Shown here piece by piece: positions 1-58,488 of a stretch of 58,488 bases of DNA; within the stretch, counting starts at the first letter, position 1; every line of letters starts with the position of its first letter. This DNA comes from Deltaproteobacteria bacterium (GTDB taxonomy: Bacteria > Myxococcota_A > Polyangia > JAAYKL01): positions 1 to 58,488 of the forward strand of contig JAFGQN010000049.1 of assembly GCA_016935665.1 (NCBI GenBank), given 5' to 3'. Under the pieces are notes generated by a model that saw nothing but the letters and a program-made list of their open reading frames with translations, did not search any database and had not been told where the DNA came from. A program made the position numbers and the translations under genes.

Positions 1-613
1 TATCGGGCACTGTTGCGGCGTCCGTCGGTGCAGCTGCGTCCGTGATGACAGGGGCATCCCGGTTTTCCACCGATATCTTCTGAGTCTGACCATTGCTCAG
101 TTTGACCTGCTGGGTCAGAATCACCTCATCGTCCAGCTTTATTTCCAGCACATGCAGAACACCGGCACTGATGAGCATGGGACCGGGCAAAGGGACGGCG
201 CCACGGAGAAAATCGTCAATATATACCAATGCGCCGGGCGGCGCCGAAACCTCCAGCGTGGCCACGCGCAGTTTCATTCGCTTGATTTCGTCCAGTACTT
301 CATCTCTGCGCGCAATATCGATTTCATCGCCTCCAAGGGCCAGATAGGACTCAAACGCTTCCAGCGCCAGACCGTACCTTTTGGCGGCCGCTTCGCTTTG
401 CCCGATATTGTACTGAATTTTCCAGTTTTCCTTCAGGCGGTTGGCCTGTCGAAACGCATTCGCGGCGCCGCGAAAATCGCCGCTGTCAAAGAGCGCCACC
501 CCCTGCTTAAAGACAGCCACGGCGTCGGTTTGCGAAGGGGTGTCGTCCGCCATGGTCACAGAAGCGTCGCTCAGGATGATGGCCGATAACAGGATATAAA
601 CCAGTTTTTTCAT
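1..613 (-). CDS. Exported TPR/PEGA-like protein, 3' end cut by window edge
   Basis: An open frame runs on the minus strand from an ATG at 613 off the left edge, about 204 residues without a stop. AAGGA lies about 8 bases upstream of the ATG. Residues 1-22 look like a signal peptide ending at an A-D boundary. Residues about 30-100 look like two helical TPR-type repeats (for example YNIGQSEAAAKRYGLALEAF). Residues about 120-185 are a beta-rich segment with the phrase VSAPPGALVYIDD, which resembles a PEGA domain. Proteins with TPR plus PEGA are common in myxobacteria-like genomes, usually in the periplasm and of unknown role. It is divergent from the RDD operon. Function is not assigned. Confidence 0.75.
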   Translation of the reverse strand, partial: MKKLVYILLSAIILSDASVTMADDTPSQTDAVAVFKQGVALFDSGDFRGAANAFRQANRLKENWKIQYNIGQSEAAAKRYGLALEAFESYLALGGDEIDIARRDEVLDEIKRMKLRVATLEVSAPPGALVYIDDFLRGAVPLPGPMLISAGVLHVLEIKLDDEVILTQQVKLSNGQTQKISVENRDAPVITDAAAPTDAATVPD

Positions 614-936
614 ATCTTCGATCCTTGTTTTTTAAGTGATGATTGCAGGCACGCGATGGAATCCGGCTTTTATTTATGCGCACAGTTATATTATAAATTG
701 ATCATTCACCAGGGCGTGTCATTGTCAAGAAGAAGATATTTTTTGCATAAATATAACGGTGATGCGAACGGTTTACTGCGCCGGAAACGGCGTCGCGGGC
801 CAATCTGTTGAACGGAATCCAGACGACGGGATGACTGGAAATAAAATTTACGGTCGATTCCTATTCCAGTTTCGTTTATACAAATACACCATACTTGAAA
901 GAGTGGTCGTCCGCTGACCGCAGAAGTGTAAGAGAC
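614..936. other. Divergent intergenic region
   Basis: This 323-bp gap separates the minus-strand TPR/PEGA-like gene from the plus-strand RDD operon and must hold both promoters. It is AT-rich around 680-710, where a run like TTATATTATAAATTG could supply a -10 element in either direction. No clear -35 partner, RNA gene or conserved small ORF was seen. Confidence 0.4.
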
Positions 937-1746
937 GTGACACAGCAAAAAGTAACCACGCGGGTGTATGTGGAAACACCCGAACAGATTGATTTTACAT
1001 TCGAAACCGCGGGAATTGGTTCGCGGGCCCTGGCGTATCTCATCGATTTGATGATTCGGGCGGTGGTGCTGGCAATCGCTGCGACCGTGGTGTTTTTTAT
1101 TACCGGAGGCGCCGCGTTTGGGATTGGGTTGGTGTCTGTGATTTCGTTTTTGATAGAGTGGGGGTATTTCACGCTGATTGAATGGCTCAACGATGGGGTC
1201 ACCCCGGGCAAGCGGGCGCTGGGCCTTCGGGTAGTGCGCACCAATGGGGTGTCGGTGGATTTGTATCGCAGTGCCATGCGCAATCTTCTGCGGGCTGCGG
1301 ATGGGTTTCCGCCCATGTTTGCCTTTTTTGACGTGTTGCCCTTCCCATCTTATGCGGTGGGGATTTTTGTGATTTTTTTGACCGCCACCAATCGGCGCAT
1401 CGGCGATTTGGCGGCGGATACCATGGTGGTGGTGGAAGAGCGCAAAGGAATCGACAAACTGCCGCCCCTGCCCAGCGACGCCATGCAGTTTCCCGCCCAT
1501 CAGGTGGCCGCATCGGGGATTACCGCGCGGGAGATGGCGCGTATCGATGCGTTTTTCAGACGCAAACGCCTTTTCAGTGCGCAACGCGGTGATGAGTTGG
1601 CCGAGATTGTGGCGGCGCCGCTGGCGAAAAAGATGGGTGTGACCTATGCGTCTCCCGTACTGTTTTTGGCAGGACTGCTGCAAGGGGGGTACGAGGACCG
1701 CGCCAGCTACGCCGGAATCGATATGACCTTGAAAGGGAACCGATGA
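937..1746 (+). CDS. RDD family membrane protein
   Basis: The protein of 269 residues starts with a short polar stretch. The RDD-type segment follows: GIGSRALAYLIDLMIRAVV, two or three hydrophobic helices, GVTPGKRALGLRVV and later NRRIGDLAADTMVVV. The Arg-Asp-Asp-type signature and these helices match the RDD family, whose role is poorly defined (some members are transport related). A soluble tail of about 100 residues follows. The start is taken at GTG 937, just after a weak AAGAG; a TTG at 895 would add 14 residues but has no ribosome site. The stop overlaps the next ATG (ATGA at 1743), so translation is coupled to the SpoIIM-like gene. Confidence 0.8.
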   Translation: MTQQKVTTRVYVETPEQIDFTFETAGIGSRALAYLIDLMIRAVVLAIAATVVFFITGGAAFGIGLVSVISFLIEWGYFTLIEWLNDGVTPGKRALGLRVVRTNGVSVDLYRSAMRNLLRAADGFPPMFAFFDVLPFPSYAVGIFVIFLTATNRRIGDLAADTMVVVEERKGIDKLPPLPSDAMQFPAHQVAASGITAREMARIDAFFRRKRLFSAQRGDELAEIVAAPLAKKMGVTYASPVLFLAGLLQGGYEDRASYAGIDMTLKGNR

Positions 1747-2732
1747 ACACGGTACACGAAGCCAAAAAAGCGCGCTGGGACCGTTTGGAACGCCTGCTTT
1801 TGCAGCTGGAAAGAAAAGGTTCGGCGAGGTTGCCCGAAGACGAACTGGACGAATTTGTTCATTTGTATCGAACCGCGTGTGGGGATTTGGCCCGTTTGCG
1901 CAGCGACAGTCCGGGGCACAATCTGGAAGCCTGGCTCAATCAACTGGTGGCAAGGGGGCAAAAGATGTTCCGTCCCAGAGAGAAGGGGTCCTTTGCTCAG
2001 GTGCTGCACTTTTTTACGGTGGACTTTCCACAGGAGGTTCGGGCGCTGGGACGGGCGCTGGCGGTGGCCGCGCTGCTGTTTGGCGCGCCACTGCTTTTGG
2101 TGGGGGTGTATGTGTATCTGTTTCCGCAGGCGGCTTATAGTCTGGCAGCCCCCGAAGAGCTGGAGGCGTTGGCCAATGCCTATGCGGAAGGTCATGCAGG
2201 CGGGCGCTCGGAGAGCGTGGATTCGCTGATGGCGGGGTTTTATATCAATCATAATGTGGGGATTGCATTTCAGTGTTTTGCCACCGGGATTTTCGTGGCG
2301 CTGGGATCGGTGCTGGCGCTGCTGTTTAACGGCGTCATTATTGGCGCCATCGGCGGGTTTATCTGTGCCTCGGGATATGCCAACAATTTTCTGTCGTTTG
2401 TGTGCGGTCATGGGGCGTTTGAGTTGACGGCGATAGTGTTGTGTGGGGCGACCGGTATTCGTATCGGCATGCTGCTGGTGAATCCGGGCCCGTACACGCG
2501 ACTGGATGCGTTTAAGGTTCATGGCAAAAGTATTTTAAAAGTGGTGCTGGGCAGCGCGGCCATGTTAACGATTGCGGCGTTTATTGAGGCGTTCTGGTCG
2601 CCGTCGTCGGCGCCGGCGCTGGTGAAATATATCGTTGCGTTGGTATTGTGGACGCTGGTCATTGTGTACCTGTCCATGGCGGGGCGTCGTCGGGGGTTGG
2701 TTGAGACGGATACGGAGAGTGGTGCTGCATGA
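1743..2732 (+). CDS. SpoIIM-like (stage II sporulation protein M family) membrane protein
   Basis: The protein has 329 residues. An N-terminal charged helical part of about 95 residues (WDRLERLLLQLERKG, LYRTACGDLARLRS) is followed by several membrane helices: ALGRALAVAALLFGAPLLLV, a pair around NVGIAFQCFATGIFVALGSV, and later ones. This is the usual form of the SpoIIM/DUF95 family in non-sporulating bacteria, where it sits beside RDD, MoxR and DUF58 genes, as it does here. The name does not imply sporulation. It overlaps both neighbours by 4 bases (ATGA), so the operon is tightly coupled. The role is probably in an envelope process; this is inferred from context only. Confidence 0.82.
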   Translation: MNTVHEAKKARWDRLERLLLQLERKGSARLPEDELDEFVHLYRTACGDLARLRSDSPGHNLEAWLNQLVARGQKMFRPREKGSFAQVLHFFTVDFPQEVRALGRALAVAALLFGAPLLLVGVYVYLFPQAAYSLAAPEELEALANAYAEGHAGGRSESVDSLMAGFYINHNVGIAFQCFATGIFVALGSVLALLFNGVIIGAIGGFICASGYANNFLSFVCGHGAFELTAIVLCGATGIRIGMLLVNPGPYTRLDAFKVHGKSILKVVLGSAAMLTIAAFIEAFWSPSSAPALVKYIVALVLWTLVIVYLSMAGRRRGLVETDTESGAA

Positions 2733-3526
2733 AGATTTCCGACGCCAGCATTGATATTCGCCCCCGAAGTTCATCGGAAATCACGGATTTGGCGGTGTTG
2801 TTTTATCGCAAACATTTTCCACTGCTGTTTTCGTTGACAGCGATTTATGGATTTCCAGCCGTCATTTTGGCCATGAGTGTGCACTACTTTGTGCGCAGTG
2901 GATGGGTAACCCTGGGAACGCTGGCGCTGCTGTTGCCGCTGCTGTCCGGGGCAGTGGTCCTGGCGGCCAGCCGGATTGTGTTTGGCAGCGTGTTGACCGT
3001 ACGCGATGTGTTGCGATTGTATCGCCCGGTGTGGGCAAGGTATTTTGGGCGGCGGTTTGTGGAGAATATCGTGTCTCTGGCGCTGACGCCGGTGATTCTG
3101 GGATACGTGATGCATCTGAATTTTTCCTTTACGGGGCCCGTGGGGCTTTTGGAGCAGTTGCGCGGCAAGGAGCTGCGCATTCGCCGCAAGGGATTGTTGC
3201 GTCGCGGTGGGGGCAATGCCCTGGTGTTCGATTTTATTTCGGTGATGCTGGTGGCCCTGTTTACGGTGGGGGCCATCAGTCTGGTGGAGCTGATGCTGGG
3301 ATCGGTTTTCACGGTCTGGCAGGAAACGGGCATTCGAACCGAAGATGCCATGGATGATCCCTTCCGATTTGGCATTTGGATGGCGGTGGGAGTGATGGCG
3401 TATCCCATTTATGTGCTGGGATGGTTTTTCCGTTACCTGGACGCGCGCATTCGCGCCGAAGGATGGGATCTGGAGCTGGATTTTCGCCGTGCCGCCACCC
3501 GCCTGTCCAAGGGGGATGAGTCATGA
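2729..3526 (+). CDS. Polytopic membrane protein of the MoxR/DUF58 operon
   Basis: The product of 265 residues has about five hydrophobic stretches, for example FSLTAIYGFPAVILAMSVHY, LGTLALLLPLLSGAVVLAAS and IWMAVGVMAYPIYVLGWFF. It ends with a YLDARIRAEGWDLELDF motif. That tail is often seen in membrane proteins encoded beside DUF4129 genes, but no named family was recognised with certainty. Four-base overlaps on both sides place it firmly in the operon. It is probably an inner-membrane partner of the neighbouring SpoIIM-like and DUF4129-like proteins. Confidence 0.75.
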   Translation: MKISDASIDIRPRSSSEITDLAVLFYRKHFPLLFSLTAIYGFPAVILAMSVHYFVRSGWVTLGTLALLLPLLSGAVVLAASRIVFGSVLTVRDVLRLYRPVWARYFGRRFVENIVSLALTPVILGYVMHLNFSFTGPVGLLEQLRGKELRIRRKGLLRRGGGNALVFDFISVMLVALFTVGAISLVELMLGSVFTVWQETGIRTEDAMDDPFRFGIWMAVGVMAYPIYVLGWFFRYLDARIRAEGWDLELDFRRAATRLSKGDES

Positions 3527-4587
3527 GAATTGTGGCAAAATTCCCCGTCGATAACGGCGAAGGCAAACGCGTTGCTTTTTCATCCTCAAATAAATGTAGG
3601 GTCCGGGGTTTATCCCCAGCCGCTGACCGAACTCGGCGGCAGATAAACTACCGCCCTACAGATTCCCTGCAATCTCTGTGTTTCAGGGTCGTTTTTGGGA
3701 TGCTTGTTTTTTTTCTGCACACCTCTGTTGCCACTGCCGCCGGCAAGCCTCCCAATTCAAAAGTGACCAAAGAAGTCGATGACATTACTGCTGATTCGGG
3801 ATACCGGTGGCTTCGGGAAGGGGACGCCCGTCGCTCGGGCGATTTGCAAAAAGGCCGATTTTCAGGCAAAGGGGGCCCTGGCGGCAAAGGCGGTGGCATG
3901 CCAGACGCCGAATCCTCCGAAGGCTGCAGTTTTGAGCCCAATTTTCAGGACTGGGATCCGCCGGAAGCCGACGCGGACGACGGCTGCGGCAACAGTGACT
4001 CGCCCGATTGCGCCTGTGATCCCGATATTGGCAGCTGCAACTGTGACCCCACCATTGGCAATTGCGGTGCGTGTGTGCCGTCCCCGGGCGCCCTTGTGCC
4101 GCTGGGGTATCTCCTTGGTGGACTGGTGCTGGCGGTGATTGTCTTTTTTGTGGTACGTGCGCTGATATTGCGCATGCCCAGTGAAGACACGCCTCTGAAT
4201 ATGGAAGACGTCGATTTCGATGAAGAGGATATGCGCGTTTCCAGAATCCATCGCGTGGACCCTGCCAGCCTGCTGGACAGAGCCAATGAAGCGGCCCGAA
4301 CCGGGGATTATAAACGCGCTGTGGGCTATCTGTACTTGCTGTCGCTGTCCATTCTGTCGCGGGGGGGCATTGTCGAACTGGAAAAATCCACCACTAATTG
4401 GAATATTTTACGCCAGACATTTAAAAATGGCGGTCCCGATGTGGCCATGAAGATTATTGTGCGGCACTTTGAGGATTTGTTCTTTGGCAACAAATCACCC
4501 ACATTTGAACGATACGAACAGGTGCGGCAAAATGTGACCTCCAGTCTGTTGCCGCTGGAGAAGGAGGCGACCCATGAGAGCAGCTGA
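3523..4587 (+). CDS. DUF4129-like membrane-anchored protein containing a REP-like insertion
   Basis: The protein has 354 residues if it starts at the coupled ATG 3523. A signal-like hydrophobic stretch (FGMLVFFLHTSVATAAG) appears only at about residues 58-73. In front of it lie about 24 residues of ordinary sequence and 22 residues encoded by a palindromic element (3595-3660). An in-frame ATG at 3700 could serve as an internal start. Next come a Gly-rich part, a Cys/Asp-rich stretch (CACDPDIGSCNCD), a membrane helix near residues 190-215, and a C-terminal helical domain. That domain contains ANEAARTGDYKRAVGYLYL and WNILRQTF, as in DUF4129. It overlaps the next gene by 14 bases. Confidence 0.75.
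   Translation: MRIVAKFPVDNGEGKRVAFSSSNKCRVRGLSPAADRTRRQINYRPTDSLQSLCFRVVFGMLVFFLHTSVATAAGKPPNSKVTKEVDDITADSGYRWLREGDARRSGDLQKGRFSGKGGPGGKGGGMPDAESSEGCSFEPNFQDWDPPEADADDGCGNSDSPDCACDPDIGSCNCDPTIGNCGACVPSPGALVPLGYLLGGLVLAVIVFFVVRALILRMPSEDTPLNMEDVDFDEEDMRVSRIHRVDPASLLDRANEAARTGDYKRAVGYLYLLSLSILSRGGIVELEKSTTNWNILRQTFKNGGPDVAMKIIVRHFEDLFFGNKSPTFERYEQVRQNVTSSLLPLEKEATHESS
3595..3660. repeat. REP/MITE-like palindromic element inside a coding region
   Basis: The 66-bp element begins TGTAGGG (3595-3601) and ends with its exact reverse complement CCCTACA (3654-3660). Inside are two further hairpins: GGGG-TTTAT-CCCC at 3605-3617, and GCCG (3619-3622) pairing with CGGC (3634-3637). The left phrase GTTTATC is mirrored by GATAAAC on the right. 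Its length is a multiple of three and it has no stop in the gene's frame, so it is read as 22 residues near the start of the DUF4129-like protein. Elements of this TGTAGGG...CCCTACA type are scattered repeats in many genomes. No second copy was seen in this window. Confidence 0.7.
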
Positions 4588-5710
4588 GAGAGCCTGGTGG
4601 CTGGGCCTTTGCGTGTGGCTGCTGGTGTTCGTCTTCTGGCGACCGGAGCCGCCGCCCATTTACACCCAGGTGCCATCGGTTAAAAAAGATCCCGACGGCT
4701 TTCGCATCTTCTACGATTTGGTGGCTAAAGAGGCGGGCTCTGTGTCGCGCACCCTGCGTCGGCCCGGGCTTCTTGACAAAGTGGATGTGCTGGTGCTTTT
4801 GCGCCCGTCTGAGGGGCTGGCCAAAGAAGACCGCGAAGATTTGATGGAATGGGTGCGGGATAAAGGGGGAACGCTGCTGGTGGGGTACCCGATTTGGGAC
4901 ACTAAAAATGAATTGCTCAATAGCGTGCTGCTCCCCGAGGCCCATTGGAATATGTCTTTGTGGAAAGACGCTGAGGCCAAACTGCACAGGGTGTCGTATG
5001 TGCCGGGGGAAGTGGAATCCCCGCGAAGAGTAACATCGTTTACCTTAAAGCTGCGCGGAAAAATAGAGTTGGGAGATGGCTCTTCGCAGGCGTTGGCCAT
5101 GAGCGCTGATGGAACGGTGATGGCCAGCTGGGACGCTTATGGAACGGGGCAGATTGTGCAGTTGGCGGATTCGGCCATTTTGGGCAATGAGGCCATGGGG
5201 TTTAAAAAAACACATTTGTTTGCCGCGGCCTTGCTGGACGAAATCGGGCGCGACGGGAACTGGGTGTTTGACGAATCCAACGAGGGGGTGTCCATTCAGC
5301 CGACGCTGGCGCCCCTTTTGGGAGCCGGGGCCTTTCGGGCCGTGTTTTTGCATTTGCTGCTCTTTTTTCTCTTTTGGTACTGGTACAAATCCAGACGACA
5401 CACGCGGTTAAAAAAACCGTTGCTGGAACGGGATGTGCGGGAGGTGACCACATTGGCCAACGATATTGGCCGGTTTTACTTCGGCGCCAGAAAAGGCAGT
5501 TGGGCCCTCTGCCGATATCTGGATTTTTTCAAGCGACGACTGCAGGTGGCCAATCTGGCGCCGGGGCAGCGGGCAACGGCCCAAAAAACAGTCGACGAGG
5601 CGCAGCAGGCGCTGTCTGGTGCGCTTTCTTTAGATAGGCAACTGCACATGATACGTAAAATGGCGGAGCATCGCGAGGTGTTTCGGGACAGTCAACGGGA
5701 CAATGAATAG
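4574..5710 (+). CDS. DUF4350 domain membrane protein
   Basis: The product has 378 residues. An N-terminal membrane helix (WWLGLCVWLLVFVFW) is followed by a soluble domain with KKDPDGFRIFYDLVAKEAG, DVLVLLRPSEGLAKEDRE and WVRDKGGTLLVG. These are typical of DUF4350, which resembles a GATase1-like fold and usually lies between DUF4129 and MoxR genes. A second helix near residues 255-275 (VFLHLLLFFLFWYWYKS) is followed by a basic cytoplasmic tail. The start at ATG 4574 overlaps the previous gene by 14 bases and is preceded by GGAGAAGGAGG. It is probably an envelope component working with the MoxR ATPase downstream. Confidence 0.82.
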   Translation: MRAAERAWWLGLCVWLLVFVFWRPEPPPIYTQVPSVKKDPDGFRIFYDLVAKEAGSVSRTLRRPGLLDKVDVLVLLRPSEGLAKEDREDLMEWVRDKGGTLLVGYPIWDTKNELLNSVLLPEAHWNMSLWKDAEAKLHRVSYVPGEVESPRRVTSFTLKLRGKIELGDGSSQALAMSADGTVMASWDAYGTGQIVQLADSAILGNEAMGFKKTHLFAAALLDEIGRDGNWVFDESNEGVSIQPTLAPLLGAGAFRAVFLHLLLFFLFWYWYKSRRHTRLKKPLLERDVREVTTLANDIGRFYFGARKGSWALCRYLDFFKRRLQVANLAPGQRATAQKTVDEAQQALSGALSLDRQLHMIRKMAEHREVFRDSQRDNE

Positions 5711-5726
5711 ATAAGGAATTTTTGCA

Positions 5727-6686
5727 ATGACACCTTTGGAAATCCAACGAATTTTTGAGACTGTGAAAATGGAGATGGGCAAGGTGATAGTGGGCCAGGA
5801 CGATTTGGTGGAAGGCGTGATGCTGGCGTTGTTTTCCCACGGGCACGTGCTGATTGAAGGCCCTCCCGGTCTTGGAAAAACCCTGCTGGTCAACACGCTG
5901 GCCACAGTGCTGGATTGTGACAGTCGACGGGTGCAGTGCACACCGGATTTGATGCCTGGCGATTTGGTGGGCCATTCAGTGTTTGATATGAAGGAACAGC
6001 GATTTATTTATCGTCAGGGGCCGGTGTTCACCAATATTCTACTGGCCGACGAAGTGAACCGCGCCACCCCCAAGACTCAGTCCGCCATGCTGGAATGTTT
6101 GCAGGAGAGGCAGGTATCGGTGGACGGAAAAACGTATCCCATCGAACCGCCTTTTGTAACGCTGGCCACTCAGAACCCGCTGGAATACGAAGGCACCTAC
6201 CCGCTGCCCGAAGCGCAGGTGGATCGATTTATGTTCAAGTTACTGGTGGGTTATCCCTCCATTAGAGAAGAAACTCTGATTCTGGCGCGCTACCAGATGG
6301 GCAAAAATCTGTTTGACATGGCGGCCATGGGCGTACGCAAAATGGTGAGCAAACAGTTGATTCTGGAGACTATTGACGCCTGCACGGCCATTGACGTGTC
6401 CGAAAAAGTGCTGGGATATATTGCATCCATCGTTACCAAAACCCGTGATTGGCCCGGTATTACGGTGGGGGCGTCTCCCCGGGCATCGGTGGCCATGCTG
6501 ATGGGCGCCAGGGCGGCGGCGGCGGTTTTGGGCCGTGAATACGTGACGCCGGACGACGCGCGTCGCATTGCGCCCTGGTGTTTGCGCCATCGCATTCGAC
6601 TCAGCCCGGATTCCGTTATCCGCGGGGTGCAGCCGGACGATGTACTCAAACAGTTGTTTGACAGCGTTGAGGTTCCCAGGGAGTAA
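5727..6686 (+). CDS. MoxR-type AAA+ ATPase
   Basis: The protein has 319 residues, normal for the family. Walker A is GPPGLGKT (about residues 46-53), Walker B is LLADEVNRA, and the sensor/ATP motif TLATQNPLEYEGTYPLPEAQ is typical of MoxR. A C-terminal lid domain includes ASPRASVAML. MoxR proteins are cytoplasmic chaperone-like ATPases that act on membrane or VWA/DUF58 partners. AAGGA lies before the ATG. It follows the DUF4350 gene by 16 bases and precedes the DUF58 gene by one base, the usual MoxR-DUF58 pair. No VWA gene occurs in this operon. Confidence 0.93.
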   Translation: MTPLEIQRIFETVKMEMGKVIVGQDDLVEGVMLALFSHGHVLIEGPPGLGKTLLVNTLATVLDCDSRRVQCTPDLMPGDLVGHSVFDMKEQRFIYRQGPVFTNILLADEVNRATPKTQSAMLECLQERQVSVDGKTYPIEPPFVTLATQNPLEYEGTYPLPEAQVDRFMFKLLVGYPSIREETLILARYQMGKNLFDMAAMGVRKMVSKQLILETIDACTAIDVSEKVLGYIASIVTKTRDWPGITVGASPRASVAMLMGARAAAAVLGREYVTPDDARRIAPWCLRHRIRLSPDSVIRGVQPDDVLKQLFDSVEVPRE

Positions 6687-6687
6687 T

Positions 6688-7995
6688 ATGTATCCGACGA
6701 AGAAATCCCTGTGGCTGATTGCCCTTGGCGGTGTTGGACCATTGCTGGTGCCGTTGTTGGGCGTGCCATACCTGCTGGGGTGGATTTTGCCGTTCATTGG
6801 GGTGGCGGTGATGGTGTCGGACCGTATTCTGGGGACGCGGTTGAACTTGAAAGTGCGTCGCAATGTGGCCAATGTGTTGTCGGTGGGAACGGGAAATCGG
6901 GTGGAAGTGGTGGTAAAGAACCTTGGCGGATTTACAGTGGCTATTGATGTGGTGGACGAGGCGCCGTTGGAGGGGGAGGTGGACCGAGAAAACCTGCTGA
7001 TGACCCTGCAGCGGGGAGAGGCGAGCAAGTCGGTTTACTACTTTACGCCCCATCGCCGGGGACGATACACGTTTTTGGGAGTGAAGGTTCAGGCGAAAAG
7101 TCGCCTGGGATTCTGGTTTGTGCAGCAGCTGCACGATATGCGGCAGGATGTACAGGTGTATCCGGATATTGAGGCCATTAATCAATTCGAATTGCTGGCT
7201 CAGAAAAACAGTCTGTCCGAACTTGGATATCTGAGTACGCGTATGAAAGGCGATGGTCACGAATTCGAGCGGATGCGCGACTATCGTTCCGGGGATGAAC
7301 CCAGGAAGGTGGACTGGAAAACCACCGCGCGGTTGGGGCGACTGATTGTTCGGGAGATGGGGCAGGACCGCAATCAGAATGTGTTTTTTATGATTGATAT
7401 GGGACGCCTGATGCAGCAGACCACCGATGGCCTCAGTCACTTCGACTACGCACTGAATACCGCCATCATACTCAGTCATATTGCCCAGAAAAAGGGCGAT
7501 AATATCGGCGCGATTCTGTTTTCGGACAAGGTTAAAAAGTACATTCCACTGCGAAAGGGGCCTACAGCCGTGGACGCGCTGATTATGGCTGCCTACGACA
7601 TGGAACCCGAAAGCGTGGCCACCAATTATTCCAATGCATTTAAACATGTGATGGCCAATGTGAATAAGCGTTCGCTGCTGTTGCTTATGACCCATATGGG
7701 CAAAGGCGAGGAACAGCGTCTGGTGCGAACGTACGCTTCATATCTGGGCCGGCAGCATTTGCCGCTGTGTCTGTTTTTTAAGGAGCCGTCGCTGGAGCGG
7801 GCCGTGGAACACGTGCCCCAAACCGCCAGAGAGGCGTTTGAGGTGGCTGCCGCCGCGGATTTGATGCTGGATAGAATGGAAAGTCTGTCCAGGCTGCGTC
7901 ACGCCCGCGTACTGGCGCTGGACGCATTGCCCGGACAGTATTCCGCCACCGCCATTAATCACTACCTGGACATAAAAGCCAGGAATCTGTTGTAA
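6688..7995 (+). CDS. DUF58 domain-containing protein
   Basis: The protein has 435 residues. Two hydrophobic helices at the N-terminus (LWLIALGGVGPLLVPLLG and a second one) are followed by a beta-rich domain and the DUF58 signature DYRSGDEPRKVDWKTTAR, about residues 203-220. A VWA-like C-terminal part follows, with FFMIDMGRLM in place of a classic DxSxS motif, so metal binding there looks absent or altered. The ATG at 6688 is right after the MoxR stop, with AGGGAG before it; more upstream starts would overlap moxR by 120 bases and were rejected. It is the likely partner of the MoxR ATPase. Confidence 0.9.
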   Translation: MYPTKKSLWLIALGGVGPLLVPLLGVPYLLGWILPFIGVAVMVSDRILGTRLNLKVRRNVANVLSVGTGNRVEVVVKNLGGFTVAIDVVDEAPLEGEVDRENLLMTLQRGEASKSVYYFTPHRRGRYTFLGVKVQAKSRLGFWFVQQLHDMRQDVQVYPDIEAINQFELLAQKNSLSELGYLSTRMKGDGHEFERMRDYRSGDEPRKVDWKTTARLGRLIVREMGQDRNQNVFFMIDMGRLMQQTTDGLSHFDYALNTAIILSHIAQKKGDNIGAILFSDKVKKYIPLRKGPTAVDALIMAAYDMEPESVATNYSNAFKHVMANVNKRSLLLLMTHMGKGEEQRLVRTYASYLGRQHLPLCLFFKEPSLERAVEHVPQTAREAFEVAAAADLMLDRMESLSRLRHARVLALDALPGQYSATAINHYLDIKARNLL

Positions 7996-8040
7996 TCATC
8001 GTTCATTGGGCATGCCCAGACGAACGGAGTGGTATTCGCT

Positions 8041-8448
8041 ATGCAAAATATTGAACTGTTTGGATTTGTTATTCTGTTTCTGGGGATTATTCTGGGGCGA
8101 ATTCTTTCCGAAAAAGCAATGGGAGTGCTTGGCGCCGATCAAAAGGTGCGATTGATGGATGCGTTTTCGGGCGTGCGCAAATACAGTCTGCTGCCGCTGC
8201 TGGCAGTTCTGGTGGCATATGTGGGATTGGTTCAAGCCGGTGTGCTCACGGGGTCACTGCCCCATGCGGTGTTTTTGATTGTGCTGCTGGTCTACCTGGT
8301 GGCCAGTCAGATTTTTGTGTACCGGCGACTGACGCGCATCGGATTGCCGATGGCATGTATCCGTCGGTTTCATATGTCCCAGGCAGTGGTAATCATTGTA
8401 TTTTTGGTATGGAGCGGAATTACTTTGCATGGCACACTGTTTCAGTGA
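8041..8448 (+). CDS. Small integral membrane protein
   Basis: The product of 135 residues has four hydrophobic stretches: FGFVILFLGIILGRIL, YSLLPLLAVLVAYVGLVQAG, AVFLIVLLVYLVASQIFVY and AVVIIVFLVWSGITLHG. No family was recognised. It follows the DUF58 gene by 45 bases and may be the last member of that operon. ATG 8041 is used; GGAG lies 12 bases before it. A GTG at 8029 would add four residues. Confidence 0.65.
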   Translation: MQNIELFGFVILFLGIILGRILSEKAMGVLGADQKVRLMDAFSGVRKYSLLPLLAVLVAYVGLVQAGVLTGSLPHAVFLIVLLVYLVASQIFVYRRLTRIGLPMACIRRFHMSQAVVIIVFLVWSGITLHGTLFQ

Positions 8449-8543
8449 GTGTGCAACATTGTCAAAGGTGGGAATCTGTTATACTTAATCATAAACCCTT
8501 TTGGTGTGGTGATGGTGATAACCACTGGATGAGGAGATGCTTC

Positions 8544-9095
8544 ATGGTGCAGGATTACGACAAACCCAAACGCAGCTGGCGCGAAATCGATCAGCGAAAA
8601 GATCAGTCGGCGCATCGCCGGGACGAACGGCCGGCCATGAATGCCGGGAAGCAGGCACGGGCCAACAATGCTTCGAAACTGTATAAGTCGCAGCTGGACA
8701 ATCTGTTTGACGGGGATGGCAAGGCGCCTAAAGAATTGAAAGAAAAGTTTGCGGCCCTCGACAATTCGGATGAAGGGGTCGCTCGCAAGGACGCCGCTCG
8801 AAAAATAGTGGACGCCAAATCGTCATCTGCCAAAACCCGAGCGACTCAGGCATATCTGAAACAGTGGGAGTTGCCACAGGACTACAGCATTCTCAGCGAA
8901 GTGCTGGCATGTTCCGATGAAGAGCTGCAGGAAATGGCGCTGGATGAAATTGGCGCAATGTTTGATGCCAATCGGGTCCCCAAACGCACATCAATTCTGG
9001 AGCAGCGATTAAAAAGCCTGATGTCGCTGGCGGACGATGAAGCCATCGAGGAGAAGGCGCAGAGTCTTCTTCGGCGGCTGCGTCTCTTTAAATAG
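8544..9095 (+). CDS. Charged helical protein of unknown function
   Basis: The product of 183 residues is rich in Lys, Asp, Glu, Arg and Ala, and seems mostly helical, with no signal peptide or membrane helix. An early basic and polar part (KRSWREIDQRKDQSAHRRDE) leads to a C-terminal part with repeated acidic helices such as LACSDEELQEMALDEIG, perhaps HEAT-like. GAGGAG lies 7 bases before ATG 8544, which decides that start. It stands 95 bases after the small membrane protein gene. No function was recognised. Confidence 0.65.
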   Translation: MVQDYDKPKRSWREIDQRKDQSAHRRDERPAMNAGKQARANNASKLYKSQLDNLFDGDGKAPKELKEKFAALDNSDEGVARKDAARKIVDAKSSSAKTRATQAYLKQWELPQDYSILSEVLACSDEELQEMALDEIGAMFDANRVPKRTSILEQRLKSLMSLADDEAIEEKAQSLLRRLRLFK

Positions 9096-9145
9096 TCCCG
9101 TCCATAGAGAATTCTGTTCCATCTTTAATATGTGCGTTTCTTTCC

Positions 9146-9165
9146 CCGTTTTTTAGTAAAAACGG
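9146..9165. repeat. A/T-rich hairpin and repeated AAAAACGG
   Basis: CCGTTTTT (9146-9153) and AAAAACGG (9158-9165) form a perfect 8-bp stem with a TAGT loop, about 50 bases after the stop of the charged helical protein. The phrase AAAAACGGGTTT recurs twice just downstream (near 9183 and 9213). It could be a transcription end point for the upstream gene, but there is no T-run after the stem on the plus strand. Confidence 0.35.
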
Positions 9166-9309
9166 ATGAGTTGCCCTTTAAAAAAAACGGGTTTCTGTAT
9201 TTCACGGTTGAAAAAAAACGGGTTTGCCTTCTATTTAGAGATATTCAGTTCAAGTTTTTTTACCAGTACGTAGGCCTAAACGGGCGCACGGGTAATTTTG
9301 AGGTGGGAT

Positions 9310-10551
9310 ATGAAAAACGAACATTCGTTTGGTTTGCCCTCGCAGTCATCTGCGCGATACCACGTGATGCGAAGATGGATTGGTTTGGGGACAACGATGC
9401 TATGTGGCCTGCTGGTCTTTTCCTGTGCTGCAATGATGAATCGGAAGGATGATGCGGACCGACAGAATATGATTGCCACGGCCAACGGTATTATGCAGGC
9501 ATGCCAGAAGGCGAGCATGGCGTCATGCGAGGAGTTGCGGCTGAGCTTTGAGTGCTTTTCGCAAAATGATCCGGGGGCGGCACGGCAGCATCTTCGCGTT
9601 GTACTTGAAAATAACGAGGACGCAGCGCTCGGCGCGTTGACGGATACACTGACCCTGGCGTCACAGATTTCGGGTTCTGAGAGTCGGCCGGTACAGCGAT
9701 TTTCGGTGTTTATGAATGGGGTTGTTCAGGGAAATAAGCCAACGACGCGGAATGTGAAAAATGCCGAGCAGGCTAAAAAAGTATTGGTGCAAACGGGGTG
9801 TACATATGATGCGCAGTGTAAATTTGACAGGGTTTGCATTAATGGCGAGTGTATCAGTGGCAGATTTCGAGCTGCAGTGGAGTCCAGGTATATGGCCGCA
9901 TCTAAAGGTGTAATTGCGCCAACGGCGGAAGACGGCGCATCGGAATCGGCGGAAATAGAACTGGAGCTGCTGTCGCCCCGACGGGGCCAGGACGTGTTGC
10001 TGTGTCGACCGGAGCAGGTTCTGCGGTGCATGAAAAAATGTGAAAAAGGCAGCGCAGAGAATTGTTATGCGGTGGGAAAGCTGTATGAACAATTGCCGGC
10101 GACCGATGAGTACTCTGAATATCTGCTGTTCGCATATCAGAAAGCGTGTGGTTCTGGAATGATGGATGCATGTATTGATTTGGCCAATTTGCATTTCTAT
10201 GGCCGATTTGGCGAACGCAACATGAGCCTCGCCTATCAGTATCACCACAGTGCCTGCAACAATGGCAATGGTATTGGCTGTATCAATGTCGCGCGACTTC
10301 TTAAAAGTGGCAAAGGGGTGACCCAGGATGCGGCAATGGCGGACGAATACTACATGAAGGCCTGTGCCTGTGGCGAGTCGGAGTATTGCATCACTGATGC
10401 GGGGACAACGGCATCGTCTTCAACGGTTACTGTATCTGCGCCGCAGGCAGCGGCACATCGCACTGGTGAGGATTCTGACGGCAACGATGCCCCATCCGAA
10501 ATGTCGGCGCCTGTAAAAGGGGAAACAGGGGTTCCCACTTTAAAAAAGTAG
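9310..10551 (+). CDS. Sel1-like repeat lipoprotein
   Basis: The protein has 413 residues. After a polar start, a basic and hydrophobic stretch (MRRWIGLGTTMLCGLLVFSC) ends in a lipobox-like LVFSC at about residue 40, so it is probably a lipoprotein. The true start may be the internal ATG at that MRRW; ATG 9310 is used because AGGTGGG lies just upstream. Residues about 240-365 hold Cys-rich Sel1/TPR-type repeats such as CYAVGKLYEQ, ACIDLANLHFYG and GCINVARLLKSGKGV. Each repeat carries cysteines, as in HcpA-like proteins. A central motif (CTYDAQCKFDRVCINGECI) is Cys-rich. The role is unknown; it is probably a periplasmic scaffold. Confidence 0.72.
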   Translation: MKNEHSFGLPSQSSARYHVMRRWIGLGTTMLCGLLVFSCAAMMNRKDDADRQNMIATANGIMQACQKASMASCEELRLSFECFSQNDPGAARQHLRVVLENNEDAALGALTDTLTLASQISGSESRPVQRFSVFMNGVVQGNKPTTRNVKNAEQAKKVLVQTGCTYDAQCKFDRVCINGECISGRFRAAVESRYMAASKGVIAPTAEDGASESAEIELELLSPRRGQDVLLCRPEQVLRCMKKCEKGSAENCYAVGKLYEQLPATDEYSEYLLFAYQKACGSGMMDACIDLANLHFYGRFGERNMSLAYQYHHSACNNGNGIGCINVARLLKSGKGVTQDAAMADEYYMKACACGESEYCITDAGTTASSSTVTVSAPQAAAHRTGEDSDGNDAPSEMSAPVKGETGVPTLKK

Positions 10552-10642
10552 TCCATTCGGCCCGGTTGACACAAAGTTGTCTTTTTTTTCGCCTGCAGAG
10601 AAGAATCCGGTGTTCCCCAAACGTCTTTTGTACTATTATGTG

Positions 10643-10663
10643 CGCCCGTAAGCACAACGGGCG
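10643..10663 (+). promoter_or_regulatory. Leader hairpin before pyrB-pyrI
   Basis: CGCCCGT (10643-10649) and ACGGGCG (10657-10663) pair as a perfect 7-bp stem with a 7-base loop, 30 bases before the pyrBI start. A TATTAT-like -10 sits just upstream (10633-10638), so the hairpin would be near the 5' end of the mRNA. There is no T-run, so it is not a classic terminator. It may stabilise the mRNA or influence translation. Confidence 0.35.
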
Positions 10664-10693
10664 TTGCCCTCCTTCCGCTTGAGGATATTCAAA

Positions 10694-12190
10694 ATGGCGT
10701 TTGCCAATAGAGATTTGACTGGAATTCAGGATTTCACCATAGATGAAACGATGTATGTGTTGGATAAGGCCACAGAGATGAAACACGCCTTACTGCACAA
10801 GGATGTTCAACGGTATCGACTGGCAGACGGAAGGGACCTGCTTGCGGCATTGCTGTTTTACGAAAACTCCACTCGAACGCGCACCAGTTTTGAAGTGGCT
10901 GCGCAACGATTGGGGATGAACGTTACCGGATTTGCCAGCGTAGAGGGTACGTCAGTAAAAAAAGGGGAGTCGCTTCGGCATACTCTCGATATGTACGAAG
11001 CCTACCTGTGCGACTGTATCATAATGCGTCACCCGCTGGATGGGTCGGCGCGGTTTGCGGCGGATCACCTGGGAATTCCCATCTTTAACGCGGGCGATGG
11101 CAAGCACGAACATCCCACGCAAACGTTACTGGATTTGTTTACCATTCGTGAGCATTTGGGACGGCTGCACAATTTCGATTTGGGCATTTCGGGCGACCTT
11201 AAGTACGGACGGACCGCTCATTCTTTGGCGATTGCATTGATGGCATTTGAAGGCATTCGGGTGCATTTGTTTTCCCATCCGTCTTTGGCGATGCCGCAGG
11301 AGCTTCTGGATATGATGGCCGAAAGCGGGATGGAAATCACTGTCCATGAAACCCTGATGGATGCCGCGCGCAATACCGATGTGCTGTACCAGACGCGAAT
11401 TCAGAAGGAGCGAATGCCGGATTTGTCTGAATATGACAAAGCAAAGACAATCAGTGAATTCACAGAAAAAATTATGGAGAAAACGCGGCCTCATTTTGGC
11501 CTGATGCACCCTCTCCCCGTCGACAAGGGGGCGCCTTCCATTGCGAGTGCGCTCGATAAACATCCCAAGGCGCTGTACAAAACACAGGCGGGAAACGGCG
11601 TGCCCACACGATTGACAGAACTGGCGCTGGCGCTGGGACTGATGGGCGATGATTTTACCGGTGAGCCGTTTCGGGAATCCCAGTGCAGCGAAGATTTTAT
11701 CGAAGTGTTGCCGATTCGTGAAAAACCGCTTCGACAGGATGTGTCTATTCGCCCTATTCGGAACAATGGTGTGGTAGTGGATCATATGGCGCCGTATATG
11801 GAAGAAATTTTGACGCAGGTGCTGAAGGTGAGGGAGCGCAGAGATATTTACCGGGCGGCCACTGTGAAGCCGGCCAGTCGTCCCGAGGATATTAAAGGGA
11901 TGCTGATGATTGAGGATAGACGACTGACGGAGCATGAACTTAAAATTGTGGCCTCCATATCGCCGGGCTGCACCGTAAATATCATTGAAAACGGAACGGT
12001 GACAGGCAAGTTCAGGCTAAGTCTTCCCGACAAGGTGTGTGATGTGCCTGGAATGATGTGCGCCAACAAAGGGTGTATCTCCAGACCCGAACATCAGGAA
12101 TCCGTATCTCCCCGAATGATGAAGGCCGGCGATAGGCGGGTTAGCTGTTTCTATTGCGGCCAGATCATGCACACTAATCAGATTGTTTGA
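10694..12190 (+). CDS. pyrBI: Aspartate carbamoyltransferase, fused catalytic (PyrB) and regulatory (PyrI) chains
   Basis: This 498-residue protein joins carbamoyl phosphate to aspartate in pyrimidine synthesis. The catalytic part covers about residues 1-335: the carbamoyl-phosphate motif STRTRTSFEVAAQRLG near residue 56, HPTQTLLD near 140, and HPLPVDKGA. The regulatory part starts near residue 347 (SIRPIRNNGVVVDH). It ends in a zinc site made of CANKGC and CFYC, the same C-x4-C and C-x2-C spacing as separate PyrI chains. Fused PyrB-PyrI enzymes are known in a few lineages such as Thermotoga. ATG 10694 has GAGG 9 bases upstream. It is flanked by unrelated genes and appears monocistronic. Confidence 0.93.
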   Translation: MAFANRDLTGIQDFTIDETMYVLDKATEMKHALLHKDVQRYRLADGRDLLAALLFYENSTRTRTSFEVAAQRLGMNVTGFASVEGTSVKKGESLRHTLDMYEAYLCDCIIMRHPLDGSARFAADHLGIPIFNAGDGKHEHPTQTLLDLFTIREHLGRLHNFDLGISGDLKYGRTAHSLAIALMAFEGIRVHLFSHPSLAMPQELLDMMAESGMEITVHETLMDAARNTDVLYQTRIQKERMPDLSEYDKAKTISEFTEKIMEKTRPHFGLMHPLPVDKGAPSIASALDKHPKALYKTQAGNGVPTRLTELALALGLMGDDFTGEPFRESQCSEDFIEVLPIREKPLRQDVSIRPIRNNGVVVDHMAPYMEEILTQVLKVRERRDIYRAATVKPASRPEDIKGMLMIEDRRLTEHELKIVASISPGCTVNIIENGTVTGKFRLSLPDKVCDVPGMMCANKGCISRPEHQESVSPRMMKAGDRRVSCFYCGQIMHTNQIV

Positions 12191-12198
12191 TATTTACT

Positions 12199-13995
12199 TT
12201 ACTTCAACTCATTCACGATGGCTCTGGCCATGTTGTCAATTCGCTCACTGATGGCGCGCATGTTGTTGAGTACCGCCAAATGATACGCGCTGGTTTCCAC
12301 TGTCATTTTCTGGAAGGTATTGAGGCGTTCGAGGTGATTGTGTTTGAGGATTCGCGCCAGCGCCCGGTCTGTTTCCACATCACTTAGTATTTCACTGGCC
12401 AAATGGTGATCCAGCTGCCGTATGGCGTCGCATATCTTATCGAACTTGGTCATTAGCGCTTTATGATATCTCTTTAACTCAGCCAATCCTTCGGGGCTAA
12501 AAGTGACATTATGCCGATCCAGTTTTTTGGATGACCGGGCCAGCTCGCGCGTGATGAGATCTCCGATTCCCTCCAGATCCTGCACCAAATCCACAAACGC
12601 ATGTTCTCTTGAAATCAGCACTTCCTCGATTTCCCCTTGCGCCACCCGGGCCAGATAGGGGCGAATGGATTTTTCCAGGATGTCTACTTTGTCGTCCTCC
12701 TTTTCCATTTCATTCACCGCCTGGTGGGAGGGGGTTTCCAGCAGGGGCATGATGTCTCTGAGCATGCTGCGAACGATGGCTGTAAGCCGGACAATTTCCC
12801 GATGGGCGAGGTCCAGCGCAACCACAGGAATGTTGAGTGCTGTTTCATTGAGATATTGAGGTTTGAAAGGCGCCAGACCCTCTTTTTGCGGAATCAACCT
12901 TTCTGTAAATCGACGGATAGGATGAATGAGGGGAAGCAGCAGCAGTCCCGTCGCGATGGTGAACAGCATATGTCCATTGGCCAATTCTCTGGCAACGGAC
13001 TCTGACCCCATTCCAGATGTCATCCATTTTGATGCGGCGACAAAGTATTTGAGGAAGGGGAAAGCGATAGCCACGCCCAGAATACTTATCAGAAGGTGGG
13101 CCACGGCGACCTGCTTTCCCGCCCGCCCCGAACCAATGGATGCAAGCAGAGCAGTGGCACATGTACCGATGTGTGCGCCAAAGGCGATGGGAAGCGCAGC
13201 ACTCAGGGTCAGTACATCTCCTGTGCAAAGAGCAATGGCCAGACCGATAGTTGCAGCGCTGGATTGGACCAGGGCGGTGAACGCTGTGGCAATCAGCATT
13301 CCGAGCACCGGTGAATTATCGAGGTGGACAAGCCATTGTGCAAATTGGGGAATGGCGCGCAACGGTCTCATGGCGTCGCTCATAACACCCAGTCCAAAAA
13401 AAATCATACCGAAGCCGAGAATGATTTCACCAATCCGTCGGGTTTTTTTCTTTTTTCCAATTGAACGGAGCAGTACGCCTGATGCGACGAGTATCAACGC
13501 ATAACGTGACAAATTAAACGCGATGATTTGCGCGGTCACCGTGGTGCCAATTTTTGCGCCCAGTATCACCCCTATTGCCTGTGCCAGATTCATCGCCGTG
13601 GCCTCCACAAATCCGACCAGCATTACCGTGGAAGCGCTGGAACTCTGCAACAGCGCAGTTGCGGCGATGCCCATCAGCAGCCCCATGAACCGGTTTGATG
13701 TCAGCGTCGAAAGCACGGCCTTCATTTTGTCGCCGGCGGCTTTTTTTAAACCTTCTTCGGAAAACTCCATCCCCAGTAGAAAGATTCCAAGTCCGCCCAG
13801 AAGACCAACAATCATTTGCACCAGATTCTGAAAACGTATCGACCCCGTGGTAGCCATGTTCAGCGGTGCCGGTGTGCCGGAGTGTGATAAAAGTGAAAAG
13901 AATACGCTGCTCGCCAGAGCGAATGCGCCAACAACGCCGGGGGAGAAAAGGGCGGGTAGGGCAAACGACCGTTTTGGGATGCGACGCACAAACAC
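12199..13995 (-). CDS. Na/Pi cotransporter family protein with PhoU-like tail
   Basis: The product has 598 residues. The membrane part holds two related halves with the family phrases GIFLLGMEFSEEGLKKAAG, ATALLQSSSASTVMLVGFV and TALVQSSAATIGLAI, where the QSSS/QSSA repeats are the NptA/PNaS signature. From about residue 390 there is a soluble helical PhoU-like domain. These proteins move phosphate with sodium across the inner membrane. The GTG at 13995 gives an extra N-terminal hydrophobic stretch; ATG 13857 would remove 46 residues and start just before the conserved part. It lies 12 bases after dapA on the same strand and is probably cotranscribed with it. Confidence 0.88.
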   Translation of the reverse strand: MFVRRIPKRSFALPALFSPGVVGAFALASSVFFSLLSHSGTPAPLNMATTGSIRFQNLVQMIVGLLGGLGIFLLGMEFSEEGLKKAAGDKMKAVLSTLTSNRFMGLLMGIAATALLQSSSASTVMLVGFVEATAMNLAQAIGVILGAKIGTTVTAQIIAFNLSRYALILVASGVLLRSIGKKKKTRRIGEIILGFGMIFFGLGVMSDAMRPLRAIPQFAQWLVHLDNSPVLGMLIATAFTALVQSSAATIGLAIALCTGDVLTLSAALPIAFGAHIGTCATALLASIGSGRAGKQVAVAHLLISILGVAIAFPFLKYFVAASKWMTSGMGSESVARELANGHMLFTIATGLLLLPLIHPIRRFTERLIPQKEGLAPFKPQYLNETALNIPVVALDLAHREIVRLTAIVRSMLRDIMPLLETPSHQAVNEMEKEDDKVDILEKSIRPYLARVAQGEIEEVLISREHAFVDLVQDLEGIGDLITRELARSSKKLDRHNVTFSPEGLAELKRYHKALMTKFDKICDAIRQLDHHLASEILSDVETDRALARILKHNHLERLNTFQKMTVETSAYHLAVLNNMRAISERIDNMARAIVNELK

Positions 13996-14007
13996 GGCGC
14001 TTCGATA

Positions 14008-14892
14008 CTACAGCAATGAGAGAGATTTAAGGACAGAGGTCAGACGCGCCCGGTTGTCATCAGATGAGAGTTCGCAAAGCGGCAGACGAAAAACTTCTTC
14101 ACACAACCCCATCATGGACATGGCGGTTTTTACAGGAATGGGATTGGTTTCGATAAATAATATTTCGTAAAGTGTGGATAACTCATCGTTCAATGCGGAT
14201 GCGTCATCCATGCGTCCCTCCAGTGCCAGGGTGACTATTCGGGACATCTTATCGGGAATCAGATTGGATGCTACCGAAATAACGCCATGGCCGCCTGCCT
14301 TTATCAAATCCAGCGCCATTCCATCGTCCCCTGAAAGTACGGAAAAACCGTTACCCGTCCGCTGAATCACATCTCTCATTTGCTGAATATTTCCGGACGC
14401 TTCTTTGACTGCTATTACATTGCTGCAGTCCTGCTGCAATTTTAATAATGTATCGGTTTCTAGATTTACACCGGTTCGACCAGCAATGTTGTAAAGAACA
14501 ACGGGGATGTCCACAGCATCGGCAATGGCTTTAAAATGCCGATACAATCCGAGCTGCGATGGCTTGTTGTAATAGGGGTTTACAGAAAGAATCGCGTCTG
14601 CGCCGGCTTCCTGCGCATGAATGGACAGTCGTGTTGCTTCGGCTGTACAATTGGAACCCGCACCCGCAATTACGGTGCATTTGCCTTTGGCCAGCTCCAC
14701 TGCCACATCTATGACGTGCTCGTGCTCATCCAGACTCAATGTCGGACTTTCCCCTGTTGTCCCACAGGGGACGATACCCGCTATGCCGCTTTCTATTTGG
14801 CGTTCGACCAGTTTTTCATATGTTTTTTCATCGAGAGTGCCGTCTGTGTTGAATGGTGTCACCAGTGCTGTATAAACGCCTCTAAATTCCAT
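14008..14892 (-). CDS. dapA: 4-hydroxy-tetrahydrodipicolinate synthase
   Basis: The protein has 294 residues, standard for DapA. It condenses pyruvate with aspartate semialdehyde in lysine and diaminopimelate synthesis, in the cytoplasm. Visible motifs are GIVPCGTTGESPTLSLDEH near residues 36-54, the catalytic Tyr in NPYYNKP, the Schiff-base Lys in VIAVKEASGN, and GHGVISVASN. The start at 14892 is preceded by AAAGAGG on the minus strand. lysC, which makes the upstream pathway intermediate, lies elsewhere in this window (33620). Confidence 0.95.
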   Translation of the reverse strand: MEFRGVYTALVTPFNTDGTLDEKTYEKLVERQIESGIAGIVPCGTTGESPTLSLDEHEHVIDVAVELAKGKCTVIAGAGSNCTAEATRLSIHAQEAGADAILSVNPYYNKPSQLGLYRHFKAIADAVDIPVVLYNIAGRTGVNLETDTLLKLQQDCSNVIAVKEASGNIQQMRDVIQRTGNGFSVLSGDDGMALDLIKAGGHGVISVASNLIPDKMSRIVTLALEGRMDDASALNDELSTLYEILFIETNPIPVKTAMSMMGLCEEVFRLPLCELSSDDNRARLTSVLKSLSLL

Positions 14893-15536
14893 GATAAACC
14901 TCTTTGCTCAGGTGAAATGCCCGTTTTCCGCAATATTGTGCGGTGTACTTAGGAGAGCATGGCTACCAATGCTTTAAACGTGTGTCAAACATATTTGTCC
15001 AAAATTTTTTACTTTAGTTGCGAGGAGATGCTCTGAATACAACCACGCCCAAATGCGATGGACTTTTCATAGGCAAACATTTCGAGGGGGCCTATGAGAT
15101 AACGGCGTCCACAGGGTAAAAAATGTCCCGAGGCGATTTACTGGTGAAAATAAAATCAGGGACAAAAAAAATTGTGGCGTCAGTTGCTTTCCGTAATGTC
15201 TAATTCATGTGACAACTTTATTGGCAATTGGGCGCAACAGTGTTGTCTGGATAGGTGCCCGCACCAATGCGACACACCCTGGAAAGCTAGAATTATCGAC
15301 ATCTTAAAAAGGGGTTGCAAGAAAAATGAACAGTTGCATGCCTGGCATCGAATGTGCAATATGAACTTATGGGTAGCGTCGGCCTTTTACTGAACATTCG
15401 AGAGGTATTGGGCGTTACGACAACAAAATGCTAAAAAAACGTTATAATGTGACTGTAACTGTTGCTTTATGTTCTGGCAGACGCTATTATTCGCTCCTAA
15501 AATAGTTACTATTTAATCTCCATTTAAGGGAGGGGA
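14893..15536. other. Long intergenic region between dapA and the VWA lipoprotein gene
   Basis: This 644-bp gap lies between divergent genes. It must hold the dapA promoter at the left and the VWA lipoprotein promoter at the right. It has only short unconvincing ORFs; one of 73 residues at 15172 lacks a ribosome site and family features. No tRNA-like or terminator-like fold was recognised. A strong ribosome site (AAGGGAGGGG) precedes the VWA gene. A small RNA cannot be excluded. Confidence 0.4.
15443..15448 (+). promoter_or_regulatory. Possible -10 element of the VWA lipoprotein gene
   Basis: A perfect TATAAT lies 89 bases before the ATG at 15537. No good -35 hexamer is found at 16-18 bases; TTACGA at 15415 is too far upstream. 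The call rests on the -10 match alone. Confidence 0.35.
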
Positions 15537-17843
15537 ATGATGAAAAAACAATTGCTTCTATTGTCAGTACTACTAACCATGGGTGCAGTACTTTCGCTGG
15601 GCTGCATGGACAGGGAACCCGCGCCAGTATGTCCGGTGCCCACAGAATTGAAAAAGAGTGACCCCGGTGTGGGGAAATATGACGGCGTGGACATCCTCGT
15701 GGTTGTGGACAATTCAGGGTCGATGGCTGAGGAGCAACAAATCCTTGCGACATCTTTTTTCCCTCTGGTGAATTCACTGGTGAATCCAGTTCCCGGATGG
15801 CCGTTCGATGCGAGCAGCAATATTCGTATTGCCGTAACCACCTCTGATCTGGGTGTTTCCTATGACGGGAAGTTGTATGAGGGACCCGACAACGAAAAGC
15901 TTTTTGACAATGACCGCGTGAGATGCCACAAGGACGGTGATGGCGGAGAATTTATCTCGGAATATCGCACCGGAAATTCCGTGACGATTCAAGAAGGCGT
16001 AATTCAGTGCGGTACTCGCGCCGAGGATCATCAGTGCCCGTCCGGTTGGTCATGTCAAGATGTGAATGACGAGGGAGTGGGCGTTTGTATGGCGCCAGGC
16101 GGTGAGTTGACGGTGGATTGCCCCCGTTCTCCGGAAGAATCAGACATTTCTTATATTGAAAACGATGTAACCGACAAAGCGACTGCGGTGGCCTGTCTTG
16201 CTCAGGTGGGCACCGAGGGATGCAACTATGAGCAGCAGTTGATGGCTGGTGCATTTGGCCTGGAGAAAACATTAACGGGGGATGGCAAGTCGTTTTTCAT
16301 GCGTAAAACATCGTTAACGACCATTCTCATCGTTTCTGACGAAGAGGATTGTTCGTTGAAAAGTGACGAATGGCATGGGCTTAAGGAATTGGGAGACACA
16401 GATGCCAACGTTGCCTGCGGTCGGCATGAGAAAGATATGCTTTTTAAGGTTGAGGAGATCAAAGAGCGTTACGATCAGGCGCGTTTCGATGCGACTGGCG
16501 ATGTGGGTGGAGACGGTGTGGTTTTTGCCGCAATCGTGGGTGTTCCGTATAAGACAGATGTGAAGGACGGCGAAAACCCCCTTACCGCCTGTGAGGGAAT
16601 CGGGAGGGATCTTGGTAAGTGTGCTGATGTTAAACCTGGTGTAAACGGTACTGGAACGATGGCGGCGCCGGAAGAAGTTGATCGAGTACTCAGTGCGACT
16701 CAAACTCAGACTTATTATGAGTATGCCTGTACGCGTACGGAAGGTACTGAGGAAGTCACCAAAGCATATCCGGGAATGCGCTACGTGGAGTTGGCGCAGG
16801 CGTATAATGACAAGGGATATGTGTATTCCATTTGCCATGATGACTGGTCTCCTGCGATGCAAGAGATTGCCAAGCTGATTGCCGAGGAAATGGGTGGAAC
16901 CTGTTATACCAAACGATTAAGCTGGAACCCCAAGGACGAGACAGCGGAATGTAACGTGGTATTTGATTACTTTTGGAAGAAATCGGAACACAAAACTGCC
17001 CCCGAGTGTCCTACCAACGCCAGTCAGAAGTGGGAGAGCAAAACAGGGGAACTCACGCAAGTATCATTAAAGTCAGGTGACGGTTATGAAGCCTATTGGA
17101 AGCGTTCCTGCACTCTGCAAAAGCTTTCTGCGCCCATTAACTGCCCGGATATTTACAAGATGTCCGAGGAGGATCAGAAGAAATACACCGATGAAAACGC
17201 GTTTGGCTGGTATTATTGTGAAAACACAGGTGAGGATAACTCTGTTGCCTGCAATGATAATCTGGACAATGACCGAGATGGTTTTATCGATGAAAAAGAT
17301 AGCGATTGTGTCTTCTGCACTGGTGAAGATACAACCAAATGCAAGAAGGACTGCCCTTACAAAGTCTCTTTGACTCCCGGCGCATTGCGTGAAGTTGTTG
17401 CTGCAGAGACGAAGGTGGAAACGAACGTTGTGTGTTTGCAGCAGTATCGGTTTGAAGATCCAAACTGTAAAGAGAATACAGCGGATTCCTGTCAGGATGG
17501 TGAAGACAACGATGGAAACGGGCCATACGATTGCTGGAGTTACAGCAAGAAAGATGATGAAGAGGGCCGTATCAAAAAAGAGCATTATCCGAAACAGGGC
17601 GCGCGAAACGCAGACCCGGATTGCTGTCCAATGATTGCGGATGAAAATGGAAACTGCCAGTTCCTCGATATGCGCTCACACCCCGCACCTCTAAGCAAAG
17701 GCTCATTCGCATACATGGCGGCTTGTGGTGTCAAGTCGGGACCAGAGGCAATGCCAGATTCCTGTTGCGAACAGGCCACTGCATTGCTTTGTCGCCTGGA
17801 CGAGGCATATAAAGCCGAGTGTGATAGTCGTGAAGGCAACTGA
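15537..17843 (+). CDS. Large VWA-domain lipoprotein
   Basis: The protein has 768 residues. A lipoprotein signal ends at LSLGC (about residue 23). A VWA domain begins near residue 45 with VDILVVVDNSGSMAEEQ, a complete DxSxS metal site. The domain contains inserted Cys pairs, so it was probably built for an oxidising compartment. Near residues 560-660 are Asp-rich Cys-flanked loops, ACNDNLDNDRDGFIDEKDSD and SCQDGEDNDGNG, which look like calcium-binding repeats common in myxobacterial secreted proteins. A Cys-rich tail follows. It is probably an outer-membrane or surface lipoprotein that binds another protein or polymer. ATG 15537 has a strong AAGGGAGGGG site. Confidence 0.85.
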   Translation: MMKKQLLLLSVLLTMGAVLSLGCMDREPAPVCPVPTELKKSDPGVGKYDGVDILVVVDNSGSMAEEQQILATSFFPLVNSLVNPVPGWPFDASSNIRIAVTTSDLGVSYDGKLYEGPDNEKLFDNDRVRCHKDGDGGEFISEYRTGNSVTIQEGVIQCGTRAEDHQCPSGWSCQDVNDEGVGVCMAPGGELTVDCPRSPEESDISYIENDVTDKATAVACLAQVGTEGCNYEQQLMAGAFGLEKTLTGDGKSFFMRKTSLTTILIVSDEEDCSLKSDEWHGLKELGDTDANVACGRHEKDMLFKVEEIKERYDQARFDATGDVGGDGVVFAAIVGVPYKTDVKDGENPLTACEGIGRDLGKCADVKPGVNGTGTMAAPEEVDRVLSATQTQTYYEYACTRTEGTEEVTKAYPGMRYVELAQAYNDKGYVYSICHDDWSPAMQEIAKLIAEEMGGTCYTKRLSWNPKDETAECNVVFDYFWKKSEHKTAPECPTNASQKWESKTGELTQVSLKSGDGYEAYWKRSCTLQKLSAPINCPDIYKMSEEDQKKYTDENAFGWYYCENTGEDNSVACNDNLDNDRDGFIDEKDSDCVFCTGEDTTKCKKDCPYKVSLTPGALREVVAAETKVETNVVCLQQYRFEDPNCKENTADSCQDGEDNDGNGPYDCWSYSKKDDEEGRIKKEHYPKQGARNADPDCCPMIADENGNCQFLDMRSHPAPLSKGSFAYMAACGVKSGPEAMPDSCCEQATALLCRLDEAYKAECDSREGN

Positions 17844-17880
17844 TTTATCCACAGACTAGACTGAACCATCCTTTTTTTTC

Positions 17881-19035
17881 ATGAAATTTGATGTCTGTAT
17901 CATTGGCGCTGGACCCAGTGGGTTAAGCGCGGCGTTGGAATTTTTGTCTCAAGGGGCGAAGGTTTTGCTTTTTGAAAAAAGCAGTCGTCCGGGGCGTAAA
18001 GCATGTGGCGGAGGATTGACTCAGGACGCTTTCGAATTTTTATTTACCAGGTGGCATAACAAAAAAAAGTTCTCCTTGAAAACATGCGGACCTTTGGAAA
18101 CGTGTCGACAGTTAGCGGTTTACAGTGGCAACTCGGCAATCTATCGCGGTGCCAATAATTTAACCCCCTCTGATGGCGATGGGATGAACCGTTTCTTTGG
18201 CAGAGTCCATACACAAAGAGAAATCTTTGGAAAAGAGTGTTTGTCTGTTCACACATCGGCGCCGTTTATGCACGTTTCCAATCGAGTTGTGTGGCAAAAT
18301 GCAGTATTGATGCAGATAAAGGAGGATGGTGCTGAGATTATTGATGAACGGGTTGCACGTGTGAGTGACAAATTCATCGTTACCGAAAATGGCCGTTCTA
18401 TCGAAACCGATTTTGTGGTCGCGGCGGATGGCGCGAGATCATTGGTTCGAAGAACTTTAAAATTGCCATCTGCTGTCGGGATTGTTTGTCGGCAGCAAAT
18501 AGTCGAAAGTTCGGTAGCTAATGATTTCGACTTTGCCATACCATCTGTGTGGTTCCATTATGATATGTTTGGCGCTGGCTACGGTTGGATTTTTCCCTTC
18601 CAGGATGAGTTGCGCATCGGGTGCGGTGTGCCAGCCGGCAAAGGTGCACCGTCTCTTTTAAAGAGTTCATTTGAACGTTGGCTCTCGCATTTGCGATTGC
18701 CCATTAAGGCTGGTCAAATGCAAACCGGTTCTATCGGTAGCAGGTATTTTGGACATCGATTCGGACGCGTTTTCCTGGCAGGGGATGCGGCCGGCATGGC
18801 ATCTTCGGTGACAGGAGAGGGCATTTTTCAAGCACTTGTTTCAGGCCGTGAAGTGGCAAAGGAGATTTGCTCCCCTTCGTATCGTTCCGAAATAATTCCA
18901 GGATTGGCGATACAACATGAACGGACTTTCTCAACGGTGTCTCATCCCATCATAGGGCGCTCGCTGTACAACAATGCCAGGTCGATTTTGAAAATACCTG
19001 GGGTATCACAGCTCGCGATGCGAAAATTTTCGTAA
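17881..19035 (+). CDS. Geranylgeranyl reductase-like FAD oxidoreductase
   Basis: The product has 384 residues. An N-terminal dinucleotide fold (CIIGAGPSGLSAALEF) is followed by CGGGLTQDAFEF, a mid motif DFVVAADGARSLVRR, and the FAD closing motif FLAGDAAGMASSVTGEGI. This order is typical of the geranylgeranyl reductase / PHBH-like family that reduces isoprenoid chains (quinone side chains, lipids) or hydroxylates aromatics. The substrate cannot be told from sequence. It starts 38 bases after the VWA gene with no clear Shine-Dalgarno site. It converges with lpxC. Confidence 0.82.
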   Translation: MKFDVCIIGAGPSGLSAALEFLSQGAKVLLFEKSSRPGRKACGGGLTQDAFEFLFTRWHNKKKFSLKTCGPLETCRQLAVYSGNSAIYRGANNLTPSDGDGMNRFFGRVHTQREIFGKECLSVHTSAPFMHVSNRVVWQNAVLMQIKEDGAEIIDERVARVSDKFIVTENGRSIETDFVVAADGARSLVRRTLKLPSAVGIVCRQQIVESSVANDFDFAIPSVWFHYDMFGAGYGWIFPFQDELRIGCGVPAGKGAPSLLKSSFERWLSHLRLPIKAGQMQTGSIGSRYFGHRFGRVFLAGDAAGMASSVTGEGIFQALVSGREVAKEICSPSYRSEIIPGLAIQHERTFSTVSHPIIGRSLYNNARSILKIPGVSQLAMRKFS

Positions 19036-19114
19036 CCCTGTTTCGAATTAAATTCGGGCGTTCAACGTATCAAAGTGGCCCGTGTTGGCGATTTCAACCA
19101 GGACGGTTCGGTTA

Positions 19115-19942
19115 TCAAAGACTGAGTCTTCGAACTATTTCGTGGTTGATTTTGTGTCCCGGATGATAGACATCCAAATGCGCCGCCGGAAATGCGCCCA
19201 ACAGGGCCAAATCGCCCAGCAAGTCCAGCATTTTGTGTCTGGCAGGTTCATTTGGAAACCGCATTCCATCGGAATTGAGGGGACCGTGATCATTTATTAC
19301 AAGGGCATTTTGAAGTGTTCCTCCTAACGCCAGTCCACTGTTACGAAGTTGTGTGACTTCCTTTTCGAGGACGTACGTACGTGCGGGCGCCACTTCCAGT
19401 AAAAAATTGAGCTCATCGAGAACAATTTTGTACGTCATATCCCCAATGGGAGGCGGATATCGCAAATGTACAGAGTATACCGGGGACTCGCCGGGTGAGC
19501 AGGGAACAATTATTGCCTGTGACTCATTCTGCTTTATTTCAATTGTTTTATTTACTTCAAATAAAACATGGTTCTGAGAATTCCCAGCGCTTGAAAACGC
19601 CTTCACAAAAGGCAACGCACTCCCGTCCATTATGGGAATTTCTGGTCCATTCACCTCAACAGTTGCTTTGTCAAAAAAAAAGCTTAACGCCGCAAGAAGA
19701 TGTTCCACTGTTTGCACTGTACCTTCTGGTGACGACAGGCAAGTTGAACGGTGGCATTGGGCCATCAGATTTCGGGGGTGCGCGGGTATTTCGGCGCCGT
19801 TGCAAATGAAACGAAAGTCGTTGCGTAGTGATTTCCTGCAATGGTCCTTGACTGTGGCTTCGTTAATCATTACCCGCACAGTGCATCCAACGCCTGTGTG
19901 AACTCCCGGACCCTCAAATTCAAATGGTTTTGATATGCCCAT
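19115..19942 (-). CDS. lpxC: UDP-3-O-acyl-N-acetylglucosamine deacetylase
   Basis: The protein has 275 residues, a little short for LpxC. It carries out the committed zinc-dependent deacetylation of lipid A synthesis. Visible motifs are FEFEGPGVHTGVGC at the start, the zinc His in VEHLLAAL, NGPEIPIMDGSALPFV, ARTYVLEKEV, and the zinc site RHKMLDLLGDLALLG. The catalytic His is in GHKINHEIVRRL. All key residues are present. It shows that the organism has an LPS outer membrane. The start lies 9 bases after sppA, so the two are coupled. Confidence 0.95.
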   Translation of the reverse strand: MGISKPFEFEGPGVHTGVGCTVRVMINEATVKDHCRKSLRNDFRFICNGAEIPAHPRNLMAQCHRSTCLSSPEGTVQTVEHLLAALSFFFDKATVEVNGPEIPIMDGSALPFVKAFSSAGNSQNHVLFEVNKTIEIKQNESQAIIVPCSPGESPVYSVHLRYPPPIGDMTYKIVLDELNFLLEVAPARTYVLEKEVTQLRNSGLALGGTLQNALVINDHGPLNSDGMRFPNEPARHKMLDLLGDLALLGAFPAAHLDVYHPGHKINHEIVRRLSL

Positions 19943-19951
19943 TGGCGGGGA

Positions 19952-21736
19952 CTAATTGATGGAAAAAATATACGGACAGAATGTGAGCACACGCTCGTTT
20001 TTCATCAGGAGCCCCAGTTCGAGGGCGCGTCTGGTGGCATCGAATTCCTTTAACAACTGCACCTTCGCGTCTGCCCCTCCTGATAGTTGCTCCCCCAGTA
20101 TCTCCATGAACGTTTTGGGTGCCGGATAAAGAATCGCCTTTACGCCTTTTGCTTTGCCCAATTCCCGCGCCTTGTCTGTCGCTTCGCTGAGGTTCCCCAG
20201 CGCATCGACCAAACCGAATTTTTTTGCCTGTGCTCCAGTCCAGATGCGACCCTCGGCAATCTGTCTGACATCATCCACTTTCAGATTCCGTCCTTTAGAT
20301 ACGCGGTTTAAAAACAATTCATAGATACTTTTCATGGATGTCAGAATAACGTGACGCTCGTCATCGCTGAATGGCTGAAACGGGCTTAGCATTCCGGCGT
20401 TTTTTCCAAGTTTCACAGAATCACTGTGCACCCCTATTTGGTTTAGACCTTCTCCAAGCACCATCTTACCGCCCACGACGCCAATAGACCCAGTGATGGT
20501 ATTGGCATCGGCATATACATAGTCTGCCGCCGATGCGATGTAATATCCACCCGAAGCAGCCACATCTCCCATAGACGCCACGACCGGTTTTTGTTTAGCG
20601 AGTATTTGCACCGCTTCCCAGATGTTGTCCGAGGCCAACGCACTACCCCCAGGACTGTCAATTCGCAACACGACGGCTTTGACGGACTCATCTCGTGCTG
20701 CTGTCATTAAATTATCTATCAGTTCAAAATCGTACACCGCCTGGTTTCCAGAAAGCATGCCCCCTTTATTTTTGCCGCTGTTGATGGGACCGAGCGCTGG
20801 GATAATGGCTATTTTTTCCGTATCATCCTTTTTGTTTTCTCCGCCACCGCTGAGCAATTTCATTAAGTCGGAAAAGTCCATTTCCTTTTGCGGCTTTTTG
20901 CCGTAGTCGCTTTTCACACCACCCTTATATTTGTCACTGAGTTCAGCAATGACAGATGAGATGGATTTCACCTCGTCCACAAGGCCGTGTTTTTTAGCCT
21001 GGCTGGCGGTGAACGGTCCTTCGTCAATGAGCGTCTTCACTTTGTTCTGATCCAGTTTGCGACCTTTGGCGATGGTCGATGTAAACCGCTCATTAATATC
21101 TTTAAGCAGGGATTCTGTTGCTTCGCGTGCATCGACAGACATATCATTTCTTGTCACGTTTTCTGCTGCACTTTTGTATTTTCCAACTGCCAGCATGTCC
21201 GCCTGTACCCCAATTTTGTCGAGTAATTCCTTTAAATACACGCCTTCCATAGACAGACCGATGACATCCAGTCCCCCGGCTGGAGCCAGGATAATTTTGG
21301 GGCAATTTCCCGCAGCCATCCAGTACGATTTGTTGTCCGCTGATTCAAGGACGCATGTGACAGGTTTGTCTTTGGCGGTGTCCTGGATAACTGCGCCGAT
21401 TTCATTCAATCGTGCAAATCCGGATTGGAAAGCGGAAAAATGAACGATGATTTCCTGAACAAGGATGTCTGACTTTGCCTTTTTCATCAGCTTGCTGAAT
21501 TTATCTCTGGACATACCTGGCTCTGAGAAGAACACACCTTCGTCAGTGAAATCGGGCATGGCGCCATCCAGATGAAAAAGGACAGCTATCGGGCCGCCGT
21601 CGTCTTTTTTTGATGTGCTGGTTCCAAAAGAATCCAGACCAAAATCGCAAGTACAGCCCGATATCAGGCCAGTCCAAAAAAGTATGCCAACAAAGATATG
21701 AGAAATCTTTGCAGCAAATGGTTTGGATGTTTGCAT
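19952..21736 (-). CDS. sppA: Signal peptide peptidase SppA, long form, predicted lipoprotein
   Basis: The product has 594 residues, as in the long E. coli-type protease IV with two homologous halves. The N-terminal half has the general-base Lys in LAVGKYKSAAE (about residue 201). The C-terminal half has the nucleophile Ser in MGDVAASGGYYIASAADYVY, preceded by LRIDSPGGSALASD. The N-terminus ends in LISGC, a lipobox, instead of a plain membrane helix. It cleaves leftover signal peptides at the membrane. It is 38 bases after the zinc-ribbon/TPR gene and directly before lpxC, so the three probably form an envelope operon. Confidence 0.92.
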   Translation of the reverse strand: MQTSKPFAAKISHIFVGILFWTGLISGCTCDFGLDSFGTSTSKKDDGGPIAVLFHLDGAMPDFTDEGVFFSEPGMSRDKFSKLMKKAKSDILVQEIIVHFSAFQSGFARLNEIGAVIQDTAKDKPVTCVLESADNKSYWMAAGNCPKIILAPAGGLDVIGLSMEGVYLKELLDKIGVQADMLAVGKYKSAAENVTRNDMSVDAREATESLLKDINERFTSTIAKGRKLDQNKVKTLIDEGPFTASQAKKHGLVDEVKSISSVIAELSDKYKGGVKSDYGKKPQKEMDFSDLMKLLSGGGENKKDDTEKIAIIPALGPINSGKNKGGMLSGNQAVYDFELIDNLMTAARDESVKAVVLRIDSPGGSALASDNIWEAVQILAKQKPVVASMGDVAASGGYYIASAADYVYADANTITGSIGVVGGKMVLGEGLNQIGVHSDSVKLGKNAGMLSPFQPFSDDERHVILTSMKSIYELFLNRVSKGRNLKVDDVRQIAEGRIWTGAQAKKFGLVDALGNLSEATDKARELGKAKGVKAILYPAPKTFMEILGEQLSGGADAKVQLLKEFDATRRALELGLLMKNERVLTFCPYIFSIN

Positions 21737-21774
21737 AGCGTTTATCTCCGTTAATTGTATTCCGTTGATTGTGT

Positions 21775-24474
21775 TTAGTTGGCTGAATCGATTGGCGCGC
21801 CAGGAACAGGTTCTGCGATATTGGACACTGGCGCCCTCTGAGTGGATGGCTCTGCAGGTGGCGGCGTGGGCACTTGTTCTTCCGCAGATTCTGCAGGTGG
21901 CGAATTTCCGGATGGTCGGTTGGAACCGGACTCCCCGGTCGTTCCATCGGCGCCGGTTTTCACTTCATTCGATCCGGTTCCAGAAGGGGGGGCGTCAGAA
22001 GCAGGAGATGAAGAGACATCGCTTTCACCTTTTGTACTCTGTGCCTCGATAGTTGATTTCAGTTCATCAATATTTCGCTGGGCCATTGCCGCCTGACGAC
22101 CAGAAGGATTGCTAGCCAGATATTTTTCGAACCAGTTCAATGATTCCCGGTTCTGTCCCATGAATTTGTAAGTTTGTGCCATTCCAATCTGGGCGGGGCC
22201 AAAGCTCGAGTTTATATCCAGTGCACGCTTGAATTTGGCAATGGCCTGTCCTCGGGAGCCCATATCGATGTACGCATATCCCAGACCATTAAGCGCTTCT
22301 ATGTTATTGGGATCGCTTTCTAAAACCTGATTAAACAGAGTAACTGCCTCGGCCGGATTTCCACTTCGGTGCGCCGCAGCGGCTTTGCGAAGCAACTGAT
22401 CGGGTCTCATGGATGATACCGATTCGCCGTTTTCATGATTCGCTGCACGTTCTGACACATCTTCAACCGAATTGTTGTGTGATACGACCTGTTTGGGTTC
22501 CTCTGGCTGTGTTGGTGTTGCCACTTCGGAATCTTCAGCTCCATCATCGGGGGGGATTACGCGAATGAGTGCAACTGATTTGTTGTCGGCGATGCGCTGT
22601 TTCAGTTCGAGCGCAGCAATATGTTTACTGTTAAGCTGCAATATTCGACTGATGGATTTTTGTGCCTCATCATTACGGCCAGCTGCCAACTGCACCCGCG
22701 CAAGACGATACAATACGCGCAGTCGGGGTTCACTGACGACGATAGACTTTAACATCCCAATTATTTCCGCTTCGTTTTTGCCTTCTGCGATACCGATAAG
22801 CGCGCTCACATAGCTGGCATCCTGATTGTTTTCCGCTGCGCGACCCTTTTCAAGGTGTGATTTTGCCATTTCCACTTTCCCCTCCATCAAAGCGACTTCC
22901 GCCATTGCAAGATTCGCTTCGGGATGATTCGGGGCAATGGATAGCGCCTGTTGCGCTTTAATTCTGGCGTCAGCCAGGCGTGATTTAAAAGAAAGGTCGA
23001 GATTTTCGATTTCAGCAGATGGGGCCTCAGTCGGAGAACCTTCTTTCCGTGACTCGGATTCGTCATTCCTTGCATCAAGATAATTGTCGTTCAGGTGCTG
23101 TGCCCAGATGGCATACAAATGCGCCAGTTGCGCCAGCGCGTCGGCGTTATCTTTCTGAATGGATAAAACCTTCAGGTACTTCTTTTCCGCCTGCGCAAAA
23201 TCCGATGACGTATCGAGCAGGACTTTCTCCCTCGCTTCCAATAGCAGCGTCGCTTGACGCTCCTCCATTTTTGAGTCCTGCACCTGACCAAACTGGTTCA
23301 GCAGAAGCTCTCGCTGAAACAGAAACAGGTAGGCGGCTGTGCCAAACAGTAGAGCAATAACCGATATAACAACGAAGGCCGTCGCTCGATTTTTTTTTCG
23401 TACGGGGACATATGACGAAACGTTGTCCGCAACGGATTTTACTGAACTCGATGATTGTGCCCACCCCGGTTCATTATGATGTATTTGTTCACTTCCGGTA
23501 GACCACTTTTCTTCAGCGATGGAAGGAACGCTTGAAAAATCAAGCTCCTCTGTATCGTGTGCTTTGGGAGATGTGTGCGGTAAACCCGTGTACACGTGGT
23601 CTTTGCCACTCATGCGCGCATTATCCGAATTTGATGAAACCAAAGATCCGGCCTCATTTCGTTCCAATGGTTGTCGCAAAGTGCTGCCGGCCAAATTTAC
23701 GCCTGTTGAAGGCGGTGCGGCAGGAGGTGTAACCAACACATCTGATTTTATTGGCTGGGATGGTGGCGGTTGCACATTCTGGGGGGGAGACGCCGGTTTG
23801 ATCGAAGGTGAAGACGTTAATTGCGATCGTGATGGCCGGGGTTCAATTTTTTCTGTCTGTGCCAGAACCGTTTTTTGTAATTCCGGCGGTTGTTTCCTGA
23901 TTGGCGGCGAGGAAACGCCAGCCATCGTGCCAGTGTTGGGAGACGATGATTTTGGGCTGGACGGCGGAGGAACAGTTGTTTTCTTTGACGGCACCGTACG
24001 AATATGGAGAGGCGGACTTGCAGGCGCACTGGTGAATGCGGTTGCAGCTTTTCCCTTGAGTGTTGGGTGTCTGGGAATATTCTCCGGTTTTCCCACAGCC
24101 CCCTGTCCTCTAGGTGGGCGGCTGATGGGTTGACTTCCGGGAAGGAAATTTTTCAGTTCAGGTGTGTCTGAAATTTCTTTCCATGGACCACCAAATCGAG
24201 AAACCAGATCGGTGCTGCTTGCCCTGCCGTTTCTTATGTAATTCTGAATTTTAATCGTATCGAGAAACTTTTCAATTTCACCGGATTTTTTTTGCAATAC
24301 CCATGGCACCGCAGGGTCTGTGCTCGCCAGCGAACCGCCGCTGGGCTTTTTTACCGGTGGAAAAGCTTTAAACACATGTCCACATTGTGTGCACCGGACG
24401 GGCGATCCCTTTGGGGATAATCGGTTTTCATCTAAAAAATACTCAGTACTGCACTTTTCACATTTTATCTGCAT
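21775..24474 (-). CDS. Zinc-ribbon, GYF-like and TPR membrane protein
   Basis: The product has 899 residues. Residues 1-35 are an MJ0042-type zinc ribbon with C5-x2-C8 and C28-x2-C31. Residues about 59-110 resemble a GYF_2-like domain (WVLQKKSGEIEKFLD, then PWKEISDTPELKNF). A long Pro/Ser-rich linker follows, then one membrane helix near residue 370 (AFVVISVIALLFGTAAYLF). The outer part has TPR repeats (NADALAQLAHLYA, NIEALNGLGYAYIDMG, FGPAQIGMAQTYKFMG) and a Pro/Ser/Gly tail. This architecture is typical of myxobacteria-like genomes. It probably links a cytoplasmic partner with envelope functions. It leads the operon with sppA and lpxC. Confidence 0.82.
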   Translation of the reverse strand: MQIKCEKCSTEYFLDENRLSPKGSPVRCTQCGHVFKAFPPVKKPSGGSLASTDPAVPWVLQKKSGEIEKFLDTIKIQNYIRNGRASSTDLVSRFGGPWKEISDTPELKNFLPGSQPISRPPRGQGAVGKPENIPRHPTLKGKAATAFTSAPASPPLHIRTVPSKKTTVPPPSSPKSSSPNTGTMAGVSSPPIRKQPPELQKTVLAQTEKIEPRPSRSQLTSSPSIKPASPPQNVQPPPSQPIKSDVLVTPPAAPPSTGVNLAGSTLRQPLERNEAGSLVSSNSDNARMSGKDHVYTGLPHTSPKAHDTEELDFSSVPSIAEEKWSTGSEQIHHNEPGWAQSSSSVKSVADNVSSYVPVRKKNRATAFVVISVIALLFGTAAYLFLFQRELLLNQFGQVQDSKMEERQATLLLEAREKVLLDTSSDFAQAEKKYLKVLSIQKDNADALAQLAHLYAIWAQHLNDNYLDARNDESESRKEGSPTEAPSAEIENLDLSFKSRLADARIKAQQALSIAPNHPEANLAMAEVALMEGKVEMAKSHLEKGRAAENNQDASYVSALIGIAEGKNEAEIIGMLKSIVVSEPRLRVLYRLARVQLAAGRNDEAQKSISRILQLNSKHIAALELKQRIADNKSVALIRVIPPDDGAEDSEVATPTQPEEPKQVVSHNNSVEDVSERAANHENGESVSSMRPDQLLRKAAAAHRSGNPAEAVTLFNQVLESDPNNIEALNGLGYAYIDMGSRGQAIAKFKRALDINSSFGPAQIGMAQTYKFMGQNRESLNWFEKYLASNPSGRQAAMAQRNIDELKSTIEAQSTKGESDVSSSPASDAPPSGTGSNEVKTGADGTTGESGSNRPSGNSPPAESAEEQVPTPPPAEPSTQRAPVSNIAEPVPGAPIDSAN

Positions 24475-24615
24475 GGCGGCAATTATACTCGCTCCCTTAC
24501 TTTTGAATAGTCAAAGCAACGTTATTTCTCGTTTTTTTCGTATATGAAATATATGCTCAATTTGTCGACATATAAATGTGCGGAATGCTTTTTTTATCTC
24601 TTTGTACACGAATAG

Positions 24616-24646
24616 TGAAACACCTTTTTTGAACAGGTGTGTTTCA
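24616..24646. terminator. Inverted repeat downstream of the cation diffusion facilitator
   Basis: TGAAACACCT (from 24616) pairs with AGGTGTGTTTCA (ending 24646), with a two-base bulge. It lies 12 bases beyond the stop of the minus-strand CDF gene. There is no T-run after it in the direction of transcription, so it is a weak terminator candidate or only an mRNA-stabilising hairpin. Confidence 0.4.
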
Positions 24647-24657
24647 GTGGATTATTT

Positions 24658-25551
24658 TCAATGCGGTTCAATATGCACCAGGACATCGCTGATGCTGTTG
24701 TTTGAAGCTATGAGTGACCGCTTAACATCTCTGGCGATGTCGTGTCCCGCATCAATGGTCAGCTTTCTGTGAACAAGTACATGCAGATCTACAAAAATAT
24801 CGGCGCCCACGCTGCGTGTTCGAATGGCATGGACGTCCTGTACTCCGGGGATGCCCCTGGTGATGGTTTCTATGTGCACGACAATCTGCTCATCCACTGC
24901 TTCATCGGCAAGCTGTCCGACATTTGACCGTATAATCTGCCAGGCACTGTGAAGAATAAACACGGATACAATTGCTGCAGCGATGCCATCTATAAACCGA
25001 TATTGTGGAAAAATCCAAACCGCAACAAGTGCAACCGCCACTGGGATGGAGCTGAATGCATCCGATCTGTGGTGCCAGGCGTTGGCCTTAAGCGCACTGG
25101 ACTTGATTTTATTTCCAGCTTTTACGGTATATCTGTATAGCGCTTCCTTAACCACAATTGATATCAACGCCGCTACGAACGCAATCAGATCCGGGGGCGG
25201 CGCAGGTGTCTGTGTCATCGAACGGATGGCATTATAACCAAGCGCCACGGCGGTTGCTGCGAGTGCCAACCCGACAACGATGGACACGATTGTTTCTATG
25301 CGTTGATGACCGTATGGATGATTTGAATCTGGCGGCAGTGACCAGTATTTGACGCCGATAATTACAATGATATCTGTGGCGCAATCCGAAAGACTGTGAA
25401 ATCCATCCGCGACAACGGCCTGACTGGAACCGAAAAAACCCGCCAGAACTTTGAGGACTGAAAGACTTATGTTTACGAGCAGGCCAACAAAGGTCAGGCG
25501 ACGAATTGTTTGAGTTCGAACTTGTTCTGTAGCCGATGTATTAATCATCAA
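24658..25551 (-). CDS. Cation diffusion facilitator family transporter
   Basis: The protein has 297 residues. It is an inner-membrane efflux carrier for divalent metals such as zinc, iron or manganese, driven by protons. Six membrane helices are visible. The metal sites are DGFHSLSDCATD in helix 2 and HAWHHRSDAFSS in helix 5; a cytoplasmic ferredoxin-like domain with HAIRTRSVGADIFVDLHV follows. The first half of each site (DxxxD/HxxxD) is complete. The start at 25551 leaves a short polar N-terminus. It stands alone upstream of the zinc-ribbon gene by 183 bases. The metal cannot be named from sequence alone. Confidence 0.92.
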   Translation of the reverse strand: MMINTSATEQVRTQTIRRLTFVGLLVNISLSVLKVLAGFFGSSQAVVADGFHSLSDCATDIIVIIGVKYWSLPPDSNHPYGHQRIETIVSIVVGLALAATAVALGYNAIRSMTQTPAPPPDLIAFVAALISIVVKEALYRYTVKAGNKIKSSALKANAWHHRSDAFSSIPVAVALVAVWIFPQYRFIDGIAAAIVSVFILHSAWQIIRSNVGQLADEAVDEQIVVHIETITRGIPGVQDVHAIRTRSVGADIFVDLHVLVHRKLTIDAGHDIARDVKRSLIASNNSISDVLVHIEPH

Positions 25552-25694
25552 TCACCTTATTTACCGATACGGTGTACATCATTCCCGTATGCGACGCTAG
25601 CATGATAGATTAAAATTTTTGACATACTAATCCGGGTGTGTTCAAAGTTGAAAATCAATGGCCCAAAACCTTATCCCATAAATATGGAGGAGAG

Positions 25695-26288
25695 ATGACT
25701 CAACGCCGCGCTCAGATAAATCGCAAAACCCTTGAAACAGATATTTCTCTGGAGTTAAATCTGGATGGTGTGGGGCAGGGGACTATTGTCACAGGAGTGG
25801 GATTTCTGGACCACATGCTCAATAGTCTCGTAAAACATTCGGGTGTGGATTTAAAGTTGAGTTGTCATGGAGATCTTCATATTGACGACCATCATACGGC
25901 CGAAGATTGTGCAATCGCGCTCGGACGGGCATTTAGTGAGGCTTTGGGCGACAAACGTGGTATCAGTCGATTCGGCTATGCCTATGCTCCATTGGATGAA
26001 TCATTGGCCAGAGCAGTTGTAGACCTTTCGGGCCGGCCATATTCTCATATCCAGCTTCAACTGGATGGCAGTAGCTCACTTGGATCATTGAAAGCAGAAA
26101 ACATCACACATGTGTTCGAATCTTTTGCCATGTCTGCCGCCTTAACGCTGCATGTTGATGTGATTAGAGGCGAAAACAGCCATCACAAAGCAGAAGCTGC
26201 CTTCAAGGCACTGGCATTGGCTTTGCGAGCAGCAATTTCAATGCGTGAGGGCAGTCATGCTGTACCGAGTACAAAGGGTGTTTTGTAG
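25695..26288 (+). CDS. hisB: Imidazoleglycerol-phosphate dehydratase
   Basis: The protein has 197 residues, the normal length for the monofunctional enzyme. It performs the sixth step of histidine synthesis. The manganese-binding motifs are FLDHMLNSLVKHSG, DDHHTAEDCAIALG and ENSHHKAEAAFKALA. ATG 25695 is chosen because GGAGGAGAG lies just before it; an upstream in-frame start at 25638 would add 19 residues not seen in the family. hisD lies 292 bases downstream, so the genes are neighbours but not tightly coupled. Confidence 0.95.
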   Translation: MTQRRAQINRKTLETDISLELNLDGVGQGTIVTGVGFLDHMLNSLVKHSGVDLKLSCHGDLHIDDHHTAEDCAIALGRAFSEALGDKRGISRFGYAYAPLDESLARAVVDLSGRPYSHIQLQLDGSSSLGSLKAENITHVFESFAMSAALTLHVDVIRGENSHHKAEAAFKALALALRAAISMREGSHAVPSTKGVL

Positions 26289-26426
26289 TTTTCTTAAAAA
26301 AAAGAATTTGTTGTCGAAGTTTTTGTGCGGCAGCTGTTACCAAATTCGAACAAGTGTACTGACCTGTATAACTTTGCAGGCTATCCAATCGCATCGACAA
26401 CTTCAGCAGTAAAATACATCTTTGTG

Positions 26427-26452
26427 AATCCCGTTATTTAACAATCGGGATT
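26427..26452. repeat. Inverted repeat in the hisB-hisD gap
   Basis: AATCCCG (26427-26433) and CGGGATT (26446-26452) form a 7-bp stem with a 12-base A/T-rich loop. It lies about 140 bases after hisB and 130 before hisD. It lacks a T-run. It may be a weak transcription end for hisB or part of the hisD leader. Confidence 0.3.
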
Positions 26453-26580
26453 TCAGCGCAAAAACTTCTTGTATGTAATCGAAAAATATACCAGGCAGAC
26501 AGTAATAGTTTTTCTGATGGTTACTTTTTGGTAGCATCGCAACCGGGAGTGTAACCCTACAGCTACGACAGGAGAGGCAC

Positions 26581-27840
26581 GTGCTTTTACAGAGAGTGGA
26601 CAAAAACGATGTTGGTTCGAGAACTATTCCTCCGGTGGATGCGGAAGCTGAGAGCACCGTTCGGGGGATTATTAACGATATTTGCAAGCGTGGTGAGGAC
26701 GCGCTGTATGAGTACTCTGTGAAGTTTGGTGATATTGCCAAGGGTGATCCGCTGATAATTCCCAGAGAACAATTGAAGGACGCGGTTCACCAGATATCGA
26801 AAGCGGATGCCGAGCTGCTTAAACGTACAGCCGCTCGAATCGAAACGTTTGCAAAGGCCCAGCTGAACTCAATCCATGAGATGGCCATTCCGATTCCAGG
26901 GGGCAAGGCCGGCCATAGAATAGCCGCAGTGGACAGAGCGTGCTGTTATGCGCCTGGTGGGCGGTTCCCTTTACCGTCATCTGTGCTTATGACAGCAATT
27001 ACCGCACGTGTTGCCGGTGTAAATGATGTGTGGGTCACATCGCCCAAACCAGTTCCAGTCACTCTCGCTGCCGCTTATTACGCTGGGGCGGACGGTTTCG
27101 CCGCTGTTGGCGGCGCTCAAGCCATTGCGGCATTTGCTTATGGTGCGGGGCAAATTCCCGCGTGTGATATAATCGTAGGACCTGGAAACAAATATGTCAC
27201 CGCTGCAAAAAAACTGGTATCGGGTCACGTGGCTATTGATATGCTGGCCGGTCCTTCCGAGTTGACAGTTTTGGCAGATCATACGGCCTCTGCCAAAACT
27301 GTTGCTGCTGACCTTCTGGCTCAGGCGGAGCATGACGTTGTTGCAGTGCCGATTCTGGTGACAACAAGTGAACGACTCATCGACGAGGTGAACGATGAGC
27401 TCATGCTTCAGCTGTCGGAATTGACCACAGCTGATACTGCCGGTGAATCGTTGAACAATGGATTTGCTGTTCTTGTAGACACTTTGGATGAAGGTGCCGC
27501 GATATGCAATCAACTTGGGCCGGAGCATTTGGAAATAATTGCGGAGGATGCCGCTGTTGTGGCAAAAAAATGCAATAATTACGGTGGATTATTTATTGGT
27601 GAAGGAACAGCGGAAGTTCTGGGAGATTATGGCGCTGGACCCAACCATACTTTACCAACCGGTGGAACTTCCAGGTATACCGGTGGATTGTCGGTCTTTG
27701 ATTTTTTGAGAATCCGAACATGGATTGAAATAACAGATACGAAAGCCGCTTTAACGCTGGTGGAAGATTCGGCTCGGTTGGCAGAGCTGGAGGGTTTGGA
27801 TGGCCATCGCAAATCAGCGTTGCGGCGAAAATGCCAGTGA
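26581..27840 (+). CDS. hisD: Histidinol dehydrogenase
   Basis: The protein has 419 residues. It oxidises histidinol to histidine in two NAD-dependent steps with zinc. Visible family motifs are RACCYAPGGRFPLPSSVLM, VGGAQAIAAFAYG, IVGPGNKYVTAAKKLV, DMLAGPSELTVLAD, and DLLAQAEHDVVAVP. The substrate/zinc segment GPNHTLPTGGTSRYTGGLSV is also present. The GTG start at 26581 has AGGAGAGG just upstream. An exported SRPBCC protein gene follows after 57 bases. Confidence 0.95.
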   Translation: MLLQRVDKNDVGSRTIPPVDAEAESTVRGIINDICKRGEDALYEYSVKFGDIAKGDPLIIPREQLKDAVHQISKADAELLKRTAARIETFAKAQLNSIHEMAIPIPGGKAGHRIAAVDRACCYAPGGRFPLPSSVLMTAITARVAGVNDVWVTSPKPVPVTLAAAYYAGADGFAAVGGAQAIAAFAYGAGQIPACDIIVGPGNKYVTAAKKLVSGHVAIDMLAGPSELTVLADHTASAKTVAADLLAQAEHDVVAVPILVTTSERLIDEVNDELMLQLSELTTADTAGESLNNGFAVLVDTLDEGAAICNQLGPEHLEIIAEDAAVVAKKCNNYGGLFIGEGTAEVLGDYGAGPNHTLPTGGTSRYTGGLSVFDFLRIRTWIEITDTKAALTLVEDSARLAELEGLDGHRKSALRRKCQ

Positions 27841-27897
27841 ACGTTTGCGTTTCAGGCGTATCGGCAAAAAACGATTCGTTGTAGAATACTTAACGGG

Positions 27898-28557
27898 ATG
27901 TGTTGTCTAACTCGTGCGATGCAAAACAAAATGAAAAAAAATATCTCATTTATTCCTTGGTTTGCTGTAATTTTCACATTGTTGTTATCGGGCTATGCGA
28001 GCGCGATTGATTTTACTGCCGCAGAAAAAATAAAACTAAAACAGGGGCGTACGGTGGTGAAAATGTTGCCAACCTCTGGGCAAAAAGGGTTTTATGGCGG
28101 CTCGGGATATGCACTGATAAACGCAACGGTTGATGAAGTATGGAAAGTGCTTACCGACTGGCCGGCATATACCGAAATTCTCCCGAATACTGAAGTGTGC
28201 GCGCCAGTTTCCAAAAAGGGAAACAAGACACTGATTAAAATGAAAATTGGTCATCCCGTTGCAAATGTCAGATACCACGTTGAGGCAACCGAAAATGAGC
28301 TTGAAAAGTCGCTTCATTTTCAACTGATTTCGAAATACCCTCATGATATCGACTCCCTCACTGGCTATTGGCGACTCTTCCCTCAATCAGGCGGGCGAAC
28401 CCTGGCCGCGTATGTGGTTTCCGTAAAAGCCCCCCCCGGAATAATTACCATAGCCGGTGATGATCTCGCGAATAGAGCCGTCGGAAACATGCTGAAATTC
28501 CCTGGCTACATAAAAAGATGGATAGAAGGGCCGAACGGCAAAAAATACAGAAAATAG
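27898..28557 (+). CDS. Exported SRPBCC (START-like) protein
   Basis: The product is up to 219 residues. A signal peptide (FIPWFAVIFTLLLSGYASA) is followed by a SRPBCC/polyketide-cyclase type lipid-binding fold with ATVDEVWKVLTDWPAYTEIL and a long C-terminal helix. The fold usually binds a hydrophobic ligand. The start is uncertain: ATG 27898 has a weak GGG close by, while ATG 27919 or 27931 would give a more classical signal peptide. It follows hisD but has no evident link to histidine synthesis. Confidence 0.75.
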   Translation: MCCLTRAMQNKMKKNISFIPWFAVIFTLLLSGYASAIDFTAAEKIKLKQGRTVVKMLPTSGQKGFYGGSGYALINATVDEVWKVLTDWPAYTEILPNTEVCAPVSKKGNKTLIKMKIGHPVANVRYHVEATENELEKSLHFQLISKYPHDIDSLTGYWRLFPQSGGRTLAAYVVSVKAPPGIITIAGDDLANRAVGNMLKFPGYIKRWIEGPNGKKYRK

Positions 28558-28830
28558 GTTCCTTTTTCCGAAGCAAGTCCGTTGTAACTCCCGTATTCAC
28601 CTCATTATTTGGTTCCGTTTTTTTAATCAAATTGATACAGTATTTTAGAAATGTTGGTCTTTAAATAGTCTGTTCTGAAAGTGTGATAGATTTTTCTGTT
28701 GAGCGTCGCATTCTGTCCCATCTGAGGACGAAGAGGCAATAAGAAAAATAAATCAAATGAGAGAATCAACAACACAGCGCCCCGTTATTGGCAAAAACAT
28801 GATGGGGCTGATGCTTCAAGGGAGTCTTTG

Positions 28831-30042
28831 ATGCACGCAGCGCGAATATTATTGCTAAGTCTAATGGCTATTTTTTCAGGCTGTCGGGTCGACACAGATG
28901 GATACACATTTGTGTCGGGGGATACACAAACAGAAGTGGGGACGACTTCTGACAATGCAGATGTTAAAGGCGCTGATACCGATACCAACTCGGATTCAAT
29001 CGCGAATATTTTCGATACTGAAACGTTGGTGGAACCGAATGACAGTGGGAATACCAATACCGAATCTTCGGACAACGGTTCTTCAGACGTCGATACCAGC
29101 TTTGATTCTGATGAACTATTAATTCAGGACACCAGTTCTGTTTCTGCTACTGGAACGAGTGATACCGAGGATATCACATCGGCTCTGGATACCGGCACAA
29201 ATGCAGAAGTGACCTTGGATTCGGATTCAGATACCGTGAACCTGCGATGTGACCCATCAAAGCCATTTCGTACGCCAATTCGTCTACCGGCAGTGAGTTC
29301 TGATAACCTATACGATTTTCCTGTACTGACTTGGGACGGCTTGACAATGTATATTTTTCATAACGAAGTGGAGCCAATTCGTAGTTCTACAAGGGATAGC
29401 ATAAATGGCACTTTTGGCGCACCGGGAGACACTCCCGAATTGGACGCAATAAATATTTGGTTGACTGGTGCACAAAGCTCAACTATTGGCAACGTCTCCG
29501 CAGATGGTCTGAAGATGTATTTCGGTTGGGGGGGACAGGGGATTACGCTACTTTTTGAGACAACTCGATTTGACACAGAGTCAGTGTTTTCCACCCCCGA
29601 AAAAGTAATGAATACCTCGACGTTGGACGCCATAACGGTTACCCGGCCAGTACTCTCATATAATGGCGAGCGCCTGTACCATGGTGTGAGCGACCTCGTT
29701 GTCTTAACTAAAACGGCTGGTGGATTTTCAAATCAAAAATATCTTTCAACAATCAATTCAGAAAGCAAAGACGGCTTTCCGGTTGTAAGCTTTGACGAAT
29801 TGACTATTTTTTGGAGCACAGATAGAACCGATGGAGATGTTCAGGGCAAAACAGATATCTGGTGTGCTACACGCGGTAGTGTGGCTGATGACTTTAGCAA
29901 CCCTTATCCTCTCAAGGAGTTGAATAGTTCCGAGTGGGAAAGCCCCGCCTGGATTTCCATGGATGGATGCGAAATGTATTTGAACCGCTATAATCCATTA
30001 AATGATACCTATGATATTTTTATGGCAAAACGGCCGTTGTAG
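28831..30042 (+). CDS. PD40/TolB-like repeat lipoprotein with Ser/Asp/Thr linker
   Basis: The product has 403 residues. A lipobox (IFSGC) lies near residue 19. Residues about 25-130 are a low-complexity linker of Asp, Ser, Thr, Asn and Gly. Residues about 135-400 hold beta-propeller-like repeats of the PD40 kind, for example LTWDGLTMYIFHNE, VSADGLKMYFGWGG, LSYNGERLYHGVS, VSFDELTIFWSTDR and ISMDGCEMYLNRYN. These repeats are typical of surface proteins in delta-like bacteria. ATG 28831 has AAGGGAG upstream; a TTG one codon earlier is unlikely. It begins the group of linker-bearing lipoproteins reaching to 40017. Confidence 0.78.
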   Translation: MHAARILLLSLMAIFSGCRVDTDGYTFVSGDTQTEVGTTSDNADVKGADTDTNSDSIANIFDTETLVEPNDSGNTNTESSDNGSSDVDTSFDSDELLIQDTSSVSATGTSDTEDITSALDTGTNAEVTLDSDSDTVNLRCDPSKPFRTPIRLPAVSSDNLYDFPVLTWDGLTMYIFHNEVEPIRSSTRDSINGTFGAPGDTPELDAINIWLTGAQSSTIGNVSADGLKMYFGWGGQGITLLFETTRFDTESVFSTPEKVMNTSTLDAITVTRPVLSYNGERLYHGVSDLVVLTKTAGGFSNQKYLSTINSESKDGFPVVSFDELTIFWSTDRTDGDVQGKTDIWCATRGSVADDFSNPYPLKELNSSEWESPAWISMDGCEMYLNRYNPLNDTYDIFMAKRPL

Positions 30043-30065
30043 AAAAAATGAGAATTCGATTGTGT

Positions 30066-31310
30066 TTATTGAACCCGGGCATCCACGTAATCAACGAGCG
30101 ACTGGTCGCCCACTTCAAATGTGGCCTCTTCAGGGAAGACGTCAAGATACCATTTGACCTGCCATGCGCTTTCGCCGCCAGAGGGGATTGATTCCTGGGC
30201 ACCCATCATCTCCACTTCTTCATATATGCCACCGTTCACAAACAGTTGAATTTCAGCCTGATCATCAGGTCTGGCCGAGAATGGTTCATCCTTGAACGAC
30301 TTGATGAAAACAACATCCCCATTTGTATGCGCCAGCCAACCATCTGAACCATCGGCTTTGTATCGATAATTGCCTTCGTCATACTCCTCAGTATGATCCA
30401 TCCAGGTGACATTGTTCTCATCAGTAGTTGGAAGTGTTTTCATGTTTGAATCAGTTTCCTTAACAACGCCTGAACCGGTTGGGAAGAAAGTAATACCACC
30501 AGGAACAACACGAGAAATTTCCCAAGGGGCGAGTTCCTTGCTGCTACCATCGTCCACAATGACGTACTCCAGATTAATGGCAAAGTTCTCCATATCCGGG
30601 GAAAACCGTTTAACTACCTTGACTCCGAGTGACGAAATCGTCGTACTGGTCATTTCAATTGTGTTGGTGTCCTCATCAACCACAACTGAAATATCGGTTT
30701 TGTCAGAACCGTGTGAATCGGGCTCATAGTAGATTTCCTCTGGTGGCGGCCAGTTACCCCAGGACGTTTGTGGCGCAATCCAGAAGGTTGACCCATATCC
30801 ATTGGGGGCTTTTTTTTCGGATAGTATATTTTCGTTATTTAATGCAAATGTTGTTATCAAGCCGCCCTCATCGCCTGTACATTCAAACAAGAGCGTATCA
30901 GCTCCTTTGGTCATCTCCAGTGCAAATATCCCCCCTGACCGTTTAATCGGCAAAATCAGCTCAGTTTCTTCGCTGGCAGATTCTGTATCAGTACTGCCTT
31001 CAGAATCGGTATCAGTGCCGGTGTCGGATTCATCTTCAGAATTGCTGTCGGTATCTTTTTCTGAATCTTCGTCAGCATCACTGTCGGAATCAGAGTCTCC
31101 ATCCGAATCGCTGTCCGAGTCACTGTCTGAATCCCCGTCGGTGTCGCCATCTGAGTCACTGTCAGTGTCGCTGTCCGAATCTCCGTCAGAGGAAAGGTCA
31201 GAGACAGGCCTGTTTTGACTGCCGTCCCCCCCGCTACACCCTGCAACTTGCAGGAATGTAAACAAAGTGAAAAACAATGCCATAGCTACAATAATTGCTT
31301 TGATTGCCAT
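30066..31310 (-). CDS. Asp/Ser-linker lipoprotein with mutarotase-like (DUF4380-like) domain
   Basis: The product has 414 residues. A lipobox (LQVAGC) lies at about residue 25. Residues about 38-115 form a nearly pure Asp/Ser/Gly/Thr linker made of 6-base DNA units. The rest is a beta-sandwich-like domain with phrases such as YGSTFWIAPQTSWGNWPPPE, LEYVIVDDGSSKELAPWEIS and EVEMMGAQESIPSGGESAWQ. These recall DUF4380 and galactose-mutarotase-like domains that bind or act on sugars. This assignment is moderate. It converges with the PD40 lipoprotein gene. It is probably exposed at the cell surface. Confidence 0.68.
   Translation of the reverse strand: MAIKAIIVAMALFFTLFTFLQVAGCSGGDGSQNRPVSDLSSDGDSDSDTDSDSDGDTDGDSDSDSDSDSDGDSDSDSDADEDSEKDTDSNSEDESDTGTDTDSEGSTDTESASEETELILPIKRSGGIFALEMTKGADTLLFECTGDEGGLITTFALNNENILSEKKAPNGYGSTFWIAPQTSWGNWPPPEEIYYEPDSHGSDKTDISVVVDEDTNTIEMTSTTISSLGVKVVKRFSPDMENFAINLEYVIVDDGSSKELAPWEISRVVPGGITFFPTGSGVVKETDSNMKTLPTTDENNVTWMDHTEEYDEGNYRYKADGSDGWLAHTNGDVVFIKSFKDEPFSARPDDQAEIQLFVNGGIYEEVEMMGAQESIPSGGESAWQVKWYLDVFPEEATFEVGDQSLVDYVDARVQ
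30990..31200. repeat. Hexanucleotide-type repeats coding for an Asp/Ser linker
   Basis: The minus-strand gene here reads GAT/GAC followed by TCx or GGx again and again, giving DSDSDGD-type protein. The DNA repeats are imperfect, which suggests growth by slippage and later drift. They are coding, not an array of spacers. Confidence 0.7.
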
Positions 31311-31653
31311 GTGAACTCCTTAGTGCCAGTGTTGCTATTCCTGAAATCTCAGGAAGCGGAAACCTGTTAGCTTTCCAGCTTTTATATCTTGTATATAGCT
31401 CAGACTGCAACGTGTTTCTTTCGCTCGTCCGGCAAAGACTTCCCCCTTCTCCTGCAATCTTCTTGTATATTTCGCACCTGTTCTGGTTCCCTTGCTCCCT
31501 TCATGCTCACTCAACTCCAACACAAATCGGTCTATGCGGTTCTTTTAGCGAGGGAGCTGAAAAGGCGATGGTTGTTCTCAGGAGAAGTAGGGAGGACAAA
31601 GATACGGGAACAGAAAATGACGTTTTTATGCGAGAAGAGGAACGGCGTAATCG
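31311..31653. other. Intergenic region between two lipoprotein genes
   Basis: This 343-bp gap separates two minus-strand lipoprotein genes. It should hold the promoter for the mutarotase-like gene only if that gene is not cotranscribed with the CBM gene upstream. No hairpin with T-run, RNA gene or convincing ORF was seen; short open frames on both strands lack ribosome sites. Confidence 0.35.
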
Positions 31654-32505
31654 TCAGTTATGCAGTTTGATCCAGTCAATGTTGCCGTTATTGATGCCTT
31701 CTTTTTGAGCAACGAGGTAAATCGTGTGAGTCCCGGTGGCTGCCGCTGTAAGGTCGGTGGTCTCATCCTGATAAGTCGTCCAGTCTCCGCTGTAATTTGT
31801 GATAATCACAGCACCCAGTTCACCATCCACAGCATCAAGGTTGAGAGTGAAGCCGGTCTGTATTTCACCCGCAGCATCTTCGGCTGAGGAGTAGTGAACG
31901 GTAATTTTTGAGTAGGGTGTTAAATTGATATCAGCGAAAGCAATCCATGCATCTTTGTCGGTGTAACCTACCTGACAATCGGAAGAAAGCGCTGGGCAGG
32001 TGTTTCCCCAGCAATCGCGCTGTTCAACGGAAGACGAACTGGTTTTGCCTTCAACGTTTGAGCAGTCCACTGTGTAATTTTCAATTCCGCAAGTTGAAAG
32101 ATCGAATGCACATTCAGCATGAATCAACAACTCTTCCGGGGCGATCCCTGTATCGCTGTCAGAAGCTGAACCTGTTTCGGAATCCGAAGTCGAATCGGAG
32201 CTGGAATCTGTACCCATGTCAGTTGCTGAGTCCTGAGCGCTGTCGGCTCCTGTATCGGAGGAAGTGTCTGTGGAGTCCGTCGTCGCAGAATCCGGAAAAG
32301 TACCCGAATCGCTATTTTGCGGTTCGCCTGTATTCGTATCGATACCTGTATCCGAACTGGAATCTGATGGTTTAATCGTATCTGACTCGGAGGCGGTATC
32401 CACATTGAATGGATATAAATTGGATACATCGTCTTTGCAGGAGATGATCGACACAATCAGTAGAGGCCACAATAAGGAGGCGATAGCGGATAATCCTGTT
32501 TTCAT
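31654..32505 (-). CDS. Lipoprotein with Ser/Asp/Thr linker and CBM6-like carbohydrate-binding domain
   Basis: The product has 283 residues. A lipobox (IISC) is near residue 23, then a linker of Ser, Asp, Thr and Gly to about residue 130. The C-terminal 150 residues resemble a family 6/35-type carbohydrate-binding module. They start with LLIHAECAFDLSTCGIENYT, have AWIAFADINLTPYSKITVHY in the middle, and end with the characteristic GNIDWIKLHN. Three or four Cys pairs may form disulphides. No catalytic domain is attached, so it may tether the cell to a polysaccharide. It lies near the GH9 cellulase gene. Confidence 0.75.
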   Translation of the reverse strand: MKTGLSAIASLLWPLLIVSIISCKDDVSNLYPFNVDTASESDTIKPSDSSSDTGIDTNTGEPQNSDSGTFPDSATTDSTDTSSDTGADSAQDSATDMGTDSSSDSTSDSETGSASDSDTGIAPEELLIHAECAFDLSTCGIENYTVDCSNVEGKTSSSSVEQRDCWGNTCPALSSDCQVGYTDKDAWIAFADINLTPYSKITVHYSSAEDAAGEIQTGFTLNLDAVDGELGAVIITNYSGDWTTYQDETTDLTAAATGTHTIYLVAQKEGINNGNIDWIKLHN

Positions 32506-32741
32506 TTGCAGTTCCTTTCACTTTTCGGTTTTGGATTCCCATTAACCAGAGATTGCAGCATATGTGTAAATTGTTTGGTTTGCAAGGGAATTAAACCTGT
32601 AATAACGCACGCTATTTTTGAAGTTGTACAACCAATTCATAACCAAATCGTTTCAATAAATTCGGGTGTGAAAAGGGGTAAAAGAAAATGCTTTCGGTCG
32701 TCAAGCGAAAGTTGCAGTCTTTCCCGGGAAACCCTGTCCTG

Positions 32742-33383
32742 TTAATTGAACTGTGAGATGGCAGTCAGAACTGCCAGCAATTCCGATTGTGAGTCTACGA
32801 TATAATCCGGGTTTGTCTGTTGCAACTCGTCCAATGTGCCAAAACCGTAGGTAACAGCCACGGTGACGCAACCGCAGGCTTTGCCCGCTTCTACATCATA
32901 TTTCCGATCTCCCACCATGACAGCGGGGCGTTGATCGGATGATGCCATCGCCAGTGAAAGTGAATCTGTTTTGTCACGGTCATTCACGCGTCCGTAAACC
33001 CCTCTGAAATATTTCTGTAAGTCGAAATATCCGGCCACGGCTTTGGCGCCACTGTCTGATTTGGATGTGACGACTGTAAGGTGATGCCCACTCTGATTCA
33101 GAGCCGCGATAATTTTAAGAGATTCGGGATACAAATTGTTTTGCCGAAATCCCTCGGTTCGATAAAACTCAGTGAAAATTTCCCTTGCCTGCATAACGCG
33201 AGCGGCGTCTCTGGTTTGGAGGACATCGCTGAAAATCCATTCCGTTGGTGGGCCAATATATTTCAGCAGTTCAGAAGTGGGACGCTGCGGTTTATCCAAA
33301 GTCTTCAGGGTGTGATTGATGCCATTGGTGATGCCTTCACTGGGGTCTGCAAGGGTTCCGTCGAGATCAAATGCAATAAACAT
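32742..33383 (-). CDS. HAD-superfamily phosphatase, phosphoglycolate phosphatase-like
   Basis: The product has 213 residues. Motif I is FDLDGTLADPS at residue 4, motif II is VVTSKSD, and motif III/IV includes MVGDRKYDVEAGKACGC. A helical cap domain lies between motifs I and II, as in Gph/PGP-type enzymes that remove phosphate from small molecules. The substrate cannot be told. It is divergent from lysC. The start at 33383 gives the usual MFIAFDLDGT beginning. Confidence 0.88.
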   Translation of the reverse strand: MFIAFDLDGTLADPSEGITNGINHTLKTLDKPQRPTSELLKYIGPPTEWIFSDVLQTRDAARVMQAREIFTEFYRTEGFRQNNLYPESLKIIAALNQSGHHLTVVTSKSDSGAKAVAGYFDLQKYFRGVYGRVNDRDKTDSLSLAMASSDQRPAVMVGDRKYDVEAGKACGCVTVAVTYGFGTLDELQQTNPDYIVDSQSELLAVLTAISQFN

Positions 33384-33619
33384 TGCGTGCTCATAACAAT
33401 CAAATTCGCTCCGAACAAGATTATTACGGGAAAATCGTACAAATTTGCGTCAAAGAGCGCATATTTCACTTGAAATGAAAAGCATGGCTATGTTTTAAAG
33501 CGTTTCTGTTGTATCTCTACTGGGTACAATAGTGCTCATATCACGAACAGGTCGTTCACTCGACCATGAAATCGTCTGTCTTATCGCAGAACAGGCGACA
33601 TATAAAAAAGGTACTCGAC

Positions 33620-34975
33620 ATGCTAGTTATGAAATTTGGTGGAACATCAGTAAAAAATGCGGAAGCGGTTGACCGGGTATCGGGAATTATCTCGGCGCGT
33701 GTGTCTGAACAACCCATTGTTGTCGTATCTGCGACCGGCGATACGACAGATCGTCTGGTGGAGATTCTGGATTTGATTGATGACAACAAACCTGGTGCAA
33801 TGGCCATCGCAGAGGAGATTGAGCGAAAACACATTGAACTTATCAAGGAAGTTGTTACCGATCCCGCGCAACAGAAGATTACGTTTGGAAAAGTGGAGCC
33901 GGAAATTGACCGTCTGAAAGATATGATTTCCGCGATGGAGCGTCTGGGGGATGTTTCCATGAGGAGTAGAGACGCTGTCCAGGCACTTGGAGAAAGAATG
34001 AGCGCACCTATCCTTGCGGGAAGTCTGGCTTCGAGAGGAATCGATGCCGAAAGCGTGGATCCGGGAAAAGTTATCGCAACCGATAGCAATTTTGGTGCGG
34101 CCAGACCCGATTTTGCCTCGACTAAGGTGCAGTGCGAACGGGAATTGGCGCCCCTGTGCGCGAAGGGCAAAGTGCCTGTGGTGGGTGGATTTGTTGGGAG
34201 CACCAGCAAAGGCATTATCACAACGCTTGGAAGGGGCGGATCCGATTTGACTGCTTCTGTTATTGCCAAGAGTGTTGGCGCATCAGGTTTGGAATTCTGG
34301 AAAGATGTAGACGGCATTCTGACCGCAGATCCACGGATTGTACCAGATGCGAAACCGCTTCAGGAAATTACGTTTGAGGAAGCAGCCGAGTTGACCTTTC
34401 TCGGTTCCGGTGTGTTGCATCCCGCATCGATTCAGCCCGCAGTAGAGGCGGGCGTTCCTGTAACTGTCCGAAATTCTTATAAGAAAGATAGTCCGGGAAC
34501 AAAGATTTTGAAAACGCGGCCATCGATGTCCGTCTCTGAAACAGCAGCCTCAATCGCCTACAAAAAGAATCAGGCTCTGATAAATGTGTACTCCACGCGA
34601 ATGATAGGCGCCAGCGGATTTTTGCGCAAAGTGTTTGAGGTGTTCGATCGCCTCAATATCTCTGTTGATCATATCGCCACCTCCGAGGTAAATGTTACGG
34701 TAACGGTGGACGATGGGGATGTTGTAGCGGTTTTGGCCAAAGAACTTGAGGAAGTCGCAACCGTAACCGTAACGCACAACGTGTGTATTGTAAGCGTGGT
34801 GGGAGATGCACTTCGTCAGACCGCTGGTATTGGTGCCAAGATTTTCACCGCGCTGAAAGATATTAACATCCTTTTCAGCACCCACAGTGGCGCAACAACG
34901 AATTTGAGTGTGGGTCTGGAAAATGACCGTCTGAATGACGCAATTCTGTCTTTGCATCGACACCTTTTTGGCTGA
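33620..34975 (+). CDS. lysC: Aspartate kinase
   Basis: The protein has 451 residues and is a single-function aspartokinase, the first step toward lysine, threonine, methionine and diaminopimelate. The kinase domain opens with MLVMKFGGTSVKNAEAV and includes GRGGSDLTASVIAKSVGA and WKDVDGILTADPR. Two ACT domains close the protein (ASGFLRKVFEVFDRLNIS and GIGAKIFTALKDINILFS), which usually give feedback inhibition. ATG 33620 has AAGG upstream; an in-frame start at 33566 would add 18 non-family residues. nth follows after 5 bases, so they probably share a transcript. Confidence 0.95.
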   Translation: MLVMKFGGTSVKNAEAVDRVSGIISARVSEQPIVVVSATGDTTDRLVEILDLIDDNKPGAMAIAEEIERKHIELIKEVVTDPAQQKITFGKVEPEIDRLKDMISAMERLGDVSMRSRDAVQALGERMSAPILAGSLASRGIDAESVDPGKVIATDSNFGAARPDFASTKVQCERELAPLCAKGKVPVVGGFVGSTSKGIITTLGRGGSDLTASVIAKSVGASGLEFWKDVDGILTADPRIVPDAKPLQEITFEEAAELTFLGSGVLHPASIQPAVEAGVPVTVRNSYKKDSPGTKILKTRPSMSVSETAASIAYKKNQALINVYSTRMIGASGFLRKVFEVFDRLNISVDHIATSEVNVTVTVDDGDVVAVLAKELEEVATVTVTHNVCIVSVVGDALRQTAGIGAKIFTALKDINILFSTHSGATTNLSVGLENDRLNDAILSLHRHLFG

Positions 34976-34980
34976 ACTGA

Positions 34981-35595
34981 ATGAATCGAAAAGAACGCAT
35001 TCAGAAAATTGAAAAAATTCTGGATGAGCTGTATCCATCCCCGGCAATTCCTCTCGAACACAATGATCCATATACCTTGCTCGTTGCGACTGTGTTGTCG
35101 GCCCAATGTACTGATATTCGAGTGAACCAGGTTACCCCTGCGCTGTTTCATCGTTTTCCTGATGTGCACGCCATGGCCGAGGCGGATGTGGAGGCTGTAC
35201 GGGAGATTATTCGGCCGTGTGGGCTGTCTCCATCAAAGTCAAAGGCTTTGGTTGGATTGTCTCTGAGAATTGTCGACGAACTCAGCGGTCTGGTTCCCAA
35301 CTCGTTTGAGAAACTGGAGTCACTGCCTGGCGTGGGACACAAGACGGCCAGTGTGGTGATGGCACAGGGATTTGGTGTACCGGCGTTTCCTGTTGATACG
35401 CATATCCATCGACTGGCCAGACGCTGGAAGCTAAGCAATGGTAAATCTGTGGAACAGACTGAAAACGATTTGAAACGGCTATTTAAAAAGGACAAATGGA
35501 ACCTGAGGCATCTGCAGATTATCTATTTTGGTCGAGAGTATTGCCCGGCTCGCGGACACCGCGAAGATGAATGTCCTATATGCAGCTGGGTTTGA
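34981..35595 (+). CDS. nth: Endonuclease III
   Basis: The protein has 204 residues. It is a base-excision repair glycosylase/AP lyase. The helix-hairpin-helix LPGVGHKTASVV carries the catalytic Lys, and VDTHIHRLARRW the catalytic Asp. The C-terminal cluster loop is unusual: it reads CPARGHREDECPIC and then stops after three more residues. Only three of the four Cys of the classic C-x6-C-x2-C-x5-C site are visible in this loop. A similar short loop seems to occur in other bacteria (from memory), so it may be a variant with an altered or absent iron-sulfur cluster. It starts 5 bases after lysC. Confidence 0.9.
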   Translation: MNRKERIQKIEKILDELYPSPAIPLEHNDPYTLLVATVLSAQCTDIRVNQVTPALFHRFPDVHAMAEADVEAVREIIRPCGLSPSKSKALVGLSLRIVDELSGLVPNSFEKLESLPGVGHKTASVVMAQGFGVPAFPVDTHIHRLARRWKLSNGKSVEQTENDLKRLFKKDKWNLRHLQIIYFGREYCPARGHREDECPICSWV

Positions 35596-36045
35596 TGCAG
35601 AGTTATTGTTCTCGGATAAGCCCCGTACTCCTTTCTGCTGGTTGCAAGAGACAACGATTGCCAGACAAACCTCAATCTGAACGATGATTTCTTTCATGTT
35701 TGTATTTTTTTTATTTCGCTGTATCTCTGGGGCATGAACACTGCGTCTGAGATGGTTCAGAGCTATGCATGTCTCTTTTCACGTGCTAGTATATTGCACG
35801 CGGTGATCTCTCCAGGAGCCTGTGCAAAATGTAAAGTTGCAGTGGGTTTTTTGAGAGTTTACAGGCAGAATTTGCCTGTCACCTGCATAAATAATTAAAA
35901 AACCTTTTTATCACGGAACGGTTTATTTTTAACAAATTCGCTGAAAACGATCATAAAATGGGTTCAGCGATGGTACTAATAAACAGCCAATTTACCTGAG
36001 CTATCGTCTGTTGGGCGTGCAGAGCCTTACATTCAGGGGTTTATT
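35596..36045. other. Intergenic region upstream of the GH9 cellulase gene
   Basis: This 450-bp AT-rich gap holds the control region of the cellulase gene. It contains a perfect palindrome (35861-35879) and A/T-rich tracts near 35700-35710 and 35895-35940. No convincing gene was seen. AGGGG lies 8 bases before the ATG at 36046. Confidence 0.45.
35861..35879. promoter_or_regulatory. Perfect palindrome upstream of the cellulase gene, possible operator
   Basis: ACAGGCA (35861-35867) and TGCCTGT (35873-35879) are exact inverted repeats around GAATT. It lies 167 bases before the cellulase ATG. The size and symmetry suit a dimeric repressor or activator. No matching regulator gene is adjacent. Confidence 0.4.
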
Positions 36046-38568
36046 ATGAAGAATTATTTATTAAATGTTATTTACAGGGATTATTTAGCTATGCGTTTAT
36101 TTTTGGTTATTTTGCTTTTGGCTGCGGTGGCCTGTTCCGAATCCAATCCTGGAAATGGAGAAAGTGGTGGAAAAGGTGGCAAGTCCGGCACTGACAGTGA
36201 TGCGGACGGTGACGGCGATGTGGATGGGGATGTGGATGGCGATGGTGATGGAGACGGCGATGGAGACGGCGATGGTGATGGCGATGGGGATGGCGATGGA
36301 GACGGTGATGGCGACGGCGATATCGAGTGGCCCAATTGGCCATTTGGTGATTTCACAGGCAGTGACGGCGGAGGACTGTATACCGATGGGTTTTGGGGAG
36401 ACGACGGTGTCTGGTACCAGTCCCCGGAATTTTGCAAACCGCCACCATTTCCGGATGAAGCCAGCTGCAAAGGGGAACAGGGTTTGTGGGCACATGCGTT
36501 GCAAATGGCGCTGTGGTTTTTTAATGTAAATAAGTCCGGGAAAGACGCTTATTGTAAAGACGTACAGTGGCGAGGTCCTTCTCATGTCAGCGATGGCCAT
36601 TTCAAACTGATCGCGGATGATCCCAATGGGGTTAATATGTCTGCTGCGTACATTGCGAAATATCGCGATGTTTTTGATCCGGATGGCAATGGTGAGGTGG
36701 ATTTGTCCGGTGGATATTATGATGCGGGCGATTTTATCAAATTTACACTGACCACTGGATTTATGGCATCGACAGTGGCGTGGACCATGTTCGAATTCCC
36801 CGAAGCATTTATTAACACGGGGTTGGATGGCGAAGCCATGGACCAGGTGATTTGGGCATCCAACTGGTTTTTGAAAAGCACATTTATCGAAGATAAATCC
36901 TTGCCAGTGGAGCAGTGGAATGTGGTTGGCTTTGCACATCAGGACGGCAGCCCTTCAGACCATTCCTGCGGCTGGTTCCCACCTGAATTGCGAACGCCGG
37001 AAAAATGTCCCCGAATGGCATATTTTGCAACCCACGAGAATCCCGGCGCGGATGTAACCGCTTCTGCAGCAGCGTCTCTTGCGCTGACGTACCTTATCAC
37101 CAAAGGCAATGATCCGGACTATGCACAGAATGCTCTCAATCACGCTATCGCTTTGTATAACTTTGCGGCGCAGTATCCGGATACGACCGCGAATGGCAAT
37201 GGCGGATTGTACGAGTCAGAGTACGCCTGGGATGATTTGGGGTGGGCTGCGGAATGGCTGTATGAGGCCACAGGAGATGAAAAATACTTCGAAGACGCAG
37301 TGAATTGGACTTACAATTTTCCAGGGTTTGATAAGACGTGCGTAGATCAGTTAATTAAATGGGACACTTTTTCTGAGACCAATGCCTGCTGGAGTGAAAG
37401 CTGGACACATGTCTGGAATTCCGTGCGTTCCGGTCTTTTTGTTCGACTGGCAGCTTCCATGGCCAAGGCTGGCAACGAATATGCAAATCTGTTTCAGATG
37501 ATAGCCCGAATCGACACCATGGGCTGGGTCGATGGACCTCACACCCCACAGGGATTCGCTACCAAGGTGGACGTGAGCTGGGGATCCGCCAGATACAACG
37601 CCGCTGGACAATTGGTGGCAATGGTATACGCCAAACATTTCCCGGATGATCCGGAATCTGAGAACATCAAGAAGTGGGCAAAGCGACAGTCCATGTATTT
37701 GTTGGGTGACAACCAGGTAAACGGCGATCCGGAGGGCAAAAGTTTTATGATGGGATTTACGGATATTTCACCCAACTATCCTCTGGAACCCCATCATGCG
37801 GCCGGACACGCAACGATTTACGGCGAACCAGGCAAACCAGATGAAAACAGGCACATTTTATGGGGAGCCCTGGTAAATGGACCGTCAGGTGAGGATACAC
37901 ACGAGGATGATCGTGATGACTTTGCCGCCAATGAGGTAACCATAGATTACAATGCGGCCTGGGTGGGTGCGTTGGCCGGGAACTATGTGAATGATGGAGC
38001 AAAGGGATGTCCAGACCCGGATTTCCCGCCTGTTGAGCCGCGCATTGATGAATTTTACACCATGGCTCAGGTGGATTCTGTTGGAGACTGTCGAACGCAG
38101 GTGACGGTGGATATTATTAACGAGTCCATTCATCCGCCAAGATTCAATGAACATTTGTCCGCCAGATATTATATTGATGTGACTGACTTAACATCAGCGG
38201 GAATTGACCCTGCGGGTATGACAGCGTCAATCATTCACGACAACAGCAGCCAGACCCCATCTACCATCGAAGGACCGTTCCCTTGCGAAATCAATGGCGA
38301 CATGTGGTACTTCAAAATTGGGTTTGAAGGTCAGCAGTTCTGGGGGGCAACGACCTGGTTGGATGCACCCCGTACTGTTCAGCTGGATTATGGTGTGGCC
38401 AATACGGGCAACTGTATCTGGGATGGCAGCAATGACTACAGCTTTGAAGGCTTAACAAGTGAAAAGAAAAAAACACCACACATCACCGCATACGGAAAAG
38501 ATGACAAGCTTCTCTGGGGGGAAGAGCCGGAGTGTCACGAAGTACGCAGTGTAATCTGGGTGGAATAG
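36046..38568 (+). CDS. GH9 cellulase with CBM3c-like module, predicted lipoprotein
   Basis: The product has 840 residues and should cut beta-1,4-glucan (cellulose). A lipobox (LAAVAC, near residue 29) follows a hydrophobic stretch; the true start may be ATG 36091. Residues about 54-92 are an Asp-Gly repeat linker. The GH9 domain spans about residues 140-650: LQMALWFFNVNKSG, the base region GGYYDAGDFIKF near residue 225, EPHHAAGHA, and the acid Glu in FAANEVTIDYNAAW near residue 630. The last 180 residues (PRIDEFYTMAQVDS to the end) resemble CBM3c, which helps processive cutting in Cel9A-type enzymes. A membrane-held GH9 is less common than a secreted one. Confidence 0.9.
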   Translation: MKNYLLNVIYRDYLAMRLFLVILLLAAVACSESNPGNGESGGKGGKSGTDSDADGDGDVDGDVDGDGDGDGDGDGDGDGDGDGDGDGDGDGDIEWPNWPFGDFTGSDGGGLYTDGFWGDDGVWYQSPEFCKPPPFPDEASCKGEQGLWAHALQMALWFFNVNKSGKDAYCKDVQWRGPSHVSDGHFKLIADDPNGVNMSAAYIAKYRDVFDPDGNGEVDLSGGYYDAGDFIKFTLTTGFMASTVAWTMFEFPEAFINTGLDGEAMDQVIWASNWFLKSTFIEDKSLPVEQWNVVGFAHQDGSPSDHSCGWFPPELRTPEKCPRMAYFATHENPGADVTASAAASLALTYLITKGNDPDYAQNALNHAIALYNFAAQYPDTTANGNGGLYESEYAWDDLGWAAEWLYEATGDEKYFEDAVNWTYNFPGFDKTCVDQLIKWDTFSETNACWSESWTHVWNSVRSGLFVRLAASMAKAGNEYANLFQMIARIDTMGWVDGPHTPQGFATKVDVSWGSARYNAAGQLVAMVYAKHFPDDPESENIKKWAKRQSMYLLGDNQVNGDPEGKSFMMGFTDISPNYPLEPHHAAGHATIYGEPGKPDENRHILWGALVNGPSGEDTHEDDRDDFAANEVTIDYNAAWVGALAGNYVNDGAKGCPDPDFPPVEPRIDEFYTMAQVDSVGDCRTQVTVDIINESIHPPRFNEHLSARYYIDVTDLTSAGIDPAGMTASIIHDNSSQTPSTIEGPFPCEINGDMWYFKIGFEGQQFWGATTWLDAPRTVQLDYGVANTGNCIWDGSNDYSFEGLTSEKKKTPHITAYGKDDKLLWGEEPECHEVRSVIWVE
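36205..36321. repeat. Hexanucleotide repeats coding for an Asp-Gly linker
   Basis: About 19 tandem copies of a GAYGGN unit give the DGDGDG linker between the lipid anchor and the GH9 domain. Variation is mostly at third positions, with two GTG interruptions (Val). The repeats are coding and in frame, and likely vary in number between strains. Confidence 0.85.
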
Positions 38569-38577
38569 AGGGAGATT

Positions 38578-40017
38578 ATGAACAGACTATTTGCAATTTT
38601 TATTTTAATGTTCCTGTTGGTTGCCTCTTTGGGATGCAGCGGCTCAGAAGAAAACAATTCCGGTTCGAGCGATTTGGATTCGGATAGCGGTGGCGACGGT
38701 GATTCGGACAGCGATGGTGATTCGGATTCGGATGGTGATGGCGACAGCGACGGCGATTCGGATAGCGATGGTGATGCCGATGGCGATGGGGACGATCAGT
38801 GTGCGGATTTCCCCTGGGATGTGGAAACCAAACCCATCAATCTGCTGGTACTCCTCGACCGTTCCAAGTCAATGCAGAACTATACTGTCGATGACGGTTC
38901 AACCTATGCGGAGGTGGTGCAGGCAGCCATTGATGCCATTGTGCTGCAGCATACGCAGTCGGGTATCATTAATTTCGCACTGAACGTATTTCCGTCTCCG
39001 GAGATGTGTGACGCGGAATACGGAAGCCAGCCTGCGGCCCAGCAGGCTCCGGAAATTCAGTGTCAGGCAGCGAGTCAGTTCGTAAATGCGGATAATCCCT
39101 ATCGTGATCCCATGGTGCCGTTTGCGGAAACCATTACCCTGGATACCTATGCTGCGATTCAGACGGTGTTGGGAGAGGTGGGCAATTGCGGTGGAACACC
39201 CATGTCCGGCTCGCTTAAGTGGGCCAAAGCGTATCTGGACACTCTGTCGCTCGAAAACGACACATATGTGTTGCTGGCCACGGATGGCGCTCCCGGCTGC
39301 AACCCACATATTGATTTCACCAATTCTGACGAATGCAAGTCGGCATCTGCCAATCCGGATATTGTGCCTGCTTCTCCGGAAATGTGCCTGGATGACCACG
39401 ATACGGCCCGTGCTGTATACGAATTGGCACAGGCTGGGTACAAAACGTTTGTGGTGGGGGTAGGCAAAGACGTTGAGGTATTCTCAGACGTCATGGATGT
39501 GATTGCATATTGGGGAACTCACGCTGTGACGGATGAGCCGGATTTCAATAAGATTCCGGATGCTCCGGACGATGGCACCTGGTACTACCCGGCTGGGGAC
39601 GCCGAAACGCTGGCAGCGGCTCTTGAAGATGTGACCAATGAAGCGATTAGTTGTGTATATCAGGTCGAATGGGCGGGTGTTCCGGATTTGGATCCTGAGA
39701 CCAATAAAGAGATTCTGAAGTCCTGTTCCAAAATGCGGGTGTTTGGTGTGCCGGCTGGTGGTGGCGACAAGGTTGATATTGGGTACATGGAAGATTGCAG
39801 CGACGAAGATCCGGACAGCGGAAAATTGGGATGGACCTGGGAAGAGCTGGAAGGAGAGTCCTGGGATGCCGTCAAGGAAATCGGCGACACGAGCAAGTGC
39901 ACAAGCGTGAAACTCTGCAACAAAACATGCAACAAGCTCAAAACCAAACAGGGGCAAAAGGAATGGGATGGCATTTCTGCAACCTTCGGTTGTCAGCCCA
40001 TCGTGATTGTTGAATAA
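38578..40017 (+). CDS. VWA-domain lipoprotein with Asp/Ser/Gly linker
   Basis: The product has 479 residues. A lipobox (VASLGC) is near residue 20, and residues about 30-75 are a DSDG-type linker. A VWA domain starts near residue 87 with INLLVLLDRSKSMQNY (complete DxSxS site). It continues with CGGTPMSGSLKWAKAYLD and TYVLLATDGAPGCNP, so the metal site looks intact. A Cys-rich tail follows. It is 9 bases after the cellulase stop with GGGAG before its ATG, so both genes should be on one transcript. It may be a surface adhesion or assembly factor for the cellulase system (inference). Confidence 0.85.
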   Translation: MNRLFAIFILMFLLVASLGCSGSEENNSGSSDLDSDSGGDGDSDSDGDSDSDGDGDSDGDSDSDGDADGDGDDQCADFPWDVETKPINLLVLLDRSKSMQNYTVDDGSTYAEVVQAAIDAIVLQHTQSGIINFALNVFPSPEMCDAEYGSQPAAQQAPEIQCQAASQFVNADNPYRDPMVPFAETITLDTYAAIQTVLGEVGNCGGTPMSGSLKWAKAYLDTLSLENDTYVLLATDGAPGCNPHIDFTNSDECKSASANPDIVPASPEMCLDDHDTARAVYELAQAGYKTFVVGVGKDVEVFSDVMDVIAYWGTHAVTDEPDFNKIPDAPDDGTWYYPAGDAETLAAALEDVTNEAISCVYQVEWAGVPDLDPETNKEILKSCSKMRVFGVPAGGGDKVDIGYMEDCSDEDPDSGKLGWTWEELEGESWDAVKEIGDTSKCTSVKLCNKTCNKLKTKQGQKEWDGISATFGCQPIVIVE

Positions 40018-40185
40018 TCGACTCCCCACGGCATATCTGAATTCCTACTTCACTATCCTTTTATACTGATGTTTTAATGCGCAATGGATTTACAAATGCT
40101 GTCGAGAATGCCGCGATACTTCCCGGTGCACCTTCGCGCCGTCTATCGCAAAGGTGGCGATAATCCTGATGCCTATGCGTTTTGT

Positions 40186-42126
40186 CTAAGCTGTCCGAAT
40201 CAGAATCCTGCCACCGGCGTTGGCCAGCTTTTTGTTGGACTTGATGGCGTATGCATTTTGAGTGACTTTTCCCTTGTTGGGGCCGGTGGTTTCAAATTCC
40301 ACTTTAATGGAAATTTCATCTCCCGCAGAAAGTGCGACGAACGGTACAAACACAAAGCGCATTTGAAAAAAGGTGACATGCCAGTCTTTTTGAACGTCGA
40401 GTTCGGTCCATGACTTTGCGAGTATGGTTTTGAATTCCTGAATATACGCATTCATTGTTTCGTGAAGGAGACGAACGCTGGCACCGGTAGTGAGTTCTCC
40501 AATAGCGGACAAATCCTTGGCGTCGATGGCTTTTATGTATCGCCTGAAAGTGAGTTCGGTTCCGTTGGCTGCTGCATCCACCGTTTTACGAATGCGAAAC
40601 GGTTCTCGTGATGCAACATCAAATGTCTTTTCGCCGCCGCGCCATGCGTGTCTCGAAAAAATCTGCTGGGCGGTTACACGCCCATTTACAATACTGCCCA
40701 TGTATCCGCCACCGCCGCCTCTGCCCCATGCACCGGAAAAATAGAGCCCTGGAAAAATGGATGCCACACTGAATCGCCAGTTGTCTGCCTGTGTGGGCAC
40801 CTGGGCAAAGCCGTACACCGAGCCATACGGATTTCGACTGTAGCGCTCCATGCTGCGCGGCGTCCCCAGTTCCGCTACTTCGATGTGTTTTTCAAGGAGC
40901 GGATACCGTTTGGCGACTTTGGCCATTATCACATCCCAGACCTGCTTTTTCTTTTGTTTGTAGTCTTCGTAGGGAATCTCTGTCCAGGGTTTGCCTGGCG
41001 CCACCTCCAGTACCTGAACAATTCCTTTGCCTTTGGGATGGGTGCCGCTTTCATCGTCTGTGTAGTCGCTGATGATGTAGTCGGTGGTGTGGTATTCTTC
41101 CCTTAGCGCCGCTTCATATGTGCGCAGATTACTGTAGTCAAAATTTACGAATGTAGCGTGGTCCATTACGCCCGCCGCTTTGCCAGCACAGTCGAGACCG
41201 ATATACATTGTCAGAAGGGAGCAGGACGGTTCAAAAGTACCCAATTTGTAAAGGAACGGTTTGGCGAGATGTTCTTTGCCCACCAGTGACAAATAGGTTT
41301 GGATGGGATTGGCATTGGCCACCACAACGGGCGCAAAAATCTGCTCGCCGTTTTCCAGTTGAACACCTATGGCCTGACGATTTTTTAACAGTACCTTTTC
41401 CACCAGTGCCGATGTCCGAACTGTTCCTCCGGCTTCGCACAGGGTTTCGGCCATTGCGCTGGAAATGCGCTGACCACCGCCTTTGACGTAAAAGTTTCCG
41501 GTCAAAAGGAACGAACCAAACACTTCTGCAGCCCAGTTGGCGGCGCAAAGTTCGTTGGGCAGTCCGGTGGATTGCCAGAGTTGTCCCATCAATCCAAACA
41601 AACGTTTATCGGTAAAGCACTCCTGCAGCAAATCGTAATACGTGCGCTTAAAGTATTGGGCGGGAAAGAAGTTGTTTATGTCAACCTCTCCACTCCAGTA
41701 CAGTTTGGTATTGGCGTCAATAATTGATTTAACGGTGGCGATAAATCGGTCGATACCGGCGCTCTCTTTGGGAAACTGCCGTTTCAGATATTCGTGCCCC
41801 GCCTCACCACAGGGAAGTCGATAGGTCGCGTCGGGAAAAACCGATGTAAACATGGGAGCATATTCGGTGACCTCCAGCTTGTCAAGAACCTGCATGTATT
41901 CAAACAGATGTTTAAGCCCCCCAGTCTCGTTCATTGCGCTCAACACGTGGAGTGACACATCAAAGTCAAATCCCGATCGCAGATAATTTTGTGCGTATCC
42001 CCCCACTTTGGGTTGTTTTTCGAGCACCAGCACGTTCATTGATTTTTTGGCAAGGTGCAGCGCCGTACTCAATCCCCCAAGGCCGGACCCGATAACAATC
42101 GCGTCGTATTGATTGGTTTGTGTCAT
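40186..42126 (-). CDS. CrtI/phytoene-desaturase-like FAD oxidoreductase with C-terminal extension
   Basis: The product has 646 residues. The N-terminal FAD fold is AIVIGSGLGGLSTALHLAKK, and the closing motif near residue 490 is GLYFSGAWGRGGGGGYMGSI. Between them the protein follows the carotenoid isomerase/desaturase (CrtI, CrtISO, RetSat-like) pattern. The family usually ends near 500 residues, but here about 140 more follow, beta-rich and without a known motif (for example FEIS-type strands ending in GGRILIRTA). The substrate is unknown; no other carotenoid gene is nearby. It is 14 bases after the rubredoxin-fused gene on the same strand. Confidence 0.82.
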   Translation of the reverse strand: MTQTNQYDAIVIGSGLGGLSTALHLAKKSMNVLVLEKQPKVGGYAQNYLRSGFDFDVSLHVLSAMNETGGLKHLFEYMQVLDKLEVTEYAPMFTSVFPDATYRLPCGEAGHEYLKRQFPKESAGIDRFIATVKSIIDANTKLYWSGEVDINNFFPAQYFKRTYYDLLQECFTDKRLFGLMGQLWQSTGLPNELCAANWAAEVFGSFLLTGNFYVKGGGQRISSAMAETLCEAGGTVRTSALVEKVLLKNRQAIGVQLENGEQIFAPVVVANANPIQTYLSLVGKEHLAKPFLYKLGTFEPSCSLLTMYIGLDCAGKAAGVMDHATFVNFDYSNLRTYEAALREEYHTTDYIISDYTDDESGTHPKGKGIVQVLEVAPGKPWTEIPYEDYKQKKKQVWDVIMAKVAKRYPLLEKHIEVAELGTPRSMERYSRNPYGSVYGFAQVPTQADNWRFSVASIFPGLYFSGAWGRGGGGGYMGSIVNGRVTAQQIFSRHAWRGGEKTFDVASREPFRIRKTVDAAANGTELTFRRYIKAIDAKDLSAIGELTTGASVRLLHETMNAYIQEFKTILAKSWTELDVQKDWHVTFFQMRFVFVPFVALSAGDEISIKVEFETTGPNKGKVTQNAYAIKSNKKLANAGGRILIRTA

Positions 42127-42140
42127 TGGCGTCTATCTCC

Positions 42141-43481
42141 CTATGCCGCCAGAAACTGGTCGCGACCCACATTGCACACCGGGCAAACGCCAGGGGCCAC
42201 ATCGCCTTCGTGAGTGTAGCCGCATACATTGCACACCCACGCCTTTTTAAGATACCCGGCGTCCGCCACCTGCATCGCAGCTTGCAGCATTTGTGACACC
42301 GACGACTGTGCCGGCAGGTTTTTGGGAACTTCCAGCTGATTGCGCATCATCTTTTCCACCTGGTGGTGACCACTGACATCCCCCAGAAACACGGCATACC
42401 GTATCATTCCCGCCGTGCAAACATATAGGGTCTTTTGGTACTGCGCGCCCTTTTCCTGAATGCAAACGGCATCATCTGGAATCCCGTGGGGGTCCCCCAT
42501 GGCAAACAGGGGGATGGTATTGTTTTTCAAATGAATGGGATAAGTGGTGCTAACAAATATCCGTGTCGGATGAAATGCATTTGCACCAGCGATTTCTCCC
42601 TGCGCTTTGGCCGGGTTCCAAAGGAGTGCGCCGCCCTGGGGTTGTTCCACGCAGTTGCCGCACGCCAGTATGTCCGGAATGCTGGTTTCCATTCGGTGGT
42701 TCACCACAATGCCTTTTTGGGTGGCCAACCCCGCTGACGTGGCCAACGAAATGTTGGGGCGAACACCCGCAGAAACCAAAATCAAATCAGCCAAAAATAC
42801 GGTCGTGCTCGTTTTAACCCGCAACGCGTTATCCCCATGCTCAATTTGAGAGACCAACTCTCGGGTGTGCACGGAAATGCCGGCGTTGGAGAGTTTCTGC
42901 TGCAGCGCATTTGAAACATCCTCCGTCAGATGATGCTCGAGCAGGCCGTTGGCAGCTTCAATCAATGTGACTTTCTTTTTGGCATCCGCCAAATCAAGCG
43001 CCGCCTCCACCCCCAGAATTCCGCCGCCAATAACCACCATTTCCCTGGTTTTATGCAGCTGATGGGCGATTCGCCTCGCGTCATTTATCGACCACAAATA
43101 ATGGACGCCATCACTTTCGATGCCCGATATGGGAGGCCTCGATGGAACCGCCCCGGTGGCCAGTATCAGTTTGTCGTAGGCGAGCTGCTCCCCCGTTTGC
43201 AGATGAACGGTTTTGTGAATAGTATCAATTGCAGATGTTTCGTTGCCCAGCCGCAAATCGATTCGCTCATTTTCCAGCAGGTGGGGCGCCAGTGTCATGA
43301 GTTCCACTTCGCTTCGCTTTTTCACCGCGAGGGCGCCCAGGGCAATACGGTTGTAAAATCCCATGGGATCTTCCGAGACTAATGTAATCTTTATATGTGG
43401 ATATGTCCGACGCGCCGAGCGAGCGGCCGCCACCCCCGCAATGCCGCTGCCTATGATGATAAGTGTACCTTTTACTGTCAT
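42141..43481 (-). CDS. NAD(P)H-dependent flavoprotein with fused rubredoxin domain
   Basis: The product has 446 residues. A two-dinucleotide-fold flavoprotein resembles NADH:rubredoxin or nitrite-reductase-type reductases: IIIGSGIAGVAAARSAR (FAD) and MVVIGGGILGVEAALDLA (NAD). It covers about residues 1-400. The last 40 residues are a rubredoxin-type iron site with CNVCG and CPVCN. Such fusions pass electrons from NADH to iron and then to oxygen- or peroxide-reducing enzymes in anaerobes. ATG 43481 is the plain start. It leads a two-gene unit with the CrtI-like gene. Confidence 0.88.
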   Translation of the reverse strand: MTVKGTLIIIGSGIAGVAAARSARRTYPHIKITLVSEDPMGFYNRIALGALAVKKRSEVELMTLAPHLLENERIDLRLGNETSAIDTIHKTVHLQTGEQLAYDKLILATGAVPSRPPISGIESDGVHYLWSINDARRIAHQLHKTREMVVIGGGILGVEAALDLADAKKKVTLIEAANGLLEHHLTEDVSNALQQKLSNAGISVHTRELVSQIEHGDNALRVKTSTTVFLADLILVSAGVRPNISLATSAGLATQKGIVVNHRMETSIPDILACGNCVEQPQGGALLWNPAKAQGEIAGANAFHPTRIFVSTTYPIHLKNNTIPLFAMGDPHGIPDDAVCIQEKGAQYQKTLYVCTAGMIRYAVFLGDVSGHHQVEKMMRNQLEVPKNLPAQSSVSQMLQAAMQVADAGYLKKAWVCNVCGYTHEGDVAPGVCPVCNVGRDQFLAA

Positions 43482-43755
43482 GTCCTGGATTTCTTTTTGC
43501 CTTTTACCTGTTCCGGATAATAGCCCCCGGATGCCGGTTTCGGCACTTTATGGCCCATTGTTCAATTTTGTCAATTGCTGTGTCGGCGACGCCGGACTGG
43601 AGGTGGGCGAAGCGGTTACGTATTGTCCCTTCATTTTTCAATGATTACCATGGGTTGGGTAAAGAAGTTCACAACCGGCTTTTTTTAAAGTAAGTATTTG
43701 ATATTGCGGAACAGGCGTATGGCGGTTTCGCGGAGAGATTGGGTAGTACAACATA

Positions 43756-45873
43756 ATGGCACAATTTGGTGAATTGATAATAGCGGCAACAGTGCTCATG
43801 ACGCTAAGCGCCACTGTACTGAGTGTGTTTACAAAAGATGAACGGTTTGAATCCCCCGTGCGCAAGCTCTTTCTGGCGGCAGCGGTGATGGGTACGGTGG
43901 CAGCGGCGGTGCTGGTGTTTTTGTTGGTCACCCACGATTATCGGGTAACCTATGTGCGGGGATATGCGGATCGCACCATGACACTGGGGTATCTGGTCAC
44001 CGCGCTGTGGGGCGGCCAGCAGGGATCGCTCATGTTCTGGGCCATGCTGCAGTCGTGGTTTGCCGCTGCTATGGGATATTGGCTGGTTGAAAAGGATTGG
44101 GATATTCTTCGCAACAGCATGGGGATTATGGGGGGCATCGCCATGTTTTTCTGGTTGCTGGTATTGACGCAGTCCAATCCGTTTGAGTTGAACGGCGAAG
44201 ATCCCATGACGAGTTTTGGCATGAATCCGCTGTTGCGCAATCCGTACATGGTGTTTCACCCACCGACGCTGTTTATTGGATTTGCCGGTTTTTCGGTGCC
44301 GCTGGCAGTGGGACTTGCGGTGCTCGTGAAGGGGCGTAGCGACAATGACTGGCTTTTCCCGTTGCGCCCGTGGATTTTGTTCGCGTTTGTGTTTTTAAGC
44401 GTGGGGAATATTCTGGGCATGGTGTGGGCCTATGAGGAACTGGGCTGGGGTGGCTACTGGGGATGGGATCCGGTAGAGAACGCGTCACTCATGCCATGGT
44501 TCACCGCAGCGGCACTGGTGCATTCCACCATGGCTCAGCGCCGCTGGGGAATATTGAAACGCTGGAACCTGACCCTTATCGTTGTCACTTTTCTGCTAAC
44601 AATATTTGGCACGTTTTTAACCCGCAGCGGTATTATTCAGTCAGTGCACGCGTTTAGTGATGCCACAGAAGGGCCGTATCTGTTGGGGGTTATCGCGGTT
44701 GTTTTGGTCGTTTTCATCTATTTGATGGTGCGGCGCTACAAATTACTGGCTCCGGACAATCAGTTTGAGATGTGGTCCAAACAGTGGATGTTTGAATTCA
44801 CCAACTGGCTTTTTGTTATCGCACTCCTCTTTGTGGGCTTGGCCACCCTGTGGCCCCTGTTTCTTGACGTTTTCAAAGGGGAGCAGGGAACGGTGCCGCC
44901 GAGTTTCTTCAATAAATGGATGGTGCCCATTGGACTGATCATATTTGCCACCGTTGGCGTCTGCAGTCTGCTGCCTGGAGAGGCCATGATGAAAAGGGCG
45001 GATAAAAAAAAGAAAATGGATTTGTTGCGTCAGACAGGAGTGCTGGCCCTTTTGAGTACACTATCGGGAAGTCTGGTAGGCCTGCAGCCGGAGCTGAAAG
45101 GAGCAATGACAGCGGCGCCTGCCGTGTCCGTCGGGCTTATTGTTTTTGTGTCCGGCGCGTTGCTCATTCAGATGCGGAAAAGTTATCTTTCGGGCTACAC
45201 GATGCGACTGGGCGGGCAGTTGGTTCATCTGGCCATGGCGCTGATGTATGTTGGGTTTACCGGCAGTGGATTTGTCAGTGAGAAAAAGGCCAATCTGGGG
45301 AATGGGGAGTTCATGTATGTTGATGATATTAAGATTACCTATCTGGGGTTGCGCTCCGATGTGAATTTTGAGCGGGAGGCCATTTTTGCGGACCTGGAAG
45401 TGGCACGCCCTGGCGGCAGTGTGCAGGTGGTCTCGCCTGCGCGTTATTTGTATCATTCACATCCCAAACAGCCCACCAGCGAAGTGCATATTGTCACGGC
45501 GCCGGCGCGCGACCTTTTCTTCATTCTGGGGGAGACAGAATTTCGACAGGGACGGGCGGTTATCAAAGTACTGTCAAACCCTCTGGTAATATGGATTTGG
45601 ATAGGTGGCGCGCTCTTGATACTGGGGGTGATGATCGCCATGTCTTCCGGCGGGTTGCGCGCAGTGCTGGAAATGAAGCCGGCGCTGCGGCAAAAACTGT
45701 CGCCGGTGGCAGTCGGTGTCGGCGTGCTGGCCGTGGTACTCCTATTTGGGATGTTCTGGATGGGTGTTCCCGGCGGTGTGGCGTTCGTGGGCGCGTTGGG
45801 GATTGCCATATCGTTTGCATTGGTTGCGCTGGCCATATTCCGATTTGACAAAACGGACAGTACGCCCTCATGA
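43756..45873 (+). CDS. ccmF: Cytochrome c maturation heme lyase, CcmF type
   Basis: The product has 705 residues with about 15 membrane helices. It is the synthetase subunit that attaches heme to apocytochrome c. The tryptophan-rich heme motif is GWGGYWGWDPVENASLMPW near residue 236. Other CcmF marks are WGGQQGSLMFWA, NPYMVFHPPTLFIGFAGF and GTFLTRSGIIQSVHAF. A large periplasmic loop lies near the end. It overlaps ccmA by 4 bases (ATGA). The genes ccmC, ccmD, ccmE, ccmG and ccmH are not in this window. Confidence 0.93.
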   Translation: MAQFGELIIAATVLMTLSATVLSVFTKDERFESPVRKLFLAAAVMGTVAAAVLVFLLVTHDYRVTYVRGYADRTMTLGYLVTALWGGQQGSLMFWAMLQSWFAAAMGYWLVEKDWDILRNSMGIMGGIAMFFWLLVLTQSNPFELNGEDPMTSFGMNPLLRNPYMVFHPPTLFIGFAGFSVPLAVGLAVLVKGRSDNDWLFPLRPWILFAFVFLSVGNILGMVWAYEELGWGGYWGWDPVENASLMPWFTAAALVHSTMAQRRWGILKRWNLTLIVVTFLLTIFGTFLTRSGIIQSVHAFSDATEGPYLLGVIAVVLVVFIYLMVRRYKLLAPDNQFEMWSKQWMFEFTNWLFVIALLFVGLATLWPLFLDVFKGEQGTVPPSFFNKWMVPIGLIIFATVGVCSLLPGEAMMKRADKKKKMDLLRQTGVLALLSTLSGSLVGLQPELKGAMTAAPAVSVGLIVFVSGALLIQMRKSYLSGYTMRLGGQLVHLAMALMYVGFTGSGFVSEKKANLGNGEFMYVDDIKITYLGLRSDVNFEREAIFADLEVARPGGSVQVVSPARYLYHSHPKQPTSEVHIVTAPARDLFFILGETEFRQGRAVIKVLSNPLVIWIWIGGALLILGVMIAMSSGGLRAVLEMKPALRQKLSPVAVGVGVLAVVLLFGMFWMGVPGGVAFVGALGIAISFALVALAIFRFDKTDSTPS

Positions 45874-46574
45874 CTGCCTCATCTTTGACCATTACCGACG
45901 TTGCACTGCGGGAGGTGACCAAACTGTATGGCCCCCGGCGGGCATTGTTTAACATATCGCTGGAAGCACACAGCGGTGACGTAATTGGTATCATAGGACA
46001 AAATGGCGCGGGAAAGTCTACGTTGTTGTCGATATTATCCATGCTGATGAAGCCAACTGCGGGCGTGCTGGAGCTGAATGGGCACCCGGCGCAGCCACAT
46101 CTGAGGGCGCGTTTTGGTATTCTGTCCCATCAGCCACTGGTGTATCCCGAGCTTACCTGCGATGAGAATCTGTCCATTTATGCGTCCCTTTGTGGCGTTG
46201 ATGCCAGCGTTGTTGAACGGCTGCGGGAACGTCTGGATTTGTCTGACTTTTTTTCGGACAGACCTGCAGGTGTGCTGTCGCGCGGGCAATTGCAGCGGTT
46301 GGCTTTGGCAAGGGCGTTGGTGGCCACTCCGGATGTGCTCCTGCTGGATGAGCCTTCCTCCGGGCTGGATCGCCAGTCCACATTCCTCATCGAGCAAATT
46401 GTCGATGAGCATCGCGATATCGGCGGAATTGCGTTCATGGTGTCGCACGACCCTTTGCTGGTGGCGTCTCTGTGCTCTCGCATAGTTATGCTGACGCTCG
46501 GAAAAGTGACGGGGGAAGTGGGCACAGGCAGCGCCTCGCAAATCGCTAAGATGCTGGAACGAGGGCGCATATGA
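45870..46574 (+). CDS. ccmA: Heme exporter ABC ATPase, CcmA type
   Basis: The product has 234 residues. Walker A is GQNGAGKSTLLS, the signature is LSRGQLQRLALARAL, and Walker B is VLLLDEPSSGLD. It is followed by a switch His in VSHDPLL. CcmA works with CcmB (next gene) to release holo-CcmE in cytochrome c maturation. It overlaps ccmF and ccmB by four bases each. The identity as CcmA rests on this context; alone it would be a generic ABC ATPase. Confidence 0.9.
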   Translation: MTASSLTITDVALREVTKLYGPRRALFNISLEAHSGDVIGIIGQNGAGKSTLLSILSMLMKPTAGVLELNGHPAQPHLRARFGILSHQPLVYPELTCDENLSIYASLCGVDASVVERLRERLDLSDFFSDRPAGVLSRGQLQRLALARALVATPDVLLLDEPSSGLDRQSTFLIEQIVDEHRDIGGIAFMVSHDPLLVASLCSRIVMLTLGKVTGEVGTGSASQIAKMLERGRI

Positions 46575-47248
46575 ACTGGATTCAATCCGCATGGTGCATC
46601 TATAAAAAAGATTTGCTGATTGAGCGCAAGAGCGGTCAGATTGTGCCCACCACGTTTGTGTTTGCATTACTGGTGGTGGTGTTGAGTGCCTTTGCGTTCG
46701 ATCTCAACAAAGCCGCTGCCACCACCACTGGTGCGGGTGCGCTTTGGATTGCCATCTGTTTTGCCGGAGTGTTGGCGGTCAGTCGCAGCTATCTTAAAGA
46801 ACGCGATATGGGAGTGTGGTCCGGACTGTTGCTCACACCCGCGTCCAAAACCGGTTTTTATTTGGGAAAGATGATGGGACTGTCCACATTTCTACTGTTG
46901 GTGGCCATACTGCTGCTCCCGCTGGTGGAGCTGTTTTTTCATGTTCCGCTGTTGTCGCATCTGCATCTGGTGGCGCCGGTTCTGCTGTTGGGCATTCTGG
47001 GATTTTGCGCAGCGGGGGCATTATTTGGCGCGATGATCGTCCGCACCTCCGTTCGGGACCTGGTGCTGGGCATTATTCTGCTGCCACTGGTATCGCCTGT
47101 GTTAATTCTTTGCTCAAAGGCAACGCAGTTGGCGGTGAGCGGTGCATCCCTGGGGGCGGTAATGGAATACCTGCAGCTGGTGGCGGTGGTGGACATCCTG
47201 TTTCTGGTCATTGGTATGTGGTTGTTTGAAGCGTTGATGGAAGATTAA
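46571..47248 (+). CDS. ccmB: Heme exporter membrane protein CcmB
   Basis: The product has 225 residues with six membrane helices. The family phrases ERKSGQIVPTTFVFALLVVV, SRSYLKERDMGVWSGLLLTP and GIILLPLVSPVLILCSKAT are typical of CcmB. It is the membrane half of the CcmAB transporter. It overlaps ccmA by 4 bases. No ccmC follows. Confidence 0.93.
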   Translation: MNWIQSAWCIYKKDLLIERKSGQIVPTTFVFALLVVVLSAFAFDLNKAAATTTGAGALWIAICFAGVLAVSRSYLKERDMGVWSGLLLTPASKTGFYLGKMMGLSTFLLLVAILLLPLVELFFHVPLLSHLHLVAPVLLLGILGFCAAGALFGAMIVRTSVRDLVLGIILLPLVSPVLILCSKATQLAVSGASLGAVMEYLQLVAVVDILFLVIGMWLFEALMED

Positions 47249-47435
47249 AGGACGCTCTTCCAGATTTTTTCACATTCGTGTTGTGAATTCCTGAGTCATC
47301 GCTGTTGAATTGTGCAATTTTTTGAAAATAGTGAAAAAAAAATGTGGAAATTTTTGCGACCGTCCTTGACCGGTGTTAGATTGGGTTTAAACAAAGTTCG
47401 TTATCATCATAAATTTTGACCGATGGAGGAGTGTC

Positions 47436-47768
47436 ATGGCGACAACGAGCAAAAAGAAATCAACAACCACTACAAAAACCACCAAAAAGGCGAGCGCTGC
47501 CAAAGCAACAGCGAAAACTGCAGCTCCAGCTAAAAAAAGTAACTCAAAAGCAGCCGCACCCAAATCGACCGCCAAAAAAGCGTCCTCTGGGAACGGTACG
47601 GGCAAGGCAAAACATTCGTCCTTATCAAGAAGCAAATCGGACAATATCGTTACGCATGATATGATCGCATCGAAGGCGTATCTCATCTGGGCGCAAAACG
47701 GTTATCCGAATGGAATGGAAATGCAGAACTGGCTGCAGGCGGAACAGGAGCTCCAGACCAGTCGCTAA
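47436..47768 (+). CDS. Histone H1-like Lys/Ala-rich protein with DUF2934 domain
   Basis: The product has 110 residues. Residues 1-65 are almost only Lys, Ala, Thr and Ser (KKASAAKATAKTAAPAKK), like bacterial H1-type DNA-binding proteins. The last 40 residues match the short DUF2934 motif (HDMIASKAYLIWAQNGYPNG then WLQAEQEL). The protein may bind DNA or RNA through the basic tail. ATG 47436 has GGAGGAG upstream. It stands alone. The meaning of DUF2934 is not known. Confidence 0.82.
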   Translation: MATTSKKKSTTTTKTTKKASAAKATAKTAAPAKKSNSKAAAPKSTAKKASSGNGTGKAKHSSLSRSKSDNIVTHDMIASKAYLIWAQNGYPNGMEMQNWLQAEQELQTSR

Positions 47769-48176
47769 CCGAGTGCGGTTTTACTGTATTTTGGGGTTCG
47801 GCGAACCGGTTCCGTCTGGAAATTGGGGGGGAGCCCAAAAGCAGTGTAATTGAGGGTGCTTCGCCTTACCGTTTTGTCTCACAGACGGGCGTTGATTCGA
47901 AAAATTAATCAATACATTCAAAGACGGCAATAAGTTTCGTTTGGAACAGTACAGTTGTGCGCGCCGACCATTGACTCCACACAAATTGTTTATTATGCAA
48001 GCCTCTTGCTTTTTAAGACGCCATTCTTTTAAGAAGACAACGGGCGGGAAAATGGTAATATGCCTCTTTACAAAAAAATGTGGGTTCATCTTGAAACGGC
48101 TGGCACGATTTAAGATGTGCCAGGGAACAATGACACGATTATAAATTCGTAATACTGGAAAACAGGCGATAATTCA
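47769..48176. other. Intergenic region before the HelD-like gene
   Basis: This 408-bp gap has a short hairpin (GGTTC-GGC-GAACC near 47796-47808) about 28 bases after the H1-like gene, which may help end its transcript. The rest is AT-rich with no convincing ORF or RNA gene. The promoter of the helicase gene probably lies near 48090-48160. Confidence 0.35.
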
Positions 48177-50471
48177 GTGAGTGACGATTCGAAAATAAAG
48201 CAAGTGATTCAGGAGGAGCAGGAATTGCTCTCCAGGGTAGTGGTACATCTGACAACTTCCTCCAGAAAATCCAGTGTATACGCAGACTATGACGCGGAAC
48301 TAATCGAGTTGCGCGATGCAATTGCAGAAGCGCTTCCCGAAGACGTCCCGTCTCTCGTGGAGCAGATGACGCGCCTGCAGGCCATCGCCGCTCAAAGAGG
48401 TCAGGGCGAAGATGTGCCCGTTGACCCCGCGAGTCCGTATTTTGGGCATATGCAACTGGAAGAAAATGGAGAAATTCGAGACGTGCTGTTGGGTAAACGA
48501 ACCTATATTTCTCCGGGAGACGGCATCCGTATTGTGGATTGGCGAAATGCGCCTGTGAGCCGCATGTATTATTGTTACGATGAAGGTGACGATTACGAGG
48601 AGAGTTTTGGTGGCAAGTTTCGCAGCGGAACCATCACCACCCGGCGATCGGTCACCATCACGCAGGGAAACCTGAAGCGGGTGGATTGTCCCGTGGGCAC
48701 GCTGGTTAAAAAGGGCGATGAGTGGATTCGGTTGCGAGATGCGGGGGCAAAGCTCTTTGGGGGACAGGGCAGCGCCATTCGCGCTAAAAAAACCGGCAAG
48801 CTGGGCGTGGACGCCCTGGGAGATTTCAGACAGGACAAGCACCTGCCGGAGATTTCAGCACTGCTCGACAAAGAACAGTTTGCACTAATATCCAGTGATT
48901 TCGATGAACTGCTGGCCGTGCAGGGGAGCGCCGGTTCGGGTAAAACAACCGTGGGACTCCATCGCATCGCCTATTTGGCCTACAGCAAGACGGCCCGGCT
49001 GAAACCTGGCAACATGGCGATCATCGTTCTCAATAGCGCTCTGGCATCCTATGTGGCCGATGTACTGCCGTCGCTGGGGGTACGGGGCGTCAAGGTGTTT
49101 ACCTTCGAAAACTGGTGTTCACGGATGCGCAAAAAGCACATTCCCGGTTTGCCGGCCATTTACAGCGAATGGACGCCATCCATTGTGTCCCGGGTGAAAA
49201 AGCATCCGGCACTCTTGCGCATTCTTGCACAATGGGTGGACATGCAGGATGAGCGGGAAACCCAAAAGATGCTGGAATCCGTGAGTGGGTACAAAGATGC
49301 GGGGCGCGTGGAAAAAGCCTGGCAGGCTATCTTGAGAATGCCTATTGAGGTGCGCCGCCGCCGCATGCTGAAGTGGCTGGATGGCGAAGTGCGCATCGGT
49401 AGAGATAACGGTGATCACATCGACAGCAAGACCGCCATCGCACTGGATTTGGCGTTGCAGCGCATGGGCGACGTCACGGATGAGGTGGTGAACGACTGGG
49501 CGGATTTGTTTACCGACAAACATCAGTTGAAGCACATGTTTGAAACCCACGCGCCTGCGGAATTTACAGAGACCGAATTGGATAGAGTTCATCAGTGGTG
49601 CACCGACTCGTACAAAAAGATTTTTGAAGAGATGGACAATGATAGCGACGAAGAAGTGGATGAGGACGAACGCGCCACTCTGGATCGTGAAGACGACACC
49701 ATTTTACTCAGGCTTTTCCAGCTAAAAAAAGGGTGGTTGCGGGAAGGGGGGCGTCGGCTGGAATACGACCACATGATGGTGGACGAAGTGCAGGACTTCA
49801 GCGCCCTCGAAGTGCGGATGCTCATTGAAACGGTGGGGAGAAATCGGCCCGTGACTCTGGCGGGCGATACCGCGCAGAAAATTGTACGGGAGGGCGGATT
49901 CGACGACTGGCAAACGTTCATAGACGACCTGGGCGTCAAAAATGCCCGGCTGGAGCCGCTGAAAATCGCCTATCGCTCCACCATTGAGGTGATGCACGTT
50001 GCCCGCGAAGTGCTGGGCCCTCTGGCCGGAGATGAATCCATTGCCACCCGCCATGGGGCGCCGGTGGAGGTTCATCAGTTTTCAGACCCGGGCCAGGCCG
50101 TGGACTTTTTAGGGACCTCGCTTCGGGAGTTGTTCATCCGGGAACCGCTGGCCAATGTGGCGGTGATTGCCCGTCACGTCAACCAGGCAAAGCTGTACTA
50201 TCAGGGGCTGAAAAAGGCCGAGATTCCAAGGCTTCGTCTGGTGGTGGAACAGGATTTCTCCTTCACTCCGGGGATTGAAGTGACCGAGATACGCCAGGTG
50301 AAGGGACTGGAATTTGATTATGTGGTTATGGTGGAATGCAACGATGATTCCTATCCACTCACCGATGAGTCCCGCCATCTGATGCACGTGGGAATGACCC
50401 GCGCCGCACACCAGCTCTGGTTGATCACCACGGCCACACCTTCGGCCCTGATTCCTAAAAGTTTGCTTTGA
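48177..50471 (+). CDS. HelD-like superfamily I helicase (UvrD/Rep-like)
   Basis: The product has 764 residues. An N-terminal helical arm of about 100 residues precedes a SF1 motor. Walker A is VQGSAGSGKTTVGLHRIAYL near residue 244, Walker B is MMVDEVQDFSALE, then TLAGDTAQKI, IAYRST and a C-terminal MHVGMTRAAHQLWLITT. The long N-terminal part and the gap between motifs resemble HelD, which removes stalled RNA polymerase, more than UvrD. The GTG start at 48177 has AGGCGA upstream. The partner in vivo is not certain. Confidence 0.85.
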   Translation: MSDDSKIKQVIQEEQELLSRVVVHLTTSSRKSSVYADYDAELIELRDAIAEALPEDVPSLVEQMTRLQAIAAQRGQGEDVPVDPASPYFGHMQLEENGEIRDVLLGKRTYISPGDGIRIVDWRNAPVSRMYYCYDEGDDYEESFGGKFRSGTITTRRSVTITQGNLKRVDCPVGTLVKKGDEWIRLRDAGAKLFGGQGSAIRAKKTGKLGVDALGDFRQDKHLPEISALLDKEQFALISSDFDELLAVQGSAGSGKTTVGLHRIAYLAYSKTARLKPGNMAIIVLNSALASYVADVLPSLGVRGVKVFTFENWCSRMRKKHIPGLPAIYSEWTPSIVSRVKKHPALLRILAQWVDMQDERETQKMLESVSGYKDAGRVEKAWQAILRMPIEVRRRRMLKWLDGEVRIGRDNGDHIDSKTAIALDLALQRMGDVTDEVVNDWADLFTDKHQLKHMFETHAPAEFTETELDRVHQWCTDSYKKIFEEMDNDSDEEVDEDERATLDREDDTILLRLFQLKKGWLREGGRRLEYDHMMVDEVQDFSALEVRMLIETVGRNRPVTLAGDTAQKIVREGGFDDWQTFIDDLGVKNARLEPLKIAYRSTIEVMHVAREVLGPLAGDESIATRHGAPVEVHQFSDPGQAVDFLGTSLRELFIREPLANVAVIARHVNQAKLYYQGLKKAEIPRLRLVVEQDFSFTPGIEVTEIRQVKGLEFDYVVMVECNDDSYPLTDESRHLMHVGMTRAAHQLWLITTATPSALIPKSLL

Positions 50472-50481
50472 ACCAATTATT

Positions 50482-50510
50482 TGAAACGTTTCGTTGATTC
50501 GTTTGAAACA
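50482..50510. promoter_or_regulatory. TGAAAC boxes upstream of the sigma-54 activator gene
   Basis: TGAAACGTTTC (50482-50492) is a palindrome, and TGAAAC recurs at 50504-50509. The same hexamer and its reverse occur five times upstream of the sigma-54 promoter at 52178. This suggests that the activator also binds before its own gene and controls itself. The nearby GTTGCAAC palindrome (50556-50563) is a further candidate site. Confidence 0.5.
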
Positions 50511-50637
50511 TATTGTTGCAATCTGACAGATGTGCGTTAAAACCCCATAGAGAGTGTTGCAACGGATGTTGTGAGTATTCTCACTGGAAAGGAAGGGGCG
50601 CGCTGGTCTTCGGCGTATTGACACGCGGGAGACAAAA

Positions 50638-52044
50638 GTGGTCAGATATAACGCGATGAATGTACCTGAAGAGTTGTTTGAACTTGTTTTTCACAGCATT
50701 AATGAAGGCGTGTTCACTGTGGACGATAATTTTCGCATCACCGCCTTTAACAGCGCAGCCGAGAAAATCATTGGGATTCCCGCTGAAATGGCCATCGGCC
50801 GAAAATGCCATGAGGTGTTTAAAGCCAATATCTGTCAGCATCGCTGTGCATTGAAACACACTCTCTCCACTGGAAAGCCCAGTTCTGATATACGGGTGGA
50901 TGTGCTGGATGCCAATATGGACCCTGTTCCCATCGAAGTATCGACCGCCGTGCTCCGTGACAGTCAGGGCAAAATGATAGGCGGTGTGGAGATATTTCGG
51001 GATATTAGCGACATCGAAATGCTTCGAGGCGAATTGAGCCATCGCCATGAGTTCTCTAAAATCATTGGGGCCAGTCGGGCCATTCGGGCGGTGCTCTCCA
51101 TGGTGCCGCAGGTGGCCCAATCGGATGCGTCGGTGCTTATTCAGGGGCAGAGCGGCACAGGCAAGGAGCTGGTGGCGGGCGCCATTCATGAGTTGTCTCG
51201 CCGATGCGACAAGCCGTTTATTCGCGTCAATTGCGCAGCGCTCCCCGATTCACTGCTGGAGTCGGAATTGTTTGGGTATGTAAAAGGGGCATTTACCGGA
51301 GCTGTGAAAGATAAGCCCGGGCGCTTCGAAAAGGCCAATAACGGCACTCTCTTCCTTGATGAAATCGGCGATATATCGCCCGCTTTCCAGGGGAAGCTGC
51401 TGCGTGTGCTGGAAGAGGGAGAGTTTCAGCCCCTGGGCAGCACCAAAACCCATAAGGTGGACGTACGGCTGATATGCGCCACCAACCTGAATCTGGAACA
51501 GATGGTGCGCGAGGGCACATTTCGGGAGGATTTGTATTACCGCATTCGAGTGGTGCCGTTTCACATGCCCTCGCTGGCGGAACGGCGGGAAGATATTCCA
51601 CTGCTCATCGATCATTTCGTCAAACTCATTTCGGCCCGCATGGGCCGCAGGCCTCCGGGATTCAGCCCGCGCACCATGCGTCTGCTCTACGAATACCATT
51701 ACCCGGGCAATGTGCGGGAACTGCGCAACATTCTGGAGCGTGTGCTGGTGCTGTGCAACGGCGACGTGGTGGAGCCCGGCTGTCTGCCTGGCGAACTGTA
51801 CGGTCCGCGTCATGTGGAGGGCTACTGGGATGGAAATGCGACAGAGGCGTCATTGTCTGCGCTCGCCCAGGGCGCTGTCTCCACCCTGCCTCCTCCACCA
51901 GCGGAATATCTGCCCAAAGACCAGGCCATCGCATTGAAGCAGGCGTTGCAGGCCGCCTCGTGGAATCGCAATGTGGCAGCAGAACGTCTGGGTATCAGCC
52001 GCACCACCCTGTGGCGGCGCATGAAGAAGTACGGTCTGGCGTAA
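50638..52044 (+). CDS. PAS-domain sigma-54-dependent transcriptional activator
   Basis: The product has 468 residues. Residues about 8-120 are a PAS sensor (LVFHSINEGVFTVDDNF); inside it is a Cys cluster, CHEVFKANICQHRCALKH (C-x8-C-x3-C), which could bind iron, heme or a redox group. The AAA+ core covers about residues 145-380: GQSGTGKELVAG, the sigma-54 contact GYVKGAFTGAVKDKPG, and TLFLDEIGDIS, FREDLYYRIRVVPFH. A Fis-type helix-turn-helix ends the protein (ERLGISRTTLWRRMKKYGL). GTG 50638 has GGGAG close by. It is next to a sigma-54 promoter and probably controls the orp-like operon, like the DVU2106-type regulator. Confidence 0.93.
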   Translation: MVRYNAMNVPEELFELVFHSINEGVFTVDDNFRITAFNSAAEKIIGIPAEMAIGRKCHEVFKANICQHRCALKHTLSTGKPSSDIRVDVLDANMDPVPIEVSTAVLRDSQGKMIGGVEIFRDISDIEMLRGELSHRHEFSKIIGASRAIRAVLSMVPQVAQSDASVLIQGQSGTGKELVAGAIHELSRRCDKPFIRVNCAALPDSLLESELFGYVKGAFTGAVKDKPGRFEKANNGTLFLDEIGDISPAFQGKLLRVLEEGEFQPLGSTKTHKVDVRLICATNLNLEQMVREGTFREDLYYRIRVVPFHMPSLAERREDIPLLIDHFVKLISARMGRRPPGFSPRTMRLLYEYHYPGNVRELRNILERVLVLCNGDVVEPGCLPGELYGPRHVEGYWDGNATEASLSALAQGAVSTLPPPPAEYLPKDQAIALKQALQAASWNRNVAAERLGISRTTLWRRMKKYGLA

Positions 52045-52056
52045 TCATCCGCTCAT

Positions 52057-52112
52057 TGAAACATGAAACGTGGTGTTGAGATGTGAAACGGTTTGTTTCA
52101 TGTTTTGTTTCA
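52057..52112. promoter_or_regulatory. Upstream activating region: repeated TGAAAC / GTTTCA boxes
   Basis: TGAAAC occurs at 52057, 52064 and 52084, and its reverse GTTTCA at 52095 and 52107. The central pair makes a palindrome, TGAAACGGTTTGTTTCA (52084-52100). They lie about 65-120 bases before the -24 element, the usual place for a sigma-54 activator to bind. Confidence 0.65.
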
Positions 52113-52177
52113 GTTTGTTTGGTGTGCCAGTGCGGGAGCGGCCGTAGTTACTGAGTTATTTGGGGATTTTCCCGCAC

Positions 52178-52193
52178 TGGTACGAACCTTGCG
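52178..52193 (+). promoter_or_regulatory. Sigma-54 promoter of the NifX/MinD operon
   Basis: The sequence TGGTACGAACCTTGCG matches the sigma-54 consensus TGGYACRN4TTGCW at nearly every position. The invariant GG (52179-52180) and GC (52191-52192) are 10 bases apart. Transcription would start about 12 bases after the GC, shortly before the ribosome site AAGGAGG at 52208. Confidence 0.85.
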
Positions 52194-52218
52194 TTTTGAG
52201 TGCCACCAAGGAGGTCTC

Positions 52219-52641
52219 ATGAAAGTCGCAGTTCCCCTTTTTGGCAGCGACGTAGCGCCCCGGTTTGGAGAAGCGGACAGGTTTTTGGTCGCCGAAAGTT
52301 ACCACGGTACGGTGCGGTCAAGAGAGGTGGTTGAAATGGACCGCATTGGTGATTGGATGTTTCGTCTTTCAGAGCTGGAGATGCTGGGCGTCAAAGTGCT
52401 GCTGTGTTGCGGTTTCAACCGCTATTACTGGCCACTGGCCATTGAGCGGGGTATCCGTGTGATAACTGGCGCCACGGGCGATGCCCAAACGCTGGTGAAT
52501 GCGTTTGTACACGGAGAAAAACTGCCACTGCTGCCCTGCTGTGCCTCCCCTGAACAAATTCGTTATCAATGCAGAATCGAACATCGCCGAGAGGATGTGC
52601 GTATGCAGCTTACCTCGGGATTCAACAAACGAAAGGATTAG
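52219..52641 (+). CDS. NifX/NifB-type dinitrogenase cofactor family protein (first of three)
   Basis: The product has 140 residues. The family pattern is seen in MKVAVPLFGSDVAPRFGEAD (start), LGVKVLLCCGFNR and IERGIRVITGATGD. These small domains bind iron-molybdenum or other metal-sulfur clusters; the orange protein of Desulfovibrio (Mo-Cu-S) is a known member. A Cys pair in LLPCCASPEQ may add metal ligands. ATG 52219 has AAGGAGG directly upstream, so a longer in-frame start at 52093 is rejected. It is the first gene after the sigma-54 promoter. Confidence 0.85.
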   Translation: MKVAVPLFGSDVAPRFGEADRFLVAESYHGTVRSREVVEMDRIGDWMFRLSELEMLGVKVLLCCGFNRYYWPLAIERGIRVITGATGDAQTLVNAFVHGEKLPLLPCCASPEQIRYQCRIEHRREDVRMQLTSGFNKRKD

Positions 52642-52643
52642 TT

Positions 52644-52730
52644 ATGCCATTATGTAGTAGAAAAAGACAAATGGGGCAAGGCCCATGCACCGATCGCCAC
52701 ATGGGCGGATTCGGCCAAAGGAGAGGGTGA
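52644..52730 (+). CDS. 28-residue DUF5320-like mini-protein
   Basis: The frame begins ATG 52644, two bases after the previous stop, and ends TGA at 52730, three bases before the next ATG. AAGGA lies 6 bases upstream. The peptide reads MPLCSRKRQMGQGPCTDR followed by HMGGFGQRRG. The spacing GQGP-x-TxR-x-MGG follows the start of DUF5320 proteins (MPxGDxTGPxGxGPMTGRGxG), which often sit beside NifX-type genes. It carries two Cys. It fits the operon spacing exactly. Its role is unknown. Confidence 0.65.
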   Translation: MPLCSRKRQMGQGPCTDRHMGGFGQRRG

Positions 52731-52733
52731 TTT

Positions 52734-53120
52734 ATGGAAGGCAAACGAATTGCAGTGGCGCTGGAGAACAATGGCCAGCCGGACGGCGCTGTGAGCGCAC
52801 ATTTTGGCAGATGTCCTGCTTATGGCGTGTGGCACATTGAAAACGGGGTGCCCGTTAAAAAGGAAATGGTGACCAATCCCTATTTTCAGCAGCACACCCC
52901 AGGTGCGGTTCCCGGGTTTATCCAAACACTGGGCGCCCATGTAATGATTGCCGGCGGCATGGGGCCACGGGCAATCAGTATGTTTGGTGAAATGGGCATC
53001 GAAGTGGTAACCGGCGCCGTGGGAAATCCCGACAAGGTGGTCGCCGCCTGGCATCGCGGCGAACTCAAAGGCATTGCGCCCTGCAACCACGATCATGAGG
53101 ACAGCTGCGGCGGTCATTGA
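52734..53120 (+). CDS. NifX/NifB-type dinitrogenase cofactor family protein (second)
   Basis: The product has 128 residues. It contains IAVALENNGQPDGAVSAHFG, LGAHVMIAGGMGPRAISMF and MGIEVVTGAVGNPDKVVAAW, a standard member of the family. The tail is rich in Cys and His (CNHDHEDSCGGH), a likely metal site. AAAGGAG precedes ATG 52734. It probably binds a metal-sulfur cluster like the orange protein. Confidence 0.9.
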   Translation: MEGKRIAVALENNGQPDGAVSAHFGRCPAYGVWHIENGVPVKKEMVTNPYFQQHTPGAVPGFIQTLGAHVMIAGGMGPRAISMFGEMGIEVVTGAVGNPDKVVAAWHRGELKGIAPCNHDHEDSCGGH

Positions 53121-53130
53121 GAGGAAACCA

Positions 53131-53493
53131 ATGACAGACAAAATTGCGATAAGCGTGTCCTCTGCCGACGGTCTGGTCGCCACCATGGATATGCAGTTTG
53201 GAAGGGCGCCCTTTTTTTTGCTGGTGGATGGCGAGACCCACTCCCCGATAAAGACGCTGTCGAATGATGCGTCACAGGCCGTTCAAGGCGCGGGCACACG
53301 CGTAGCGGTGCTTATGGCGCAAAACGATGTGACCGATGTTATTTCCGGTCAGTTTGGTCCCAGCGCATGTACGGCGCTCGAAGAACTGAATGTGCGGATG
53401 TGGACAGCGCCATCTGGATTGAGTGCACAGGAAGCGCTGTTGGAATTTTCGAAGGGAAATTTGTCCAGACAGAGCATAATGGTGATGCAATGA
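53131..53493 (+). CDS. NifX/NifB-type dinitrogenase cofactor family protein (third)
   Basis: The product has 120 residues. Family marks are IAISVSSADGLVATMDMQFG, RVAVLMAQNDVTDVISGQFG and LNVRMWTAPSGLSAQEALLE. It lacks the Cys/His tail of the second copy. ATG 53131 has GAGAGG upstream. Its stop overlaps the ATG of the first MinD-like gene. Confidence 0.85.
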   Translation: MTDKIAISVSSADGLVATMDMQFGRAPFFLLVDGETHSPIKTLSNDASQAVQGAGTRVAVLMAQNDVTDVISGQFGPSACTALEELNVRMWTAPSGLSAQEALLEFSKGNLSRQSIMVMQ

Positions 53494-54353
53494 AAATTGC
53501 AGTGGCAGGCGCAAAAGGCGGCGTTGGAAAAACACTGGTAGCCACGGCATTGGCGCAATATCTAGGCCGCAGCAATCACCGTGTGGTGTATTGCGATGCG
53601 GACGTGGAAGGGCCCAACGGAAAGCTGTTTTTGCATCCGGATATTGAGCGGGTCCACCCCGGCAGTGTGACAGTGCCAATGCTGAACGCCGCAAAGTGTT
53701 CGGGGTGTGGTACGTGTCAGAGTATTTGCGCATTTAATGCCATTTTGGCGGTGGGCAAAAAGGTAATGGTGTTTTCAGAATTGTGCCACAGCTGCGAGGC
53801 CTGTTTTATTGCCTGTGCCGATGGCATGCTGACACGGCATAACCGCCATGTTGGAAATATTTCCATGGGAATGGCGGGCAACATTCGTTTTTTTGAAGGA
53901 GCACTCAATGTGGGCGAAGCGAGGGTGGCGCCGTTGGTAAGTCAGGTGGTCCACGCCGCGGTCAGGCAAGCTGCGGATTACATTATTATTGATAATCCCC
54001 CCGGTACATCATGTGCGGCGGTGGCCGGACAGGAAGACGCGGACGTGGTGGTGCTGGTCACCGAGCCTACCCCCTTTGGGTTGCACGATTTGAAACTGGC
54101 GCTGGCGTTGGGGCGACGGCTGAACAAGTCGATGCTGGTGGTGTTGAACCGCGCCGATTTGGGAGATGACAAAGATATGATGGCGTATTTGGCATCAGAG
54201 GCAGTGGACCAGGTCGCACGAATTCCGTTTGACAGGCAGATAGCCGTCATGACTGCGGATGGCAAATCACCGCTTGGCTATGTTCCCGCGTTCGATGAAC
54301 AGATGCATCATGTGGCTGCGGCCATTCACAGGCTACAGGAGGCTATCGCATGA
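53490..54353 (+). CDS. MinD/Mrp-like ATPase with inserted double ferredoxin domain (first)
   Basis: The product has 287 residues. The deviant Walker A is AGAKGGVGKTLVAT at the start. Residues about 65-115 are a 2[4Fe-4S] ferredoxin insert: CSGCGTCQSIC and CHSCEACFIAC, all eight Cys present. The second ATPase motif is IIIDNPPGTSC. This class (MinD superfamily ATPase with inserted ferredoxin) is seen in pairs beside NifX-like genes in anaerobes, for example DVU2103/2104 in Desulfovibrio. It likely loads or matures a metal cluster on the NifX-like partners. It overlaps both neighbours by 4 bases. Confidence 0.92.
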   Translation: MKIAVAGAKGGVGKTLVATALAQYLGRSNHRVVYCDADVEGPNGKLFLHPDIERVHPGSVTVPMLNAAKCSGCGTCQSICAFNAILAVGKKVMVFSELCHSCEACFIACADGMLTRHNRHVGNISMGMAGNIRFFEGALNVGEARVAPLVSQVVHAAVRQAADYIIIDNPPGTSCAAVAGQEDADVVVLVTEPTPFGLHDLKLALALGRRLNKSMLVVLNRADLGDDKDMMAYLASEAVDQVARIPFDRQIAVMTADGKSPLGYVPAFDEQMHHVAAAIHRLQEAIA

Positions 54354-55225
54354 AGCAGGTGGTATTTGTCAGTGGAAAGGGCGGTACAGGGAAAACCTCG
54401 GTGAGCGCCGCATTGGCGTCAATGCTGGATGTGCCCGCCGTCCTGGCGGATTTGGATGTGGACGCGGCCAACCTGTCGCTGTTGTTTGATACGCAGCCAG
54501 GGCGGGAAATAGTATTCATGGGACAACCGCGGGCGCAGGTGCAGGTGGAGGCGTGCAGCGGTTGCGGCAAATGTCTTGCGGCCTGTGCATTTCAGGCGAT
54601 TCGGATTGAAAATGGCGTCGCGAAGGTGAACCCCCTTACCTGTGAAGGCTGCCACGCGTGCACGCTTTTGTGTCCCGAAGGCGCTATATCCTTTGTGCCG
54701 CATCCGTCCGGTGTGATTCATGTGCAATCTGCGTCTCATCAAACACTGGTGCATGCGGCGCTGGACGTGGCCGAAGACAACAGCGGCAAACTGGTGAGCG
54801 AAGTGCGCAAGGTGGCCAGAAAGGAAGCGGAAAATCAGGGCGCAAATCTGATTTTTATGGATGGTCCGCCCGGTATCGGGTGTCCGGTGCATGCGGCGCT
54901 CAATAACGTGACCCTGGCGGTGATAGTGGCCGAACCCAGCGCTTCGGGCATTAGTGATTTCGAGCGGATTTTGCAACTGTGCGGCCATTTTGGGATACAA
55001 ACGGCCGTGGTCATCAATAAATCCACCCTCGCCCCCTGGCTCACCAGCCTGGTATTGAATCGATGCGTTGAAAAAAACATATCCGTGCTGGGCGTGATTC
55101 CATTTTTGCCCGATGTGCCCAAAGCGCTGTCGCAGGGCAAATCCATGCTGAGCGTGGACGGTCTCCGTTCAACAATGACGGAAATTCACCACCGCCTGAT
55201 GGACCTGGTGCACAATGACCGGTAA
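54350..55225 (+). CDS. MinD/Mrp-like ATPase with inserted double ferredoxin domain (second)
   Basis: The product has 291 residues. Walker A is SGKGGTGKTSVSAALAS; the ferredoxin insert has CSGCGKCLAAC and CEGCHACTLLC; the later ATPase motif is IFMDGPPGIGCPV. It is the partner of the preceding ATPase; the two may form a heterodimer. It overlaps the previous gene by four bases and the thioesterase gene by 11 bases. Confidence 0.92.
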   Translation: MKQVVFVSGKGGTGKTSVSAALASMLDVPAVLADLDVDAANLSLLFDTQPGREIVFMGQPRAQVQVEACSGCGKCLAACAFQAIRIENGVAKVNPLTCEGCHACTLLCPEGAISFVPHPSGVIHVQSASHQTLVHAALDVAEDNSGKLVSEVRKVARKEAENQGANLIFMDGPPGIGCPVHAALNNVTLAVIVAEPSASGISDFERILQLCGHFGIQTAVVINKSTLAPWLTSLVLNRCVEKNISVLGVIPFLPDVPKALSQGKSMLSVDGLRSTMTEIHHRLMDLVHNDR

Positions 55226-55700
55226 ATCCGCAGCCACCCAATCCCCTTTGGAATTGTCTCAAACGCCGTTGTCGCTGCACTACGAACATCGGCGACACAG
55301 TCACTGCCACTGCATCCTGTGCGGCCTGGCCAATCCCGCCAGTCTGCGACTAAAATTCAGCAAAGCAGACGATGGCAGCGTCCATACCACCTTTCGCGGT
55401 AACGCCCTGCTGCAGGGATACACCGGTATACTGCACGGCGGCATTATCTCCTCGCTCCTCGACGCCGCCATGACCCATTGTCTCTTCCATCGCAACATTG
55501 AAGCCGTCACCGGCGATCTCAACGTCCGCTTCTTTCACCCCGTTCCCTGCGACGCTCAACTTGAAATTCACGCACAGGTCGTCAGCGCCCATGGCATCCT
55601 CTATCGCCTCGAATCCGTCATCGTTCACAACAATCAAAAACTGGCCAAAGCCTCCGCCCGATTCATGATCCCAAAGGATGCCCGCGTAAAGAGCCGTTGA
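55215..55700 (+). CDS. Hotdog-fold thioesterase (PaaI/4HBT-like)
   Basis: The product has 161 residues. The early CILCGLANPASLRLKF and the hotdog helix GILHGGIISSLLDAAMTHC are typical of COG2050/PaaI-type acyl-CoA thioesterases. Its HGG motif is the usual catalytic neighbourhood. It overlaps the second MinD-like gene by 11 bases, so it should be translated with the orp-like operon. The substrate is unknown. Such a gene is not part of the standard orp set as I recall it. Confidence 0.82.
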   Translation: MTGKSAATQSPLELSQTPLSLHYEHRRHSHCHCILCGLANPASLRLKFSKADDGSVHTTFRGNALLQGYTGILHGGIISSLLDAAMTHCLFHRNIEAVTGDLNVRFFHPVPCDAQLEIHAQVVSAHGILYRLESVIVHNNQKLAKASARFMIPKDARVKSR

Positions 55701-56037
55701 AGACAACCATCAAAGAAGCACGCCATTTTCACCGTGTTAAGTCGCAAAGGCCCGTGGCATTTGTCACGCACCCATGCCACACAGATTGGTATGACAAATC
55801 AATGGCTTGCATCAAAGGAATTGCTATCCATCAAATCGTTATGAGTGAGCATTCATAATCCGACCATGGCCCGATAACTTCAGGGAACCGCCCAGTGCGG
55901 ACCCGCATGCCGGGTGGGGTGGGGACCGGCGGAGAAAAACCCCGGTTAGCCGATTATGAGACTGAGAGGGTAAAAGATTGCCCGAAAATTTTTCGAGACT
56001 ATTAACTAAATCCTCTCGATTCAATTCTTAGGGAAAT
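55701..56037. other. Intergenic region with intron relic
   Basis: This 337-bp gap after the thioesterase contains the group II intron-like 3' end (55873-55960). The first 160 bases hold no reverse transcriptase. The rest has no convincing gene; a 61-residue minus-strand frame here is the antisense of the intron-like fold. Confidence 0.5.
55873..55960 (+). mobile_element. Orphan group II intron 3' end (domain V/VI-like)
   Basis: The plus-strand sequence starting AACTTCAGGGAACCGCCC folds as a domain V-like hairpin. Outer arms CCGCCC and GGGTGG enclose an inner stem TGCGG-ACC-CGCA. A second stem (ACCGG with CCGGT) and a TAGCCGATT end follow, like domain VI. This order is what follows the reverse transcriptase stop in many bacterial group II introns (from memory of such sequences). 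No reverse transcriptase is present upstream, so this is a relic. Some positions, such as GGGGTGGGG for GTGTGGGA, look decayed. Confidence 0.55.
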
Positions 56038-56292
56038 CTAGACATCTGTCGAATTGTCCTCAACACATGTTCCTTCGAACTCCTGCCAAACAATGTTTTC
56101 AGTGTCCGACGTTACTTTCCACGTCTCACAAATTAACCCATCATTACAAGTTCCATCCGAATTACAATCGCACCCGTTTTGTCCCACATTCTCTTCTGTA
56201 CACTCATGGTCATTATCGAATTTGGAATCGTCTGAACAGGAAATTGCCGCTGCAATGCAAAACGCGATCGATAGAAAAGATGTTTGTTTCAT
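56038..56292 (-). CDS. Small Cys-rich lipoprotein
   Basis: The product has 84 residues. A lipobox (AAAISC) is at residue 19. The rest is acidic and Cys-rich (NVGQNGCDCNSDGTCNDGLI), a style common to the larger lipoproteins of this genome. No family is recognised. No clear ribosome site is seen apart from a weak GGAA. It stands alone in a mobile zone. Confidence 0.6.
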   Translation of the reverse strand: MKQTSFLSIAFCIAAAISCSDDSKFDNDHECTEENVGQNGCDCNSDGTCNDGLICETWKVTSDTENIVWQEFEGTCVEDNSTDV

Positions 56293-57338
56293 TTTGTTCC
56301 ATTTTCGGTAAGGCTCTCCGGGCAGATAAGGGGGCCGTTCTGTTGCCGCCCGTAGCCCCCAGGCACCGGACAGGATCGTTTCCCATCATCTGGCGCAAGG
56401 CCCTTTTTAGCCTTCGTGTCACTTAAAGACCGGTTGTTTAATACTCGTTTGTCCGCACTTCGCGAAGGCGTTCTTGCGGATTGTCAATTCCAAAGATATT
56501 CCTAAACCGTCAACCCGCCAAAGCCCTGGCGACGGTGGGCCAACGTTGTTTTACGTTACTTTATACATCGAAACAAAGGGATTTGCATCAAATTACCAAA
56601 CCCCAACTTCGCGCTCGCACTGGTCGCAGTGATGCCGGGGGACGTCCTGGATATTTCACCTTCCGGTAAGCGCGCAGCGTCCACCTTCCCGCCGCGCAGC
56701 GACACTGCCTCAATTACCAATGCTCTTTCTCCAAAGTCTTTTTCTTTCTAAAATCGTCAGGGTGTCTCTTGGAATCACACGACTGCGAAGTGGGCCCCTG
56801 AACTCGCAAGAGAACGGTTTCCCAGTTCACATAGCATCCGCATCAGTATGCGGTAGCGGCGGTTTTCATAAAATAGCAACGGTGAGTCTGTTACAAAAAA
56901 AAAGACGATGAGACGAACGCATGACGATTCCGCGTGATAACTTTACCGTCCTGACTACGTCCCCCTTGTTCCCAAACTGTAATATCATATGATCGTATGA
57001 AGCAATCATGTCGCCTGATTGATCAAATAGCCGAAGAGCCATTTGCAGATTGAAATAAGCAGAGCACCCAAACCGATGTTGTTGAAATCTCGTGACAAAT
57101 CGACTTTCTTTGCCTACAGCAAAGGCCGAGTTTCGGGTTTGTCACACCGGTCGGTACAAATTAAAGTCAATTCGATGATGCCGTAACAACTCTTTTGGGA
57201 AGACCGATGTTTATTGCTTCTTCACATATGCGTCGCGTACAACAAAACGACTTCCAGCGCTGGTTTTGGATGCACAGATGCATGAAAGGCTTGGCCCTTT
57301 TAAAACAAACACACATCATTCGACGATTGGCGCTTACC
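56293..57338. other. Gene-poor region before the RAYT gene
   Basis: This 1046-bp stretch has no convincing gene. It contains hairpins such as CTTCGCGAAG (56458-56467) inside CCGCA...TGCGG, and AAGGC/GCCTT near 56395-56415. It also holds the first copy of the 78-bp repeat (56808-56885). Short frames on both strands lack ribosome sites. The base composition and fragments suggest remains of mobile DNA. Confidence 0.45.
56808..56885. repeat. 78-bp direct repeat, copy 1 (REP-like)
   Basis: The stretch from AAGAGAACGGTTTCCCAGTT to AAAATAGCAACGGTGA matches 58411-58488 with only about five differences, all in one short patch. It contains a perfect hairpin CCGCAT-CAGT-ATGCGG followed by GTAGCGGCGG. 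It lies on one side of the RAYT-type gene. Confidence 0.85.
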
Positions 57339-58295
57339 TTACATAAACGCCGGTTTGTGTTTGGTGGGTGGATAGCTTCCTGGGGGCCATGGAAACGTGG
57401 TGTCAATGGACACGTGCTGATTCCGGTCTGTGTCGTTGAAATAAACAAACATCAGATGAACGGCATGCTTGTAGATGCCTACAAAAGTCTTGTACATTTT
57501 TTTAAAGTCCATTTTGGCGTCAGCGCAAAAGGATTTAAAGCGCGTTCGCGGCGACTGTTTGGGGGACCTGGGTCGGTCCTGAAATGATTGTTTTAATACT
57601 TTTTTCATGCCCAAAACCGGTTTGTTCAGGCGGGCCTTGCGATAGGCCACGGCGGCCGACTTAAAAAGGGACTGAATGAATTTCAACCGTGCGGATTCTT
57701 CCTGATTTTCAAGGAATGGCGGCGTGCTCAGTGTGAATTCAAAGGTCTCTTCAAATTCTTTTGGTTTAACGTTTTTATTGTGACGTTTTTTGTCGCCGTA
57801 CTTCGTTTTGTTAAGCCCTTTGCCTGTAATGGGCGTGTTGCAAAGCATATGAGGCACAGAACTGACACCGCCCCACTGCGTGGCGGTTGAGACGAGACCG
57901 GATTTCACCGCGTTGAGTGCCGTGTAGGCGTAGCGGTCCCAGAAGACCTCGTCACTGCTCACTGTATCCACAACGAGGTCGTGGTATTCCCGCTGCCAGA
58001 ACTTGCCTTTTCTTTTGATATTGCGATTGATGGCGCGAGCCAGGTTTCCCTGAAAGTAGTTCATAAACCTGGGCAGCTCTCCAGCTGGGTCTCTTAAGAG
58101 AATGTGAAAATGGTTCGAAAGAAAAATGAACGCGTATATTTCGATATGTTTACCGTGTTTGTTTTTCGATTTGGCCAGCCAGTACCGGATGGCTTTGTTG
58201 TTTTCCTTTGTGGGCAGCACAAAAAATCGCTGCTGATGGGTGCGATTGGTCACAAAATAAACGTAGTTCGAGTCATGAATGCGTAACGGTTTCAC
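57339..58295 (-). CDS. REP-associated tyrosine transposase (Y1_Tnp, RAYT type)
   Basis: The product has 318 residues. The HUH motif is FLSNHFHILLRDP near residue 60. The start (YVYFVTNRTHQQRFF) and GNLARAINRNIKRKGKFWQREYHDLVV match the IS200-like Y1 fold. A candidate catalytic Tyr lies in YAYTALNAVKSGLV. A C-terminal part of about 150 residues is basic. Such single-copy transposases act on nearby REP hairpins and not on classic IS ends. It is flanked by two 78-bp direct repeats that carry a hairpin. The start at 58295 has AAAGGAGG upstream. Confidence 0.85.
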   Translation of the reverse strand: MKPLRIHDSNYVYFVTNRTHQQRFFVLPTKENNKAIRYWLAKSKNKHGKHIEIYAFIFLSNHFHILLRDPAGELPRFMNYFQGNLARAINRNIKRKGKFWQREYHDLVVDTVSSDEVFWDRYAYTALNAVKSGLVSTATQWGGVSSVPHMLCNTPITGKGLNKTKYGDKKRHNKNVKPKEFEETFEFTLSTPPFLENQEESARLKFIQSLFKSAAVAYRKARLNKPVLGMKKVLKQSFQDRPRSPKQSPRTRFKSFCADAKMDFKKMYKTFVGIYKHAVHLMFVYFNDTDRNQHVSIDTTFPWPPGSYPPTKHKPAFM

Positions 58296-58410
58296 TGGCA
58301 GCCTCCTTTGGTTTGGCTACCCCTACTCGGCCGTTTTTTTAGATTTGTATAAAAACTTAAAAGATGAATGATTTTAGGCATCTCGGTTTGGGTGATTTAC
58401 CTGTCATGCC

Positions 58411-58488
58411 AAGAGAACGGTTTCCCAGTTCAAATTGTATCCGCATCAGTATGCGGTAGCGGCGGTTTTCATAAAATAGCAACGGTGA
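58411..58488. repeat. 78-bp direct repeat, copy 2 (runs to window end)
   Basis: This copy matches 56808-56885 in the same direction. It reaches the last base of the window, so the true repeat may continue. It lies upstream of the RAYT start, about 1.6 kb from copy 1. Confidence 0.85.

Follow-up and report, generated by a model that had tools for sequence, protein, structure and literature searches.

The window analysed here is a 58,488-nt stretch of DNA from a Deltaproteobacteria bacterium. Near its beginning lies an operon in which a gene encoding a putative exported membrane protein is accompanied by RDD, SpoIIM, DUF4350 and MoxR-type ATPase genes (Table 1). The start codon of this gene overlaps the stop codon of its upstream neighbor as ATGA, and the same ATGA coupling is found at junctions 1743 and 2729. 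The product matched no Pfam or NCBIfam family. As originally predicted, a 66-bp element with the edges TGTAGGG...CCCTACA is positioned exactly at 3595-3660, where it fills 22 codons in frame 0 of the 3523-4587 reading frame. Of the 24 codons that separate the start from the element, the first few probably represent the original n-region of the signal peptide.

Table 1. Coordinates of the element, its host gene and associated features in the window.
Feature	Position	Strand	Description
Upstream operon gene	2729-3526	+	Membrane protein of 265 aa without Pfam match; identity to orthologues up to 66%
Ribosome-binding site AAGGGGG	3509-3515	+	7 nt before ATG 3523
Element-containing gene	3523-4587	+	354 aa: N-terminal extension, signal-like helix, cysteine-rich part, one more membrane helix
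Start-to-element stretch MRIVAKFPVDNGEGKRVAFSSSNK	3523-3594	+	24 codons, coding-like codon usage
REP doublet (REPIN)	3595-3660	+	66 bp, in frame, encodes CRVRGLSPAADRTRRQINYRPT
REP 1 hairpin	3603-3619	+	CCGGGG-TTTAT-CCCCAG, one C.A mismatch, tag TGTAGGGT ahead
REP 2 hairpin	3635-3655	-	GGCGGTAG-TTTAT-CTGCCGCC and tag GTAGG, both read on - strand
Displaced signal-like helix FRVVFGMLVFFLHTSVATAA	3682-3741	+	Aligned to orthologue signal peptides
Candidate internal ATG	3700-3702	+	Signal peptide from here without basic residue

The 66-nt element folds with -34.7 kcal/mol, whereas shuffled sequences average -19.6 (z -4.7) and none of them does as well. We found compensatory changes in both short hairpins of the aligned copies (covariation of 0.171 vs. 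0.099 in shuffled alignments, 0/500 as high), while a single long 66-nt palindrome was ruled out as the conserved structure, its covariation being no better than in shuffles. The element is thus an inverted pair of GTAG-type REPs, and this pair is the repeated unit seen in the aligned full-length copies. TGTAGGG adjoins both hairpins, which gives each the GTAG tag beside a short hairpin that characterizes GTAG-type REPs. The REP kinship suggested in the original prediction can therefore be stated more precisely: the element is a doublet of GTAG-type REPs, for which the genome encodes a cognate REP-associated tyrosine transposase (RAYT). Its description as one palindrome is better replaced by two inverted hairpins. 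No Rfam family was matched by the element.

Further copies, which the original prediction had proposed to look for, are abundant: blastn matched the element at 42 places in the same genome (the best 84-88% identical), and a covariance model gave at least 84 matches at E<=0.001, a lower bound with 133 of 2000 candidates scored. Given so many copies, the palindrome in the window is not due to chance. By a simple codon-usage gene call, at least 40 of the 47 examined copies are located between genes, and most long open frames crossing other copies look like non-coding extensions. The family is also present in both genus relatives and in three further genomes of the family, but absent from all searched genomes of the same class outside the family. 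The insertion had been thought possibly recent; this is not borne out, as the window element is 12-16% diverged from its closest copies (blastn), carries a C.A mismatch in the first hairpin and shows no recognizable flanking terminal repeats. It is best seen as an old member of a family of GTAG-type REP doublets (REPINs).

The transposase is encoded on contig C118 (NF047646, 97 bits at a cut-off of 80). Exact REP 1 copies in inverted orientation flank its gene on either side, and it is the cognate RAYT of the window family. A simple scan of RAYT relatives in five other genomes found no GTAG-hairpin flanks. The C118 RAYT gene with its two REPs (L012:1260-1960, G000) appears nested in an older MITE, whose halves lie on either side.

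Many copies are embedded in a larger unit of some 120-140 bp, whose ends read CAGGGCAATCG.../...CGATTGCCCTG and which is bordered by target duplications of 9-10 bp; examples of these are AGGGACAGCG, ATTAATGGTC, CCAGGAAGA and ATTGTGCCAG. Flanking duplications of at least 80% identity were detected in 8 of about 15 arm-bearing copies, counted after double counting was removed, whereas shuffled pairing averages less than one. IS-type MITEs are therefore a second vehicle of the REP doublet, which forms their core. The loci concerned are L001:334-473 and many others, together with L076 and contigs C43, C124, C168, C174 and C217; many contigs break within a near-identical young MITE subfamily. Five contig ends share 18 bp of the MITE terminus but continue into another reading frame ending RCAYDPDYILEVLAA; this frame probably encodes an IS transposase, that of a presumed autonomous IS. 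ISAs1 was considered as the MITE source and rejected, the genome having no ISAs1 transposase match.

Alignment of orthologues, the other check proposed at the outset, showed that they lack the segment. In the orthologues of the family, the gene starts at this same junction, and the signal peptide is short. The addition of 22 residues, as initially assumed, describes the element itself, but the net difference is larger: the nearest orthologue (G002) has 49 codons fewer ahead of the first conserved motif, which corresponds to a net insert of about 147 bp, only 66 bp of it recognizable element. Compared with G002, the signal-like helix has likewise been shifted by about 49 residues away from the start, in agreement with the predicted displacement of the export signal. 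In G001, the contig begins within the gene, and the upstream gene is missing from the assembly. The window copy is in frame and stop-free in a gene whose orthologues lack the segment, as expected of a translated intragenic REP.

As to whether the element is in fact read by ribosomes, codon usage was scored on a scale where genes of the window average 0.26 bits per codon (sd 0.23) and shuffled sequences -0.11 (sd 0.24). Divided into two stretches of 12 codons, 3523-3594 reaches 0.32 and 0.37. Codon usage behind the insert (0.357 bits per codon) is normal for the genome, and the element's own codons, at -0.42 bits per codon, do not look coding. The element core is naturally stop-free in one frame, so the open frame alone is weak evidence of translation. 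Taken together, the coupled ATGA start, the strong ribosome site, the open frame and the coding-like codons before the element speak for translation from 3523 through the element rather than for initiation within the gene at 3700; of the two outcomes originally envisaged, translation from the coupled start is favored, though not proven, and a forced start at 3700 is disfavored. If the 3523 start is used, the peptides VAFSSSNK, GLSPAADR and QINYRPTDSLQSLCFR are to be expected. Caution is in place, because many N-terminal REPs may be extragenic, with start codons being misassigned (PMC3733652).

The genome has two more coupled genes for exported proteins, both TolC-like, in which the element lies in frame after the start codon and ahead of the mature protein. 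The first, on contig C109 (L154:1412-3076, G000), is located behind an RND-type gene and starts with AAAGGAGGCGGTGTG-ATG; its product reads MKRIFIAYAIF, then the REP insert, then ILLCLLSIAVPVYA. Its 78% identical relative in G001 (L191) has the same AAAGGAGG followed by an uninterrupted MKWIFKMLLFIGFCLCTIPLYA and is 47 codons shorter, so that the net insert is 141 bp. This pair provides the cleanest evidence for a copy behind a real start codon, within the signal-peptide code. In turn, the relative in G002 (L192) contains a different palindrome, AAATCCCCCC...GGGGGATTT, read KSPQPPFQGGAVEIPLAKGGRGIS, in frame in the same signal region. The second gene, on contig C121 (L034:130-1755, - strand, G000), has an ATGA start and a REP doublet in frame ahead of RNKLLVLAAVAVFLASG, with the first REP tandemly repeated in frame (42 bp, 14 codons); its G002 counterpart also has an ATGA start and a short signal. 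The peptides encoded by the REPs are basic, with net charges of +5, +8 and +7. Outside this genome, a variant REP doublet of 28 codons is present in frame in menD of G007 (contig C70, L174:460-2073, - strand), in a linker after the first domain, where no alternative start could account for its presence in the gene. An open frame also crosses a copy on contig C119, but there the gene probably starts behind the copy, and the frame through it would be non-coding.

In our opinion, the window most likely harbors an old GTAG-type REP doublet that was inserted behind the coupled start, in the signal-peptide code, and is translated from 3523. The sequences show the identity and copy number of the element, its two hairpins, the cognate RAYT, its absence from orthologues, the open frame and, for a sister gene, a start site that is conserved in the empty-site relative; translation, export with cleavage, and the route of insertion are inferred. 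The doublet family would have been spread by the RAYT of the genome (most likely), partly as cargo of IS-type MITEs, and one element would have landed a short way into an exported-protein gene, after its translationally coupled start. Because the insert has no stop and keeps the frame, ribosomes starting at 3523 would read through it, and the n-region of the product would be long and basic, stretching over about 53 residues before the old hydrophobic core. N-regions of signal peptides are basic. If export still works, the foreign residues would be cut off with the signal by signal peptidase, so an in-frame insertion would be cheap in this region, and tolerance would be accounted for without giving the element a function.

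It is also conceivable, but unlikely, that the element is an untranslated leader between operon genes, that ATG 3523 opens a fortuitous extension, with the true start at ATG 3700 or a rare CTG at 3676, and that the hairpins form a structured mRNA spacer. The reading frame resembles its orthologues only from about residues 44-78 onward, almost all copies are intergenic, the open frame through the C119 copy is probably non-coding, and the same start-calling error has been described for other genomes (PMC3733652). Yet the coupled start and ribosome site are located where orthologues start, the codons of 3523-3594 are coding-like, a start at 3700 would leave no basic n-region, and the C109 gene keeps its start, with the same AAAGGAGG, in the empty-site relative. 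That the insertion broke export and the gene is heading for loss, as the greater distance of the signal-like helix from the start might suggest, seems highly improbable, since the frame has stayed open over 354 codons with normal codon usage behind the insert despite the divergence of the element.

The mode of arrival is a separate matter, compatible with translation. Rather than as a RAYT-moved doublet, the element may have come as an entire IS-type MITE, with a length of about 120-140 bp to which the 9-10 bp target duplication adds, and its arms would since have decayed, a scenario that we regard as quite possible, although somewhat less than an even chance. Many copies reside in such MITEs with target duplications, the net inserts in the window gene and the C109 gene match a MITE plus duplication in size, and the nhmmer match to the window copy extends 5' to 3561. 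Against this, arm similarity is not significant (p ~0.2 on each side), so that a complete MITE could not be recognized, and the window copy has no convincing target duplication.

Intragenic REPs, including N-terminal ones (PMC3733652), REPINs (PMC3116915) and Rickettsia palindromic elements are already known, and the window family is a new one of a known kind. GTAG-tagged REPs, including REP dimers inside ORFs with in-frame and N-terminal cases, were described by Di Nocera et al. (2013; PMC3733652); like them, the present family combines a GTAG tag by a short hairpin, inverted dimers, high copy number, a mostly intergenic location with some copies in frame in genes, and tyrosine transposase genes with REP flanks. 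It differs in belonging to a deltaproteobacterial lineage and in its N-terminal copies, whose placement is supported by conserved starts and by a relative with an empty site and which recur in signal-peptide code. In Pseudomonas fluorescens REPINs, studied by counting extragenic space, the inverted REP doublet is also the repeated unit, in a genome with a RAYT (Bertels and Rainey, 2011; PMC3116915); in contrast, the doublets described here differ in sequence, also occur inside terminal-repeat MITEs and are predicted to move. Rickettsia palindromic elements, as cited in PMC3733652, are likewise palindromes that have entered protein genes in frame, the N-terminal ones being reported as expressed; the likeness is one of working, and in the present family only few copies are intragenic. 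With IS-derived MITEs, copies elsewhere in the genome share terminal inverted repeats and target duplications, whereas the window copy lacks recognizable terminal repeats and the conserved core is the REP doublet. A limited literature search found neither a repeated signal-peptide position set against an empty-site relative nor a REP doublet as MITE cargo.

REPs owe their name to being extragenic, and N-terminal copies are mostly ascribed to misassigned start codons. The conserved coupled starts and the 78% identical empty-site relative would represent cases of an element truly behind a start codon. Similar insertions in three exported-protein genes imply that the signal-peptide part of a gene, being disposable, may be a safe landing place. 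More tentatively, and with rather more doubt than confidence, we propose that signal-peptide code offers mobile elements of palindromic type a niche in which they persist inside genes of this lineage: their basic, stop-free peptides would extend the n-region and be cut off with the signal, and operon-coupled exported-protein genes would gather insertions repeatedly, also from unrelated palindrome families, as the different palindrome in the G002 relative of the C109 gene suggests. The enrichment comprises three genes of one genome, and closeness to intergenic DNA, the usual site of REPs, may be partly responsible. If translation holds true, signal peptides would be a measurable landing zone for small mobile DNA, and a route for n-regions to gain new sequence while the mature protein is unchanged.

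Some other features of the window deserve mention. Close to the end of the window, a 325-aa frame encodes a Y1-type transposase domain (57873-58283, - strand). There is no REP of the GTAG doublet family around it, and a 79-bp direct repeat, 96% identical, is located nearby (56807-56885 and 58410-58488). Repeat blocks at 30980-31202, 36169-36364 and 38647-38806, with a spacing of mostly 12 or 18 bp and partly on opposite strands, likely encode Asp/Ser-rich repeat tracts.
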